A DNA stretch of 64,000 nt from Limisphaerales bacterium (GTDB lineage Bacteria > Verrucomicrobiota > Verrucomicrobiia > Limisphaerales > AAA164-E04). Below, piece by piece: positions 1-64,000 of this stretch; the first letter of the stretch is position 1; each line of letters opens with the position of its first letter. The notes under the pieces were generated by a model, which was not told where the DNA came from, ran no database searches, and saw only the letters and a list, made by a program, of their open reading frames with translations. Location of the stretch: the NCBI GenBank assembly GCA_024761205.1, contig JAMASS010000026.1, positions 1 to 64,000 of the forward strand, read 5' to 3'. A program made the position numbers and the translations under genes.

Positions 1-660
1 CGAGGGCCCGGGTTGCGCCTCACCCAAGCCAACCGCACCATCACAAGCGGGCAAACTTCGACCGCTTCCACCTACACACCCAATCGACGCAATGAGCATC
101 CCACACGCACCGTCGCCAGTCCCGATCGGCATCCAAGGACTAGCCGGCCCAATGGCAAACGGCACCGTCAAAGGCTTTGGTAACCGATCGAGACAAAGAA
201 TATTTTCACGAAAACATCAGCGTGAACAACGGTTTGGGGCCGGCCTCTCCGACGGCACCCGTCAGCTCGGCGGGCAAGGTCTACGTCCCCAAAACTCCGG
301 AAGTTTGCACGTATGACACCGATGGCAACCACAAGAGTAGCGGCCGATGGGATTACGTTAGGGACGCCGAAAATCGCCTCAATCAAATGAGCCTCTTGGC
401 AGCCGAGCGCCGTCTGGAGTTCACCTGCGACTACCAGGACAGAAGGGGCGACAAGAAGGTCCACACCCGTGCCATCGGCGGCATGTTGCCAACGGACATC
501 AGATTCGTTTACGATGGCTGGAACCTCATTACCGAAGCTGATGCCAACGACAATTTGATCTGCAGCTACGCCTGGAGCCATGATCTAAAGTGGCACGTTC
601 ACTGGAGCCGGCGGCGGCGGTCTACTCAAGATTGTAAACCTCGATCAGTTACTGCAGCAA
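1..660 (+). pseudogene. RHS-repeat protein fragment, frameshifted and cut by the window edge
   Basis: The reading frame from about 177 encodes a typical verrucomicrobial RHS core. It shows the YDTDGN start of a YD repeat, then DAENRL, a CDYQDRR block equivalent to YDYQGRR, and RFVYDGWNLI followed by a degraded YLWGLDL motif. At about 575-590 the frame breaks: the expected glycine-rich continuation (SGTFTGAGGGGLLKIVN) lies in the next frame. The part upstream of 177 also reads in a different frame. RHS proteins are large secreted or surface proteins, often carrying C-terminal toxins. Only the end of the core is inside the window, so the 5' state is unknown. The frame breaks argue for a pseudogene. 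Confidence 0.75.
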
Positions 661-876
661 AGCAGTGCTTTAGGGAACACATCAAAGAGCAGCAGAGTCG
701 CTTGTGTAAGCTCGAAAAGCTGGAAACGATTTCTGATTATGACGTCGGACTGCAGCGGCCCGGTTTTCCTGGGCAAAGCGAAGCAGAGTTAGATGACCCT
801 CAAGGGACAATCAGTGAAACAAGATTCTATATAGGTTACTATATATTTAGGTTGATCTCTCTCACGTTCTTCAAAG

Positions 877-1306
877 ATGGAACTGACGTTACTTACAAAG
901 AAAGCTATCATCAACCTAATCGACACCTATGGTCCGCAAGAGAAATACGCTGGAGGTTTCCAATTCATTAAAGGGATTTTTGGAAGCTTAGAAAATCATG
1001 GTGTCGCAAAGGGAGTGAAACGGGGATAATTTTGCTGCTGCTAAAGGAAGATGGATTCTGAAAGCTTTAGCAAGCTCGCTGAAGAAATGGATTCCATGAA
1101 GGGACGATGCTTGCCACAAATCCAGAAACAAAGGAAAGAGCATTGTATGTATCCTTCAGCGCGTATTTAGGTGAAGGCATTCCGTAGCCGGGTTGTGCTA
1201 TCAAGAAGCACTGCACAACTTAGTTAAAGATTATGGGAGCCTTGAAATTTACTTAGATTTTACAAGAGATGGAAAACTACGAGAAATAGAAGTATTGAGT
1301 AATTAG
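877..1306 (+). other. Decayed tail behind the RHS core, possible toxin/immunity remnants
   Basis: This AT-richer stretch holds two short open pieces. One is a 50-codon frame from ATG 877 to TAA 1029, starting MELTLLTKKAIINLIDTYG. The other is a 44-codon open stretch ending at TAG 1306 and reading YGSLEIYLDFTRDGKLREI near its end. Neither has a clear ribosome-binding site and neither was recognised. Position directly behind an RHS core and a lower GC content suggest a variable C-terminal tip or an immunity gene that has decayed; this is inference only. Confidence 0.3.
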
Positions 1307-1310
1307 TATT

Positions 1311-1781
1311 CTAAAGAATACCTGTAGTGTTCGGAAAATAGATTAGTTCCCACTTTGCGCGGCGTTCGACTTTGATCTCGCGAACTAGCCGCTCAAAGCG
1401 GCGGTAAACTGAGCTTGGGTTTCCACATTGCACAATTAGATTTTTTATATATCGAAACCGTTTGTGTTGCTGCGATAAGCGGAACCCACCTCGTTCGGAT
1501 AGGGTGGGACCACCCAGCGGCTGTTTCCTCTGTCGAAGGCGACTTTTCCGATGCTGGTCTCGGTTACGGAACACCCTTTTAGGTCTCCCATTATTTGGAA
1601 AATAGAAGAGACTCATTGGGGAGGGGACGTGATTCAAAGTGGTGAGGTGGGGCAAGATTTTATCAATCCACCATCTCGCAGCGCGGGGCATCCTGCCTGT
1701 GCTATCCATCCTCCGTAACTCATCGAAGAAGAACGGCTCGAGAGACTTTCGCCTCATCTCTTTGCTATCGGGACTCTCCAC
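1311..1781 (-). CDS. Hypothetical protein, doubtful
   Basis: A 156-codon open frame on the minus strand, rich in Arg, Lys and Pro, with no signal peptide, membrane segment or motif I recognise. It lies between the RHS debris and the pyrophosphatase gene in a region without other coding signal. The composition (basic, few acidic residues) is like a spurious frame, so it may be non-coding. Confidence 0.18.
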   Translation of the reverse strand: MESPDSKEMRRKSLEPFFFDELRRMDSTGRMPRAARWWIDKILPHLTTLNHVPSPMSLFYFPNNGRPKRVFRNRDQHRKSRLRQRKQPLGGPTLSERGGFRLSQQHKRFRYIKNLIVQCGNPSSVYRRFERLVREIKVERRAKWELIYFPNTTGIL

Positions 1782-1900
1782 ATTGAATTGCGGTTTTTGG
1801 GAGTTTTGAATGCTCAGGACGTCCTTGACTAAGGATCCTTCTTAATCTGCACTGGGGCTAGCTATGACTGCAATGCCAGCAACAGATGATTTCCTAAACT

Positions 1901-3934
1901 GTGAGTGAGATTCTTGTCATTGGTCACCGCAACCCGGATACTGATTCTATTTGCTCAGCCATCGGTTACACGGAGTTCAAGCGGTTGATGGGCGCCAAAC
2001 GTGTGATCGCGGCCCGGTGCGGTGATATTAATGACCGCATTGATTTTGTTCTGCGCCACTTTGGGTTTGCCCCCCCTCGGTTTGTCGCTGACGTGTCTCC
2101 CAAAGTCCGTGACGTGATGCAGCATCAGGTCTCCTGTATTTCTCCCGAGGCAACCTCGACGGAGGCGCTAGCAATGATGGAGGCTGGGAACATCCGGGTC
2201 TTGCCGATTGTGGACGAAGATCGTTTTTGTCATGGATTGATTTCGGTGTTCAAGATGGGCAAGTTTTTGATTTCGAGGGGTGGCCGGAACTTTAGCTCCC
2301 GCCGGGTGGTGGCTAGTATCCGAGCCTTGGCCCGTACCTTGGACGCAAAGCTTCATTTCGGTGTTTACGTCGATCGAGAGGAGGATCTGGTTCTGATGGT
2401 TGGTGCGATGAGTCAGGAATCCTTTGCCAGCCGTCTTTCTGACTACCCGCTAGAGAAACTGATTGTGGTGGTCGGTGACCGTCGCAATATCCAAGAGATC
2501 GCGATCAGGAACCGAGTTCGAGCGGTCATTGTGACTGGAGACCTCGAGGTCGATGACGAAGTGGTTGATTATGCGCAGCAGAATGAGGTGAGTTTGTTGG
2601 TATCACCTCATGATTCGGCGACGACTGTGATGTTGTGCCGATCAGCGATCAGCGTTGAGCATATGAGGCACGAGCACTTCCTGAGTTTTCGAGAAGATGA
2701 GACTTTGTCTTTGATCCGAGATGTTGCCGTGGCATCACAGTTCCAGGCATTTCCTGTCTTGGATGCCTATAAGCGGGTTGTCGGTGTGTTGTCCAAAACG
2801 GATCTTTTGAAACGTGTGGATCGGAAGTTGATCTTGGTGGATCACAATGAACTGAGTCAGGCGGTCAAGGGAGCGGATCAGGTTGAGATCATCGAGATCA
2901 TCGATCATCATCGGATCGGGGCCTTCACTTCCAATCAACCCATGCTCTTCGTGAATCGTCCGGTTGGTTCGACTAGTACGATCATTGCTGATTTGTTCGA
3001 GACCCACAAAGTCCCCTTGTCGAAGCCGGTAGCCGGGTTGCTCATGGCCGGTTTGGTGTCGGATACGCTGAACCTTACCTCACCGACGACTACCGAGACC
3101 GATGCGGTGGTTTTGTCAAGGCTGGCTGCGATCACGGGTATTGATCCGACCACATTTACCGAACAGCTGTTTAGCTCGGGATCGGTCCTCACCGGACGAC
3201 CAGCGCAAGAGGCCATCACGGCCGATTGCAAAGAGTACGCTGAGATCGGTAAGAAATTCAGTGTGGCCCAGATTGAGGAGCTTGGATTCAAGCATTTTTG
3301 GGAACGCAAAGATGCCGTTATGGAGGCCTTGGAATTGTACCGCAGCGAAAACAGTTACCTCTTTTCCAGCCTTCTGGTGACTGATGTCGTGCGACAAACC
3401 TCACTCCTGCTGGTGGCCGGTCCGGAAGATTTCCGCTCCCGAATTCATTACCCGGTGGTGTCGGATCGGGTTTATGAACTCTCGGGGGTGGTGTCGCGTA
3501 AGAAGCAGTTGCTCCCCTACTTAGTGCATTGTTTGAAGCACTTGGTGAACGGCGCCACATCCATGATCGCAGGCCGGACGCCGGAGGATATTGTGGAGAC
3601 GAATCAGGAGATTCTCACCTTTGGGGATGGAAATGTGCGGGTCGCTATCTCTTTGGTTGAAGATCATAGTGTACACGAAATCCTCCAACGCCGTGCCGAA
3701 ATCGTTAGAGTCTTGGAGGAAGCGTGTGCGGCGGAGGCAGTGCGGGCCGCCGGCTTGATCGTCTCGGAGACCAATGGCGATAGAAACATTTTAATCGTCG
3801 GTGGTGGTGATGATGCCTTGTTGTCCCGGATCAACCTCCCCAAGTTGGAGGACAGTGTTTTTGGCTTGGAACCCAAGGGAGATTCCAAGCAGGCGGCTCT
3901 GTCGGTATTTGAGGGAGTTTGGCCCGCTGGCTGA
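1901..3934 (+). CDS. Manganese-dependent inorganic pyrophosphatase (family II) with CBS and DRTGG domains and tandem DHHA2 domains
   Basis: Family II pyrophosphatases hydrolyse cytoplasmic pyrophosphate with Mn/Co; CBS-containing forms are regulated by adenine nucleotides. Visible blocks: GHRNPDTDSI (residues 8-17), first CBS about 67-125, DRTGG-like about 127-245, second CBS about 250-308, VDHNE at 313-317, IIDHHRIGAF with the DHH signature at 333-342, VGSTST at 355-360, GLVSDTLNLTSPT at 384-396, and DHHA2 about 446-537 ending in VSRKKQ. The protein is 677 residues against about 545 for usual CBS forms. The extra end (about 574-664) reads like a second DHHA2 copy (RVAISLVEDHS, RRAEIVRVLEEA, ILIVGGGDD, EPKGDSKQ). 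Start is GTG with no strong ribosome-binding site. The catalytic assignment is firm; the role of the duplicate is unknown. Confidence 0.9.
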   Translation: MSEILVIGHRNPDTDSICSAIGYTEFKRLMGAKRVIAARCGDINDRIDFVLRHFGFAPPRFVADVSPKVRDVMQHQVSCISPEATSTEALAMMEAGNIRVLPIVDEDRFCHGLISVFKMGKFLISRGGRNFSSRRVVASIRALARTLDAKLHFGVYVDREEDLVLMVGAMSQESFASRLSDYPLEKLIVVVGDRRNIQEIAIRNRVRAVIVTGDLEVDDEVVDYAQQNEVSLLVSPHDSATTVMLCRSAISVEHMRHEHFLSFREDETLSLIRDVAVASQFQAFPVLDAYKRVVGVLSKTDLLKRVDRKLILVDHNELSQAVKGADQVEIIEIIDHHRIGAFTSNQPMLFVNRPVGSTSTIIADLFETHKVPLSKPVAGLLMAGLVSDTLNLTSPTTTETDAVVLSRLAAITGIDPTTFTEQLFSSGSVLTGRPAQEAITADCKEYAEIGKKFSVAQIEELGFKHFWERKDAVMEALELYRSENSYLFSSLLVTDVVRQTSLLLVAGPEDFRSRIHYPVVSDRVYELSGVVSRKKQLLPYLVHCLKHLVNGATSMIAGRTPEDIVETNQEILTFGDGNVRVAISLVEDHSVHEILQRRAEIVRVLEEACAAEAVRAAGLIVSETNGDRNILIVGGGDDALLSRINLPKLEDSVFGLEPKGDSKQAALSVFEGVWPAG

Positions 3935-3978
3935 GCGAGGAGCTAAAAATGGGCATTGAGCCACTCAGACGAGGACAA

Positions 3979-5555
3979 TCACAGTCCGAAGGTCTTTTCG
4001 TGCCTCGTTTTCGGTGGATGCCAGGATTGTCTCAGACGGTTGATATCTACGGAGTCCTCTAGCACCTCGAGTTGTCGAGCCGATGGTTCCGGAGGTTTCG
4101 AAAAATAGTCGAGGATGATTTTCACGAAAAACCGGCGACCAACAGTCTCGAGCTTTCGTCGGTGGATAATCTCAGGGGATAGGTGAGGTGTCAGGGCTCG
4201 ACTGGGAATCGTCTTAGGAATGCCCTTCTTGGTTTTTTCTGATGCCACGGAGTCGCAGGCAGAGCTTAACAAGGTGGTGTCGAGAAAGGGATGTGAGGAT
4301 TTAATGCCGCTGCCGCCTCATAGCGTTCGACGGCTGCGGCCAGGTAGGGCCGCCGTGATTGTATGTATAACAGGCGTCTCGGAGGCACTCTGTGTCTTGC
4401 GGTTACTCGTTCTCCCATTGCTGCTTGATTCGTTCGTCGCCGGTTGACATTGGTGTGAATTGTCTCAGGGCCTGCTCGCGAGGGATAGTTCAATTTTCCA
4501 GTCGGCGCAACAGGAAGCTCAGGAGCCTCCCGGGAAGAGCGAGCGACTCCTGTAAAATCTGGCTTCTGCGGTGATTTCACGGACTGCGGTTGGCATACCA
4601 TACTCGGAGGCGAGAAGTGGTGGGGCAGTTGGTGCTCTGGAAAACGACCAGATTGCCATCGACACTGTCTAGTAAGACAGGGATACCTCTCTTCTAGGCT
4701 ATCGAGGTGAGAAAAGGATCGAGCCTACGAGGTGCGTGCAGGGGAAAGGACTATCCAGTTTTGACGGTAGGGTCTTATTTGGAGAGAGAGTCTCCGTCAC
4801 GCAATCGAGAACCGACTGAATCAACGTGATGGACCTGCTCTCCTCGCAGGCAGGATCACGGTTGCCGGATATTAGCGAAAAGGTCTTCAGGTTGCCGGTC
4901 GAGCTGTTGGCTGGCGACAGATGAGACCGATGCAGAGCCGTAAAATGCCAGTTTCCGCGGGACTGGTGATGCGACAGCCAATGGCTGCAGCAAAATGGTC
5001 GTAAAATATCCATTTGTAGTCTGCGTCCGAGTCCGACCTTTAGTTCGGGGCTAATGTCGATGAATGGCGACTGTCCGTCCCTGCCCGTGCAGGATGACCC
5101 TGCTGGGACACGATGAATCTCTTGGAAGAAGGTGCTTGTTTTGTTGATCCCTTTGAGAAGCCCAAGCAGAAAATTTGCCTTGCGACCACGGTTCAACGTG
5201 GGGGTATCACCAGAATCTTGAGGACCTTGATCTCAGAGGCAAAAGCGAAGTGTTGGCGGTCTTTGTAGTAATAGAGTGGTTTGGTGCCGAACGGCGTCCC
5301 AACCGAGGATGATTTGATGCCGCGTTTCGTCCCAAATTACCAAAGCAAATTCGCTGACGAGTGAAGGGGAATGGAAAGATAAACTTCGTGAGTGCTCAGC
5401 TGGAAGCGGCTGACTCTCCGTTGACCAAGGGGCGGGATAGATTGATGGGAACACCGAAAACGCGGTAGGTGGTCTAGTGCCAAAAACTGACCATAAAGAG
5501 AGCAACCATCGGAAGGAGCATTCCAGCCAAGGCATAAATGCCAAATTGTCGAATC
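3979..5555 (-). pseudogene. Asparagine synthetase / lasso-cyclase-like protein, multiply disrupted
   Basis: Pieces of a class-B asparagine synthetase follow in order on the minus strand but in changing frames. They are FGIYALAG near 5540, ALVIWDE then FGTKPLYYYKDRQHFAFASE at about 5240-5340, an H-R-VPAGSS...RDGQ glutaminase-end motif near 5090, SSVASQQLD and KTFSLISGNRDPACEE at about 4830-4960 (region of the SGGLDSS synthetase loop, now degraded), and HPFLDTTLLSSACDS...KKGIPK with PHLSPEIIHRRK at about 4150-4290. The N-terminal part has also lost sequence. The parent enzyme would amidate or cyclise a carboxylate using ATP. It sits 15-30 bases after a PqqD-like pseudogene, an arrangement typical of lasso-peptide biosynthesis. 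No function is expected now. Confidence 0.75.
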
Positions 5556-5585
5556 CGGTTTATTGGTTAAGTCTCTGCCCTTTAA

Positions 5586-5871
5586 TTAAGTTAGCGTGAG
5601 CATCTTTTGTTCGATCATTGTCGATATCATCTGCGATAGATTCTTGCAAATCATTGTCTCTTCGACCTCGAACTCTTCGATCAGACGATTCAGTGCCTCT
5701 TGAATCAGTACAACCGGAGGTGAGAACTGCTACATCCGGGTCCTAGTTTCATTCAAACCGTAGCAAGACTCGTCCCCCAAATGAAGGATCACCGCTTCGC
5801 CCTCCAACTCTCGCAGCAAAACATCATTGTCCGTGAAGCCCCCCCCTTTTTTCAAAATCAATTTCAGACAT
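5586..5871 (-). pseudogene. PqqD-like peptide-chaperone protein (RiPP recognition element), frameshift plus stop
   Basis: From ATG 5871 the frame reads MSEIDFEK and then hits a run of eight C on the plus strand (5839-5846), where it shifts. The next frame gives NDVLLRELEGEAVILHLGDE, a Y-GLNE-T motif, a TAG where Trp is usual, and LIEEFEVEETMI...ISTMIEQKML before TAA. This is the standard layout of PqqD-family proteins of about 90-95 residues, which bind leader peptides of ribosomal peptides. The following gene is the asparagine-synthetase-like wreck. One base too many in the poly-C tract and a Trp-to-stop change inactivate it. Confidence 0.75.
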
Positions 5872-5924
5872 CGACGGGAGGATTGCTATCAATCTGGCGC
5901 CCAGCGGGTCTACTGGAATGCAAG

Positions 5925-5987
5925 TTAGACGACTGTGCTGGGGTATGACGGGGTGCCCAACTCCCTTGGTGGTTTCCACCCGGTCAT
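5925..5987 (-). other. 20-codon ORF upstream of the PqqD remnant, overlapping the CotH stop codon
   Basis: An ATGA overlap with the stop of the upstream CotH gene opens a 20-codon frame, MTGWKPPRELGTPSYPSTVV. Its WKPP-x-x-LG part faintly resembles lasso-precursor leaders (Y-x-x-P-x-L...G), and its position directly before PqqD is where a precursor would lie. It is too short and has no core peptide, so it is at best a decayed precursor and may be chance. Confidence 0.15.
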
Positions 5988-8122
5988 AGATTGGCCACTC
6001 CGGGGGAGGGGACGGCGATTTGAAACGTGGCTACTTCTGGAGCTGTTCGCGAAAATGCCTCATCCGCTTTTGATTTGCCGAATTTCACTGCGTCGAGGAT
6101 GACGTTTCCGTTGGCATCAGTGTCGGACAGCAGCAGTCTTTCGCCCTTGTTCGAGAGTCGGAAGTTTGCGTGGAGATCTTCGGGATTCTTGTCGTCACCG
6201 TCTGCCCAGACGATGAGCGTCTCTCCTGCTTTGAGCGTGGTGCCTTCAGGAAACATCCATTTCCGAAGTTGTTTGGCGCTGTCAGAAAGATGAAATCCGG
6301 AAAGGTCGACGGTTTGCGTGCTAATATTTTGAAGTTCAATCCAGTCGCTAAATTCCCCTTTGGAATCGGCGATGGTTCTTGAATTCGAACTCATGATTTC
6401 GGAGATGACAATGGCGCTGGTTTCCGCCACTGGTGCGGTGACCTGGAATCTTAGCGCCGCAAATTCAGCACCCCGCGGCATGAAGTATGTGGTGCCAGTG
6501 GCTGTGTCTGCTCTTGCCTCGACATAGTAGCGAAGTTCGGTGCCGACGGTTTGTCGGGGAAGGGTTGCTTCGAAACGATTCAGTGAAACCGCTTCCATTG
6601 CGACATGGTGGAACTGTGGCTCGTTGTTTGCGACCCAATAGAGTAGCACGGAGGCTGGTGGAACCTCGGGATCGACGGTTGCGAGGAACCGAATCTCATC
6701 GATGGTTTCAATCGCTTGGCTGGCGGCTCGATCTGCGGGTTGTACGCTTACGGACAGGATCTTTGGTGTCGGCCGGTTGATATTAGGATCATTCAGCAGT
6801 CCTTTGGCGCGCTCTGTCACGAAGCGCTGCAGACCAAGCAAGCGCTCTCCGCCTTGATCAAGACCGGAAACAAAATCTTCGTAGCTGTAGAGCTTGCGCG
6901 TGTCTTCCTGGATATCTTTCTCGATGAGTTGTCGATATCGTTCGACAACCGGGCCCAACACGTCCCAATCGAGCCATTCTTCAGCGATGGTTCTGACATG
7001 AGCGAGATACCTCGCGCGGAGTTCCGGAATCGCAAAGAGGAAACGGATCAATGGTTTGGAGTCATCAGACTCGCCCGAAATCGGGCTCAGCTCCAGTCCG
7101 GCTCCACCTCGGAATCCGGGACCGCCGGGAGTCTTGAACGTTTCGTTATTATCATGGGGGACCATGTGAAATCGGCCGTTCGTATCCTGGTAAAACATGA
7201 AATCGCTGGCGCGAATCCAATAGCCATCGTTGTCAATAAGTACGTTCTCGAGGGCGATGAACCAAAGTGCGCGATCGATATTGAGTACGGGAGCAAGCAC
7301 GGTTTCATAATTCTCTTGATTGGACGATGCGAGTGATTTGGTCAGATTAATGAGATCGCTCCAGGCCTGTCTTTCATCGGTAGCCGACAGCAATTCATAT
7401 TGTCGGGGATAATTCGCCGGTGAGTCCCCCCGATAGGCGAGGCCCATGCTTAAACGCGGGTTTGCGGGCGCTTTCCACCGAACACCCTTTCGGGTGCCGT
7501 ACCAGTCGTCGAGAAAGTCCTTATTGAACTGCTGGGAATTGATGTAGATGCCCCAATTCTCGCCGTTGACTACGACCCGGACGTAATTCGCCTTGGCGGC
7601 AGGGAGATAGTTGCGAGCGATATAATTAAAGAGCATTTCTCGCATGAAGGTTGGATCGGTGTGCGCGTTGAGGAGATTGAGAGTTTTGTAACCGTAGAGC
7701 TGCTGCTTACCGTATTCGTAGTCGAGCGAGATGTTGAGGGATCGCTTTCGATCTTGAGGTACTCGGCTGGAGGAGGTGTTTCCTCGGAGGCGTACGCCTA
7801 CTTTATCGTAAACCTTCCCGTCCACGATCAGCTTGGCTGCAATCTCAAATCCTGTCCGATAGAAGTCACCGAGCTCATCGTTCCATTCGTCGGTGTCGAA
7901 TTTGAAGAAGAAGGTTCGGAGAACGGTCTCGTCATAGAGGTTTGCATCAGGGAAGTACTGCACATCGTTATAGCTGATCCTTTTGCCCGGCTGAGCGGGT
8001 TCGGAGGGCTGGGTATTGCCACCACGTCCTTGTGCCCAAAGGACTGTGGTGGAGAGCAAAAAGGCCATCATGAGTCCAGATCGGAACCCAATGACGGCAA
8101 TGTCGTGACATGGCGTCGTCAT
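5984..8122 (-). CDS. Secreted CotH-kinase-fold protein with C-terminal lamin-tail domain
   Basis: A 712-residue protein with an N-terminal hydrophobic segment (MMAFLLSTTVLWA) suggesting export; a start at Met18 or Met19 is possible. Residues about 55-440 match the CotH family (FFFKFDTDEWNDEL, VGVRLRGNTSS, KTLNLLNAHTDPTFMREML, NWGIYINSQQFNKDFL, ALENVLIDNDGYW). CotH proteins can phosphorylate surface proteins. The position of the canonical DxDxxxG motif here reads PHDNNETF (about residue 320), a variant form. The C-terminal part (about 575-712) is a lamin-tail domain (ISEIMSSNSRTIADSKG, DWIELQN, DLSGFHLSD). It is divergent from the gene at 8380. Extracellular location is inferred; substrate unknown. 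Confidence 0.85.
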   Translation of the reverse strand: MTTPCHDIAVIGFRSGLMMAFLLSTTVLWAQGRGGNTQPSEPAQPGKRISYNDVQYFPDANLYDETVLRTFFFKFDTDEWNDELGDFYRTGFEIAAKLIVDGKVYDKVGVRLRGNTSSSRVPQDRKRSLNISLDYEYGKQQLYGYKTLNLLNAHTDPTFMREMLFNYIARNYLPAAKANYVRVVVNGENWGIYINSQQFNKDFLDDWYGTRKGVRWKAPANPRLSMGLAYRGDSPANYPRQYELLSATDERQAWSDLINLTKSLASSNQENYETVLAPVLNIDRALWFIALENVLIDNDGYWIRASDFMFYQDTNGRFHMVPHDNNETFKTPGGPGFRGGAGLELSPISGESDDSKPLIRFLFAIPELRARYLAHVRTIAEEWLDWDVLGPVVERYRQLIEKDIQEDTRKLYSYEDFVSGLDQGGERLLGLQRFVTERAKGLLNDPNINRPTPKILSVSVQPADRAASQAIETIDEIRFLATVDPEVPPASVLLYWVANNEPQFHHVAMEAVSLNRFEATLPRQTVGTELRYYVEARADTATGTTYFMPRGAEFAALRFQVTAPVAETSAIVISEIMSSNSRTIADSKGEFSDWIELQNISTQTVDLSGFHLSDSAKQLRKWMFPEGTTLKAGETLIVWADGDDKNPEDLHANFRLSNKGERLLLSDTDANGNVILDAVKFGKSKADEAFSRTAPEVATFQIAVPSPGVANL

Positions 8123-8379
8123 AGCGGATTTGACGAGGTCTCTTGGGTGGAAGTTACAGTTGTGTGACGGAAAATGGAACGCGTTGTTGTCGTATCAGTG
8201 TTCACAACGAGTTGCAGTTGCTACCGGTGTGTTGATGGAGACAGCTCGATCCGGCGGTCTGAAATTCAGTGAAACCAGTCTGGAGTCTAGCGGGTCATAA
8301 TGTCTTTCGTTCAGCAGGATCCTGCTGTGGCTTGAGCGGATATGAAATCGTTGATTGGAGACGAAAGAGAGTGAAGGAA

Positions 8380-9480
8380 ATGACTAGTTTTGGAAATACA
8401 ATCAGTCGGGCCGTCGTCTTGGTGGCCTTGATGGCGGCTGGAAATCTAGCCGTGGCTAAGAGGTCGGCGGTGCTCCAGTCTGCTGGGCCCATAGCGTTTG
8501 CGCCCGGTGGCGTGTTGGTTGCGGCAGACCCGAAAGCGGCCACCTTGGTCGCGATGGAGACCGGCGACACAAAGGCCGCCGGGGGAGGCGCGATAAAGAT
8601 AGAGAGGGTAGATCGCAAGATTGCTTCGGTTTTGGGTGCGACTGCCGATGCGATTCGGATTGTCGATTTAGCTGTCAATCCGGTGTCCCATAATGCTTAT
8701 CTTTCGGTCGCGCGCGGTCGGGGTGCAGACGCCACGGCTGTCATTGTCCGGATCGACGGTTCGGGTGATATCGATGTGTTCGAATTCGACCCTAAGAAGG
8801 TCTCTCATGTAGTGTTGCCAAATGCCCCCGAAGACCGAGTCACCGGTCAGGGGCGTCGAGCGCGCAATCAGCGGCTCGAATCGATCACCGATCTTTCCTA
8901 TGTCGATGGAAACATCATCGTGGCGGGACTTTCAAACGAGGAATTTGCTTCCACACTCCGGTCCATTCCGTTCCCTTTTGAGTCTGTTGGAGAGGGTTCC
9001 AGCATTGAGATCTATCATGGCGCCCATGGGCGTTATGAAACGCGGTCCCCAATTCGGACATTCGTTCCTTATTCGATCGATGGGGAGTCTCACATTCTGG
9101 CGGCCTATACATGTACGCCCCTGGTGAAGGTCCCGGTCGCCCAACTCAAGCCGGGTGCTCACGTCAAAGGAACGACGATTGCCGAACTCGGAAACCGTAA
9201 CCGACCGCTGGATATGGTGGTTTATAGTAAAAGCGGTAAGGATTGGTTTCTTATGGCCAATAGCAGTCGAGGTGTGATGAAGATCTCGACCGATAATTTG
9301 GCCGATGCTCCTTCGATCATTTCGCGAGTTGAGGGGGGCGGGGTCAAGGGGCAGCCTTATGAAACAATAAAGTCTTGGCCGGAGATATTTCAATTGGCGC
9401 AGTTGGATGAAGATTATGCCTTGGTTTTGCGTGGGAACGCCGACGGCGCATTGGATCTGGAATCGCTCCAATATCCGTGA
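8380..9480 (+). CDS. Exported protein of unknown function, possible beta-propeller
   Basis: I chose ATG 8380, preceded by GAAGGA, because it puts a clean signal peptide at the N-terminus (AVVLVALMAAGNLAVA); an upstream in-frame start at 8269 would bury it. The mature part (about 340 residues) repeats short strand-rich units such as IRIVDLAVNPVSHNAYLSVA, ITDLSYVDGNIIVAGLSNEE and ILAAYTCTPLVKVPV, which looks like a propeller that tracks a surface. No catalytic motif was recognised. The stop overlaps the GTG start of the next gene by GTGA, so the two are translationally coupled. Confidence 0.7.
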   Translation: MTSFGNTISRAVVLVALMAAGNLAVAKRSAVLQSAGPIAFAPGGVLVAADPKAATLVAMETGDTKAAGGGAIKIERVDRKIASVLGATADAIRIVDLAVNPVSHNAYLSVARGRGADATAVIVRIDGSGDIDVFEFDPKKVSHVVLPNAPEDRVTGQGRRARNQRLESITDLSYVDGNIIVAGLSNEEFASTLRSIPFPFESVGEGSSIEIYHGAHGRYETRSPIRTFVPYSIDGESHILAAYTCTPLVKVPVAQLKPGAHVKGTTIAELGNRNRPLDMVVYSKSGKDWFLMANSSRGVMKISTDNLADAPSIISRVEGGGVKGQPYETIKSWPEIFQLAQLDEDYALVLRGNADGALDLESLQYP

Positions 9481-10745
9481 TTTTGCGCCTTTGTCTCATT
9501 ACCGCCATTGCCTGTGTGGTTGGCAGTCTTGCTCACGGTGAATCGCACAATGAGGAAGAAACGAATCTATCGCTTTCTGCTGGTGAGTCCGTTTCTTCCT
9601 CTCTTCTCTCTCCTAAGTCGATCATCGAGCTTCGGCTTTTTGGTGAGTCGAGCTCCGATCACTCGTTGGTTCTTAGTGGTCTTCTGCTAACAGAGCCAGA
9701 GCGAACCGCAGTTCAAAAGTTCTCGCCTGCGGATTGGCAGCGTGTGTTTCCCGTCCGAGTCGTTTCGAGTGACGGGTCGGCGATCGAAATCTTGCCCGCT
9801 ATGTCGGGTAGTTATCGACTGCTGGATGGCGGAGTCGAGTTTGTTCCGCGATTCGGATTTGAGATTGGCGTTCGATATCAAGCGGAATTCGATTCGTCGG
9901 CAATGAGGTTGAGATTGAATCGCCGTGGGGCTCCCGCGCGTCCCACTTCTGGTGCTGAGCGTGACTTAGTGTGGGAGCATTGCATGAAGCGTTCACTGGT
10001 TAATCCCTCTACGGAGGTTGTCGCGGTGTATCCGTCGGCCACGGTGCTTCCAGAGAATCTCCTTAAGTTCTACCTGCATTTCTCGGCTCCCATGACCGTA
10101 GGCATGGCTTACCGCCACATCCATCTGGTCCGCGAGGGTGGCACTGAGGTTGTGGCCCCTTTTCTGCAGCTGGATGAGGAATTATGGGATCAGGCGGGGC
10201 AGCGGCTGACGGTGCTGATAGACCCGGGTAGAATTAAGAGTGGTTTGTTGCCACGCGAGGAAGTGGGGCCTGCCTTGGAGGAGGGCAAAGTCTATCGTCT
10301 GGTGATTGATGCTGAGTGGACGGATGCCATGGGGCTGCCCTTGCTGGCTCCGTTTGAGAAACGCTTCCGCGTCGTCATCCCCGATGACCGACAGCCCAAG
10401 ATGTCGGAGTGGAAATTATCCGTTCCCTCGGCGGGCACTCGGGAAACGCTGGTGGTTCGATTTCCAGAGCCACTGGATCACGCCTTGCTGCGCCGCTTGC
10501 TGTGGGTTTCTGACCGGGAAGATCGTGAGGTCGAAGGTAGGATCACGATTGGAGATGACGAAATGACTTGGATATTGGCTCCGGTTCGCCCTTGGGCGGC
10601 GGGCATCTATGCTTTGTGTTCGGAGAACACATTGGAAGATTTGGCTGGCAATAGTCTGGGACGGCGGTTCGAGGTTGATTCTTTTCAGAGTGTGTCTCGA
10701 CGAGTCGAACGGGATATGTTGCGAAAGGCGTTTCAGATTAGGTGA
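9477..10745 (+). CDS. Exported protein with bacterial Ig-like (SbsA-type) segments, unknown function
   Basis: GTG start overlaps the preceding stop. Signal peptide is clear (LRLCLITAIACVVGSLAHG). Residues about 185-300 and 310-400 resemble SbsA-type Ig-like modules, which typically carry a phrase such as LPENLLKFYLHFSAPM and later EPLDHALLRR and EDLAGNSLGRRFEVD. Such modules occur in cell-surface proteins of PVC bacteria. It probably acts together with its coupled partner at 8380, outside the cytoplasm. No enzyme motif seen. Confidence 0.7.
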   Translation: MILRLCLITAIACVVGSLAHGESHNEEETNLSLSAGESVSSSLLSPKSIIELRLFGESSSDHSLVLSGLLLTEPERTAVQKFSPADWQRVFPVRVVSSDGSAIEILPAMSGSYRLLDGGVEFVPRFGFEIGVRYQAEFDSSAMRLRLNRRGAPARPTSGAERDLVWEHCMKRSLVNPSTEVVAVYPSATVLPENLLKFYLHFSAPMTVGMAYRHIHLVREGGTEVVAPFLQLDEELWDQAGQRLTVLIDPGRIKSGLLPREEVGPALEEGKVYRLVIDAEWTDAMGLPLLAPFEKRFRVVIPDDRQPKMSEWKLSVPSAGTRETLVVRFPEPLDHALLRRLLWVSDREDREVEGRITIGDDEMTWILAPVRPWAAGIYALCSENTLEDLAGNSLGRRFEVDSFQSVSRRVERDMLRKAFQIR

Positions 10746-10818
10746 GTCCGTAGTCGTCGAAGAACTGTGCTTTAACGCAGCGTTCCTGAGGCGAGGTGAG
10801 CCGCCGCCGAGCCGCTGC

Positions 10819-10833
10819 AGCGAAGGAGGACGG
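10819..10833 (+). repeat. Core of a dispersed intergenic repeat (copy 1)
   Basis: AGCGAAGGAGGACGG lies in the 250-base gap before the sugar-transport operon. The same 15 bases recur at 19444-19458 and, inverted with one mismatch, at 23489-23503. Flanks are GC-rich and partly similar (GAGG, CGTCC). It looks like a degenerate dispersed intergenic element; the full boundaries cannot be set from three copies. Confidence 0.4.
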
Positions 10834-10998
10834 AATCCATCTGCGTTGCGCTGTTAGCTAAGTAACTCCGTGATTCACTGCGCATGATCTGAGCGAGGGC
10901 GGCTCTCGCCGGAGTCTCGCCCCACCTTTTTTGAAAAGGTAACCGCACAGTGGTTTATTGACAATTTGAGGATATTCTGCAATTTAGAACGGATTCCT

Positions 10999-12012
10999 AT
11001 GAAAAGTCGAAGTGTTTTTCTTTTTGTCCTATCCTTGGTCGGAGTGCTCTTGCTGATCGGCTGCGGTCAGCCCGATTCGGGCAACCCTAAGATCGCATTC
11101 GTCAGCAATAGCTTTGCTTCCTTTTGGACCATTGCCCAACGGGGAGTTGAGAAAGCGGGCGCGGATCTGGGAGTGGATGCGGAAGTCTATATGCCCGTGG
11201 GGGGAATCACCGATCAGAAACGGATTCTGGAAGATCTGGTGACTCAGGGGGTTGACGGCATCGCTGTGAGTCCCATTGCCCCGGATGACCAGATGGAATT
11301 TTTGAATCAGATAGCCGAACACACCAAATTAATCACTCAAGATTCCGATGCACCGGGTTCAAACCGAATGGTGTATATCGGAATGGATAATTACAAAGCG
11401 GGGCGGATGTGCGGGGAGTTGGTGAAGGAGGCCTTGCCTGATGGCGGATCGATAATGATCTTTGTCGGAAGGATAGAACAGGATAACGCACGTAGGCGTC
11501 GGCAGGGGGTCATTGATGAACTTCTCGGAAGGGAATATGATCCGGAGAATTTTGATCCGCCCGGCAAAGTCCTTTCCGGCGGAGGATTTGAGATCTTAGG
11601 GACGATGACTGACCAGTTTGATCGGGCCAAGGGGAAAGCTAACGTTGAAGATACTTTGTCGCGATATCCAGATATCAAGGGGATGGTGGGGCTCTTTGTC
11701 TACAACCCGCCTTTGGCCCTTGAGGCCTTGGAACAAGCGGGGAAACTCGGGCAAGTCAAAGTCATAGCGTTCGATGAGGCGGAGTCGACACTTCAAGGAA
11801 TCATCGATGGAACGGTCCATGGTACGGTAGTCCAGGATCCCTATATGTATGGCTACAAGTCGGTCGAGGTCCTGAAGCAGATTATTGACGGTGATCTCTC
11901 TTCGATACCCGAGAACAAATTTATCGACATCCCCGCGCGTTACATTCTCAGGGACAATGTTGAAGCGTTTTGGGCGGATCTCAAGGAGAAGATTGTGGAC
12001 GACGCTGAGTAG
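10999..12012 (+). CDS. Sugar ABC transporter, substrate-binding lipoprotein
   Basis: The start at 10999 is chosen because it begins a lipoprotein signal peptide ([13 protein letters not shown]) ending in the lipobox LLIGC; an in-frame ATG at 10966 adds an unlikely extension. The mature part is a periplasmic-binding protein of the ribose/xylose type ([19 protein letters not shown] near the N-terminus, [48 protein letters not shown]). It is anchored to a membrane and hands a sugar to the permease. It is the first gene of a three-gene operon with ATPase and permease; spacing to the next start is 17 bases. The ligand cannot be read from sequence. Confidence 0.88.
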
Positions 12013-12029
12013 TTTCGTGTCACGAGATA

Positions 12030-13547
12030 ATGTCGAGTGACGCGCATCAACCCTTGTTGGAAGTTGTCGGGGTTTCAAAACGATTTCCAGGTGTTCTGGC
12101 CTTAGATCAGGTCGGCATGCGCATGGGCAGGGGAGAGATTGTCGCCGTCATCGGAGAGAATGGCGCAGGCAAGAGCACCTTGATGAAGATCCTGGCCGGG
12201 GTACAACTTGCCGATTCGGGCGAAGTGCGGATTGAGGGCGTCCCCGTTGAAATCAACTCCGTGGGGAAGGCGCTTAATCAGGGGATCGCCTTAATCCATC
12301 AAGAGCTGAATCTTGCGGATAATCTAGACGTAGGCGCGAATATTTTCCTTGGGCGTGAGCCACGGCGAATGGGGTTGGTGATCGATAAGGCGCGGATCAC
12401 TCGTGAATCGGCTCAGCATTTGAAGCAAGTGGGCTTGGAGGTAGATCCCGATTTGATCGTCAGTGGTTTGGCCATTGGTCGACAGCAGATGGTCGAGATT
12501 GCGAAGGCGCTTTCGGTCAACGCACGGGTCTTGATCATGGATGAACCGACTTCCAGCCTTAGTCAGCGGGAGACGGAACAGCTGTTTGTGGTGATTAAGG
12601 ATCTCGCCGGGAAAGGCGTTAGCATCGTCTACATCTCTCATCGGCTCGGGGAGGTGGAGGAACTTGCAGATCGTGTCGTAGTGCTTCGGGATGGAAAGAA
12701 CGCTGGTGAGCTGAATCGTGACGAGATTAGCCATGATAGCATGGTCAAACTGATGGTTGGCCGTGAGGTATCGCAATTTTATCCGCACGAGCCACACGAG
12801 CCGGGGGAAGTCGTGTTGGAGATCAAGGAACTTCGGACTCTGGCGCATCCGAATCAGACCTTATCCTTCGCCATTCGGCGTGGTGAGATTGTTGGTGTGT
12901 TTGGCCTGGTGGGCGCAGGCCGAACGGAGATGCTGCAAACGCTCTTTGGTGTGACACCGGCGTTGGATGGTGTCTTGCGAATTGATGATACGGAGGTTCG
13001 TATCCAGAGTCCAAGGAATGCGATTCGGGCCGGCTTGACGTTGGTTCCAGAGGATCGGAAACAGCAGGGCTTGATTCTCGAAATGGCCGTCCGCGAAAAC
13101 ATGAGTCTCGCGACCCTGCGGCGGGATCAAAGAAAGGGCTTTCTTAATCATGCACGAGAGAGAGAGATTTCTTCCGAAATGGTGAAGCGTCTCAATGTAA
13201 AGACGCCCAGCGAAGATCAGATCGTGCGGTTGTTGTCGGGTGGGAATCAACAGAAAGTGGTCCTGGGCAAATGGCTCGCCAGAAATCCGAAGGTGCTGCT
13301 GTTGGATGAACCGACCCGAGGGATTGATGTGGGCGCAAAGGCGGAGATTTATTCCTTGATGGAACAACTCGCTAAAACCGGCGTGGCCATCCTTTTTGTT
13401 TCCAGTGAAATGGAGGAGATTCTTGGAATGTCGGATCGCACGCTGGTCATGCATGAGGGGCGAATCACGGGCGAACTGTCACGCTCGGACCTCAACGAAG
13501 AGAATGTCATGCGGTTGGCAACCGGACAAACCTGCGAGGCAGACTAG
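12030..13547 (+). CDS. Sugar ABC transporter, tandem ATP-binding protein
   Basis: A 505-residue protein with two fused ABC domains, as in RbsA/XylG/MglA. The first half has Walker [10 protein letters not shown] (about residues 43-51), Q-loop [10 protein letters not shown] and Walker [11 protein letters not shown]. The second has a degenerate Walker A region (GLVGAGRTE), signature [10 protein letters not shown] and Walker [17 protein letters not shown]. The asymmetric second P-loop is normal for this family. It energises import by the neighbouring permease, from which it is separated by 6 bases. Confidence 0.93.
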
Positions 13548-13553
13548 AAGGGC

Positions 13554-14540
13554 ATGGATCAGATGAAGAAGATTTTTGGCATTCTTGGTATCCTCGTCTT
13601 TGTCATTGTGGCGACGATTGTTCTCAGTGACGGGATTTTTCTGAGACCGTTTAATTTGGAGAACTTGCTTCGTCGTACAGCGCTGTTTGGGATCATCTCA
13701 ATCGGCGTAGCCTTCGTAATCATTACCGGCGGTATCGATCTCTCAATCGGCTCGGTGGTGTGTTTGGTGGGTTGCGGGCTTCCCTGGTTGTTGACAGTTC
13801 AGGGATGGCCTTTGCCCGTGGCTTTGGTGTCGGTCATTCCCTTGTCCCTGGCTATTGGGCTCACCCATGGATTGCTGATTACCAAACTGAAGCTGCAGCC
13901 CTTCGTGGTGACGCTCTGCGGGTTGCTCATGTACCGAGGCATTACTCGAGGTTTTACCGGAGATCAAACTCATGGGTTTGGCTCTGATTACAAGGGGATT
14001 CGAAAGATCGCGACTGAGGAAATCACTTTGCCGTTCATTGACGGCTTCGGGATCCCGGCGCCTTGTTTTTTTCTGATCGTGGTAGCCGTGGCGGCGGGAG
14101 TCTTTTTGAACCAGACCATTTACGGCCGCTATCTCTTGGCCTTGGGGCGAAATGAGGAAGCCGCTCGATACAGTGGGATTAATACGGACCGAATGATTAT
14201 TTTGGCCTATGTCATTTGTTCCCTGACCGCTGGGCTTGGGGGCGTGCTTTTTGTGATGGATGTGAACTCCGCCCAACCGGTCGATTTTGGGAATTTTTAC
14301 GAGCTCTATGCCATTGCCGCCGCCGTCTTGGGCGGCTGTAGCCTGCGGGGCGGGCAGGGGACGATTATTGGCGTGGTGATTGGTGCGGCCCTGATGCAAG
14401 CGCTGCAGAACATGATTACTCTGGTCGATGCGATTCCCACGCATATTGAGTATGCTGTCATTGGCGCGGTGATTTTGTTCGGGGTCATGGCGGACGAGAC
14501 GGTCAAGTGGATTGCGAGTCGTCGTCTGGCGTCGAAGTAG
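13554..14540 (+). CDS. Sugar ABC transporter, permease
   Basis: A 328-residue hydrophobic protein with about eight to ten membrane segments and family motifs of RbsC/XylH permeases (GVAFVIITGGIDLSIGSV, LQPFVVTLCGLLMYRG, RYSGINTDRM, AVLGGCSLRGGQGTIIG). It forms the transmembrane channel of the importer encoded by the two preceding genes. A perfect 15-bp hairpin follows 12 bases after its stop codon and probably ends the transcript. Confidence 0.92.
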   Translation: MDQMKKIFGILGILVFVIVATIVLSDGIFLRPFNLENLLRRTALFGIISIGVAFVIITGGIDLSIGSVVCLVGCGLPWLLTVQGWPLPVALVSVIPLSLAIGLTHGLLITKLKLQPFVVTLCGLLMYRGITRGFTGDQTHGFGSDYKGIRKIATEEITLPFIDGFGIPAPCFFLIVVAVAAGVFLNQTIYGRYLLALGRNEEAARYSGINTDRMIILAYVICSLTAGLGGVLFVMDVNSAQPVDFGNFYELYAIAAAVLGGCSLRGGQGTIIGVVIGAALMQALQNMITLVDAIPTHIEYAVIGAVILFGVMADETVKWIASRRLASK

Positions 14541-14552
14541 CGGTGACCCAAT

Positions 14553-14586
14553 GGGAGAAAGCGGTGATTCTTCACCGCTTTCTCCC
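14553..14586 (+). terminator. Hairpin at the end of the sugar-transport operon
   Basis: Perfect 15-bp stem (GGGAGAAAGCGGTGA with its complement) and a 4-base loop. There is no long T-run after it, only a T-rich stretch, so it could also act in the other direction or protect the 3' end. A related stem (AAAGCGGTT) closes the gene at 21956-23350. Confidence 0.7.
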
Positions 14587-14640
14587 TAGGTTGCTGTGTT
14601 GTTGTTTGATGGTCGTTCAGTGATCGGATGTTGATGCGAA

Positions 14641-15495
14641 ATGATGATTATCTATTTCAATGGCCGGCTTTGCCCTTTGACCGAGGCCCATGTCTCACCG
14701 TTGGATCGAGGATTCCTGTTTGGTGATGGAATCTACGAGATGGTTCGGTGTTATGGTGGGCGATGGTTCCGGCTAGCGGATCATGCGGCGCGCCTGGCGC
14801 GAGGCTTGGCCGAAATCGGCTTGGAGGGCTTTGACGCCGCTTGGTTGGAGGGTGTGGGAAACGATCTCTTGGCCGCGAACAGGGTGATGCAATCGGATGC
14901 CCTGCTGTATCTCCAAGTGACTCGCGGTGCCGATGTTGTGCGGTCGCACGTCTACCCCATGCCTCCCTTAAAGCCGACGGTGTTCGGGATGGTTCGGACG
15001 CTGGATGCGGGAGGGCCTGGACCGCCGGCATCGGTGGTGGTTCTTGAGGACCGTCGTTGGACGCGATGCCATGTGAAGAGCATCGCTCTGTTGGGACACG
15101 TTCTGGCCGCGAACGAGGCCCGGGCAAACGGGGCGGACGAGGCGGTTCTTCACCGAGACGGCATTGTCACGGAGGGATCGAGCACCAATGTGGCTGCCGT
15201 GATTGACGGCGAGGTTGTGACTCATCCAGAATCGCCGTTTATCCTCAGTGGAATCTCCAGGAAGGTGACGCTTGAAATCTGCCGGGAGTTGGGAATCAGA
15301 TTCAATGAGCGGCCGTTCAGTCTCGAGGAGCTCAAGCGTGCGCCAGAGGTGTTCCTGATGGGAACGACCCATGAGGTCTTGCCAGTTGCATCGATTGATG
15401 GCGTGGCGCTTGATCTGCCTGTGGACCGAGGAGTGACCGGGCAATTGATGCGGCGGTTTTCCGAGCTTACTCGCTCGGCGGACTGTCTTGAATGA
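14641..15495 (+). CDS. dat: Class IV aminotransferase, D-amino-acid transaminase type
   Basis: A 284-residue PLP enzyme of fold type IV. The N-terminal block YFNGRLCPLTEAHVSPLDRG then FGDGIYEMVR is diagnostic. The Schiff-base lysine is Lys146 in CHVKSIALLGHVLAANEA, which follows the D-alanine-aminotransferase pattern closely, and EGSSTNV and LSGISRKVTLE follow. It would interconvert D-alanine and D-glutamate for peptidoglycan; a branched-chain activity cannot be excluded. Its 3' end overlaps rex, which is convergent, by 29 bases. Confidence 0.85.
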   Translation: MMIIYFNGRLCPLTEAHVSPLDRGFLFGDGIYEMVRCYGGRWFRLADHAARLARGLAEIGLEGFDAAWLEGVGNDLLAANRVMQSDALLYLQVTRGADVVRSHVYPMPPLKPTVFGMVRTLDAGGPGPPASVVVLEDRRWTRCHVKSIALLGHVLAANEARANGADEAVLHRDGIVTEGSSTNVAAVIDGEVVTHPESPFILSGISRKVTLEICRELGIRFNERPFSLEELKRAPEVFLMGTTHEVLPVASIDGVALDLPVDRGVTGQLMRRFSELTRSADCLE

Positions 15496-16129
15496 AGTAG
15501 CTCAGGTTCTCGAGTTCGATGGCGAGGTTGACATTGTTGACTATGATCGAGTCCGGCACCTGGAGGACGATGGGTGCGAAATTTAGAATCCCTATCACGC
15601 CGTGCTGGATGAGGAGATTGCCGGTTTCCTGAGCGGCTTCGGCGGGTATGCAAAGAATCGCCATCTTGACCTGATGCTCCTTAATGAATGCGCCGATTTC
15701 GGTCATGGAAAGAATGCGTTGTTTGATTTTCTTATTCCGCTGTCGGTCGGGTTCGATATCAAAGGCGGCGATGATTTCAAAGCCCTCTTGTTCAAAACCG
15801 CGGTAGGACAGGAGGGCTAGTCCGAGGTTGCCCACTCCGACCATGATCACCGGCTGTAGTTTCTCGGTCCCGAGGACATTGCTGATCATTTGGGATAACT
15901 GTGAGACATCGTAGCCGAGTCCACGGGTGCCGAATTGCCCGAAGTAGGTCAGGTCTTTGCGGAGTTGGGTGGATTTGACGCCGGCGACGATGGCGATGGC
16001 TTCGCTGGAAACCGTTTGAATCCCATTGGCTCTGAGTCGGTTCAGGCAACGAAGGTACACGGAAAGCCGATATACCGCCTGTCGAGGTATTTCATGCTTG
16101 GTTTCTTTTTTTGCGTTGCCAAATGACAT
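15467..16129 (-). CDS. rex: Redox-sensing transcriptional repressor Rex
   Basis: Rex binds NADH/NAD and represses fermentation or respiration genes when NADH is low. The protein has a winged-helix N-terminus (IPRQAVYRLSVYLRCLNRL, VKSTQLRKDLTYFGQFGTRG) and a Rossmann domain with VGVGNLGLALLSY (GxGxxG), then FDIEPDR and the C-terminal domain-swap helix. I chose ATG 16129, giving 220 residues, the usual length; the longer frame to 16243 adds a Cys/His-rich extension with no counterpart. It faces dat convergently with a 29-base overlap. Its targets are not evident in this window. Confidence 0.9.
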   Translation of the reverse strand: MSFGNAKKETKHEIPRQAVYRLSVYLRCLNRLRANGIQTVSSEAIAIVAGVKSTQLRKDLTYFGQFGTRGLGYDVSQLSQMISNVLGTEKLQPVIMVGVGNLGLALLSYRGFEQEGFEIIAAFDIEPDRQRNKKIKQRILSMTEIGAFIKEHQVKMAILCIPAEAAQETGNLLIQHGVIGILNFAPIVLQVPDSIIVNNVNLAIELENLSYFIQDSPPSE

Positions 16130-16380
16130 GCCAAAACCTCGGGTCGTCGCTATAGATGTGGTGGTCGAGTCTGCCGAGAAGAAGCGACCACCGGGGAATA
16201 AATGGCAATGGCGGCACTCTCGAAAGCAGGTAACCATCCCCAAGTTCGGTGGATACTGTCAAGCGATAAACCTTTTTGTATTAGAATTAGGCTGACAAAT
16301 CTCTGGGATTCAAGAAACATCCGCCCTTACAGCGTCGCTTGCGCGGAGCACCGGTTCGATTACCAATATCTTTTGTGAAA

Positions 16381-16947
16381 ATGTCTACATTTGAAGGCCT
16401 AGTGGAGGAGAGCACAGGTGACTGTATACAGGCTGCAGTTGGTATCCTCGATCAGGGCATCGGCCTTTTGGAAGGCATTTCTGACGAGGTATATTGCCGG
16501 AAACTTGCCGTTGCGTCTGATGCGTCCATAGGGGGACATTACCGGCACTGTTTGGACCATTTCGATTGTCTGCTTGAGGGAATTCAGTCTGGAACCTTGG
16601 ACTACGATAAGCGGCGGCGCGAGGGGCGGGTTGAAACAGTTCGGGCAGCCGCGCTGAAAATGACCGAGGACATCCGAGAATCGTTGCTGCGAATCCATAG
16701 CTCGGCTTTGCAACGCTCGATTGCCGTAAGTTGCAAGGTGCATTACGCAGTGGATCGCAGCCAGCAGGTGGGGTCGACGGTGGTCCGAGAACTCATGTAT
16801 GCCGTGGCCCACGCTGTGCACCACTTTGCACTCATTGCTGTCATGGCCAAGGTCATGGATTTTCAGCTGCCTCGGGAGTTTGGTGTGGCGCCTTCGACGT
16901 TGCAGCATCGGTCGCAGATGGCCGCTTCGGCTGGCGTCATGGCATAA
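16381..16947 (+). CDS. DinB-like (YfiT/DinB fold) protein
   Basis: A 188-residue soluble helical protein. ATG 16381 is preferred over 16339, which adds 14 residues of no family character. Three regions carry the expected metal-site histidines: GGHYRHCLDHFD (about 50-61) and AVAHAVHHFALI (about 148-159). DinB-fold proteins include thiol-dependent enzymes and DNA-damage-induced proteins of unknown reaction. It stands 18 bases before the DedA/ATP-grasp gene and may share its transcript. Confidence 0.65.
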   Translation: MSTFEGLVEESTGDCIQAAVGILDQGIGLLEGISDEVYCRKLAVASDASIGGHYRHCLDHFDCLLEGIQSGTLDYDKRRREGRVETVRAAALKMTEDIRESLLRIHSSALQRSIAVSCKVHYAVDRSQQVGSTVVRELMYAVAHAVHHFALIAVMAKVMDFQLPREFGVAPSTLQHRSQMAASAGVMA

Positions 16948-16965
16948 AGCCGTAGGTCGCTCGTC

Positions 16966-18630
16966 GTGATGCCTGAGGAGATTACCGCTTGGTTCCCTTC
17001 GGATTTTCTTCAATGGCCGGCTTTTTACCAGGCTGGCCTCATTGCGCTCCTAACCTTCGTCTCTGAAGATCTCGCCTGCATTAGCGCGGCGCTGCTCATC
17101 GGTATTGGTTCCTTGCCTTGGTGGGTTGGATGGTCGGGGGCCTTTTTGGGCATTTGGGCTGGGGACGCATCGCTTTATGGGTTTGCGCGAATCGTTGGGG
17201 ATCGCATTCGTCAGTGGAAAGTGGCCCAACGATGGCTTGATTCCCCGAAGGTTCGGGAATCAGAGGCTTGGTTCGAAAAGCGTGGTCTGGTGATCCTCTG
17301 GATTTGCCGGTTGATTCCAGGCACGCGGTTGCCCACGTATCTGGCGGCTGGTTTTGTGCACTTGCCTTTTCTCTCGTTTTTGGTGATCACTGGGATCGCT
17401 GCCCTTCTCTGGACAGTCGTGATATTCTTGGCCGTCTCGATGGTTGGTCTTGCCATTAGCGACTGGCTGAAACGATTCGAACACGGTGTTTTGGGATTTT
17501 TGGTGGTTGCCTCGCTGTTGTTTGTGGGAATTCAGTGGTTGCAGCGAATGGACTGCTGGCGTTTGTTGACTGCAAATCGGGCGGCGCTGGATCGATGGAC
17601 TCGCTGGGAATTCTGGCCGCCTTGGTTGTTCTATTGCCCTGTCGCACTGGATTGTCTTTGGCTGGGTATCAAGTACCGTGGCTTCTCGCTGCCTACTGTG
17701 GCCAATCCCGGCATTGAAACCGGCGGTATGATCGGTGAGTCCAAGTTCGATTTGTTGAAAGATCTCCAACGCGTTGCCCCGGAGTATACTGCAGAGGCCT
17801 TTCCGATTGCGGGACGATCTCACCAGGAACGAGTGACGGCATTCGAGCATCTCATGAAGGAACATTCTTTGACGTATCCGGTGATTATTAAGCCGGATAT
17901 CGGCCAGCGGGGCAGCGGGGTCCGTAAGGTGGGCGATATTGCTGATGCCCAGGATTGCCTTCAACCGGATGGTTTTGTTCAGATTGTCCAACGCTATGCG
18001 TTCGGACCTCACGAAGCAGGGGTTTTTTACTGCCGATATCCGAATGAAGCCAAAGGGAGCGTTTTTGCGATCACGCATAAGATCTTTCCGAAATTGGTGG
18101 GTGATGGTCGGCAAACCTTGAGGGAACTCATTGGCCGCGATGAGCGTGCCCGGATCATGGCCTCGGTCTACTGCCGCCGATTTGAGAATCAGCTGGATCG
18201 GGTGCTGTTATCGGGTGAAACATTTCGGCTGGTCGAGGCGGGAAATCATGCCCAGGGATGTATTTTCAAGGATGGGATGTTTCTGCATTCTCCGTGTTTG
18301 GAGGCACGAATTGATGAGATATCTCAACGATTGGATGGGTTTTTTGTCGGGCGGTATGATATCCGTTACGAGAGTGAATCTCTTTTGAGATCAGGTGAAG
18401 GTTTTCAAATCGTCGAGCTCAATGGTGCGGCCTCGGAAGCGACGAGTATCTACGATCCTGACAATTCGTTGCGAAGCGCCTACCAAACGTTGCATCGTCA
18501 GTGGGACATGGTTTTTGCGATTGGCGCGGCGAATCGAAGGAGAGGGGTGCGGCCGCTGTCTCTCTGGCGCTTGTTCGGGATCTGGAGGCGATACCAAGCG
18601 CAGGCCAAAGAGCATTTGCTGGCGGATTGA
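16966..18630 (+). CDS. DedA-family membrane domain fused to an ATP-grasp domain
   Basis: A 554-residue fusion. Residues about 20-210 form a DedA/VTT membrane domain: several hydrophobic helices, GDASLYGFARIVGD, and the signature CRLIPGTRLPTYLAAGF. DedA proteins flip undecaprenyl phosphate or phospholipids. Residues about 245-500 look like an ATP-grasp ligase: YPVIIKPDIGQRGSGVRKV (nucleotide-binding loop), KLVGDGRQTLREL, CIFKDGMF, and the metal-binding end GFQIVELNGAASEAT. The substrate of the ligase half is unknown. The GTG start at 16966 is immediately followed by an ATG. The gene lies between a DinB-like and an NRDE gene, both within 20 bases. Confidence 0.75.
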   Translation: MMPEEITAWFPSDFLQWPAFYQAGLIALLTFVSEDLACISAALLIGIGSLPWWVGWSGAFLGIWAGDASLYGFARIVGDRIRQWKVAQRWLDSPKVRESEAWFEKRGLVILWICRLIPGTRLPTYLAAGFVHLPFLSFLVITGIAALLWTVVIFLAVSMVGLAISDWLKRFEHGVLGFLVVASLLFVGIQWLQRMDCWRLLTANRAALDRWTRWEFWPPWLFYCPVALDCLWLGIKYRGFSLPTVANPGIETGGMIGESKFDLLKDLQRVAPEYTAEAFPIAGRSHQERVTAFEHLMKEHSLTYPVIIKPDIGQRGSGVRKVGDIADAQDCLQPDGFVQIVQRYAFGPHEAGVFYCRYPNEAKGSVFAITHKIFPKLVGDGRQTLRELIGRDERARIMASVYCRRFENQLDRVLLSGETFRLVEAGNHAQGCIFKDGMFLHSPCLEARIDEISQRLDGFFVGRYDIRYESESLLRSGEGFQIVELNGAASEATSIYDPDNSLRSAYQTLHRQWDMVFAIGAANRRRGVRPLSLWRLFGIWRRYQAQAKEHLLAD

Positions 18631-18639
18631 TTCGAAACA

Positions 18640-19371
18640 ATGTGTACGGTGACTTTCATTCCGACCCCGGATGGCTACCGCTTGGGCATGAACCGAGACG
18701 AGCAGCGAACGCGAGCCAAGGGAGGCTTCTCGGACTTGCGGCTGAAGGGTTTGTCTGTTCTCGGCCCTAGCGAACCGACCGGAGGTATGTGGACTTGCGC
18801 CAATGCTACATCGAGTGCTCTGGCGCTATTGAATTGGTATTCCAAACCGGTAGCGCCGATTAAAAATCCGGTTAGTCGCGGGGCACTGGTGGCGGCGTTG
18901 GCCGGATGTCGGCAATCCGGTGAGACTGCCAAGTCACAGCTTTTCAAACAACCTCTGAATCGCATCCTGCCGTTTCGATTGATTGTAGTTTTTGGAGCGG
19001 AGCAGTCGCTGCGTGAGTGGCGCTGGGATACGGAGAAAGTCACTTTCGTCGACCATTCCTGGTCCTCTCGACAATGGGCTTCCTCCGGCTATGATGAACC
19101 GGCCGTGCAGCGGTCACGTCAGGAGGTCTTTGAACGCGCCTTGTCACTTGAGGGCGCCGGTGAGATTGAATGGTTGCGTTCTCTGCATGGGAGCCATGAA
19201 CCGACGAAGGGCGCCTTGTCCATTTGCATGCATCGCAAGGAAGCGGCAACGGTCAGCTATACGGAGACTGACGTGGATCGTGAGCGAGTTCGGGTCCGAT
19301 ACTGCAATGGTCCACTCTGTGAATCAGGTTGGTGGCAAGAGCGGGAGATGAAATTGGAAACGCTGAAGTGA
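18640..19371 (+). CDS. NRDE (TANGO2-like) family protein
   Basis: A 243-residue protein beginning MCTVTFIPT, with NRDE at 18-21, the motifs that define the TANGO2/NRDE family. Cys2 is the conserved position that becomes the N-terminal nucleophile in Ntn-hydrolase-like proteins. Its exact role is not established; TANGO2 homologues are linked to heme and lipid handling. It begins 9 bases after the DedA/ATP-grasp stop and so probably shares an operon with it. Confidence 0.8.
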   Translation: MCTVTFIPTPDGYRLGMNRDEQRTRAKGGFSDLRLKGLSVLGPSEPTGGMWTCANATSSALALLNWYSKPVAPIKNPVSRGALVAALAGCRQSGETAKSQLFKQPLNRILPFRLIVVFGAEQSLREWRWDTEKVTFVDHSWSSRQWASSGYDEPAVQRSRQEVFERALSLEGAGEIEWLRSLHGSHEPTKGALSICMHRKEAATVSYTETDVDRERVRVRYCNGPLCESGWWQEREMKLETLK

Positions 19372-19443
19372 AGTGGGGAGAGTTTCCCTCGAGCCGGACT
19401 TTCGAACTTTCAAGTTCCAAGTTACGGGCGAGGTGCTCAGGCT

Positions 19444-19458
19444 AGCGAAGGAGGACGG
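19444..19458 (+). repeat. Core of a dispersed intergenic repeat (copy 2)
   Basis: AGCGAAGGAGGACGG, identical to 10819-10833, in the gap between the NRDE gene and the HD-domain remnant. Followed by GAGACTCTCGTCCCC, which is similar to the inverted arm seen at the third copy. Confidence 0.4.
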
Positions 19459-19553
19459 CTCGTGAGACTCTCGTCCCCGCTAAGGATTTTTGCTAGCGTC
19501 TGGTCGGAGGGGTGGTAGGTTATTCGAGCGATTTTCAGCTCTGGAACATCAAT

Positions 19554-19893
19554 ATGAAACGAGACGACGCCTGGAGATTTCTGAACGATATATGCCAAGT
19601 CCGAGTCTTTGCTGAAGCATGGGTTGGCCGTAGAAGGGACGGTGGGCGGATGCGCCCGGCGATTGGGTGGGGACGAAGAGACATGGGGCGTGATCGGGCT
19701 CTTCCATGATTTTGATTATGAGTGCTGGCCGGGTTCGGCTGATCATATGGAGAAATCGGCGGCCATCCTCAGAGAGAGAGATGGCGTCGATGAAGAGATT
19801 ATTGGTGCCATTTGGATTGTGACGGTCGCCTATGTTCGCCCCGGTCATCTTGTTGGCATGAAGGCGAGTAGCGTCAAAAAGAAGATGGAGTAA
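19554..19893 (+). pseudogene. HD-domain phosphohydrolase, frameshifted and internally deleted
   Basis: From ATG 19554 the frame begins MKRDDAWRFLNDICQ and then shifts by two bases at about 19600. It continues in the other frame as SESLLKHGLAVEG, then ARRLGGDEETWGVIGLFHDFDYE (HD metal motif), VDEEIIGAIW and VKKKME. The middle of the usual domain (SHADYTGVP...DELTGF block) is missing: the frame runs from GAIW straight to VAYVRPGHLVG. The family is a metal-dependent phosphohydrolase of about 180-190 residues. Confidence 0.75.
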
Positions 19894-20083
19894 AAGTCGT
19901 TTGTTGTTGTGGTGAGCCGGGAAGACATCTAACACAGAGCGGAACTCATGGAATTGCTATTGGAGGAATACATCGGGAGTGTGATTATGGTTCTCTAGGT
20001 GATTGCGCTTTTGCTGGGGTCTGGAGTCGTAATCATCTAGAATCAATTTGAACTCAGGCCGGGATGTGGATTAGGTTTCAAGG

Positions 20084-20563
20084 GTGAAATGTCTGGCATG
20101 TGATCGGGAATTGAGGTCGCGAAGTCTGGAAAAGGTCACGGTCGATGTCTGCGAGAGTGGGTGTGGTGGAATTTGGTTGGATGCGTTTGAGTTGGCGCGG
20201 GTAGATGAACAGCTGCCGCAAGGTCTCAAGGAGGTTGCCAGTGATCCGATGCTGGTGGCGGACAAGGATCGAAGACATGCCTGCCCACGGTGCGAAGGGA
20301 TCAAGATGCAACGGCATTTCTTCAGTAACGAGCATCGTGTGGAGGTGGATTCATGTCCCGGATGTGGCGGTTATTGGCTGGACGCCGGTGAGTTGACGGT
20401 TATTCGACAGGGTGTGAAAAAACCCAAGAAAAAGAAGGGGGCTGTGCGGGGGTTCATCCGCTCAGGCAGGAAAGAGCCCGGAAAGAAGAGGGCCGGGGCT
20501 GGTTTGAATCGGATTGCTCGTAAGCAGACCTCTTCTGGATTTTCTTTACTTGAGACGACCTAG
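20084..20563 (+). CDS. Zinc-ribbon protein with two TFIIB-type zinc fingers
   Basis: A 159-residue protein with GTG start after AAGGG. Two copies of the zf-TFIIB pattern are visible: CLACDREL...CESGCGGIWLDAFEL (3-37) and CPRCEGIKM...CPGCGGYWLDAGEL (about 67-104). The C-terminal part is very basic (KKPKKKKGA). Such proteins bind zinc and perhaps nucleic acid or protein, with no defined reaction. Its stop lies 16 bases before the TraB-like start; the two may be cotranscribed. Confidence 0.75.
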   Translation: MKCLACDRELRSRSLEKVTVDVCESGCGGIWLDAFELARVDEQLPQGLKEVASDPMLVADKDRRHACPRCEGIKMQRHFFSNEHRVEVDSCPGCGGYWLDAGELTVIRQGVKKPKKKKGAVRGFIRSGRKEPGKKRAGAGLNRIARKQTSSGFSLLETT

Positions 20564-20579
20564 TAATTCTGAAAACTCT

Positions 20580-21446
20580 ATGAGGATCTGCTCGCATCTG
20601 CACCTACGAGTCCTTCTGCTTGGACTGATTAGTCTATTCTTCGCCGGTGGTACGATTGTCGCAGGCCAGAGTTCCAAGTTTCTCCGATTTGTGAAGACTG
20701 GCTCGGGAGAGGGCCATGTGGATACGGCAATTGCCACCTACCGCATGGCTAACGGGATTGAGATTGCTTTGATCGGTGCGCTGCATATTGCCGACAAGGA
20801 GTACTTCGACACGCTAAATAAACGATTCCGTAACTACGACGTGGTGCTCTATGAGATGATTAAGGACAAACGAGTCCGTTCGGATCGAATGGGCCGGAGC
20901 ACCCACTTCGTTAGCCAGATGCAGATGATGATGAAAAATGTGCTGGCTCTGGAGTTTCAGTTGGAGGCCGTGGATTACGGTCAACCCAACTTTGTGCATG
21001 CGGATATGGACACGAAGACGTTTGCCAAGCTGCAGAGACAGAAGGGCGAGAACTTCTTCACACTCATGTTGCAATCGCTACTCCAGGAACGGCGCATGCA
21101 GTTGTCTGGCCAGTCAAAACCGTTGTCACCCTTTGAATTGCTCTCGGCCTTTTCGAGCAAAGACAGTGCCTACTCACTCAAGTGGCTGTTCGCCCAACAA
21201 CTCGATCAGATCGAAATGATGATTTCGGGAATTGATCAGGGAATGGACGGCAAAGGCTCCGTTATTGTCTCGGAACGTAACAAAGTGGCGATGGCAGTCC
21301 TTGACCAGCAACTCCGCCAACGGAAACGAAAGCTGGCCATTTTCTATGGTGCCGGCCATATGCCCGATCTGGAACAGCGTCTCTTGGCCCGAGGCTTTCG
21401 TAAAGTGCGCCACGAATGGCTAACGGCCTGGAACCTTCGCCCCTAG
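20580..21446 (+). CDS. TraB/GumN family protein
   Basis: ATG 20580 gives a 288-residue protein with a signal peptide (LRVLLLGLISLFFAGGTIVAG), so it is probably exported. Motifs typical of the TraB/PrgY/GumN family are present: IALIGALHIADKEYFDTLNK (GxxH), VLYEMIK, VSERN and IFYGAGHMPDLEQRLLARGF. The family has been proposed to act as metalloproteases or on signalling peptides; none of this is shown here. It follows the zinc-ribbon gene directly. Confidence 0.75.
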   Translation: MRICSHLHLRVLLLGLISLFFAGGTIVAGQSSKFLRFVKTGSGEGHVDTAIATYRMANGIEIALIGALHIADKEYFDTLNKRFRNYDVVLYEMIKDKRVRSDRMGRSTHFVSQMQMMMKNVLALEFQLEAVDYGQPNFVHADMDTKTFAKLQRQKGENFFTLMLQSLLQERRMQLSGQSKPLSPFELLSAFSSKDSAYSLKWLFAQQLDQIEMMISGIDQGMDGKGSVIVSERNKVAMAVLDQQLRQRKRKLAIFYGAGHMPDLEQRLLARGFRKVRHEWLTAWNLRP

Positions 21447-21488
21447 TAGGCGTTCCGGTCTGGAAGCCGGAGGAGAGAACCATCCGTC

Positions 21489-21689
21489 CTATTCCATAAG
21501 TTGTTTCTCGTCAGGGGACTTGACCAATATAATGGAACAGCCACCGTGTTTCTTGGAGAGCGCCACCTTCAATGCCCAGATACTGACGGGGATTGAACCA
21601 AGCCAACCCAGCATAAAGACGATAACACCGCTGAAGAGACTTAATACCACGCCAACAAGACCACTCACAAGAGTGGCGCGCCAAACCAT
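21489..21689 (-). CDS. Small membrane protein, hypothetical
   Basis: A 66-codon minus-strand frame converging on the TraB gene. Its first two thirds are one long hydrophobic region (LVSGLVGVVLSLFSGVIVFMLGWLG) followed by a basic tail, as in small inner-membrane proteins. In another frame upstream, MEHTKTNLENTRSLFGGQ precedes it, so the gene may be longer with a frameshift. No family recognised. Confidence 0.35.
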   Translation of the reverse strand: MVWRATLVSGLVGVVLSLFSGVIVFMLGWLGSIPVSIWALKVALSKKHGGCSIILVKSPDEKQLME

Positions 21690-21955
21690 TGACCACCAAA
21701 TAGAGAGCGTGTGTTCTCGAGATTGGTTTTAGTGTGCTCCATATTGCATTCCAAGATGGGGATTGGTGTTTTTGCCGACTCGGCTGATTGGAATCAGTCA
21801 AGAGACTCGTCGATTCCATGTCAATGGGAAACGCCGCTTCTCGTGTTGCATCTTGGAGGGGATCCGAGGTAAGGTTCCAATTTCATCAGTACGGATGCTG
21901 GACTAGCGGACCAAGCGGTTTGACGTGTATTGTTATTAACTCGAATTAATTGATT

Positions 21956-23350
21956 ATGAACGAAAGCTCAGTTCAATCCACGACACGTCGTGAGTTTATT
22001 AAGAACACTGGAAGAGTCGCTGCGGTTTCGGCTCTCGCCGGTCAAGCGATCCCCCACGTGCATGCTGCCGCCGATGACACGATCCGTGTTGCTCTTGTGG
22101 GTTGCGGTGGTCGTGGCACGGGTGCTGTCGCGAATGCTTTAAGTGTGCCTAATGGCCCGACCCAATTGGTCGCCATGGCGGATGTCTTCGATCACCGCTT
22201 GTCCAGTAGCTATGATGCCCTGAAGAAGCACTTCACCAACCAGATCGATGTACCGCAAGAGCGTCGCTTCATTGGGTTTGACGGATACAAGAAAGCGATC
22301 GATTCCTTGCGGCCCGGTGATATTGTTATCTTCGCAACGCCGCCAGGATTCCGCTGGGTGCACTTCACCTACGCGATCAAGAAAGGGATCAATGTGTTCA
22401 TGGAGAAGCCGGTGACAGTCGATGGCCCAACGACGCGGCGGATGCTTGATCTTGGCAAAAGGGCTGATGAAAAGAACCTGAAGGTTGGCGTTGGCTTAAT
22501 GGTCCGGCACTGCCGTGCTCGCCAAGAGCTTTTCGATCGAATTCAGAATGGTGAGATTGGTGATGTGATTTCGATGCGTGCCTACCGCATGCATGGTCCG
22601 GCGGGGTCGGCATTCGCAAATCCAAAGCCGGATAACATGAGCGAGTTGATGTACCAAATCGCTCGGTTTCACAGCTTCTTGTGGGCGAGCGGCGGGCTGT
22701 TCAGCGATTTCTACATTCACCAAGTTGACGAGTGCTGCTGGATGAAAAACACCTGGCCGGTCAAAGCCCATGCGCTCGGCGGTCGACACTATCGTGACGG
22801 CAAGGTGGACCAGAACTTTGATTCCTACGCCGTCGAGTACACCTTTGAAGACGGCACCAGCTTCCACATGAACGGTCGCACCATGGTGGGCTGTCACGAC
22901 CAATTTGCCAGCTATGTCCACGGGGCCAAGGGCTTGGGCATCGTCTCCTCGAATGCTCATTCTCCGGGACGCTGCCGCACGTTCAAAGGGCACAAGCTGA
23001 CCCGCCCCAACATGATCTGGGCCTATCCGCAACCGGAAAAGAATCCGTACGATCTGGAATGGGAAGATCTGATTGATGCCATCAAGAACGACAAGCCTTA
23101 CAACGAAGCCGAGCGAGGCGCGATCGCGAGTATCGTGACCTCCATGGGCCGCATGGCCGCCCACACCGGTCAAGTCGTCACCTACGACGATATCTTAAAC
23201 AGCGACCACGAGTTCGCGCCGAACATTGATAAGTTGACCTTCGATTCCGACGCACCACTCATGGCGAGCGCCGACGGCAAATACCCCGTCCCACTGCCGG
23301 GCATCTCCCGCGACCGCGAATACGACGACGCCCTCATGCAAGCAATCTAA
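21956..23350 (+). CDS. Tat-exported Gfo/Idh/MocA family oxidoreductase
   Basis: ATG 21956 gives 464 residues. The N-terminus is a Tat signal (TRREFIKNTGRVAAVSALAG), so the protein folds in the cytoplasm with its cofactor and is then exported. The Rossmann part follows: IRVALVGCGGRGTGAVANAL (GxGxxG), DIVIFATPPGFRWVH, and EKPVTVDGPTTRRML with the catalytic Lys of the EKP motif. The C-terminal alpha/beta domain (SGGLFSDFYIHQVD) is typical. Enzymes of this family act on sugars and cyclitols with NAD(P); exported members are common in PVC bacteria. Substrate unknown. Confidence 0.88.
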   Translation: MNESSVQSTTRREFIKNTGRVAAVSALAGQAIPHVHAAADDTIRVALVGCGGRGTGAVANALSVPNGPTQLVAMADVFDHRLSSSYDALKKHFTNQIDVPQERRFIGFDGYKKAIDSLRPGDIVIFATPPGFRWVHFTYAIKKGINVFMEKPVTVDGPTTRRMLDLGKRADEKNLKVGVGLMVRHCRARQELFDRIQNGEIGDVISMRAYRMHGPAGSAFANPKPDNMSELMYQIARFHSFLWASGGLFSDFYIHQVDECCWMKNTWPVKAHALGGRHYRDGKVDQNFDSYAVEYTFEDGTSFHMNGRTMVGCHDQFASYVHGAKGLGIVSSNAHSPGRCRTFKGHKLTRPNMIWAYPQPEKNPYDLEWEDLIDAIKNDKPYNEAERGAIASIVTSMGRMAAHTGQVVTYDDILNSDHEFAPNIDKLTFDSDAPLMASADGKYPVPLPGISRDREYDDALMQAI

Positions 23351-23370
23351 GCGTTCAACGCAGACAGGAG

Positions 23371-23405
23371 AAAGCGGTTGACACAATTCGCCAACCGCTT
23401 TTTTT
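23371..23405 (+). terminator. Rho-independent terminator of the oxidoreductase gene
   Basis: AAAGCGGTTG pairs with CAACCGCTTT across an 11-base loop and runs into seven T. It starts 20 bases after the stop codon. Confidence 0.85.
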
Positions 23406-23815
23406 GCGAGCGTTAGCGAGAAAAGATGCGAGCGTCCCCGCGAGTCGGTGTTCGCTAATCCAGCATCAACGGTTCGGCGAGGGGTATTCCGTCCTGCTTC
23501 GCTAAGCTTTGGAGGGACGGTGCTCGACAGCGTTTTGCTTCATCTGGGGCTTGACCCGGATTTCTCGCCAATAGAGATAGCCGTCATGAGGCGGCCGAGA
23601 TTTTGAAGGCTTCTCGAGGATGAAGCGGCGGGCGGCTTGAGCCCCGGTTCGCCCACTGGGGCCTTGCGAGGCCCATCTCTTGGCCACGTTTGCTACTGCT
23701 GCGGATTGACAACGGGAGACACAACGGCGGAGGGGTTGGAGCGGCTAGGGGGCAATCCCTATGTTTCCCCGACCTCACTGCCGTTGGACAAGCCCTTATT
23801 GGAGAGAAATCCAGA
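23406..23815 (+). other. Intergenic stretch with an inverted repeat copy, no gene recognised
   Basis: This GC-rich gap holds the third, inverted copy of the repeat core (23489-23503, one mismatch) inside a longer sequence with GGAGGGACGG. Open frames on both strands give low-complexity Pro/Arg/Ser-rich proteins without motifs. It separates the convergent oxidoreductase and sulfatase genes. Confidence 0.5.
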
Positions 23816-26014
23816 CTAGAGCCCCAACTCAACCAATTTCGGTTCAATCGCCTGCGCCCACTGGGCATACCCCTCTTCACTCAGGTGGAGATAGTCAGGC
23901 ATGATCTCACGCGACAGGGTGCCGTCGGTCTCTAAGAAAGCATCACCGATATCCAGGTAGTGAACCCGTTCGCCATCATGAAAACGTCGGATGTGTTGAT
24001 TGATGGCGATATTGTTCAATCGCTTTTCGTCGAACGAATCCTTTCCTCGAGGAAAAATCCCTAAGAGCAGAATTTTGGTATCCGGCGTTCGTTCTTGGAG
24101 GATCTCCAGTATCGAGCCGACGCCAGCGGCGACTTCATTCGGTGCTTGTAAGTGATGACCGGTGTTGTTCGTCCCGATCATCATCACCGCGACCTTTGGT
24201 TTGACGTTGCTCAAATTGCCGCGAGTGAGTCGCCAGATAACGTGTTCCGTGCGGTCGCCGCTGAAACCGAGGTTAATCGGTTTCCGATCCTCGTAGAATT
24301 GCTTCCAAACGGCCTTTCCTTTGCCTTCCCAGCCTTGCGTGATCGAGTCACCGATGAAGGCCAAGTCAAACCCACCAGCTTTGGCTTTTTCATTGGCGAG
24401 CTGGTTGCGTTTCTGCCACCAGTCTTCGTCGCCACGAGTCATCGGAATCGTCGCCGAATTTACGGCATAGAATTTTCGGAGATCGCGATAGCGTTGTTGC
24501 AGTGCGCGTAGGATCGGTTGGTATTCGGACTCGGCATGCACACTGCGCATTTCTTGCGGGTCTTTTACGAGATCAAACAACTGCCACTGGCGCCCTCGCG
24601 GAAAAAACATGAGTTTGTGCTGTTGGGTGCGAATACCGTCATGGATGGGGACCTCATGTGCAGCCGCGTTTTCGTAGTAGGCGTAGTAGATGGCATCCCG
24701 ACAATCTGAAGTCGCTCGTGAGTTGTTCTTGAAGACTGGGATGAGACTGCGGCCTTGGATGTCTTCGGGAATCGGAACGCCCGCGGCCTCAAGAAAGGTG
24801 GGGGCGTAGTCGATGTTCTGGATCAAGGCGGTCGATTCTGTTCCCGGGGTGATCACTCCCGGCCAGCGGATGAGGAAGGGCATCTTGAGCGATTCCTCGA
24901 ACATCCAACGCTTGTCATACCAGCCGTGTTCACCGAGATAAAATCCCTGATCGGAAGAGTAGATGACAATGGTGTTTTCAGCCAGACCGTTGGCATCAAG
25001 GTAGTCCAGCACGCGCCCGACGCCTTCATCCACTGCCGCCACCGTACGAAGATAGTCTTTGATGTATCGTTGATACTTCCAGCGAGTGATCTCCTTTTCC
25101 GATAATTCGCCGGCTTTCATTTTTTCGAGGAAGGCTTGGTTCTCTGGTTCGTATTGTTTGTCCCAAGCAGCCCGTTGCTCGGCATTCATTCGTTGATATT
25201 CGCGATTCCGAAGGCGCTGGAAGTGTTCCGGAAACTGCGGATCGCCGTGGAGTTTCGCATCGTGGCCCCAATGAAAGTGACTTTTGATCGACATCTTGTT
25301 TTCCTTTAACAAGTGAGTGCGTCCGGAATAGTCATCAAACAGTGAATCGGGTTCCGGAACGTCAACACCGTCAAACATCGACAGATGGCGCAACGCAGGC
25401 GACCAGTTGCGATGTGGCGCCTTGTGCTGGCACATAAGGATGAAGGGTTTTGACTTATCGCGGTCCTCATCCAGCCATTTTAGGGCCCGATCCGTCACAA
25501 TATCCGTGCAGTAACCGGTGTAGCGTTTTCGGGTGCCACCCATTTGGAGAAAGTCGGGATTGAAGTAGTTGCCTTGACCGGGCAGGACTTCCCAATAGTT
25601 GAAGCCGGTCGGGGTGGATGAGAGATGCCATTTCCCGACGAGTGCAGTCTCGTATCCGGCGCCTTGGAGCAACTTGGGAAAGGTCATTTGAGAACCGTCA
25701 AACCGTTCACCATTCCGGAGGAAACCATTAATGTGACTATGCTTCCCCGTTAGGATGCACGCGCGGGAAGGGCCGCAAATAGAGTTGGCACAAAACGAAT
25801 TGACAAACACCGATCCTTCCTTGGCCAGGCGATCGATGTTCGGCGTTTGATTGATCTTCGAACCGTAGGCACTGATGGCCTGAACAGCGTGATCATCCGA
25901 AAAGATAAACACAATATTGGGGTGTTTATCTGCACTAAGTGTGGAGGGATGGGCGGCAAACGCAGCAAACAAGATCATGGCCAGCCGACGAACGAAGGCA
26001 AAACAGGCTTTCAT
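23816..26014 (-). CDS. Secreted sulfatase fused to an SGNH/GDSL esterase
   Basis: ATG 26014 gives 732 residues and a proper signal peptide (LAMILFAAFAAHPSTLSA); the longer frame to 26083 has an unlikely extension. Residues about 31-480 form a family S1 sulfatase: NIVFIFSDDHA, formylglycine site Cys80 in CGPSRACILTG, ETALVGKWHLSS, SDQGFYLGEHGWYDK. The C-terminal part is an SGNH hydrolase with FIGDSITQGW (Ser557), GFSGDRTEHV, IGTNN (614-617) and PDYLHLSEEGY (Asp707, His710). Both halves have complete active sites. The fusion would remove sulfate and an acyl (for example acetyl) group from the same polysaccharide outside the cell. Cys80 needs an anaerobic or FGE-type maturase, none of which is in this window. 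Confidence 0.88.
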   Translation of the reverse strand: MKACFAFVRRLAMILFAAFAAHPSTLSADKHPNIVFIFSDDHAVQAISAYGSKINQTPNIDRLAKEGSVFVNSFCANSICGPSRACILTGKHSHINGFLRNGERFDGSQMTFPKLLQGAGYETALVGKWHLSSTPTGFNYWEVLPGQGNYFNPDFLQMGGTRKRYTGYCTDIVTDRALKWLDEDRDKSKPFILMCQHKAPHRNWSPALRHLSMFDGVDVPEPDSLFDDYSGRTHLLKENKMSIKSHFHWGHDAKLHGDPQFPEHFQRLRNREYQRMNAEQRAAWDKQYEPENQAFLEKMKAGELSEKEITRWKYQRYIKDYLRTVAAVDEGVGRVLDYLDANGLAENTIVIYSSDQGFYLGEHGWYDKRWMFEESLKMPFLIRWPGVITPGTESTALIQNIDYAPTFLEAAGVPIPEDIQGRSLIPVFKNNSRATSDCRDAIYYAYYENAAAHEVPIHDGIRTQQHKLMFFPRGRQWQLFDLVKDPQEMRSVHAESEYQPILRALQQRYRDLRKFYAVNSATIPMTRGDEDWWQKRNQLANEKAKAGGFDLAFIGDSITQGWEGKGKAVWKQFYEDRKPINLGFSGDRTEHVIWRLTRGNLSNVKPKVAVMMIGTNNTGHHLQAPNEVAAGVGSILEILQERTPDTKILLLGIFPRGKDSFDEKRLNNIAINQHIRRFHDGERVHYLDIGDAFLETDGTLSREIMPDYLHLSEEGYAQWAQAIEPKLVELGL

Positions 26015-26695
26015 GCCCCTTAGAATTGAAAACGTAGGGTCAACGGTCAAGTCTTGACAGAGGTGTTGGCCGGTGAGCCCCAAAGGGCCGCGCCCGCCAA
26101 CGAACTATAAGCCAGAAGGAATCCTCTCGGACACCGAAGACCGCCGATCCAGCCCAGCGTTGGCGTCCTCGCTAAGGATTGCGTTGTGTCCTTGGGATCG
26201 GTCCCGCCGCCGCGCACCTCCTCAGAATGGGCGGTCGGACAACAGGTCATCGCCCAGCCAGTCCAGGCTGATTGCATGGACCCGTCTCCGCCGGTTTCCC
26301 TTGGAGCCCGCCAACTCCCAAGCGTTGGGCGTCAACCGCATCGTTACGCGCCGAGCCTCCAAAACCATATCACGCCTCGTTCACGCTTAAAGAACGGGAA
26401 AGTGAACGTCGTCGGAGAAGGCCATGCCGTGGACTTCTCCGACGGCTTCTCGGCAACTAAAATCCCCCCCGTGAGGGCCCGTGTGGTCCAATCGATGGTA
26501 TACCCTGTCTAGCTTGCTTTTAAGGTGGGTGATCTCCCGACCATCCCGTACGACGGTCGAAGATCTCCAGACGAATAGGCCTGAAGACCATCACTCAGCA
26601 GCGTGGTAAGCTGGAAGCCCTCCCACGACTATGGCGGGAGGGGGGACTTTTGACCGGGAGGCGGCCGTGATTAGCAGGCATCTGGGTTAATCACG
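26015..26695 (+). other. 680-base gap with one strong hairpin, no gene recognised
   Basis: GC-rich DNA between the sulfatase start and the ABC-permease remnant. At 26410-26444 an 11-bp perfect stem (CGTCGGAGAAG with its complement) surrounds a 13-base loop. The open frames are Pro/Ser/Arg-rich and show no motif. The sulfatase promoter must lie near 26015-26150, but no clear -10/-35 pair can be named. Confidence 0.45.
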
Positions 26696-27934
26696 ATGTT
26701 GTTCCCATTCTTCACGAATCTTTTTGAACGGTTCAATACGGCTGTTGATCTTGGTGATTTCCTTTGGATAGAATTCGAGCATCCAGAATTTGTGAGAGAA
26801 CTGCGGGGTGATCTTCTTTCTTCTGGGCCTCATCGCTGTTTGGCTTGCTGTGGGTCCCTCGCCAAGGAGATTCAGGAATGCCAAATACAGATGATTGCCG
26901 TGAAACCGATCGCCCGGTGGCAGGTCTGGCCCGGCATTACCGCGTTGAATTTTGACCTGTTGCTGGTCAGCGGGATCATGGTCCTTGGCCTGCTCTATGT
27001 CGAAGGGGACAAACTCCATCCTGAACAGCACCAACAACTCAAGAAGAAGGTCCCTCGTCTCGCCCCCGCCAGCCTCTCTCCGAGCCCCTCCCCGGCTTGA
27101 GCGCTGATGTCGAGCGGATATCCAACGAGCAACACTGTCGGGAGGGCATTGCCACACTGGATGAAGCCTATGTGCGCGAAAAGATCGAGGAAGAGGTTTG
27201 GATACTTAACCAGATCGTTAAGCCGAAACATCTTCGCAAGTGGGAAATCGACTTCGACTGGCGATACCGCCTCGTCGACGACAAGTCGCTCCACCTCCGC
27301 CTTAAATTCTACACCGCCCAAGCCTCTGAATCAGAAAATTATCCCACGCTCTGAATCGTAGGGAATCCCAATTGCGGCATGTTCTGGCGCGAGGAACTAA
27401 ACCTGAGTCCCATCGCGTTTCATGAAATTCGCCAGCCCCGCGGGATCTAATCAATGACAATGGCATTTTGCGCATCGAGTGCCGCAACTACACCCCCGCC
27501 AGCCTAATCTTTCCGGTAGACGAACGCCTTGAGGTACTGTTTCCGGAAGGCAGCTTTATTCTGAACTTTGCTCGTAGTGTCAGTGATCCTGCTCTGGCTC
27601 GCTCTCCGGCCAGTCTTGGGCTTCATTGCAGGCAGCATCCTTTCGTTTCCCGTGGCTTCTTTCTTCGTCTTCGCTCTGCTGTCTGTCGATGGCCTTCTTC
27701 GGCAATCTCCTAAACCCGGTCGTGACCGACGGGACGATCTCCGTATTGGTGCCGTTCTTCCAAGTTTTACTCCGTGTGATTGAGGCGATTCAAACCATCG
27801 CTCCGATCGAGGTCCTCGCGTCCGTACGCAGTATTCCGGTCGATCAGCTGTTTCTGGCGTTTCTCAAGCTAAATTTTTTTATGGGCCTGCCGCTTGCCGG
27901 TCTCGGCATGCACCTCTTCAGCCGGAACGGATGA
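26696..27934 (+). pseudogene. ABC-2-type transporter permease, broken into several frames
   Basis: Successive frames carry pieces of one protein family. HPEFVRELRGDLLSS (about 26780) is the usual N-terminal phrase. Next comes a periplasmic region: YVREKIEEEVWILNQIVKPKH (about 27165) with DKSLHLRLKFYTAQ, then LSPIAFHEIRQPRG, YTPASLIFPVDERLEVLFPEGSF (about 27490). A membrane end follows (GSILSFPVASFFVFALLSV, then APIEVLASVRSIPVDQLFLAFL and GMHLFSRNG). I know this domain order from verrucomicrobial exporters in which this permease is followed by a TPR-like membrane protein. Stops at 27353 and near 27450 and several shifts inactivate it. Confidence 0.65.
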
Positions 27935-28024
27935 CTCGCCGGCGCTCATCTTTCAAATTGTTGTCGGCCTGGTAATGCTGCTCGCCATCTGAGCAATCAC
28001 ACCACGCAACAATCGTTAAACCGC

Positions 28025-28697
28025 ATGCGGTCGGATCGACAAATCACCCGCCGCAAGACCCTTGAGAACGCGCTGCCGATGCTCGCGTTCACGACCGTCA
28101 CACTAGGTGGTTTTCGAGGGTTGATCGCCAACTACTTGTGGATGCGGGCAGCGAACCATCAGAAAGCGGGACGCTACTTCGAAATGTTCTCCCTTTCCGG
28201 TTGAATCACCAAAACCCAACCCACCTTCCATGCCGTTTGGAATCAACAAGCGTGGAACAGGGTCTACAATATTTCCACGCACCCCTAGGATCCTCACGAA
28301 CGCTAGCTCTGGGTCATCAACGGTATCGAGCTCCTACAGCGACAACGGGCTCAAGCGCAATCCGACCGACCCGAACTTTATCGAGAACTCGCCTAGCTCT
28401 ATCAGGACAAGATCGGGGAACGCTGGACGACGCCCATCGCTACTATAAAGAAGCGTGGGTCACGACAATGGTCCAGGCATTGGGCCACAATCCGAACATC
28501 GCCGAGATCGCCAAACAAGCCACTCTGGAAGACGCAAGCCATCGTCGACAGACTCAAGACCGAGTTCCGATTCGACATCGAAGTGATGGCAACCGTTGAT
28601 CAACGCTGCTGTCCGCTCGACTGGCGATTGCCCAGAGTCCCACTCGATTTACTGGGCTCATCGCGGCTTGGACCAAGTGCGGATCAAGGACAGCTAA
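28025..28697 (+). pseudogene. Membrane protein of the ABC-2 exporter cluster, degraded
   Basis: The frame from ATG 28025 begins MRSDRQITRRKTLENALPML with one hydrophobic segment (TVTLGGFRGLIANYLWMRA) and then FEMFSLSG, a stop, and ITKTQPTFHAVWNQQAWNRVYNIS. In other frames, INGIELLQRQRA, PELYRELA-LYQDKIG, DAHRYYKEAW, KIVDRLKTEFRFDIEV and CPLDWRLPESHSIYWAHRGLD follow. These phrases belong to a TPR-like inner-membrane protein family that sits next to ABC-2 permeases in Verrucomicrobia. At least three stops and two shifts disrupt it. Confidence 0.6.
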
Positions 28698-29022
28698 ACT
28701 TTCTCCGCTGCTGATCTGGCAATCCCTCAATCGAGTTCTATTAGGAGAGAGCCAGTTGAGCCCGCAACTATTACTGCAGCTGAAATCTCAGCTTGGCATC
28801 CGCAACGAGCAGGCAACAACGGAGCCCGAGGCAAACTAGCGTGATCTGCTATCCAAACGGGAACGGTCGCCAAATCGCCTGGAGCAAATGCAGTTTCGAT
28901 TGCGACATGGCTCAATCCGCGCTAAAAATGAATGAGGAATTGGGCGATAACCGGCCGATTTCCGGGATTCTCCGCAGCATTCGCGAGCAAAACATGATCA
29001 AACACCGCCAGAGTCAACCGAC
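28698..29022 (+). other. Tail of the decayed cluster, no intact gene
   Basis: The sequence still translates to helical, Gln/Arg-rich pieces (LLIWQSLNRVLLGESQLSPQ) broken by several stops. It probably is the rest of the preceding pseudogene or a further small gene. The promoter and ribosome-binding site of the AI-2E-family gene must also be within it; none is obvious. Confidence 0.4.
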
Positions 29023-30426
29023 ATGGAAGCAATAAAACGTTGGTTCAGTCGTCAGTTAGCCAATCCCCAGGTGGCTCTTCTGGGCGTGCTTCTGCTGATC
29101 GGGATCGTGGTAATCTTCATCTTTGGCGACATGTTGGCCCCTTTCCTCGCCGCAGTCGTCATCGCCTATCTCCTCGATGGTATCGTCCTGAGAATGCAAC
29201 GGCGCAGCATCCCACGCCTCCTGGCCGTCAGCATCGTCTTTATGGGATTCTTGGTCGGGATTCTTCTCCTATCCTTTGTCCTTGTTCCTTCGATCGTGAA
29301 TCAGTTGCAAAGCTTCGTCATCCGGGATGTCCCGAGGATCTTTCGCGCCGCATCGACCGGCCTGGAAACGGTTCAGGATGAATTTCGCAAAGCCAATTTC
29401 CCGGACCTCTTCAGTCAACCCGAGGAGAAGGAATCAGAGACCACCAACACGAACGGGGGCGGCAACGCCACCGCCCCAATCACCCAAACCACAAACAGCC
29501 CACCGAGCCAGCTAGTAACATCTGACTCACTCGCCAACGAATCAAGTCCGGATCTCGAAAGACTGCGCAGTGCCAGGGAGAAAAAAAAGCCTGCATCGTC
29601 GCTAGATTCCGAGTCAGAATCATCGCGACAGCTTGTTGAGAGTGATGAAGAAAGTCCTGTTGAATCAGGAAACGCTACCACAGCGGCAAAGCGGACGATT
29701 ACAGAGCCACCGAGCGACTTTCTCGAATCCCCTCGACTTACAGCCACCCTGGAAGAAGAGATAACGAATCTCGGAAAGACCGTCGTCGCCAAGTCGATCG
29801 ACTCGTTCAAGAATCTTGTCGTTTGGATCGTGTATCTAGTGCTGGTTCCGGTCTTGGTTTTCTTCATGCTGAAAGACAAGGAAAGAATCATCGCGTGGCT
29901 GATACAGTTTCTGCCCAAAGACCGTTCCCTAGCCACGCAGATCTGGCACGACGTCAACATACAAACCAGCAACTATATTCGGGGAAAATTCTGGGAGATC
30001 ATCCTTGTGTGGTCCGTGACTCATGTGACCTTCAGCTTGTTCGGACTAAATTCCGCCCTGCTGCTGTCGTTATTTGTCGGACTGTCCGTCATGGTTCCCT
30101 ATGTAGGGGTCGCCATTATGTATGTCCCGATTACCCTGGTGGCCTTCTATCAGTTTGGCTGGGGTCATATACTTTTCTGGATATTAGTGGCCTATACTAT
30201 CATTCAGCTTCTTGACGGCAATGTCCTGGCTCCGATTCTCCTCTCGGAAGTCACTAGCTTGCATCCGGTGGCGGTGATCGTTGCGATACTGATCTTTGGT
30301 GGGCTGTGGGGATTTTGGGGCGTCTTCTTCGCGATTCCTCTGGCGACCTTGGTTAACGCTGTCATCAAAGCTTGGCCCCAGGAGTTTGGCCACTTGTCGC
30401 CCGGTAGCCCTCCTCCCGAGAAATGA
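29023..30426 (+). CDS. AI-2E family transporter with a long acidic insertion
   Basis: A 467-residue inner-membrane protein. The N-terminal helices (about 18-60, 65-90) and C-terminal helices (about 265-455) match the AI-2E/PerM family, with motifs LAPFLAAVVIAYLLDG, YLVLVPVLVFFMLKDKERI, SNYIRGKFWEIILVW, LNSALLLSLFVGLSVMVPYVG and PVAVIVAILIFGGLWGFWG. Between the two halves (about 135-245) lies a Ser/Thr/Glu/Asn-rich insertion without homology I recognise, probably disordered and on the periplasmic side. Known members export autoinducer-2 or act as Na/H antiporters. It is the only intact gene amid decayed neighbours. Confidence 0.85.
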   Translation: MEAIKRWFSRQLANPQVALLGVLLLIGIVVIFIFGDMLAPFLAAVVIAYLLDGIVLRMQRRSIPRLLAVSIVFMGFLVGILLLSFVLVPSIVNQLQSFVIRDVPRIFRAASTGLETVQDEFRKANFPDLFSQPEEKESETTNTNGGGNATAPITQTTNSPPSQLVTSDSLANESSPDLERLRSAREKKKPASSLDSESESSRQLVESDEESPVESGNATTAAKRTITEPPSDFLESPRLTATLEEEITNLGKTVVAKSIDSFKNLVVWIVYLVLVPVLVFFMLKDKERIIAWLIQFLPKDRSLATQIWHDVNIQTSNYIRGKFWEIILVWSVTHVTFSLFGLNSALLLSLFVGLSVMVPYVGVAIMYVPITLVAFYQFGWGHILFWILVAYTIIQLLDGNVLAPILLSEVTSLHPVAVIVAILIFGGLWGFWGVFFAIPLATLVNAVIKAWPQEFGHLSPGSPPPEK

Positions 30427-30508
30427 GAAAACCGACGCAGATAGCTTGGGCGTTTGGTTCTCGATTCGCAGCAGAACCGGCGTCGAGTCCACGGTCATTA
30501 CTTCCTTG

Positions 30509-31327
30509 ATGTCGATTTCTCTCTACACGGCGCTGCCGCTTGCAACCGCGGTGATGTACGCTTACGGGAGACTGTTCTTCAAAGAGGCATTCGAATACGG
30601 GATCGGTGTCGCGCATACATCGGTGTCATAAGCTGGGTCATAGGTTGGTGTTCATGATGTTTTTCAATCATCATGAACACCAACTGGGTCGATCACCTCA
30701 AACCGATTACCTGCGCCCTACTATTTCTGTTGAGGCACTGGTTTACCTTTGCGACCATCCGCCGTGGAGAAATGTCGGTAGTACCGGCGATGGGCACCAA
30801 GGCAATCTTTGTGGCGATCGGCGCCTGGGTATGGTTTGACAAGGCCATTAACCCAATGTGGCTTGCGGCCGTGCTCGCTGCCTTGAGAATCTACATCATG
30901 GAAAGGAGTGACACCGAAAAGACCGTCGGACTGTCCGTGGCCATCACGCTCACGATCTTGATTTCCGCCTGCTTTGGTTTCTGCGCCACCGCCCTGCAAG
31001 CCTGGGCGCTGGAGTACGGCTCAATGGGATTCATGAGCGCGATGTTTCTGGCCATCGCCTTGATACCCGCTACAGGTCGCCGGACGGCAAGGGATGAAGG
31101 CCGCCCTGAGCATCGGAGCAAGTATCATCGCTTTGCAGAGCATCCTTGTGACGATCTCCATCGTCAGTTTTAATAATGCAACGGGCGTCAACATCGTGTA
31201 CAACTCACGTGGACTGTGGTCGGTGCTCTTGTTCTGGTGGCTCGGCCACCGCTTTCGTTCACTGAATGATCATCAAAACCCAAGAATTATTCTGTCCCGC
31301 CTCGTCGGCGCCGTGATCATATTATGA
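30509..31327 (+). pseudogene. DMT-superfamily (EamA-like) transporter, broken
   Basis: Pieces of a ten-helix transporter follow in several frames: LYTALPLATAVMYAYGRLFFK and EYGIGVAHT (about 30510-30630), WVDHLKPITCALLFLLRHWF with ATIRRGEMSVV and GTKAIFVAIGAWVWFDKAI (30685-30850), ALQAWALEYGSMGFMSAMFLAI, and finally LSIGASIIALQSILVTISIV and NSRGLWSVLLFWWLGHRFRS (31100-31260). Frame changes at about 30630, 30670 and 31070 prevent a full product. Confidence 0.65.
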
Positions 31328-31439
31328 TGCTTGCCGGGGGACTCACTCTGCGGAAAAGCACCGAGCCATGAAAATCTGGAATGCGTTCTGCTATTTCTAC
31401 TCAACTGGAGCTCACTTGCTCGGTTAGACGACAACTTCC

Positions 31440-34400
31440 ATGGCAACACCTCGACAACGATTCACGAGACTCGCTTGCAGCTGGCTTCCACCCCTCATCA
31501 TGCTCCTCGAGAGCGCGACACTTCTTCAGACCAAGCTGTCCGCAGAACTGATTCTTTCGGAAATCATGTATCACCCATCCGTAGCGCCGGGTCTTGAGGA
31601 CCCCGAGTCGGGTGAGTTCCTGGAGCTCCTCAACCCTGGTTCTGAACCATTGGATCTTTCGGGGGCACATTTCGACCGCGGAATCACTTTCACGTTTCCC
31701 CAGGGAGTCACGATCGATGCCAACAAATACCTCGTTATTGCCAAAAACCCTGGATTCCTCGCCTCGACCTACGAGATTCCCGAACCGATCGGAGGCTATG
31801 AAGGGAGTCTCAGCAATTCAGGCGAGCGGCTAAGGCTCATGGACGCTGCCGGTAAGGTCCTGCTCAACGTTCGCTACGGCACTCACGGAGACTGGCCGGC
31901 AGCACCGGATGGTTCCGGACATTCCTTGGTCTTCCCCAACCCTGCCGGCGATCCGAATTGCGGCCGTGATTGGACCTTCAGCCGTAAAAGAAAAGGCTCC
32001 CCCGGAGATTCCGGCCTTGCCGATCTGAATGAGGGAGCGACGACGAGATCGCTCATTCAGAAGGGTTCGACTGGTCGCTATTTCAAAGGAACAAAAGAAC
32101 CCTCGAACGGAACCACTGCTTGGGCTGCCAATGACTTCGCCCCCGACCAAGAATGGCTCGCGGGACACAGCGGCTATGGATACAGCAATGAGACGGCTGA
32201 ACTCACCCCCGTTTCCACGCGATTGAACGACATGCGCGGGAACTACCTCTCGGTCTACCTCAGGCACGAATTTGATTTGTCTCAAGCAGAATTGGATCAG
32301 CTGGCAACGCTCATGCTAACGATGCACTACGATGATGGTTACGTCATTTATCTGAACGGCGCGCGAGTCGCTTCAGCAGGCGTAAACGGCAATCCCCCAG
32401 CATTCAATCAAACCTCGATTGCCGCCGACGACTACCTGCCCCACACGATCGACCTTACCGCTCGCAAGGACATCCTCATCGCCGGCACCAATCTGCTCGC
32501 CATCCAAGGGCACAACATCGGACTCAACAACAGCTCAGACTTCATACTCGCCCCCGAACTTGACCTGACGGTCCATCCGCAGCCCACGGCAGACGAAGCC
32601 TTTCGCCAAATCGTCATCAATGAAATCCAGGCCAATCACGGCACTGAGTCAGACTACGTTGAATTTTACAACCCCACGGACGAAGCCATTGACATGAGTG
32701 GACTGTGGTTGTCCGACGACAGCGATCGTCTCGACACCTATCCGATTCCCACCGGAAACATCATTGAGCCGAAGGGCTTCCTCGTGATCCCCGTTTCCGC
32801 AAGAACAACGGGTTTCGGTCTAAGCTCACAGGGCGAGGCTGTCTTCCTGAGTGCCCCGGACCTATCATTCGCCACCGCCTATGCCTTCGGTCCGCAGGTC
32901 TTGGGCACAACCATCGGACGTTTTCCTGATGGCGAGGTGAACTGGTATCGCAGTAACGCCCCCTCTCCGGCAACAAACAACAACCGTTCCTACACCCTCC
33001 AAGTTATCATCAGTGAACTCATGTATCACGACCCCCTTACGGCAAGGAACGACTACATAGAGATTCGTCCGGTGGGCGATCAACCAGTGATCGTCAGCCA
33101 TTGGGAGATGAACGGTGTGCGTTTTCAATTCGATGCAGAGACGACGCTTCAGTCCGGCCAAATCTACCTCCTTTGCGACGACACAGACACCTTGACGACC
33201 CACTACCTCCTTCCACCCGAGACGATCCTGGGCGAATACACAGGCTCCTTGAGCAACCAAGGCGAACGGGTCAGTCTACTGGATGCGGATGATATCATCG
33301 TTGATACCGTCCGCTACGAAGACAACTTTCCCTGGCCGATTACACCGGACGGGCTGGGTGCTTCATTGGAACGGAACTGCTTCACCGCCCCTTATGACAG
33401 TCCCGAAGCATGGTCCGCCTCGCCGCTCAATCGACCATCTCCCGGCCGGGTCAACAACATCGAAGCCTGCGAAGATCCCACCGCATCGCAGGTCCGCATT
33501 TCCGAGTTTGTTTATAATGCATCCACGCGGACAGAAGATGATCGAGCAACCGAATTCATCGAGCTCGCCAATACCGGTGGCACAGCGATCTCACTGGACG
33601 GATGGGTGATTGCCGGTGATGTCTTTTATCTGTTTCCTGAGGGAGCCAGCCTCGCCCCGAACCAGTGCCTAGCAGTTGCCTGGTCCCCGACGACAGTAGG
33701 CCGCAAATATTCACTTGATCCCAATGCCATCCACGGCCCCTACCTGGGTGAACTTCCGAACGGTGGCGGAGAGATCTTATTGGTACGATCTGATGGCCGA
33801 TTGGCGGACCGCGTTCGCTACGACGATGATTTCCCCTGGCCCTCACTAGCTGATGGCGGCGGCGGCGAATCGGACAAAGATATTTCCCTGACGAGAGCCT
33901 GCTTGGAATCTCCCGGCGGCTCCGCCAAAAATTGGCTCGCCAAGTCAGGAGCCACACCCGGAGTGTTCGAGCCATTGACCTCTCCTTGCCAACCTCTTCC
34001 CACAATCATCGCCACTGGAACCGAACCCAGCGTCGTGACCCGACAGACCGAACCTATAGTATTCGCAACGTTCACTAACGGCACGCCAGATGCTGTGTGG
34101 CTTGACTACTGGATTGACGATCCCGAAACCACCGGTGAATCCACAAAGATGCTGGTCATGAACAACCGTGGTGTGGATGGCGACATCCAAGCAGACGACC
34201 AAAACTGGAGCGCTCGACTGCTGAGGCTCGGTGATAATTCGATTGTCCGATACAAAATCACCTATCAAGTCAACGGCGTCCGCCACGAATCCCCGAGCGC
34301 CCAACGCGATTCGTTCCCCTGGCACGCCTACTTTGTCGATCCACAGAGCGGCACCAACCTTCCCAACACTTATCACCTCTTCATCTCATCGGCGAACTGG

Positions 34401-35756
34401 CGCATGCTGCATCAAGCAACACAGCCGGGCCGCGTCACTCAAAACCGCGCCAACCCTCGATGGAACGAGGAAGCACCAGCCGTATTCGTGGCTGACGGCG
34501 TGGTTCATGACGTATCGGTCCGGCACCAAGGCAGTCGCTGGAATCGGAAGAATGGGAGCACCATCAGTTTCGCTTGCGAATCCCACCGCACCGACTCACA
34601 AGCGCAGGTGCGAAGCTGGCGAATCGAGTTTCCTTCGCATCGGAAGCACGACGGTATGGACGTCATCCTCCTCCAAAAACAATCCGGATGGCCCCAACAC
34701 ATCTCTTTCAAGATGTTCGAGCTCGCCGGCGTGCCGGCGCCGCGAACCAATTGGGCGCAGCTTCGGATCAATGGCTGTAACTACAACGACGACGCCTTCC
34801 AAATCGAACGCCCCGGACGCGATCTGGTCGCCCGCTGGTTTACGGAAGTAGGTGATCTTTTCAAATCTCAAGGCTTCACCGGCAATGAAGGCCCCTGGAG
34901 TTGGGGCGATGCCCGACTCATCAGGAGCTCGTTGAACGGATCAACCGAGCAGGAGCGCTACGAACACACTTACAATCGCAAAACCCTTACCTGGAAAAAC
35001 AACCCGTTCGACGGTATCGAAGACGCGCCTGAAACGATGATTGAAGGCCTACACCAAGCCCGAAACCAAGGCACGGCGGCGCTGCGATCCTGGCTGGCGC
35101 AGCACTTCGATATTGACCGCACACTTCGTTACATCTGCACCATCAACTATGTCGGCACCTTTGATGACATGTTTCAGAACTACTACCTCTACAAAAAAGC
35201 CGGCGATGGCAAATGGTGTATGCTCCCGTGGGACATGGACAACACGCTAGGTGGTGCCTTTGGTGAGGCAACCGCCAATCCGTTCCGAGGCGTCAACGAA
35301 TCGCGGTACGGGAACGTCGGCAACCGTAGTGGCTGGTGGAACCGCATCAAGGACTCCTTCTTCATTGCTTATGAACCGGAATTTCTCGCAATGTTTCATC
35401 AACTCAACAACACCGTTCATTCCCCTGAAGCACTTCAGCCAGTGATCGAGGAAGGAGCCGCCCTTCGCGGACTAGGCCCAGGCTCGGTTGATTCTCTGAT
35501 GCGCCACATTCGCCGCCGACACGACTACCTGAACCGATTCATCGAACCCCGCCTCCAAGCGCCGTCTCTCTCCCTCAGAAAGACCAAGGACGGCATCATC
35601 GTCCTCGAATGGCCCAGCAACCGTACCGACTACGCACTTGAGTCCGCGACAGAAATCGACGGGCACTGGATCCGCGTTGCCGTAGAACCCGGCAATCGAT
35701 TTGTCGTTCCTCGGAATCAAACGACCGGCTTCTTCAGGCTAATTCGAGCCAACTGA
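31440..35756 (+). CDS. Large secreted protein with four lamin-tail domains and a CotH kinase domain
   Basis: A 1438-residue protein with an N-terminal signal segment (LACSWLPPLIMLLESATLL). Lamin-tail domains start at about 36 (LILSEIMYHPS), 395 (VINEIQANHGTESDYVEFYN), 523 (ISELMYHDPLTARNDYIEI) and 684 (ISEFVYNAST). Between the first two lies a galactose-binding-like region (LMLTMHYDDGYVIYLNGARVA, about 285). The CotH domain covers about 977-1380, with LFISSANWRML, LQKQSGWPQHISFKMFELAG, FDDMFQNYYLYKK and the canonical DxDxxxG motif as PWDMDNTLGG (about 1260). The last 50 residues (LSLRKTKDGIIVLEWPSN) are a short C-terminal strand domain. It is probably secreted or surface-bound; CotH may phosphorylate surface proteins. 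Confidence 0.88.
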   Translation: MATPRQRFTRLACSWLPPLIMLLESATLLQTKLSAELILSEIMYHPSVAPGLEDPESGEFLELLNPGSEPLDLSGAHFDRGITFTFPQGVTIDANKYLVIAKNPGFLASTYEIPEPIGGYEGSLSNSGERLRLMDAAGKVLLNVRYGTHGDWPAAPDGSGHSLVFPNPAGDPNCGRDWTFSRKRKGSPGDSGLADLNEGATTRSLIQKGSTGRYFKGTKEPSNGTTAWAANDFAPDQEWLAGHSGYGYSNETAELTPVSTRLNDMRGNYLSVYLRHEFDLSQAELDQLATLMLTMHYDDGYVIYLNGARVASAGVNGNPPAFNQTSIAADDYLPHTIDLTARKDILIAGTNLLAIQGHNIGLNNSSDFILAPELDLTVHPQPTADEAFRQIVINEIQANHGTESDYVEFYNPTDEAIDMSGLWLSDDSDRLDTYPIPTGNIIEPKGFLVIPVSARTTGFGLSSQGEAVFLSAPDLSFATAYAFGPQVLGTTIGRFPDGEVNWYRSNAPSPATNNNRSYTLQVIISELMYHDPLTARNDYIEIRPVGDQPVIVSHWEMNGVRFQFDAETTLQSGQIYLLCDDTDTLTTHYLLPPETILGEYTGSLSNQGERVSLLDADDIIVDTVRYEDNFPWPITPDGLGASLERNCFTAPYDSPEAWSASPLNRPSPGRVNNIEACEDPTASQVRISEFVYNASTRTEDDRATEFIELANTGGTAISLDGWVIAGDVFYLFPEGASLAPNQCLAVAWSPTTVGRKYSLDPNAIHGPYLGELPNGGGEILLVRSDGRLADRVRYDDDFPWPSLADGGGGESDKDISLTRACLESPGGSAKNWLAKSGATPGVFEPLTSPCQPLPTIIATGTEPSVVTRQTEPIVFATFTNGTPDAVWLDYWIDDPETTGESTKMLVMNNRGVDGDIQADDQNWSARLLRLGDNSIVRYKITYQVNGVRHESPSAQRDSFPWHAYFVDPQSGTNLPNTYHLFISSANWRMLHQATQPGRVTQNRANPRWNEEAPAVFVADGVVHDVSVRHQGSRWNRKNGSTISFACESHRTDSQAQVRSWRIEFPSHRKHDGMDVILLQKQSGWPQHISFKMFELAGVPAPRTNWAQLRINGCNYNDDAFQIERPGRDLVARWFTEVGDLFKSQGFTGNEGPWSWGDARLIRSSLNGSTEQERYEHTYNRKTLTWKNNPFDGIEDAPETMIEGLHQARNQGTAALRSWLAQHFDIDRTLRYICTINYVGTFDDMFQNYYLYKKAGDGKWCMLPWDMDNTLGGAFGEATANPFRGVNESRYGNVGNRSGWWNRIKDSFFIAYEPEFLAMFHQLNNTVHSPEALQPVIEEGAALRGLGPGSVDSLMRHIRRRHDYLNRFIEPRLQAPSLSLRKTKDGIIVLEWPSNRTDYALESATEIDGHWIRVAVEPGNRFVVPRNQTTGFFRLIRAN

Positions 35757-36289
35757 GAAGTAATCATCATTGAATATCGCTGCTGGAGTTCACACCTCGA
35801 ACGGTGTGCGAAAACCGGATATTTTAACGAAATCCCAATCCATCAACGAGATTTCACACGACCTGTGACACATGATCTCCAACTCAACCTCGATCCATTC
35901 ATGACTCGGCTTAACACATTGCGTGCAGGCATTTCCAAAAATCCATCGGTGTCCATCATTTCTCAAGACCAAGATCGTCGGTGATGACATCCACGGCATT
36001 GCAACCCGGTGATATTACCACCCGGATGCGTGGCCTTACCGCAGAATTACAGTCCGCCGGTGAGCATTCGATATAGCCCCACGAAGCCTGTCGCCAATTC
36101 ATCACCTCAAAAATATTGCGCCCCCTCATCTTCCACGGACAAATCCAGAAGACACCAAGAAATCGACATAACGAGGAGTCGATACCAAAGCCAGAACCTC
36201 GAAAGTCTTAATTATTGGGCCTAAGTACAAAAGAAAGATGTGGTCGCCAAGGGCAGCCACATCCCAGGTTCAAACTTAACTAGCCTAGA
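35757..36289 (+). other. 530-base gap, no gene recognised
   Basis: No frame on either strand has a recognisable motif beyond chance. A minus-strand stretch with WIEVELEI (about 35880) faintly recalls a DUF1080 sugar-hydrolase phrase but is too short to call. The gap separates a plus-strand gene from minus-strand genes that end toward it. Confidence 0.5.
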
Positions 36290-36802
36290 TCACTGAGGTC
36301 GGCTTGGTCGCTGCGGACGACCACCTCGACCACCACCAGCGTCGCCACGCCTTCCACCGAAACTTTGTGCCATGGCTTCAATCTCAGATTTCTCAAGCAC
36401 GCCATCACCATTTGAATCGGCACGATCCATAATCTGTGCCATTCTTTCAGGGAGTTCGCTCTTGCTGATCTTGCCGTCCCCATTTTCATCAAATCCCATG
36501 ATCCGATCGACGAAGCTCCCGCCTCCACGCCTCCCTCGACCCTCACCACGAGGCGGTCGAAGTTCTTCACCGCTGATCTTTCCATCTCCATTCTTGTCTA
36601 GCTTCTTGAGCGCTACGGCTGCGTTCGCTATTTCGGTAGACGACAAACTACCATCCTGATCCACGTCGAGGGCCGCCATGATTGGGTTCGGCCCTCCGAA
36701 GCCGCCACCGCGGCCACCACGGGTTGAGGGTTGAGCCGTTACTGCTTCCGAGATGAATGCAGATGCTACGGCGATGATCACTAGTTTAGTCCATTGATGC
36801 AT
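36290..36802 (-). CDS. Exported EF-hand calcium-binding protein
   Basis: A 170-residue protein with signal peptide (LVIIAVASAFISEAVTA). Four EF-hand loops are visible: DVDQDGSLSSTE, DKNGDGKISGEE, DENGDGKISKSE and DSNGDGVLEKSE. Gly/Arg-rich linkers (GGRGGGFGGP near the start, GGRRGDAGGGRGGRPQRP at the end) surround them. Such proteins bind calcium at the cell surface. It lies 60 bases after the PQQ-propeller gene on the same strand, so an operon is likely. Confidence 0.85.
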   Translation of the reverse strand: MHQWTKLVIIAVASAFISEAVTAQPSTRGGRGGGFGGPNPIMAALDVDQDGSLSSTEIANAAVALKKLDKNGDGKISGEELRPPRGEGRGRRGGGSFVDRIMGFDENGDGKISKSELPERMAQIMDRADSNGDGVLEKSEIEAMAQSFGGRRGDAGGGRGGRPQRPSRPQ

Positions 36803-36862
36803 GTGCTGTTTCCTTGTTTTTTTGGTTTTATGAGTTTCTTTCGAATACTCTGTAGTCGCGCG

Positions 36863-38185
36863 TTACTTCACGGCTATAGAGTATAAATACTTGTCAGACC
36901 TCAAATAGATTTCCCCATCAGCAAATGCCGGGGTGCCATTGAATTGGCTATTATCCTGCGCCAATCGATTGTGCGCAATCAACGAAAACTCCGGCTTGGC
37001 CGCAAAAACAAAGACACCGCTAAATCGACTGACCGCATACAGGTTTCTGGCAGCGTAGATGACAGAGGCATAGACCGCACGTTGCCGTCCTGATCGTTTC
37101 AAGCCCGGGAGCCGCTCGCGAAACGAAACCGCTCCGTCACTGGTTCGAGCACATACGGCCTCACCACGGTCATCGACCCAATACAGATGATCTTCATGAA
37201 TCACCGGTGTCGCTACATAGGAACTCACCCGACTGGTCCAAAGAACATGGGATGACGTCACGTCGCCCCTGCTCCCTACTCGCACAGCAAAGCTTCCCTG
37301 AGTCGGATAGCCGCCAAACCCATAGACGACACCATCTGAAATTGAGAGGGACGGACAAATATTACCAGGCAAACCTGTCTCGGCATACCATTTCAATTTG
37401 CCGGTGATGGGATTCAGACCCCATACTTCGTTGGGGACAGCAATGAGGAGGCTATCATTGCCGTCGCCGATTTCGGCCGACAGCGGCGTCCCGTAAGCGA
37501 GTTCCAAACTCCCCGCCTCGGCCGACCAAACCTGTTCGCCGGTTCTTTGTTTCAAAGCGCGTATCGACTGACTCTCCTCACTGGCATTGACGATCACGTT
37601 CTCTCCGTGAAGTACCAAACTGGCGGCCGACCCCCAACGCCGGTTGCTGGACTCTTGGCCAACATTCACCCGCCACAGTTCTCGGCCGGTCAAATCGAAA
37701 GCGATGACCCCCGTCTTGCCAAAAAATGCAAACACCTCGCGGCCATTCGTGACCGGCGTGTTACTGGCGTATCCGTGTTCGGAAATAAAGCCCCGGTAGG
37801 GATCTTCAGGCATCCGCGCCGGAACCTTCCGATCCCAGCGAATAGCCCCAGTTTTCCGATCAACACAGACAAGATGCCGCGCTAGGTTCTCAATCTCACC
37901 CGGATCCCTGTCACCAACCCCGTAACCGGAGTAGCAGGTGACAAAAATCTTGTCCCCGGTAACGATTGGGCTGGAGGACCCGGGTCCTGGTAAGGCAGTC
38001 CTCCATTCGAGATTCTGGTCACTCGACCAATGAACAGGAACCTTAAGATCCTGACTCTTCCCGGCTGAATGCGCTCCCCGAAATTGACGCCATTCGCTCG
38101 CCCTAGAGTCAGAAGCAAGTAACATCATGACACTCAACAACGCCCCTACCGTCCCCCGTTCAAAGCAATGTAAGGTCTGTAACAT
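36863..38185 (-). CDS. Exported PQQ-like beta-propeller protein
   Basis: A 440-residue protein with a signal peptide (GALLSVMMLLASDSRA). It opens WRQFRGAHSAGKS, the usual beginning of verrucomicrobial and planctomycetal PQQ-repeat proteins. Repeated strand units of the WxxxxG type follow (LVCVDRKTGAIRWDRKV, VIAFDLTGRELWRVNVG, ALKQRTGEQVWSAEAG, VWGLNPITGKLKWYAETG). The repeats form an eight-bladed propeller as in BamB; in this subgroup no enzyme activity is known. It is followed closely by the EF-hand gene. Confidence 0.85.
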   Translation of the reverse strand: MLQTLHCFERGTVGALLSVMMLLASDSRASEWRQFRGAHSAGKSQDLKVPVHWSSDQNLEWRTALPGPGSSSPIVTGDKIFVTCYSGYGVGDRDPGEIENLARHLVCVDRKTGAIRWDRKVPARMPEDPYRGFISEHGYASNTPVTNGREVFAFFGKTGVIAFDLTGRELWRVNVGQESSNRRWGSAASLVLHGENVIVNASEESQSIRALKQRTGEQVWSAEAGSLELAYGTPLSAEIGDGNDSLLIAVPNEVWGLNPITGKLKWYAETGLPGNICPSLSISDGVVYGFGGYPTQGSFAVRVGSRGDVTSSHVLWTSRVSSYVATPVIHEDHLYWVDDRGEAVCARTSDGAVSFRERLPGLKRSGRQRAVYASVIYAARNLYAVSRFSGVFVFAAKPEFSLIAHNRLAQDNSQFNGTPAFADGEIYLRSDKYLYSIAVK

Positions 38186-38392
38186 TCTGGAGGAAGAGAC
38201 GAAGCCTCATCGCTGAAAGTTACCAAAAAGTCCACGATTAAGCGGCCCTCGGCTTCCCTGCCCGCCGCCGCCATGATGACTCCGGCAATGCTTCGGTTTA
38301 TAGACCAACGCCTTCAAAAGACCTCAGAAAGAAGAAAATCCCCAGAGGGATGTTTCCACCCTCCAAGGACTGAAGAATTTATGGTTCGCCGA

Positions 38393-38870
38393 TTAGTCGC
38401 CGGGTTTCAGCATAACAAACTTGAGATGAGAGTTACCCGAGTCTTCATGGACGCCTCCCTCATGTTCGAGAGGCATCCAGGGGCCATTAGGAGGAGGTGC
38501 CCAGAACAGTCCCCCTTTCTCAGCCGGCCATTCAATCATAACCTTTCCGCCTTCCTCGCCTCGCTGGATGTTCGGTCTCGGAGTATAATCCTCATTACTT
38601 TCCCATTGGGAGGATGGTGACCACTCGGGATCGGAGGCAGCATGGCGCCTTCCCCTGGTGGGTACCGATTTTCGAGAGTAACCTCACCTATTGTCCAACC
38701 ATTCGGCTCGAAATTCCCAGACCTAAGATCGCCATGTTCCATACCACCGAGCATGTGATCTCTCGTCTCGAAATCACTGGGCTCCAGGCCATTGGGGTCA
38801 AAGTTAACCGCTTGGTCATTCTTTGGTCTTCGACCAAACTCACCATCAAGATCTTCAAGACCGGAAACGC
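38393..38870 (-). pseudogene. C-terminal remnant of a secreted protein, frameshifted
   Basis: Two minus-strand frames, joined near 38660, give a continuous C-terminal-like sequence. It runs GSVSGLEDLDGEFGRRP, NFDPNGLEPSDFETRDHMLGG and NFEPNGWTIGEVTLENRYPP, then WSPSSQWESNEDYTPRPNIQ, VMIEWPAEKGGLFWAPPPNG and HLKFVMLKPGD before TAA. The last part resembles the short strand domain at the end of verrucomicrobial secreted proteins. No start is visible, so only the 3' end of the former gene remains. Confidence 0.45.
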
Positions 38871-39396
38871 TGCCAGCACCGTAGTTCGGCGGCGAATGCG
38901 CCCTCCGGCGCCTCAGCGAGAGGTAACCCGATCAAAAGGCGCTGGCGGCGGCTCCAGGCCACCGGTTTCCAGGAGGACATGCCCGCTCCCCTGAGGAGGT
39001 GGCGGACCGCCTTGGCCCAGCGATTCAGTCCTTTATGAACACCCTCCAACAAAACGCCTCCATCCGCGCTTTCCGAAAATGATTTTTCGGCAGATAGTAT
39101 AATAACGATGGCGGGAGCGGATTCCTGCGTGTGATTAGCCAATAGAACGACCGAGCGCGCGCTAGCTTTTGGAGTGCGGCAACCCAATTGCCGCTTTGTT
39201 TGGCGCGTGCGACTAAGTCAATATAGAGCTATTGCCATCCAGGAACTTCTCTGATTGAGGAGGTATTGGGAGAGGTGAAAGCGGCGATAGTTCGCCGACT
39301 CCGAATGTCGCTCGATACCACTATAAATTCAGATTCCGACCAAGACCACTGAACGGCTAGAAACGTTGTGGGCCGGTAAGTTACTGCCCAACCCCG
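38871..39396 (+). other. Intergenic stretch with a REP-like hairpin
   Basis: At 39176-39194 GCGGCAA pairs with TTGCCGC over a 5-base loop, within GCTTTTGGAGTGCGGC. I recall similar sequences as frequent dispersed intergenic repeats in Verrucomicrobia, but only one copy lies here. The rest is GC-rich with no gene recognised; the 110-codon minus frame at 38855-39187 has no motif. Confidence 0.4.
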
Positions 39397-40364
39397 ATGA
39401 CAGCGACCGCCATTCAGTTCGAGTGCGCCACGAAGGTCTACCAGAAACGTCAGATAGTTTTGGAGGATGTTTCTTTTGAGGCACCGTAGGGTTTGACCGT
39501 TGGCCTTCTCCGACGCCAATGATTACGGAAAGTCCACGGCTATTTATACGACTGCTTGATCACGACGACAGCCGGATCTGTTGAATTCTTTGGCGAAATC
39601 ATGACGCCCAGCACCAAGACCTTGCGACAGCGACTCGGTTACCTCTCCAACGATCCCATCTTCCCAAAGAGTTGAACGCCATCGAATATCTCACCTTTGT
39701 CGGCAAGGTCTTTGAGATGAGCACACTGGTTCGCAGTGCTCGAATGGGAACCTTGCTTCGCGCGATCGGGCTGAATGACTCCGCCGGTCGGTGAATCAAC
39801 ACCCACTCCACGGGAATGAAGACTCAGTTGGGCGTGCAACCTCATTGATGAACGACCCAGAATTGCTCGTTTGGGACGAGCCAACAGCCGGTTTGGATAC
39901 CATCAGTCGGATAAAGACCTTGGACTTGTTGGAGAGCCTTCGAGGAAACAAGGCCGTGGTCCTGAATTCCCGTATCCCGGGAGACATTGATCGCGTCTGT
40001 GATCGGCTCATCATTCTCAACAAGAAACAGCTTCTCTTTTAGAACAGCCGTCAGGAACTTTGAGAACCGCTTGCCGCAAAGTGTGTTGGAGGTGCGGATG
40101 GCAGGCGATTTGGCAACGTTTCGGCACTCCTTTCAAGAACGACTGAGGCAGGAGAATCTTTGGCGTGATGGCGGACGCCACCGCTTTGAGATTCGCCTAC
40201 TCGAGAACATCGGCCCTCTCATGAGCAACCTGCTAGCCTTGGCCGCGGAGACTCAAACGACCATTGAGGGTGGCAACTCGACAGGGCACCAACTCGAAGC
40301 TGCTTATCTGAATCTGGTTGCCGACGACGAGTTTTGGGGGGTTGATTTGATCGGACAGTCCTAG
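39397..40364 (+). pseudogene. ABC-transporter ATPase (exporter type), stops and frameshifts
   Basis: From ATG 39397 the frame reads MTATAIQFECATKVYQKRQ, IVLEDVSFEAP and then TAG. Next, in other frames, come a degenerate Walker A (DANDYGKSTAIY), TAGSVEFFGEIM, QRLGYLSNDPIF, ELNAIEYLTFVGKVFEM, and signature plus Walker B STGMKTQLGVATSLMNDP, ELLVWDEPTAGLD. The C-terminal part (RQENLWRDGGRHRFEIRLLE) follows. It would be the partner of an ABC-2 permease; the decayed permease at 26696 is 12 kb away. At least four disruptions. Confidence 0.75.
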
Positions 40365-40712
40365 TACGGAAGGCAATGATTCCAATAGATCGTCCGGTTC
40401 CCTCCCGATGAGCCTATTGCCTCGGCGTGCCGTTCTGTCTCGATTAGTGTCGATCCTCGCCTTAGTCCAGAACGATCTGTCGGCAAGCGCGTGTTCGTGG
40501 CTCGCCCGGGGATTCCTTCTCATATCGGCCTTGGTCTCCGTCTGCCCCTGAAAGGGCGCAGGCAGAACAAGCAGCTGCCAAGTCGAATACTGAAGACACT
40601 CTGCGCCACCTGTATCCTCATCTGAATGCATAGCGTCGGCGAGTCGAGGCGGGGGGCAATCGCCTCAAGGCGTCGGTCCTAAGGCTGAATTGCTTGCACT
40701 AACCGACAATCG
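40365..40712 (+). other. 350-base gap, no gene recognised
   Basis: Between the ABC ATPase remnant and the methyltransferase remnant. One plus-strand piece has a hydrophobic run (RAVLSRLVSILALVQNDLS), which may be a leftover of a permease, but nothing more can be supported. Confidence 0.4.
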
Positions 40713-41840
40713 TCACCTTAGGAAGGCGGCATAAACCCGGCCTGCTTGGACCACCGGGTGCAAAAAGAGAACCACAAGCGAAGGAGGACAAACCATATGA
40801 GGCGAAGGGAAATCTGCCCCTGCTTGGACCCCACGTGCGGCGGGCGCCTCCGGCAATTTGAAGCGGCGCCCTGCCAATATGTCCGGCACGCTCAGGAGTT
40901 GCAGACGCGGGTGACGTTTGCCTCTGACTTTCAGGGTTCCGGCCTTCTCCATCTCGCGCTTGATGGCGTGGATGGCGATGTCGCTTCCGATCCGGTGGCG
41001 TTTCAACCTATGCGCGGCCTCCAAGGTAGTGGCGCAACCACAGAACGGGTCGAACACGACGTCACCCTCATTCGAGCTCGCCTTGATGATGCGCTCCAAC
41101 AACGCCAAGGGCTTCTGCGTGGGATAGCCGAGGCGTTCTTTAGATACATTGATAATGGCTTTTATATCGTCCCATATATTTTAAACATCTGCAAAATAGC
41201 GCCCTTGTTCATCAACCTGTTCGCTGAAGAATGGCTTATGGTAAAAGATTTGTTCTTGAATAAGGTGATGCTTATACAAACCGGACTTTGTATAAAACAG
41301 TGGCACATCGTGCTTGCGCGGCCAATGCCGTTTGCTCGCTCCGCCGGTGCGATACGCCCACACGATTCATTCCTGAAATTCCTGTGCCCGAACACGCCGT
41401 GCAACATCACCTTGATATAATGGCTGGCAGTCGGGTCGCAATGCAGGTAAATGCCCGGTGGGTTTGAGGATGCCGCGCATAGGCAGGAGCCGCTCCGTCA
41501 TATAAGAGAGATAAGCCAACAACCTCGGGTCCGTCCGGCGCAGGGACTTCATCCAAAGCCGCCAAAACTCTGCGGTGTCATCATCAATGCCGGATTTCCG
41601 CATGAGCACCGGCAACTGCTCGATGGCGCGAATCCGCTCACCGTCCAACGTCCATTGATTGCAAAAGACCTCGACCTGTTCCGGCAAAGGACGACCGGTC
41701 TCGTCTTTATAGATAGCGTTGTAAGCCCTATTCGAGTTGAAGGGCGGGTCGAGGTAAATCAGGTCCGTGCTGCCCGGCCCCAAATTATCCTGCATAACAG
41801 TCAGGCAATCGTCGTAATAAAGCTGATTGATCCGGCTCAC
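40713..41840 (-). pseudogene. Site-specific DNA methyltransferase (beta class), frameshifts and stop
   Basis: The first part (from 41840) reads MSRINQLYYDDCLTVMQ, then motif IV DLIYLDPPFNSNRAY and RRTDPRLLAYLSYMTERLL. The frame then shifts after KPTGHL (expected YLHCDPTASHYIK), passes through VFGHRNFRNE in another frame and returns as VWAYRTGGASKRHWPRK. It meets an in-frame TAA after RYFADV, and continues as WDDIKAIINVSKERLGYPTQ, KPLALLERIIKASS and DPFCGCATTLEAA (motif I). Order DPPF then FxG-like motif I marks a beta-class amino-methyltransferase. The C-terminal part is lost. Confidence 0.8.
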
Positions 41841-42292
41841 GCGAGGGACCTCCGTATGAAGCAGGCAGAGGCGATCCCCTTGTTATATCTCCAGATCGCC
41901 TCAGTGATGAAAAGCAGCATCCGACGGCTACTCTAGTGGCGGAGCGAGCCGTGCCCGTTTTATTTGGCCTTCAATCGTGTTGACGAGCCCTTCCGCATAA
42001 GCGAGGGCGTGATTGATGAGGGCGCGCCGAAAACCGGAGCGACGCGATAGGCGCGGTATTCAACGGCAAAGAAGGGTGCCCTGCTTTTCAACAGCCCCTG
42101 GCAGGAAACGGAGAATGCCCTTGCCGGACAAGGACTCGGCAACGCGGGGCGACAACCCCTTCCGCCCCGTTCTACAGCACCAATGACCGGAGTTGGAATA
42201 TGGTCAACAGATTCACAAGCGCGCCCTCATCCGCGCGCCCGAGGTGAAGCATCACCCGCTGCCGGTCGGGCCTATAATTTATCATTCCGAAA
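41841..42292 (+). other. 450-base gap, no gene recognised
   Basis: Mixed-composition DNA between the methyltransferase remnant and the IS remnant. Several short frames without motif; no strong repeat was seen. The left border of the IS copy probably lies at 42292/42293, where similarity to the copy at 57815 begins. Confidence 0.45.
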
Positions 42293-42450
42293 CAAATTGA
42301 TAGGGCGTACAGTTCCGCATGATTCGCTTGACCGATGAACAGTGTGAACGGCTTCGGGAACACTTAGGATATATTTCCCCAGCCAGGGGCAAGCCCATCC
42401 TTGCCCGAGCCTGTTCTCTGGGTCCCGAACATCAACGCTCAGTGGATTGA
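42293..42450 (+). mobile_element. IS5-like transposase start, remnant (copy A)
   Basis: ATG 42319 opens MIRLTDEQCERLREHLG, the usual N-terminus of IS5-type transposases, and a frame change later gives VLWVPNINAQWIE (cf. the AVLWILNTGAQW motif). The frame ends at TGA 42450 and no DDE core follows. The first 46 bases (42293-42338) match 57815-57770 on the other strand at 45 positions. Only the 5' end of the element is left. Confidence 0.75.
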
Positions 42451-42700
42451 GTGTGAAGACCTTCCGACGTCTATTTGCTGATGTCTGTCTTGTGTCCATG
42501 GCGGAATCGACCAATGGTACTCCAGGTATGGGCGTTGGTTCAGGATTTTCGGGTCTATCGCAAACACAACCAAAGAAGTTTATTATCGTCGACTGAAGGG
42601 AAGCAGTTGGTATATTGCATGGGTGTGGGTTATTCAGGCTGATTCAATAATCAGGAGTGGAGTCCATCTGCCTGAGCCGCATAAGTTTCCTGTTTGTCCT

Positions 42701-44170
42701 ATGAGAGTTATTTCTATCATTCTACTGTTTTTGTCGAGTGTTGCCGTGCTCGCCACTGAAAAACCCAACATTATTTTGATCCTGGCTGATGATCTTGGCT
42801 ATGCGGAGTTGGGGTGTTATGGGCAAACGAAAATTCGGACACTTCGAATTGATGGGCTTGCGGCCGAGGGGATGCGATTTACACAGAACTATTCAGGGAA
42901 CGCGGTGTGTGCCCCGTCACGATGTGTCTTGATGACCGGGAAACATCCCGGTCACGCTTATGTGCGCAACAACAGTGAAGTCCGACCGGAGGGGCAGCGG
43001 CCTATTCCGGACAGTGAAGTCACCGTTGCTGAAGCCTTGCGGGCGCATGGTTATGCAACGGGTGCATTTGGGAAATGGGGACTCGGGTTTCCTGGATCGG
43101 AAGGCGATCCGTTAAACCAGGGATTTGATCGATTTTTCGGGTATAACTGTCAACGCCATGCCCACAGCTATTATCCGTCCTACTTGTGGAGCGATCGGGA
43201 ACGGATTGAGTTGAAGAACGAACCCCCGATTCCCGGGCATGCGTCGTTTCCCAAAGACGCGGATCCGAGCAAGGCCAAAAGTTATGACCGGTTCAAAGGA
43301 CAGGACTATGCTCCGGATCGGATTAACGAGCAGGCGTTGCGATTCATTCGCGATCATCAAGAACAACCTTTCTTTTTATACTATCCGACAGTGATTCCGC
43401 ATGTGGCCCTCCATGTGCCGGATGAGGATCTGAAACCCTATCTCAACCTGGGATGGAACGATCCACCGTTCACCCGGGCGGTTGGTTATGGCTACACGCC
43501 GCATTTCAAGCCTCGGGCTGCTTACGCTGCGATGATCACACGGTTGGATACCTATGTGGGACGAATCCTAGATCTCTTGGAAGAACTTGATCTGGCAGAG
43601 AATACGATTGTGGTGTTTACCTCGGACAACGGAACGACCCATCTAAAAGCGGAGGTTGACTATGATTTTTTCCAAAGCGTAGGGCCGTTGCGCGGGCTTA
43701 AGGGGTCGCTTTATGAGGGCGGGGTGCGCGTGCCGCTAATCGTTCGCTGGCCAGGCAGGATTCGAGCAGGCAGTGTTTCGGATTATCAGACGGGCTTTGA
43801 GGATTGGTTGCCGACCTTGTTAGATATTGTCGGGCCGAGGACGGCCGGACCGGAGGAAACGGATGGAGTGAGTATTGCGCCGGTGCTACTCGGTGAATAC
43901 CAAAGGGAACGCGAGTTTCTGTATCGAGAGTTTCCCGCCTACGGCGGACAGCAGGCGGTTTGGCTGGGACCGTGGAAGGGAGTACGGCAGCACATGTTGG
44001 TGCGCGGAACTCCGAATCCGTTGGCGATTGAGCTTTACCATTTGGGTCAGGATGTTTCCGAGTCGACCAATGTGGCTGCGGAGCATCCGAAAATTGTTGC
44101 GCAGATTGAAGCATTGATGATTGAGCAGCGCCGGCCGTCAGAAGTGTTTGCCTTTCCGGGGTTGGACTAG
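42701..44170 (+). CDS. Secreted arylsulfatase (family S1)
   Basis: ATG 42701 gives 489 residues with a signal peptide (VISIILLFLSSVAVLATE); the upstream frame from 42623 adds a non-signal extension. Motifs: NIILILADDLGYAELGCYG, formylglycine Cys70 in CAPSRCVLMTGKHPGHAYVR, GAFGKWGLG, TSDNGTTHLKAE and GLKGSLYEGGVRVPLIVRWP. It hydrolyses sulfate esters, probably on polysaccharides, in the periplasm or outside. Cys70 needs formylglycine maturation by an enzyme encoded elsewhere. It is a different type from the sulfatase-esterase at 23816. Confidence 0.9.
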   Translation: MRVISIILLFLSSVAVLATEKPNIILILADDLGYAELGCYGQTKIRTLRIDGLAAEGMRFTQNYSGNAVCAPSRCVLMTGKHPGHAYVRNNSEVRPEGQRPIPDSEVTVAEALRAHGYATGAFGKWGLGFPGSEGDPLNQGFDRFFGYNCQRHAHSYYPSYLWSDRERIELKNEPPIPGHASFPKDADPSKAKSYDRFKGQDYAPDRINEQALRFIRDHQEQPFFLYYPTVIPHVALHVPDEDLKPYLNLGWNDPPFTRAVGYGYTPHFKPRAAYAAMITRLDTYVGRILDLLEELDLAENTIVVFTSDNGTTHLKAEVDYDFFQSVGPLRGLKGSLYEGGVRVPLIVRWPGRIRAGSVSDYQTGFEDWLPTLLDIVGPRTAGPEETDGVSIAPVLLGEYQREREFLYREFPAYGGQQAVWLGPWKGVRQHMLVRGTPNPLAIELYHLGQDVSESTNVAAEHPKIVAQIEALMIEQRRPSEVFAFPGLD

Positions 44171-44286
44171 GCGGTTTTTTCCTCGAGCTCAACGTAAGCT
44201 TTACAAGAGATATAGCAGTGAAGGTCACTTTGTCATTCACCACTTCAGAATCAGAGATGCGGTTCGAGATTTGAGCCGATTTACAA

Positions 44287-44745
44287 TCAGCTGCTATGAT
44301 TATTGTACCTGAGCTGCTTTTCAAAGCGACGGCTGTTGGCGTTGCCGATGTAAGGGCTGAAGAGTGGAATGGGGCAGTAGCCGGAGGTTTCATAAAGACC
44401 TATAGCCTCCAATCGACGATTCCCCGTTTCGAGTCTGGCTTTGTTGAATTCGTTGCGCGGAGCCTGTGACTCAAGGTATTCAAGAACCTTCCGGGAGATG
44501 CCTTTGCCTCAGGCTTGTTTGGTAATATACACGCGCTTAACCGTAACCGTGTCTGTGTCGAGTGGGCGATAGGCCCGCATCCGATCACTTGGTCTTCGAC
44601 ATAGGCAATGACGAAGAGTTCACCCAACGCTGTATGGCGTCTTGATGTCAATGCCAATATGGGCACTGGTTCCTGAATAGAGAGACTCCAGCTCGTGATT
44701 GAGCCCTCCGGCTTCACTGGCTGAGTCGGCTTCCTGAATGTTGCT
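44287..44745 (-). pseudogene. GNAT acetyltransferase, broken
   Basis: Three minus-strand frames together carry a GNAT protein: EAGGLNHELESLYSG with IGIDIKT, then ELFVIAYVEDQVIGCG, then RPLDTDTVTVKRVYITKQA, GKGISRKVLEYLESQAPRNE (acetyl-CoA loop region), KARLETGNRRLEAIGLYETS and GYCPIPLFSPYIGNANSRRF with FEKQL at the end. Frame changes near 44620, 44575 and a TGA in the acetyl-CoA loop inactivate it. Confidence 0.8.
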
Positions 44746-45114
44746 TGAGGCGATTGTGCTTGGCGACCTCAATACCACCCCTTGAAACCATGCCTTCAAA
44801 GGCCTGGTCAAAACCTGTCGCCTCCACAATTGACCGGCCGGTTACTATTTCACTTGGCCGGTAATCTTTCCGCCCCTGGCAATTCCGCTGGATCATTGCC
44901 TCGTCACCTCGAAGATTCAAGTGATTCGGAAAAGAATTGGCCCCAGTCTCAATTCTGATCATAAATCCCTGATCATTGATCTCGGCTAGTGATCAAAAAG
45001 GAAGCCCCTTTCTAGGACTCAAAAATAAAGATTGAGTCTATTTGCCAGACATGGTGACGTTACCGCCGTGCAACGGCGCCAAGATCGAAAGATGAAACGA
45101 CCAGGCACCAGGTC
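44746..45114 (+). other. 370-base gap, no gene recognised
   Basis: An 82-codon minus frame (44714-44962) has no recognisable motif and runs into the GNAT remnant. The plus-strand acyltransferase gene starts at 45115 and its promoter must be here; no clear promoter elements stand out. Confidence 0.4.
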
Positions 45115-45912
45115 ATGACGATCGCCAATACATCCGCAGATTCTTCGAGCCCAGCCGAATCGATATACGAGCGGGTAGTGCGTCTTGGTGATGTATGGAG
45201 AAGACGCTATACCCAGGCGCCCAGTGCCTTGTCTGCTCTGAGCGTCAAGATTTGCGCCTCACTCGGTACTCAGCTCCTCACAAATATGGAAGGGGGCGAA
45301 CATCTTCATTCTGAAAACGATCCCTTCATCGTCGTCCTGAACCACAACCAAAAGCTGGAAGCTCTCTATGTGCCCGGGCTTTTAATGCACTTGAGGCAGG
45401 GGAAGATGATTCACTTTCTGGCAGACTGGAATTTTTGTCTGGTTCCCGGCGTATGGCTTTTTTACCATTTTGGCCAAGTCATTACGATTGCCCGTAAACC
45501 CGCGAAACCACGATTTTTGAACGTTTTCAAACCATTGTTCACTAGTTGTGAACCCGGGTTTGCTCGTGCCCAACGAGCGCTTCAAGAAGGGCGATCCATC
45601 GGAATATTTCCAGAAGGAACCACGAATCGGGACCCCAAGAATCTCCTCCGGGGTTTTAATGGTGCCGCCCAACTCTCCCTGCAAACCCAGGCTCCTATTC
45701 TCCCGATCGGTATTCGTTTTCCCTATCACGATCCGTCAAAGCCCATTCCTGAATTCATTCCCATGTCATTGAAAATTGGCCACCCCATGCATCCGCAGCC
45801 GGTCGACGGTAAGCCGAAGCTCGAAGAAATCCGTGGATGGCATCGTCAAGTCATGGAAATGATCGGCGACTTGTCCGGTAAATCCTGGCAGCCCAGGAAT
45901 CGAAGGAAGTAG
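45115..45912 (+). CDS. PlsC-type lysophospholipid acyltransferase (LPLAT)
   Basis: A 265-residue acyltransferase. Motif I is IVVLNHNQKLEALYVPG: the usual HX4D here reads His77-N-Q-K-L-Glu82. Motif III is IGIFPEGTTNR (about 163-172), and PILPIGIRFPYHD is motif IV. No signal peptide; a membrane-associated enzyme is expected. The next gene, a FeeM-like N-acyltransferase, begins 2 bases after its stop. Together they resemble the OlsB/OlsA pair that makes N,O-diacylated amino-acid lipids; the classic phosphatidic-acid role is an alternative. Confidence 0.8.
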   Translation: MTIANTSADSSSPAESIYERVVRLGDVWRRRYTQAPSALSALSVKICASLGTQLLTNMEGGEHLHSENDPFIVVLNHNQKLEALYVPGLLMHLRQGKMIHFLADWNFCLVPGVWLFYHFGQVITIARKPAKPRFLNVFKPLFTSCEPGFARAQRALQEGRSIGIFPEGTTNRDPKNLLRGFNGAAQLSLQTQAPILPIGIRFPYHDPSKPIPEFIPMSLKIGHPMHPQPVDGKPKLEEIRGWHRQVMEMIGDLSGKSWQPRNRRK

Positions 45913-45914
45913 CA

Positions 45915-46583
45915 ATGTCGCTAGCGACACAAATCAACGTCATTCGAGCCACTACCGACATGGACCGCGAACTTGCCGTGCGGGTGCTGCAATCGACCTA
46001 TGTCAATGAAAAACATTGGATCCAAGATGAGGAGAAATTCTTCCCGGCCTCCGACTTAGAATCTCGTGACATTTCCTGGTTTGTCGCCTCCACGGGAAGC
46101 CAACCCATCGGAGTTCTCCGCGTCATGTATAATCCGCCATTGGAGTTGTACAAAGCATACGGATTACAAGTCCTAGATAGCGGTCTTGATGTCGAAGCAT
46201 TCGTCAGAAACAACCGAATCGCCGAGATCGGTCGCTTCGCGGTCGTTCCCGAATACCGCAAATTCATCGTCGTGGCAGCCGCGCTTATGCGCGAGGCCAG
46301 CCGCGAGACCGTCACCAACAATTACACTCACTACGTCACCGATATTTTCGAGGATGAGGTGCATAGCCCTTATGATTTTCATACCCGCGTCATGGGCTTC
46401 AAACCGGTCGCCACTCACGATGTTGGCGAACTCAATTGCCCCAACCGCCGAATCACCATGGTCTTGGACCTCAAGTCAGCTTATAACCGCATCAAGACCA
46501 ACCAGAAATGGATTTATCGCTACCTCACCAAAGACTGGGACCAATCGCTGCACGATAAGCTCCGAAATGGGACCCCGAGCTGA
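45915..46583 (+). CDS. FeeM-like N-acyltransferase (GNAT/AHL-synthase fold)
   Basis: A 222-residue protein, coupled to the preceding LPLAT gene (2 bases apart, ribosome-binding AGGAAG before the ATG). Motifs RIAEIGRFAVVPEYRK (about 99-114), SWFVASTGSQPIGVLRVMY and MREASRETVTNNY match the FeeM/AHL-synthase-fold family, which attaches fatty acids from acyl-ACP to amino acids or related amines. The partner LPLAT could then add the second acyl chain. This is an inference from adjacency; the amine is unknown. Confidence 0.7.
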   Translation: MSLATQINVIRATTDMDRELAVRVLQSTYVNEKHWIQDEEKFFPASDLESRDISWFVASTGSQPIGVLRVMYNPPLELYKAYGLQVLDSGLDVEAFVRNNRIAEIGRFAVVPEYRKFIVVAAALMREASRETVTNNYTHYVTDIFEDEVHSPYDFHTRVMGFKPVATHDVGELNCPNRRITMVLDLKSAYNRIKTNQKWIYRYLTKDWDQSLHDKLRNGTPS

Positions 46584-46911
46584 GTTGTTCGGATACAGCT
46601 ATCGCCCTGAACGCAGGACCGCAGCGATTGAGCAGCCGGTCAATCCTCCTTTCAGAGCTACAATCTCTGTCGGTAATGCGCTTTCACAAACAAGAGGAAA
46701 GCGCTGAAGGATCACCGCACTCCAGGACGCTACCGCGCGAAGCTCATTAATGAAGCCGCCGGGTTTTGGAATACAGTGATCCTTCGTCGCTTTGGATTGC
46801 GTCTCTCGTGAACACTTTGTCCTCGCCTATCGCGGGTGTGTTTCTAGGGTTTCTTCGTTACGGGAACACAACAAACAGAACAGCAGCAGCTAGCAAGGAG
46901 ACGCCACTGGT
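46584..46911 (+). other. 330-base gap with a weak hairpin and the flippase ribosome-binding site
   Basis: The only clear items are the hairpin at 46678-46704 and AAGGAG at 46895-46900. The latter lies 11 bases before the TTG start of the flippase gene and supports that unusual start. The rest holds no gene I recognise. Confidence 0.5.
46678..46704 (+). terminator. Weak hairpin after the acyltransferase operon
   Basis: GCGCTTTC pairs with GAAAGCGC across an 11-base loop, about 95 bases after the stop codon of the second acyltransferase gene. No T-run follows. Confidence 0.35.
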
Positions 46912-48171
46912 TTGAAAACAGCCCGAAAGATCATCCTGGAAGTCGGGACCACAGGCTTATGGCAGGTGGCGGGGAAGTTGGCGCAAGCCTTTGGATTTCT
47001 CCACGCAGTAAATTGCTTGGGCGCTGAAAACGCCGGGATCTCTGCCGCTGTCATGGCTGTCGCCATGATGCTGCAAGTTGTCTTCAACTTGGGCATTGAC
47101 ATCGTTGCCGTGCGCCACATCGCCGCTAGGACGCAGTCCCTAGAAGCACTCCTCCCGATAATCTTTAGCGCCCGTCTGGTATTACATGGAGTCATCACGC
47201 TCCTTTGGGTACTGCTGGCCTTAGCGACGCCGCTTTCGCTCGCCGAAACCTTCGCTTGGATCGTGGGTGGGGCCTACTTTCTCATTCTGGGAATGAACTT
47301 CCAATGGTACTACCAAGCCACTCAAAGAGTGCCAGCTCTCTCCCGCATCCAAACTCTGACCACTTTTGCCGTCAGTGCCTGTTTCTTGCTGTTCTTCCGA
47401 CCAGGCCAAGCAGCCGGGACCGACCTTCTCGTCATGGCCCTCGCTCATGGATTGGTTACCTTGTGGGTATGGTACCGAGTCTACCGAGAAACCGGCGGGG
47501 CCATGTTCATAACATCTTTTGGGGAACCGACATATGAACTGCTCAAGGAGGGCCAAGCCAACTGGCTGTTCACCATCGCCTACAATGCCCTCACACTCCT
47601 CGGGCTGCTACTCATCCCCAGACTACTTCCCGATGAGAGTGGCCATATCCAGGCCGGCTATTTTCACTCCATCAATCAACTGGCTCTGGCGCTTCAGGTC
47701 CTCCTTGCCCATGTCAGCTATATCTTCTACCCGAAAATCGTCGCTTGGCGTCGCAAGCAACCCACTCGTTTTCGACTCAGAGTGTTTGGCCTCGCCCTGG
47801 CAGCCTGGACCGCTGGCATCATCAGCTACTTCACCCTGGCGGCCTTCGGCGAACCCCTCTTCAAAATCGCCTACAGCAACCCTGAGTTTCACACGAGCTT
47901 TAAGATTCTCCCTATCATGGTGTTGGCGAAGTTCGTTGGGACGGGGAGCGGCTTTCTGACTTGGGGGCTCTTGGCCGAGCATAAAGACTGGTTGGCGGTC
48001 CAATGCTGCGTGATCCCAGTCGTGATCGCCTGTGCCCTGCATTTTGTCTACGTTCCGGCCTATGGATTCGTGGCGGCCGGCTGGCTTTATGCCCTCGGAG
48101 AACTGCTGCTCTTTCTGGCTTGTGCGATCGCACTTCTCCGGCTCAAACTCTCCTCACCCGCGCAGCCATGA
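46912..48171 (+). CDS. Oligosaccharide flippase (Wzx-like, MATE/MVF superfamily)
   Basis: A 419-residue protein with about twelve membrane segments. The start is TTG 46912, supported by AAGGAG at 46895. The N-terminus has LEVGTTGLWQVAGKLAQAFG, a pattern of Wzx-type flippases, then hydrophobic helices through LILGMNFQWYYQATQRVP, NALTLLGLLLIPRLLP and VVIACALHFVYVPAYGFVAAGWLYALGE. It would flip a lipid-linked glycan across the inner membrane. The stop overlaps the start of the next gene by ATGA. Confidence 0.85.
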   Translation: MKTARKIILEVGTTGLWQVAGKLAQAFGFLHAVNCLGAENAGISAAVMAVAMMLQVVFNLGIDIVAVRHIAARTQSLEALLPIIFSARLVLHGVITLLWVLLALATPLSLAETFAWIVGGAYFLILGMNFQWYYQATQRVPALSRIQTLTTFAVSACFLLFFRPGQAAGTDLLVMALAHGLVTLWVWYRVYRETGGAMFITSFGEPTYELLKEGQANWLFTIAYNALTLLGLLLIPRLLPDESGHIQAGYFHSINQLALALQVLLAHVSYIFYPKIVAWRRKQPTRFRLRVFGLALAAWTAGIISYFTLAAFGEPLFKIAYSNPEFHTSFKILPIMVLAKFVGTGSGFLTWGLLAEHKDWLAVQCCVIPVVIACALHFVYVPAYGFVAAGWLYALGELLLFLACAIALLRLKLSSPAQP

Positions 48172-49082
48172 AAAACCCCGTGGCCCAGCTCCTTCACTGT
48201 TGGCGATGGTGGAAGCGGCTTCAACCGCAAGGTTATTTCAGATGGTCGGATGCCAAGCTACAGATCAACCGCGTCATTCTTCCCGCTCGCTTTGCCTATC
48301 AGAAAGCCGGCGAAGAGCTCAAAAAAGTCGCTAAAATAACTGCACGAGACGAACACATCACACGGATCGACCTTCCGGAACACCAACTTCACTTCTACTG
48401 GCACGGGACGGCGGATAACAATCTCTACTTCCTCATCGAGCAGGAATTCAACCCCCGCAACCCCCACTGTTATACCACGCCTCCCATTCACTTGACCGAA
48501 CGAAGTCGGGTGATTGATGTCGGCGCCTGTGAGGGGCTCTTCGCTTATCGTCTGCTGAAGCAAAACCTCTGTCAGGAAGTGATCTGCTTCGAACCCCTGC
48601 GAGCCATGGCGACTTTAATTTGGCAAAGCGCCGTTGAAAATGGAGTTGCCGACCGACTCAAAGTAGAACCTGTAGCAGTGGCCGAGAGCTCTGGCCCCGT
48701 GAGGTTGATCGCCTCAGACAGCCCGGATGCTTATCGAATCGAGGCAGCCGACAGCGAGACTCAAGAACCAGATACCTACGCTGTGAAGCTGGATGAATAC
48801 TTCGACAATCATCAGATCACGCTTCGCTCAAAAGATCTGATCAAGATAGACGCTGAAGGAGCCGATCTCGCCGTCCTCCAAGGCTCAGCCGAAACCATCG
48901 CTCGAGATCAACCTCAGATCGCGGTGACGACCTATCATGCGGACGAACACGTGGAAGAAATTACTGCTCTGCTGAAGAAGCTCAATCCCGGCTACCGATT
49001 CCGCCTCAAAGGCTTTGCCCATTGGACCAGCCGACCGCGGCCAGTGCTGCTTCAGGCAGCCAACGCGCCCACGAAAGGCTGA
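48168..49082 (+). CDS. FkbM-family methyltransferase
   Basis: A 304-residue protein; its ATG overlaps the flippase stop (ATGA), so the two are coupled. The SAM fold starts at VIDVGACEGLFAYRLLKQN, then ICFEPLRAMATLIWQSA, VEPVAVAESSG, and DLIKIDAEGADLAVLQGSAE with the IDxEGxE-like FkbM motif. FkbM enzymes O-methylate sugars in polysaccharides and antibiotics. Paired with a flippase, it probably modifies a cell-surface glycan. Confidence 0.82.
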   Translation: MKNPVAQLLHCWRWWKRLQPQGYFRWSDAKLQINRVILPARFAYQKAGEELKKVAKITARDEHITRIDLPEHQLHFYWHGTADNNLYFLIEQEFNPRNPHCYTTPPIHLTERSRVIDVGACEGLFAYRLLKQNLCQEVICFEPLRAMATLIWQSAVENGVADRLKVEPVAVAESSGPVRLIASDSPDAYRIEAADSETQEPDTYAVKLDEYFDNHQITLRSKDLIKIDAEGADLAVLQGSAETIARDQPQIAVTTYHADEHVEEITALLKKLNPGYRFRLKGFAHWTSRPRPVLLQAANAPTKG

Positions 49083-49284
49083 AATCTCGTATTGCAACTG
49101 AATTGCATGGGAGATTCAACATGGACATCAGTCGCGGGGAATCCAAAACAAGCGAAAGATTGCCACACTCCAGAACCTAACGGCCTTTTACCACATTCTT
49201 TGCGCGTGATAGAGTCCGGTTCGTCACCCGGCGTCTTGGTGAAGGATGAGAGTGCGGTGATTTTTCAACGATTGCCCCAAATAG

Positions 49285-49323
49285 TGCATGAAAGGCCGAG
49301 CTCAAGACCCGGCCTTTCATGCA
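49285..49323 (+). terminator. Perfect 14-bp hairpin between convergent genes
   Basis: TGCATGAAAGGCCG pairs with its exact complement over an 11-base loop, between the convergent FkbM and pilin genes. No T-run on either side; the location suggests a bidirectional 3' end. Confidence 0.7.
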
Positions 49324-49345
49324 ATCCAAAATTCAATTCAACCGC

Positions 49346-49744
49346 TCAAAAATCCGAATTCACCGGCCCTTCCGAGGTGAACGGACCCGGCAAGCCAGTG
49401 AGCGTCACATTCGGTGGCAGACTCGCACGGGAGGATTCATTTACGGAGCCTAGCTCATAAGTCTCTCCCACTACCGGCGCGGGAAACTTTCGGTTCTTAA
49501 AGTAAGGTGCCAAATCCTCATGAGTTGGCGTAGCCGTGCTCGGCTTCCGGTTTTCCAACGCCCACTGCTCCTTGAAACCGTCCACCAAGCGTAAGTTATT
49601 GTAGATGCTGTTCAATTGGGTCGTTTCACGGGCACGCACAAAATTGGGCACTGCAATCGCTGCCAAAAGACCAATGATGGCCACCACGATCATAATCTCA
49701 ACGAGCGTAAACGCTGCTCGGCCTCTAAACGTCTTGATTTGCAT
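49346..49744 (-). CDS. Type IV pilin / type II secretion pseudopilin
   Basis: A 132-residue protein with a classic prepilin N-terminus: short basic leader, then FTLVEIMIVVAIIGLLAAIA with Glu5 of the mature protein. The residue before Phe is Ala, not the usual Gly. The soluble part is short and ends with a segment typical of verrucomicrobial pseudopilins. It lies 236 bases after the giant PA14/LTD protein gene on the same strand. No other pilus genes are near. Confidence 0.85.
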   Translation of the reverse strand: MQIKTFRGRAAFTLVEIMIVVAIIGLLAAIAVPNFVRARETTQLNSIYNNLRLVDGFKEQWALENRKPSTATPTHEDLAPYFKNRKFPAPVVGETYELGSVNESSRASLPPNVTLTGLPGPFTSEGPVNSDF

Positions 49745-49979
49745 GTCTATTTCTCAGGCTTTAAAAAATTTAGTTTTCCCGACGCCAAGTCTTGCCGGAA
49801 AATAATTGTCTTTCAACAACCATTCTCCCAACGAGTCCACTGGCAGCTACTGTCTGCAGCCTGCAACGGACCGGTCCCTTAATCTTCTACACCATCGGGC
49901 ACCGAAAGTTTCCGATAGAAAATGTCAATTCCAGAATTCGATCAAGACTAAGGTAAACCAGCCGAGATCTGGATTTTCA

Positions 49980-52900
49980 TCACCGGACAGCCATTTCACC
50001 CGGGTTTAATAGGCGTAGCACTCGATAAAATCGCCTCTCTGCAATCAGAATCGGACCGGAATACTGTGTGATTCCACCTTCGGCCGTAACCGTCGTCAGG
50101 TCAGTCCATTCTGCCGATTCTATATCCGAACACGCCTGGACAATGTACTGAGCGCTCGCCTCGGAGGCCCATTCAAAGACAATATTCTCCCCATCCGCCT
50201 GCGGCAGCATTACCAACTCGGGCTCGTCAATCGCTGGAGTCAACATTACCTCGAAAGATCGAGTGGCCGACAGCGGTGGGCTTCCATCATCCGTTACCGA
50301 AACAATGAACACAAATGTACCCGGCTCCGTACCAGCGAGCGGCGTCCATGTCACCACACCAGTCTGAGGATCGATCGAAGCACCAGCGGGCAGTGACCCG
50401 CCTAGGGCAAACCGCAACTCTTGCACCGGCACATCTCTATCGATTATCCGCATGGGAATATTCAGGCTAGACCCCAATGAGAGTATGCGATCCTTAATAC
50501 TTCCCAATATCGGCGGGCGATTGACTTCCCGAACTTGCACTCCATAGGTGGCCGTCGTCGTTTGCGGCGGGCTTCCTGAATCTGTCACCGATACCTGGAT
50601 AGCGAAGCGCCCGGGTCCATGACCTTCCGAGGTCAACCAACGGATCTCACCCGTATTTGGATCAATCGTTGCTCCAGCCGGATGAAGCGATCCTAGCTCA
50701 AACCGCAACAAACTACCGTCCCCATCCGGATCAAACGCACTGACGGTTAGATCAAAGAGACCACCCTCATCAATGACCAGATCGGGCAGAGGCGATACAA
50801 TCGGCGGCTGATTGGGCCCCCCTTGGTTCACGACATTCGCTGAGCCCGGTGTGGGCATTGACAAAACACCAATCCAATCCGGATCCCCATCCCTCAAGCG
50901 CCCCTGACTCACGTTGGTTTCCTGAGCTGCAAATTCGACTCGATCCACCACCGACCCATTCGGCGCGGACAGGGAAATGACCTCACCACTTCGACTCAAT
51001 CGGAACGCCACATGCAAATCGCCCCGGTCGCCCATCGGCAGCGTTTCACCATCCGCCCAAACCAGCAGGAAGGACCTCGGCCCAACGACCGTCCCGTCCG
51101 GAATCATGACCTTTTGGAGATCCGCCGGATCATCCGAGAGAAAATAACCCGATAGATCCACGGAAGTATCCCCCGCATTGTAGAGTTCCAGCCAATCATC
51201 GAACTGTTGATCCAATGGGTCCTGATTGAAGTTTCCGTTGTCCGCCAGCCACTCATTGATGAAAACGGCAACCTCGGGGGCTCGGTCGTCATTAGCCCTA
51301 CCCGGAGTCGGCGTCAGAAAGACCTTCCGTAGATTCGGTGAACCGTTCGGGAAGGCCCCAAAACTCCGATCCTTCTGAAGATCCTCATAGTTCAAATAGT
51401 CCACAATCGCAACGCCAACACTGGATTGCACCGTCATGGCCACCGCCCCCTGGGCCGCAGGCAGTCGAAAATTCGCATGCCACTCGGCCCCGGTTGAAGC
51501 CTCCGGCTCGCCATCACACCAAACAATCTGATACTCGCCAGGCCCAATCATCGCCGTATCTGGAAACTTCCACTGCATTGAGTTTTGGTAATCACTCGTC
51601 AGATAGAAGTCGCCCAGCGCCAAAGGTTGATCGCCTGAGTTATAAATCTCGACCCAGGGCTCGGCCTCCCCCTGTCCGTCAACAATACCTGTCTGATTGA
51701 CCGACTGCACTTCGTTCAGCCACAACAACGGCAGCGTCGTAGCACTCCGCACGACAGAATTTCGGCGTCCAGGTGTAGCTGCTTCATCATCCCTTCTGGT
51801 TTCTCCCACCAATGACAAACCGAAGACGATATCGGTGCTCGTGGCATTTGTCTGATGCACCTCGACCGCAATCACGTTTTCTCCCTCAACCAAATACGTG
51901 TTTGGCAAGAAGAAGGGACCTTCCAGCTCAGCGTTGTTCACCGTCTCGGTGGCAAAGGTCCCAAAAGAAACGTTCTCACCCATTCGCCGGCGAAGCACCG
52001 GCATCCCATTGAGGTATACCACAGCGCCATCGTCAATGATCAAGGATGCTTCAAGTTCCATCCCATCCACGTTATTCGCTATAAATGTCTTGCGGAAATA
52101 GTAGGTTGGTTCACCCAACGTCAAAAGTGTGTTCTTGGCGGCCGGCAACGGCGAAGCTTCGACATACAAGAGCGCGGGGCCCGACGGCCACTCTTCATCG
52201 TTAAAATGCGGAGTTCGCCAACGGGCGTCTAGGTTCGCCCCCGACTGATTGTAACGCCATTCGTCCGTCATTGAAATCAGTGTCTGCGGACCGGTCATCG
52301 GTGACGATTCCACGACCGCAGTCCAATGGGCTACCCGTCGGTTATCAGCCCTTGGATCAATGAGCTGCAGCGAGGAACCCTGACCATCCGCCAAAGGCGA
52401 CCAAGGAAGGGCATCTTCATAAGTGACCTGATCGATCAACAACGCGTTGGCTTCATCAACAGCCGCAGACACCAAACTGATCGTCTCACCGTTATTGGAA
52501 AGCCGCCCGCTGAACTCCCCGGCAATCGAGACCGAAGGCCCGTAGACACCGGCAAACGCCGTTCGATCACTCACGACGACGGCGTATCCCTGCGGTCCGA
52601 GTACAAAGCCCGCGTCAAAGCGATAGTCAACGCCATTCAAAACATAGTTCGACAAATCAAACGAATGAGTCTCCGAAGTATTATGTATCTCAACGAATCC
52701 GGTGCCCGAGACCTTCGGGTTATACATCAACTCATTCAATACCAAGTGATCTCGAGGATCCTGCCTGTCACCCGTAAACGTCACGGTGATCGTATCCTCG
52801 CTACCCGACACCTTGTTGCCCCTTAAATCAAAACCCTCCACGCTGAGCGCGTTTACACCAGTCTGCAGCGGGACCTGCATTCGCCATGCCCGCACACTGG

Positions 52901-55900
52901 TCCACTCAATAGGATAGCCAATGCCGTTGACCCGAATCGATTTGACCGCCACGGGAGCGGTTCCTTCCAAGGTGCCGATATTGTCGTGGCTCAAGAACGC
53001 GTTTCCAGAGTTCGTCGTGATCTCGAAATCCGCATTCTCCTTGTCCAACTCGCGAATAAGGTAGCTCCTTCGCAACCGAATCCAATTCTTCACTCCTCTG
53101 GGGTTCCCTGCCGACACTTGATTGGCCTGAAAAGCGTCATAAACCGCGTCCAGCATCGAGCTGCTGTTGGCCTCCAGCAGGGGACCGTTGATCGCATCCT
53201 CCCACGCCCTCAAATAGGCACGCCGGAAGGTCGGGTGATTGTACATCCGTTCAATGGTCAGATCACCGGCTTGAAACATCGAATGGTTCGTGTTGTCACT
53301 GCCGCCCCCCAGCGAGAAGTCGAGATCCCAAAGGATCATCTTCCACTTTCCGTTTTCCGGCTTGTAGGCCGACATATTCTTCCCTCGCCGATAACCATAA
53401 CCATCCCAGTCCCCCACGATATGCCGAACCGCGAAGATGCGCATCCACTGCTCAACATCGACAATCGATTCCACCGCTTGCTCGTATTCAGATCCCTGGG
53501 TGTTCAGTGCCTCAACCAGCTCAAACAATCGCGCGTGATCATCGTCCAATCCGCCATTAGGCTTCTTTTCCCAGCTCCACCGATATCGGGCCAGTTTCAG
53601 CTCTCCGTTAGTAGAAATGTAACGACGCAACATGGCGTTCTCATTAAACTCACGATTGACCGAATCGTTAAACTCAAACCAATCATCAATCTTAAACAAC
53701 TCACCCTCCCGCTCCCGCGGAAACCAGGCCGAGACGTACTCAGAGCTCGGATGCTGGGAATCGGTATAGACCTGTCCCTTAAGTGTCCCATTAACCATGA
53801 ACTGAACATAGCGTTGATAGCTAAATGGCAAGTTCATCTGATCGGCGATCCAAAAACTTGCCCGCTCCCGTTGGAGTGTGTTGTCTCGCCCCGGTTGCTC
53901 CAAGCCATCTAAGTTCACCTTGTTCACTCCCAAAAATAAGTCATCCTCCGGGAACACGATGATCATCCCGGTCGGCTGGCTGGAAGTCGGACTGCCGTAT
54001 CCCGGGCGAATAAACGGACTCCCACGGAAGCGGCCCCGGGCATTGTAGATCGCACGGAAATTGCCATACACAAAGGTGGAATCGATCAACTCATTGCTCA
54101 ACTTCTCACGGCGACGCCAAGTCGTGACATTATCGGTCGCAATCCAAAGCCGATAGGTTCCAAAATCACTGCGAATCGGCGCCTCGCCAAAACGAACCAA
54201 ACACTCACGATTCCAGGGATTTTCTGGAAACTGTGTGCTCGCAGCCCGTTCGTGCCCATCAGTGGCTTCCACCAAGAACGCGATCATCCTCCGGTTCGAC
54301 TGCCCGGGAATGGTTGCTGTGTACGCCCCCGCCCCGCGGTACACCATCGGCACCTTTTGGTATTCCTTCTCCCGATCATGACGATATTTCAACACCAACC
54401 TTGACAGTCCATCCACATCAAACACCTGCGCCCTTACCGTGACTGCTTGCCCGCTTTGCGGCAGAATCGGATCGTGCAACACCGACAATATCGCCGGTCC
54501 AACGTTGGCCCGCGCCTGACTATTCACTGCGCCCGGGGTTCCTAGGTTGGTCGGCAATTTCATTCGGCCGGAAAGCTCCAAAGGATTCCCCTTGATTCGC
54601 AGGAGAATATCGGGATGACCGCGCAACCAACGCACCTTGGCGCGAATGATTCCGGTTTGCCCATGGACAAGACTCGAACTAAGATCCGACTCCACCCGGT
54701 TGGCCCCGTTGTCACCGCCACTAGTCGCCCGCAAGTGCAGACTCCTTTGGCTCTCGAATCCCTCGCCGGACTCGCTCAAGCCTGATCGGACATGGTTGCC
54801 TTGAATCACCCAGCCATCCAATCCATTCTCAAAATCCCCGTTGCTCACTTGATTACCACCATCCGCCTCGGCCACGAACACATCATCCACCAAACATTCA
54901 CCGCCTCCCATCAGGAGCATCTGAATCTCATTGTAGCTGCCCCGCCCGTTGTCAAGTTGGCCACTGTGTCCGATCGTCGTCCACTCGGATTTCTGTGTCT
55001 CATCACTGTCCGCCCAATTGGAAGCAAACCGATTGTCACTCCTGGAATCGATCAATTCGAGACTACTGCCACCCCCGTCAGACCAATTGCCCCATTGGCC
55101 TCCATCGCGATAAGCCACTTCATCCACGGTGATCCAAATGGTGTCCTGCATGGGCTCTCCCGTGGCGGAAAGGACCTCGATCGTATCCGGACGCTCAAGC
55201 GCCACGCGAGCGCGCCTATTAGATAGCGTTCCGTTGAAATTCCCCCTCGTATTCTCCAATGTGAGATTCGGATAGCTCGCCACCAAGCGTGCCGCATCTT
55301 TGGCCACTACGAGATAGCCACCCGCAGCAATGACCGTTCCCGCCGGAAACCGATAGTCAATTTCGTCCGCCATCCGCCACCCGCTCAAATCAATCGCTCC
55401 GTTCGAATGATTGTGCAACTCGACATACTCATCGGCCGTCGATCCGCTAATGGGATGATACATGATCTCATTGATCACAATATCGGGCTCACGGGGTGAG
55501 GTATTGGACGCACCGGGTGTCAACGACGCCAGCGGACTCCAATAACGCGCCCCATCGGGAAATCGTCCGGTCGAGATGCCGTTCGCCTGCCCAAAAAACC
55601 GAATCGAATCGATGACCGGCCCACCCTCAGGAGAATGCAAGGCAATCCACTCGCCTTTCGATCGCAGCGAAAATCCCAACTGATTCTGATCCAATGACAG
55701 AAAACCGCCCGCCGGGATCATTGTTCCCTCCGGAAAGGTGTATCCCATTTGGTTGGGACCATCACTGAGCTGACATCCCGAAAGATCGACACTCCGGTTC
55801 GAGTAGTTGTACAACTCCACAAAGTCCAAGATGGGATCATCCGTATGAGCGAGAAACTCATTGACCAGCACCCCCCCATACGGATTCAATCCAACCGGTT

Positions 55901-57572
55901 CCGGTTTTCCTGGCGAACCATCAAGCTGAAAACTAGCCGCCCAAGCTTCGACCAAGCCCTCTCCGTATGACGGCTTTGCCAGCACCAATGAATGTCCAAA
56001 ACCATCGGCAGCCACTGGCCAGTCGCCCCGGTCACTGTAGCCCACATCCAACAAAAGTGCGTCGGCTCGATTGCGCAGACGGACGGTCCCCCCCTGGTTC
56101 GGGAGCGATCCCGTCCAAGGGCCCAATACCCCTTCAACACCGTAGTGTTGCGCCACGTCTTCAGGCGAGGCCGCAATGATCAAATACTCTCCGGATTCGA
56201 TTTCCGTCCCTTTCGGGAAGGTAAAATCAACATCGCCCGACAATCGAAAATCACCCAGGTCCTCGGACCATTCTTGGCTGTTGTACAACTCGACGAATTC
56301 GAGATTGAGACCATCCTGCCGTTCTGCGGGGTGATAGTGGATTTCCGTTATCACCATGCCGGTGGTCCTTGCCGACGGACCCGGTGGCTCCGGATTGCCC
56401 ACGAGCTCCTCGACGGGAAGCGGCTCAAAATCCCATGAGAAAGCCCTCGCCGCCGAGCCAATTGCATTCGGTGTCATCGCCTGATCGCGAACATTCCTCA
56501 CCGCCAGCTGATAGGTGACACCGGGCATCAGAACGGTCGTTGTCAACACCACCTCATCACCTTCTCCAGACACACGCGCATCCAAAACCCTAACACCTTG
56601 ATCAATCACGTAATTCGCCGGATTGGAAGCTGTTATCGAATCCACCGGTTCAGAAAAGGTGACGGCCAACGACTTGGCATCGCCTAGATTCACCACGGCG
56701 ACAAGAAAAGGCGCCGTCTGATCCCCGCGCACAGACAAGCGAGCAACATTGCTGGTTGTCGTGCCCTCCCTGTTCGTGATAACGACCTGATACATCGAGC
56801 CGCTATCACCGAGGCCCACAGATTCGAGTTCGAGAACCGACGCCGTGGCTCCGGGAATATCGACTCCATCCCGCTGCCACTGAAAGGACGCCCCAAGGGT
56901 TCGGGTCAATCTCACCGCAAACACGGCCGTTTCCCTTTCCCCCACCGTCACATCCTCTGGTTGCTCAGCAATCTCCGGCATACCAAGACTGACCGGCCTC
57001 AACCGGGACCCCGGAATCGGCTCCTCGATCTGTCCGTTGGGCAACTGCCAGCGAACCGCCAGATGGTCTCCCCCGCTGCCCTCCTTCATCAACGCTTCAA
57101 TGTAGTAGCGTTGGCCGCCCTCCAATGAAATCGGGATGGATTCTTGCTCCGCGTAAACGCCCCATTGTCGGGGAGCCGTCCAGCCGGGAACCTCCGCGAT
57201 CCACCAAAAATCCCTCTCCGATTCATCGAATTCACGATCAGTGGGGCCCAGGTACAGGGCGCTTCCGTCATCGCTGGAAATCCAAAATTTATACTCACCC
57301 GTCTCAGGTGGCAGAATGAACCCGCGAATCCGCTGCCCATAATTTTCATCCGCATTCATAGGCGCTTCAAAGGAAGGGATGATCGATTCGCTCGTCGGTT
57401 GAGACGGAAACCGGGAGTCCTGAATCAAATCACTGATTGTAAGACCCCCGATATTTGTATAAACCTCCCGCAGTAACCCCTGGTTTTGAGCCTGCACCCT
57501 CTGCAACCCAACACCGGCTAAGCCCACGAAAACAGCGACTCCCAAGCCAATGACCATCCGTTTGTCAAACAT
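49980..57572 (-). CDS. Giant secreted PA14 / lamin-tail / CotH / cadherin-like protein
   Basis: A 2530-residue protein with a signal peptide (VIGLGVAVFVGLAGVGLQRVQA). Domains in order: PA14-type carbohydrate-binding domain (about 30-190, with GEYKFWISSDDGSALYLG), Ig-like (205-280), SbsA-type Ig-like (285-375), lamin-tail domains at about 412, 567 and 705, CotH kinase (about 1130-1520, canonical motif WDLDFSLGGG near 1410), LTDs at about 1615, 1950 and 2110, and two cadherin-like Ig repeats (about 2250-2450, PPIVSPLPDLVIDEGG and PPILGSIKDRILSLG). The C-terminus ends with a short strand domain. It is probably exported and attached to the surface or matrix. Confidence 0.88.
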   Translation of the reverse strand: MFDKRMVIGLGVAVFVGLAGVGLQRVQAQNQGLLREVYTNIGGLTISDLIQDSRFPSQPTSESIIPSFEAPMNADENYGQRIRGFILPPETGEYKFWISSDDGSALYLGPTDREFDESERDFWWIAEVPGWTAPRQWGVYAEQESIPISLEGGQRYYIEALMKEGSGGDHLAVRWQLPNGQIEEPIPGSRLRPVSLGMPEIAEQPEDVTVGERETAVFAVRLTRTLGASFQWQRDGVDIPGATASVLELESVGLGDSGSMYQVVITNREGTTTSNVARLSVRGDQTAPFLVAVVNLGDAKSLAVTFSEPVDSITASNPANYVIDQGVRVLDARVSGEGDEVVLTTTVLMPGVTYQLAVRNVRDQAMTPNAIGSAARAFSWDFEPLPVEELVGNPEPPGPSARTTGMVITEIHYHPAERQDGLNLEFVELYNSQEWSEDLGDFRLSGDVDFTFPKGTEIESGEYLIIAASPEDVAQHYGVEGVLGPWTGSLPNQGGTVRLRNRADALLLDVGYSDRGDWPVAADGFGHSLVLAKPSYGEGLVEAWAASFQLDGSPGKPEPVGLNPYGGVLVNEFLAHTDDPILDFVELYNYSNRSVDLSGCQLSDGPNQMGYTFPEGTMIPAGGFLSLDQNQLGFSLRSKGEWIALHSPEGGPVIDSIRFFGQANGISTGRFPDGARYWSPLASLTPGASNTSPREPDIVINEIMYHPISGSTADEYVELHNHSNGAIDLSGWRMADEIDYRFPAGTVIAAGGYLVVAKDAARLVASYPNLTLENTRGNFNGTLSNRRARVALERPDTIEVLSATGEPMQDTIWITVDEVAYRDGGQWGNWSDGGGSSLELIDSRSDNRFASNWADSDETQKSEWTTIGHSGQLDNGRGSYNEIQMLLMGGGECLVDDVFVAEADGGNQVSNGDFENGLDGWVIQGNHVRSGLSESGEGFESQRSLHLRATSGGDNGANRVESDLSSSLVHGQTGIIRAKVRWLRGHPDILLRIKGNPLELSGRMKLPTNLGTPGAVNSQARANVGPAILSVLHDPILPQSGQAVTVRAQVFDVDGLSRLVLKYRHDREKEYQKVPMVYRGAGAYTATIPGQSNRRMIAFLVEATDGHERAASTQFPENPWNRECLVRFGEAPIRSDFGTYRLWIATDNVTTWRRREKLSNELIDSTFVYGNFRAIYNARGRFRGSPFIRPGYGSPTSSQPTGMIIVFPEDDLFLGVNKVNLDGLEQPGRDNTLQRERASFWIADQMNLPFSYQRYVQFMVNGTLKGQVYTDSQHPSSEYVSAWFPREREGELFKIDDWFEFNDSVNREFNENAMLRRYISTNGELKLARYRWSWEKKPNGGLDDDHARLFELVEALNTQGSEYEQAVESIVDVEQWMRIFAVRHIVGDWDGYGYRRGKNMSAYKPENGKWKMILWDLDFSLGGGSDNTNHSMFQAGDLTIERMYNHPTFRRAYLRAWEDAINGPLLEANSSSMLDAVYDAFQANQVSAGNPRGVKNWIRLRRSYLIRELDKENADFEITTNSGNAFLSHDNIGTLEGTAPVAVKSIRVNGIGYPIEWTSVRAWRMQVPLQTGVNALSVEGFDLRGNKVSGSEDTITVTFTGDRQDPRDHLVLNELMYNPKVSGTGFVEIHNTSETHSFDLSNYVLNGVDYRFDAGFVLGPQGYAVVVSDRTAFAGVYGPSVSIAGEFSGRLSNNGETISLVSAAVDEANALLIDQVTYEDALPWSPLADGQGSSLQLIDPRADNRRVAHWTAVVESSPMTGPQTLISMTDEWRYNQSGANLDARWRTPHFNDEEWPSGPALLYVEASPLPAAKNTLLTLGEPTYYFRKTFIANNVDGMELEASLIIDDGAVVYLNGMPVLRRRMGENVSFGTFATETVNNAELEGPFFLPNTYLVEGENVIAVEVHQTNATSTDIVFGLSLVGETRRDDEAATPGRRNSVVRSATTLPLLWLNEVQSVNQTGIVDGQGEAEPWVEIYNSGDQPLALGDFYLTSDYQNSMQWKFPDTAMIGPGEYQIVWCDGEPEASTGAEWHANFRLPAAQGAVAMTVQSSVGVAIVDYLNYEDLQKDRSFGAFPNGSPNLRKVFLTPTPGRANDDRAPEVAVFINEWLADNGNFNQDPLDQQFDDWLELYNAGDTSVDLSGYFLSDDPADLQKVMIPDGTVVGPRSFLLVWADGETLPMGDRGDLHVAFRLSRSGEVISLSAPNGSVVDRVEFAAQETNVSQGRLRDGDPDWIGVLSMPTPGSANVVNQGGPNQPPIVSPLPDLVIDEGGLFDLTVSAFDPDGDGSLLRFELGSLHPAGATIDPNTGEIRWLTSEGHGPGRFAIQVSVTDSGSPPQTTTATYGVQVREVNRPPILGSIKDRILSLGSSLNIPMRIIDRDVPVQELRFALGGSLPAGASIDPQTGVVTWTPLAGTEPGTFVFIVSVTDDGSPPLSATRSFEVMLTPAIDEPELVMLPQADGENIVFEWASEASAQYIVQACSDIESAEWTDLTTVTAEGGITQYSGPILIAERRFYRVLRLLNPGEMAVR

Positions 57573-57696
57573 AACAACTCAACCGCCTTAACCATATACC
57601 CATACCACAAGCAAACCAGACGCCAACGGATGATTATCGAAGAAATTGACCCCAAAAATCAATCTCTTCTCGAAGCGTAACGCAAATAGCAGTCTT

Positions 57697-57815
57697 TCAT
57701 GCGGCCCGGCCAAGAATGCGCCTGACCCCTGGCTGAGGAATAAAGTGTTCCCGAATCCGCTCCCGCCGCTCATCGGTCAAGCGAATCATGCGGAACTGTC
57801 CGCCCTATCAATTTG
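57697..57815 (-). mobile_element. IS5-like transposase start, remnant (copy B, inverted)
   Basis: On the minus strand ATG 57789 opens MIRLTDERRERIREHFIPQ, ending at TGA 57697 after 30 residues. Bases 57815-57770 match 42293-42338 at 45 of 46 positions. It points toward copy A. Nothing of the catalytic part remains. Confidence 0.75.
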
Positions 57816-57890
57816 CTCTTCCATTTTGAGACAGCTTCAAGACTGCTCCTGAAGGATTCGGCTATGCGAAATTCCATTTACCCCGACACC

Positions 57891-60662
57891 CTACACCCGG
57901 AACACCTTCATTACCTCGTCGCCGAGGTGGTTGATGACCTTGACGGCGATGCGGCCGGTTTCGGGCTTGGGGAAGGGGCGGGAGGTGTCGCTGTGCAGCG
58001 TCTCCCAGGCGTCGGCATTGATTTCGGCCTTGAGGGTGGTCTTCAGGGACTTGTAGGGGTCGTTCGCGCCGAGGAAGTAGGCGTGGCGGACGAAGAAGCT
58101 CTCTTCGTTGTAGTTGGTGTCGATGAACCAGCAGGCGATGCCTTCCGGCCCGTCGGAGCGGACCTCGCCGGTCTGGGGGTGGAAGACGTCCACGCCGTTG
58201 ATCTTCACTTGTAGCTCGTCGTCGTCGGCGTCCAGCACATCGAAGTCCGGCTCGCCGAAGACGACGAAGAGGTTGCCCTTGCCGGTGTTCTTGAGGTCGT
58301 CCGCCATGTGCAGGTCGGCGTTCATCCGGGCCTTGAGGATGGCGACGCGGCCGAGCTTGGCGAGGTCGGACGCCTGGGCGTCGTAGCTGAAGGCGCAGGA
58401 GATCAGGACGTCGAAGGCCGCCTCCGCCGCTTCCCGGGCGGCCTCGACCAGATCGGCACGAGAGACGGTGCCGAACTCGGGACCGATGAAGATGCCGGCC
58501 CGTCGTTCTTCGGCTTCGTCGTCCACGCCCTCGGTGTATCGGCCTTCGGCGCAGATCGCCTCGCCGGGATACGGCGCGAGCGACGTGAAGTCGATCTTGT
58601 CCTCCTTGTGGGCCTGCTGCACGCCGGCGTACTCAAGGTGCTTGAGGACCGTATCGCCGAACTCGTAGCGGCCATCGTGGTGGACGCCCCGGGCATCGTG
58701 GATGCCGTCGATCAGTTCGCCATCCTCGCCGACGCCTGGGGTGCGGTGCGGCGACAGGCTCTCCACCGTGAAGGGACCGGCGACCCGGACGATCTTCTTG
58801 TCATCAAAGGGCTTGTCGTAGAGAAACTCGTAATCGGCCTTGGCCGCGATGGACGCGTCGATCTCCTTCTGCCGAGCGATGCGCTGCTCCCACCATTGCT
58901 TGTGGGCGTCGATTGCGGGCTGCGGCCAGGACTCGTCGGCGTCGCGGGGGACTTCCCATTCTTCCCAATGGGTGCCCATCGCGGCATTGAGACGCGCGCG
59001 CAAGGGCTCCAGCGTTTCTTGAAACTTCTCCCAGATGACGTCGATTTCGGCGTTGTTGGCGATGGACTTGAGGGTGATGTGGGGAACCCGCTCGTAGACG
59101 AACCCCTGTCGTATTCGACCGTAGGTCGGTGTGCCGCTGGTTGCGGTTCGGGTGAGCTCTGCTTCCTTCTTCTGTCCTCCAAGGCTGTCCGAGAGCAGGT
59201 AGTAGGGGTAGCGGGCTCCCATGATGCGGGCGCGGGCGAGAGCCAGGGCCACGCGGGAGGTGTCGATGGTGACCCAGCGGCGGCCCCATTGCTCGGCGAC
59301 ATAGGCGGTGGTGCCCGAGCCGCAGGTCGGGTCAAGGACGAGATCGCCAGGGTCGGTAGTCATCAGTAGGCAGCGCTGAACGATTCGCGGGTTTGTTTGA
59401 ACGACATAAATAACGTCCTGTGCTCCCATAACATCAGTCCACAAATTATTCAGTTCAGTGACAGGATGGTCGTCCAAAAACCGAATAAATCGAGGTGTGC
59501 TTCCACCTGTGTAAAGTCGCCCTGCCTTTCCTACTCTCATCATATTTGGCAACGTCGTTGACCATTGGCGATTTACCGGTAATCGAAAAGTCTTGCCATT
59601 TGCTTGGAATGTCGGATAGAGGCAAGATTGCACTCCAGCAAACATCGTGTGGACAGCAGTCGGTTGAAATATCTTTGCGTCCGATTGTGCTGTAGTCAAC
59701 TTACTCGCCGAAATAGTTTCGCCGGAAGAAAGTAAAGCATAGCTATATTGCGATGCGGTACCCATATTTACCTTATGTTGAAGTAAATTTCTGTACTTTA
59801 CGCTGTCAATTGATTTTGCATACCAGACAACAAAATCTGAGATTCCAGTCAGTCCAGCAGAACCAAGTCCGCCCGTTTTACGCACAGTAATTAGTGAGAA
59901 AAAATTCTCCTCCCCAAACACCTCATCCATCAGCGCCCTCACCCGATGGACGTTCTCATCCCCGATCTGCACGAAGACCGACCCGCTCTCCGTCAACAGA
60001 TCCCGCGCCACCGTCAACCGATCCCGCAGATAGGTCAGGTACGAGTGGACACCGTTTCTCCACGTATCCCGGAATGCCTTGACCTGTTCCGGCTCCCGGG
60101 TGATGTGCTCGGCCTTGCCGTCCTTCACGTCGCGGCTGGTCGTGGACCACTGGAAGTTGGAGTTGAACTTGATGCCGTAGGGCGGGTCGATGTAGATGCA
60201 CTGCACCTTCCCGCGTAGCCCCTCGCGCTCGGCCAGCGACGCCATCACCTGCAGGCTGTCGCCCAGGATCATGCGGTTGGTCCAGTGGGCGTCGTGCTGG
60301 TAGAACTCGGTCTTCTCGGCCTCGGGCAGGCCGTTGAAGTCGGCGAAGAGGTCCACCTGCTCCGGTTCGTCCTCGGCGGCGCTCGCCTGCTTCAGGTCGT
60401 CGATCAGCGCCTTCGGATGCACGCGCTCCTGGATGAATAGCGGTGGTGCCTTGACCATCAGGTCGGTCGCGTTCTGCTCGTCCTTGCCGCGCCATACGAG
60501 TTGCGGGTCCAGGTCCCGATTGCGGCGCGCGTAGGCGACATGGATCGGTGCGCCCTCGTCCGCGCTCAACACCGGCTGGTGCTCGGCGGACGGGATGTTC
60601 TTGCGGCTCGCCTCCCCATGCGTGAGGGTCTCGATGGTCTTGGTTCGCTTCTTCGCTGGCAT
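57891..60662 (-). CDS. Type III-like DNA methyltransferase (Mod)
   Basis: ATG 60662 gives 923 residues beginning MPAKKRTKTIETLTHG; a longer in-frame extension runs into the res gene and is unlikely. Motif IV is YIDPPYGIKFNSN (DPPY 159-162), motif I is LVLDPTCGSGTTAYVAEQW (about 438-456): the beta-class order of N6-adenine or N4-cytosine methyltransferases. Between them (about 250-424) lies the target-recognition region, whose DNA is much poorer in GC than the rest. The start is 12 bases after the res stop, so res and mod form one operon. The pair restricts and modifies DNA. Confidence 0.9.
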   Translation of the reverse strand: MPAKKRTKTIETLTHGEASRKNIPSAEHQPVLSADEGAPIHVAYARRNRDLDPQLVWRGKDEQNATDLMVKAPPLFIQERVHPKALIDDLKQASAAEDEPEQVDLFADFNGLPEAEKTEFYQHDAHWTNRMILGDSLQVMASLAEREGLRGKVQCIYIDPPYGIKFNSNFQWSTTSRDVKDGKAEHITREPEQVKAFRDTWRNGVHSYLTYLRDRLTVARDLLTESGSVFVQIGDENVHRVRALMDEVFGEENFFSLITVRKTGGLGSAGLTGISDFVVWYAKSIDSVKYRNLLQHKVNMGTASQYSYALLSSGETISASKLTTAQSDAKIFQPTAVHTMFAGVQSCLYPTFQANGKTFRLPVNRQWSTTLPNMMRVGKAGRLYTGGSTPRFIRFLDDHPVTELNNLWTDVMGAQDVIYVVQTNPRIVQRCLLMTTDPGDLVLDPTCGSGTTAYVAEQWGRRWVTIDTSRVALALARARIMGARYPYYLLSDSLGGQKKEAELTRTATSGTPTYGRIRQGFVYERVPHITLKSIANNAEIDVIWEKFQETLEPLRARLNAAMGTHWEEWEVPRDADESWPQPAIDAHKQWWEQRIARQKEIDASIAAKADYEFLYDKPFDDKKIVRVAGPFTVESLSPHRTPGVGEDGELIDGIHDARGVHHDGRYEFGDTVLKHLEYAGVQQAHKEDKIDFTSLAPYPGEAICAEGRYTEGVDDEAEERRAGIFIGPEFGTVSRADLVEAAREAAEAAFDVLISCAFSYDAQASDLAKLGRVAILKARMNADLHMADDLKNTGKGNLFVVFGEPDFDVLDADDDELQVKINGVDVFHPQTGEVRSDGPEGIACWFIDTNYNEESFFVRHAYFLGANDPYKSLKTTLKAEINADAWETLHSDTSRPFPKPETGRIAVKVINHLGDEVMKVFRV

Positions 60663-60673
60663 GCATCTTCCAA

Positions 60674-63600
60674 TCAGTTCCGTTCCGGTGCCGGTTGGCT
60701 TCGCCGCCGGGGTATGGGCTTGATGTCCGGCTCGCTTCCGCCGACGGCCCTGATGTGGCTGGCCGCGTCGTCGGCAATGCGGTCGAACTCGGCGTTCAGC
60801 ACGTCCGCCAGTTCCTCCTGCATGGTGTAGGCGTCCCGGAGTTCCAGGAACGCCCACCGGCCGTGCGTGCCCAGGGCATTCACGCCGGGCACCCAGAGCG
60901 CCTCCATCGTCGCCTTCTTGACCTTGGCGTCTTCCCGGCGATAGCCCTTCACTTCAACGACGAGGTGCAGCGGATCGTCGTCGCCGTGGCCGTCGTCGAT
61001 CAGCACGATGAAGTCGGGGAGGTAGGTTCTCGGTTGGCTGCCGAAGCAGTAGGGAACGTCGAAGCCGAGATTGTGGTTCTTCACGTAGGCGCGCACCTTG
61101 GGGTGGGACTCGGCGACGCGGCAGAACTCCGCCTCCCAGTCGCTGTCCAGCACCACGAGATTGACGTGGCAGTAGCCCGCGTCGGTGCGGAACGTCTCCT
61201 TCGAGGTGGTGAAGTTGACGTGGGCGGTGGATCCGGTCGGGTTGTAGGGATCCAATAGCACCGTGGCCGTACTCTTCGACTCGGCGGTTGCGGACGCTGC
61301 CCGGTTCGCAGCGGCGCGGGCGATCGCATGGTCGATGCGTTCCAGCGCCATGTCGCCCAGTTCTTGGTTGAGCAGCAGGAGGGCGGGGTAGGTACCGCCG
61401 TCGCAGACGAGGCACGCGTCCAGCCAGCGGCGCACGATGCGCTTGGCCTGCCCGAACAAGTGCAGCTTGGGTTCCTCGCCCGAGTCGCGCCACTTCTCGA
61501 GGAATCGCCCGGTCAGGTGGTAGGCCACGGTGGCTTTTCGGGTGGCTTCGGTGTGGGCCAGATCGAGATCGACGGCTTCGCCGACGATGCCCTCGTTGCG
61601 TGTGATCGAGGGCCCGACGATGTCCGGCGTCAGTCTCAGGATGGACTCGTCGTTGAAGTCCGCATCGAGGCGTTCGTCCGGCAGTTGCATCCGGTAGCCG
61701 GCCACGCGCGGGAAGCGGATTTCCAGCGCATCGCGGTCGGGGCGAACGGCCTGTACGCGCACCGTCTCCTTCGGTGGTTTGATCGGCACGGCAACGGGCT
61801 TGGCGGTGAAGTCGAAGGGGATGCCCAGCACGTCGGCGTACTCGACGTCGAACAGGCCTTCGTCGTTCAGTTCATAGGACTGGCGTCTGAGCGCCCGGCC
61901 GACCACCTGCTCGCACAGGAGCTGGGTGCCGAAGGCGCGCACGCCGAGGACGTGGGTGACGGTGTTGGCATCCCATCCCTCGGTAAGCATGGAGACCGAG
62001 ACCACGCAGCGGATCGACTCGCCGAGTTGGCCGGGCTTGCCGACCGTGTTCATCACCTCGCGGAGCAGCTCCTGGTCGGTGATGGCGTCGGCTTGGCGAC
62101 GGTCGCCGGTGCGCTGGACGACTTCGCGCTTGAACCGCTCGATCTCGTCGCCGGCCAGCTTGCGGAAGTTCTTGTCCAGCGCGTCGCCGGATTCGAGCTG
62201 TCGGCTGTCGATGAGCAGCGTGCGCGGGCGCGGAAAGCGCTCGCCGTCTTCGTCGTAGTTTCGGAACAGGGCGAGTCGGCCGTGCTCCAAGGTCGAGTCG
62301 CCGTTCGCGCTGCCGCGCTGGAAACCGGCGATGTAGTCGTAGACGAGCTTGGACGTGGCCGTGTTGTTGCACACCACGATGAAGCAGGGCGGGGTCTGGA
62401 TGCCCGCCGCCTGCCAGGCGTTGAACGTCTTTTCGTAGTGGCCGTACAGCACCTGGAGCGCGGTCTGCAGGTCCATGGGGAGCTTCAGCGGGTCGAGGCG
62501 GTCGGACTTGGCCCAGCCCTTCTTGGGCATCTGCGTCCCGATGTGCTCCCACAGGTTACGGAACCTCGGCATGTCCGCGCCGGGGACGTTGTCCGCCACG
62601 GGAACCCGGGGCAGCTTGACGATGCCGCACTCGATGGCGTCCATCAGCGAGAAGTCGCTCAACGTCCACGGGAACAGCGTGCCCTCGGCGTAGCCGGACC
62701 CGCGCAGGAAGAAGGGCGTTGCCGAGAGGTCGATCACGCGGCGCACGCCGAGCTTTCGGTGGACCGCTTCGAGGCCGGAGATCCACACCCGCGCGGCTTC
62801 GTTGTTGTCCTTGGCCTCCTTGCGGTCCTCGCCCTTGCCGACGTCGTCTTCCGCGTCGCCCGGCTTCTCCCGGTAGCAGTGGTGCGCTTCGTCGTTGAGT
62901 ACGAGGATGCTCTTCATGCCCATGAGATCGGGCATCACGCGCTGCAGCATCTGCCCCTCGCTCTCCATGGTGTCCAGCTCTTCGCCGCGGCCCTGCAACA
63001 GGCGGCGGCCGCCGGCGGAGAGCTCGAGGCGCGTTCGCGGCATGAAGGCGTGGTAGTTGGTGATGACGATCTTGGCCTTGTGCAGGTCGGCGAGCATGTC
63101 GTTCGGCACCAGCTCGCGGCTCTGGTAGTAGCTGTCGGGGTGGTTCGGTCGCAGCACGCGCAGGCGGTCGCGGATGGTGATCCCGGGCGTGACCACGAGG
63201 AATCCGGGCGTGAACTGGCGGCTCTGGGGGCGGCGCACGGCGTTGACGGTCTGCCAGGCGATCAGCATGGCCATCACCGTGGTCTTGCCGGCGCCGGTGG
63301 CGAGCTTCAGGGCGAGGCGCGCGAGGTCCGGGTTGGCCTCGCGATTGGCGTTCTCGAGATGGTCGCGGAAGCTCCTTCCCGCCGCGCTGTTCCCGGCTAC
63401 CTCCGTGAGCCAGATCACCGTCTCGACGGCTTCCACTTGGCAGAAGAACGGCCGAATGTCGTTGAACGGGTGGTGGCGCCAGTGCTTCAGCAGGCGGGCG
63501 GTCTCCGGCGTCACGCGCCACTGGTCCGGGTCTGGAATCGCCCGCCACGCATCGACCCGGCGCCGGAGGCCGTTGATTGACCACTCCACCAAATCGTACT

Positions 63601-63817
63601 GCTGGCCCTCCGCTTCCAGCGCCCTGGCCGCCTCGTCGAAGACGATCTCGCGCTGGCCGCGTTTCTTCGACGTCGGGACCGCCATGATGAACGATGCGCG
63701 GCGGCGGCTGTCGAGGATGCGGCCCGTGGGCTGACCGCCCTCGTCCAATTCCCAGTGCCGTTTTGGATACTCGTAGGGCGAATTCAATATCGGCTTTTCA
63801 AAAAATTGGCCACTCAT
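60674..63817 (-). CDS. Type III-like restriction endonuclease / helicase (Res)
   Basis: A 1047-residue protein with an SF2 helicase core: Walker A ALKLATGAGKTT (about 169-180), ATP-dependent DEAH box VLNDEAHHCY (about 310), DLSATPFFLRG, and VVGRALRRQSY (motif VI). The C-terminal nuclease is of PD-(D/E)XK type: YLPDFIVLID (Asp935) and LVVEVKGYRR (Glu955, Lys957). It cleaves unmodified DNA together with Mod. It is the upstream gene of a res-mod operon, the reverse of the classical mod-res order. GC content is far above most of the window, which suggests horizontal acquisition. Confidence 0.92.
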   Translation of the reverse strand: MSGQFFEKPILNSPYEYPKRHWELDEGGQPTGRILDSRRRASFIMAVPTSKKRGQREIVFDEAARALEAEGQQYDLVEWSINGLRRRVDAWRAIPDPDQWRVTPETARLLKHWRHHPFNDIRPFFCQVEAVETVIWLTEVAGNSAAGRSFRDHLENANREANPDLARLALKLATGAGKTTVMAMLIAWQTVNAVRRPQSRQFTPGFLVVTPGITIRDRLRVLRPNHPDSYYQSRELVPNDMLADLHKAKIVITNYHAFMPRTRLELSAGGRRLLQGRGEELDTMESEGQMLQRVMPDLMGMKSILVLNDEAHHCYREKPGDAEDDVGKGEDRKEAKDNNEAARVWISGLEAVHRKLGVRRVIDLSATPFFLRGSGYAEGTLFPWTLSDFSLMDAIECGIVKLPRVPVADNVPGADMPRFRNLWEHIGTQMPKKGWAKSDRLDPLKLPMDLQTALQVLYGHYEKTFNAWQAAGIQTPPCFIVVCNNTATSKLVYDYIAGFQRGSANGDSTLEHGRLALFRNYDEDGERFPRPRTLLIDSRQLESGDALDKNFRKLAGDEIERFKREVVQRTGDRRQADAITDQELLREVMNTVGKPGQLGESIRCVVSVSMLTEGWDANTVTHVLGVRAFGTQLLCEQVVGRALRRQSYELNDEGLFDVEYADVLGIPFDFTAKPVAVPIKPPKETVRVQAVRPDRDALEIRFPRVAGYRMQLPDERLDADFNDESILRLTPDIVGPSITRNEGIVGEAVDLDLAHTEATRKATVAYHLTGRFLEKWRDSGEEPKLHLFGQAKRIVRRWLDACLVCDGGTYPALLLLNQELGDMALERIDHAIARAAANRAASATAESKSTATVLLDPYNPTGSTAHVNFTTSKETFRTDAGYCHVNLVVLDSDWEAEFCRVAESHPKVRAYVKNHNLGFDVPYCFGSQPRTYLPDFIVLIDDGHGDDDPLHLVVEVKGYRREDAKVKKATMEALWVPGVNALGTHGRWAFLELRDAYTMQEELADVLNAEFDRIADDAASHIRAVGGSEPDIKPIPRRRSQPAPERN

Positions 63818-63848
63818 GTGTCCGTCAACCTGTCCGCTTTCATGAAAC

Positions 63849-63882
63849 CCGGATATCAGTGTTCCATGTCACCAATATCCGG
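63849..63882 (+). promoter_or_regulatory. Inverted repeat upstream of the res-mod operon
   Basis: CCGGATAT and ATATCCGG, 8 bases each, 18 bases apart, 32-65 bases upstream of the res start. Position and spacing fit an operator for a transcription factor, but no controller gene is in the window; the rest of the 183-base end shows nothing further. Confidence 0.4.
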
Positions 63883-64000
63883 CATTCTGTTTCTGACCAA
63901 TCGTCTTGCCATGGCCAGGCTCCCAAGGTCTTCGAGCCACATTGCAATCGGCCTTCCCCACTCACCATGTCCGGCACGATGCTATAGGAGACCAGTTGCC

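What the first reader, a model, noticed from the sequence alone, without database searches (positions are those of the whole stretch)
1901..3934. Family II pyrophosphatase with apparent tandem DHHA2 domains
After the normal DHHA2 end (VSRKKQ at about 531-536), another 130 residues repeat the same plan: G-x-x-x-x-VAxx, a long helix RRAEIVRVLEEA opposite RKDAVMEALELY, AGLIVSET opposite SSLLVTDV, ILIVGGGDD opposite LLLVAGPED and a terminal GDSKQ opposite SRKKQ. CBS-type pyrophosphatases normally stop after one. The second copy lacks the Arg/Lys pair SRKK, so it may have lost substrate binding and become regulatory or dimerising.
Basis: partly seen in the sequence, partly recalled or inferred. Interest (0 to 1): 0.6.

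Follow-up and report, generated by a model that had tools for sequence, protein, structure and literature searches.

The report
Pyrophosphatase with a duplicated lid domain
A regulated enzyme that breaks down pyrophosphate carries, so far in one bacterial genus only, a second and catalytically incomplete copy of the "lid" domain that closes its active site; this is a real but modest variation on a known enzyme, and it could test how lid movement controls the enzyme.

Summary
Confirmed. The gene at 1901-3934 (+) encodes a 677-aa CBS-type family II pyrophosphatase (DHH, CBS-DRTGG-CBS insert, DHHA2) followed by a second, diverged DHHA2 domain (d2, about aa 554-673). Four lines show homology: a Pfam match (2.7e-4; above the curated cut-off in a sister species); profile-profile E 2.4e-13 (score 79 versus at most 22 in 200 shuffles); a d2-only profile that finds ordinary phylum DHHA2 domains at E 7.5e-13; and an AlphaFold2 model made from d2 sequences alone that matches the DHHA2 domain of solved pyrophosphatases (Z 16.2, 1.9 A over 115 residues). 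The architecture occurs in 4 of 4 genomes of the genus; the d2 profile found it nowhere else in about 320 order and 387 phylum genomes. The substrate arginine of the lid is lost in all four d2 copies. d2 evolves much faster than the first copy but stays under purifying selection. The enzyme is the only known type of pyrophosphatase found in the genome. Most likely d2 is a non-catalytic, regulatory or structural lid paralogue that limits lid motion; this function is inferred, not shown. New variant of a known kind.

The parts
1901..3934 (+). CBS-type family II (Mn-dependent) inorganic pyrophosphatase gene with tandem DHHA2 domains, 677 aa, GTG start
   Evidence: NCBIfam PRK14869.2-2 604 bits over cut-off 601
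1901..2098 (+). DHH domain, first part (aa 1-66), motif GHRNPDTD with metal ligands H9, D13, D15
   Evidence: Pfam DHH spanning 4-384; aligned to B. subtilis PPase 1k23; invariant in 19 homologues
2105..2809 (+). regulatory insert: CBS1 (aa about 69-116), DRTGG (143-245), CBS2 (about 252-303)
   Evidence: Pfam CBS two stretches, DRTGG; C. perfringens-type regulatory part 3l31 matches 66-311
2822..3136 (+). DHH domain, second part (aa 308-412), VDHNE, DHH and SDT motifs
3137..3508 (+). first DHHA2 domain (d1, aa 413-536), with K444 (= B. subtilis K205) and R533/K534 (= R295/K296); catalytic residues complete. Its C-terminal helix runs on to about aa 550
   Evidence: Pfam 422-541; PDB alignment; invariant in homologues; helix 533-550 in the model
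3560..3919 (+). second DHHA2 domain (d2, aa about 554-673): same order of strands and helices as d1; K444 -> E570, R533 -> S662, K534 -> K663; genus-specific conserved patch ED..(V/I)H.(V/I)LQR at 587-597
   Evidence: conserved columns

Best explanation
Shown: the protein is a CBS-type family II pyrophosphatase with all catalytic motifs present in DHH and the first DHHA2 (d1), plus a second, homologous DHHA2 (d2) fused directly to the C-terminal helix of d1. The extra domain was found in one genus only and is kept in all four of its genomes. Inferred: d2 arose by an in-frame tandem duplication of the 3' end of the gene, or by fusion with another CBS-PPase 3' end, in the ancestor of the genus. 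Because d2 lacks the substrate arginine it should not complete an active site. It most likely works as a non-catalytic partner of the real lid: attached to d1's last helix, it packs against d1 or a neighbouring subunit in the tetramer's DHHA2 region. There it would set how freely d1 opens and closes over the DHH active site, and so tune turnover and the response to AMP/ADP and ATP/Ap4A sensed by the CBS domains. The anatomy is about 97% sure; the functional step (lid damping or scaffolding) about 45-50%.
For: Homology of d2 to DHHA2 by four routes (30/34/35). Found in 4/4 genomes of the genus; no d2-type match in seven other genomes of the family, in 320 order genomes (the only other hit below 1e-12, G514/L063, is an ordinary single DHHA2), or in 387 phylum genomes. 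Arg lost in 4/4 d2 copies. d2 diverges much faster than d1 (31-53% against 65-81% amino-acid identity) yet pN 0.33-0.47 against pS 0.71-0.84. Only known type of PPase found in the genome: no PF00719 and no PF03030 match, so catalysis by DHH+d1 is presumably kept. Published work on CBS-PPases proposes that DHHA2 mobility, constrained in the tetramer, is what regulation acts on (PMC10742508).
Against: No experiment; no reliable inter-domain placement of d2 (full-length model pTM 0.56, no PAE available). d2 varies quickly, which also fits a weakly constrained appendage. Three of four d2 copies keep the last substrate Lys and one (L004) keeps both Lys, so some phosphate binding is not excluded. 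Tree placement of d2 is on a very long branch; duplication from the gene's own d1 is not rejected (p-AU 0.25) but not shown.
Confidence: 0.5

Rival explanations
1. d2 is a decoy lid: it competes with d1 for the DHH active-site cleft and, lacking the Arg, gives a closed but inactive state (autoinhibition).
For: Same fold as d1; loss of the Arg in all four species.
Against: Fast divergence, including substrate-side positions; no evidence that the DHH-facing surface is preserved; the linker between d1 and d2 is short (helix 533-550, then d2 from about 554).
Confidence: 0.15
2. d2 has been recruited for a new binding task (a protein partner or small ligand), carried by its genus-specific ED..(V/I)H.(V/I)LQR patch.
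For: Invariant polar residues E587, D588, H592, Q596, R597 in an otherwise fast-changing domain; H592 and Q596 have no equivalent residue in this protein's d1.
Against: Only four sequences; the patch may simply be structural at the strand-helix junction.
Confidence: 0.2
3. d2 is a decaying duplicate without function.
For: Low identity between species (31-53%) and missing substrate Arg.
Against: Open frame kept in 4/4 species; pN clearly below a near-saturated pS; fold-level conservation.
Confidence: 0.13

Closest known systems
CBS-type family II pyrophosphatase (CBS-PPase; NCBIfam PRK14869.2, e.g. dhPPase, C. perfringens and M. thermoacetica enzymes)
   Same: DHH with CBS-DRTGG-CBS insert and one complete DHHA2; all catalytic motifs present
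   Different: a second, catalytically incomplete DHHA2 of about 120 residues at the C-terminus
Canonical family II pyrophosphatase (B. subtilis, 1k23/1wpm)
   Same: DHH and DHHA2 catalytic core; d2 also has this DHHA2 fold
   Different: no CBS/DRTGG insert, single DHHA2
Yeast cytosolic exopolyphosphatase (2qb6/2qb7)
   Same: DHHA2-type C-terminal domain, next-best fold match of d2 (Z 11.8)
   Different: single DHHA2, different substrate

Membership tests
CBS-type family II pyrophosphatase | DHH domain with H9/D13/D15, VDHNE, DHH, SDT motifs | tested here: met
   Pfam DHH 9.1e-22; invariant columns
CBS-type family II pyrophosphatase | CBS pair and DRTGG inserted in the DHH domain | tested here: met
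   3l31 match at 66-311
CBS-type family II pyrophosphatase | DHHA2 with Lys (DCKEY) and SRKK | tested here: met
   d1: K444, R533, K534, aligned to 1k23 K205, R295, K296
CBS-type family II pyrophosphatase | pyrophosphatase activity, tetramer, regulation by adenine nucleotides | not testable with these tools
   needs purified enzyme
DHHA2 domain (PF02833), for d2 | sequence-profile match over the curated cut-off | tested here: inconclusive
   window copy 21.7 bits, below the 27-bit cut-off but E 2.7e-4; L004 copy 28.1 bits, over it; L005 20.4; L003 no match
DHHA2 domain (PF02833), for d2 | DHHA2 fold | tested here: met
   Foldseek E 1.9e-7; VIA Z 16.2, 1.9 A, 115 residues; predicted, not solved
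DHHA2 domain as a catalytic lid, for d2 | substrate residues Lys, Arg, Lys | tested here: not met
   E/S/K, E/S/Q, K/S/K, D/N/K in the four species; Arg absent in all

The most novel reading that the evidence does not exclude
The second DHHA2 is a dedicated regulatory pseudo-domain, a decoy or brake lid or a new ligand/partner site, that adds a further layer of control to the organism's only detected pyrophosphatase.
Probability: 0.3. Interest if true: 0.5.

Novelty: new variant of a known kind. Interest (0 to 1): 0.33.

Why it matters
How CBS-PPases pass the AMP/Ap4A signal to the active site is unresolved, and a current proposal (PMC10742508) is that the mobility of the DHHA2 lid is the controlled quantity. 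A natural enzyme with an extra, non-catalytic lid fused to the real one is a ready-made test of that proposal: compare it with its d2-deleted form. It is also a clean case of a catalytic domain duplicated and then stripped of a key substrate residue inside one genus.

Tried and rejected
Chance resemblance: rejected (200 column shuffles and a reversed control; d2-only profile search). Assembly artefact: rejected, the architecture is intact in four separate genomes. Other tandem DHHA2 proteins: none recognised among the listed matches of a PF02833 scan of 313 order genomes (the list was cut, so not exhaustive) and none by the d2 profile in 320 order or 387 phylum genomes; other phyla were not systematically searched. 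Origin of d2: the tree puts d2 on a very long branch and does not settle it; grouping with own-genus d1 or family d1 is not rejected (p-AU 0.25 and 0.35). Papers naming tandem, second, two or duplicated DHHA2: none in the held library. Plasmid records: only distant relatives; the best whole-length matches end at query residue 541-549. Rfam scan of window 1-12000: nothing.

Full report
Observation. The ORF 1901-3934 (+) encodes 677 residues. Pfam gives DHH (split, 4-384), CBS, DRTGG and DHHA2 (422-541, 9.2e-26); NCBIfam names it a putative manganese-dependent inorganic diphosphatase (PRK14869.2-2, 604 bits over a cut-off of 601). Alignment to B. subtilis PPase (1k23) places K444, R533 and K534 at K205, R295 and K296 (that these three bind substrate is from general knowledge of the family). 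Residues 537-677 are extra. Alone, residues 540-677 match DHHA2 with E 2.7e-4; in the sister species L004 the same part passes Pfam's cut-off (28.1 bits).

Is it more than chance? A profile of the four genus copies against the first-copy profile gives E 2.4e-13; 200 column shuffles reach at most score 22 against 79 observed. The d2 profile, which contains no first-copy domain, finds ordinary DHHA2 domains across the phylum at up to 7.5e-13 and finds the first copies within the same proteins. AlphaFold2 on the d2 alignment alone (4 sequences, mean pLDDT 75.5) gives a fold whose best solved matches are family II PPases, aligned on their DHHA2 domain (Foldseek 1.9e-7; VIA Z 16.2, 1.9 A over 115 residues). 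In the full-length model the two copies show the same order of elements: d1 E443-448, E451-460, H464-483, E488-495, E500-506, H509-512, E519-521, E524-528, H533-550; d2 E570-574, E579-588, H591-595/H598-611, E616-623, E629-634, H638-642, E648-650, E653-656, H663-673.

Distribution. All four genomes of the genus have it. In the same family, those proteins of the other two genera that could be read to the end stop shortly after SRKKQ, as do the order relatives examined (tails of 17-32 residues counted from SRKKQ). In 320 order genomes the d2 profile finds only the four genus members above 200 bits; the one other hit below 1e-12 (49.7 bits) is an ordinary single DHHA2. The organism appears to be a verrucomicrobial bacterium (inferred from named relatives L032-L034, which fall among the order's sequences in the tree).

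Sequence evolution. Between genus members d1 is 65-81% identical and d2 31-53%; pN in d2 is 0.33-0.47 with pS 0.71-0.84. d2 thus changes much faster but is still constrained (pS is near saturation, so the ratio is only a bound). The substrate triad Lys/Arg/Lys of d1 becomes E/S/K here, and E/S/Q, K/S/K, D/N/K in the other three species: the Arg is lost in all. A patch ED..(V/I)H.(V/I)LQR (587-597) is conserved in d2 and only partly shared with d1. d2 sequences form one clade, and the L002-L003 grouping matches the first-copy tree, consistent with one origin and vertical descent. Whether d2 was copied from the gene's own d1 cannot be told: not rejected (p-AU 0.25), not supported.

Function. The genome (95% complete) has no detected family I PPase (PF00719) and no membrane PPase (PF03030), and one DHHA2 gene, so this enzyme is presumably the working PPase and its catalytic parts are intact. 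Published work states that CBS-PPases are tetramers in which lid (DHHA2) motion is constrained and suggests that regulation acts on lid mobility (PMC10742508). The simplest reading is that d2, attached to the last helix of the real lid and lacking the substrate arginine, adds structural constraint or a regulatory contact there. This step is inference; deletion of d2 is the test. Rivals are a decoy lid, a new binding site, or slow decay.

Novelty. No paper in the held library mentions a tandem, second, two or duplicated DHHA2; the library lacks most subscription journals. I file it as a new variant of CBS-PPase, of moderate interest.

Noticed in passing
L055/L056 (G002 C6:19449-21047, - strand): One genus member carries a second, distant CBS-PPase-like protein (37% identical to the query over residues 250-548; 565-aa frame) with a single DHHA2.
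   Followed up: partly
window 5984-8122 (-): A 712-aa protein with a CotH kinase domain and a lamin tail domain (Pfam 3.8e-36 and 3.4e-18).
   Followed up: no
window 177-971 (+): An ORF with RHS/YD-repeat-like stretches (RFVYDGWNLITEADANDN), no significant Pfam match; perhaps a gene remnant.
   Followed up: no
window 3935-5983: About 2 kb between the pyrophosphatase and the next clear gene with no ORF that looks like a gene and no Rfam match.
   Followed up: partly
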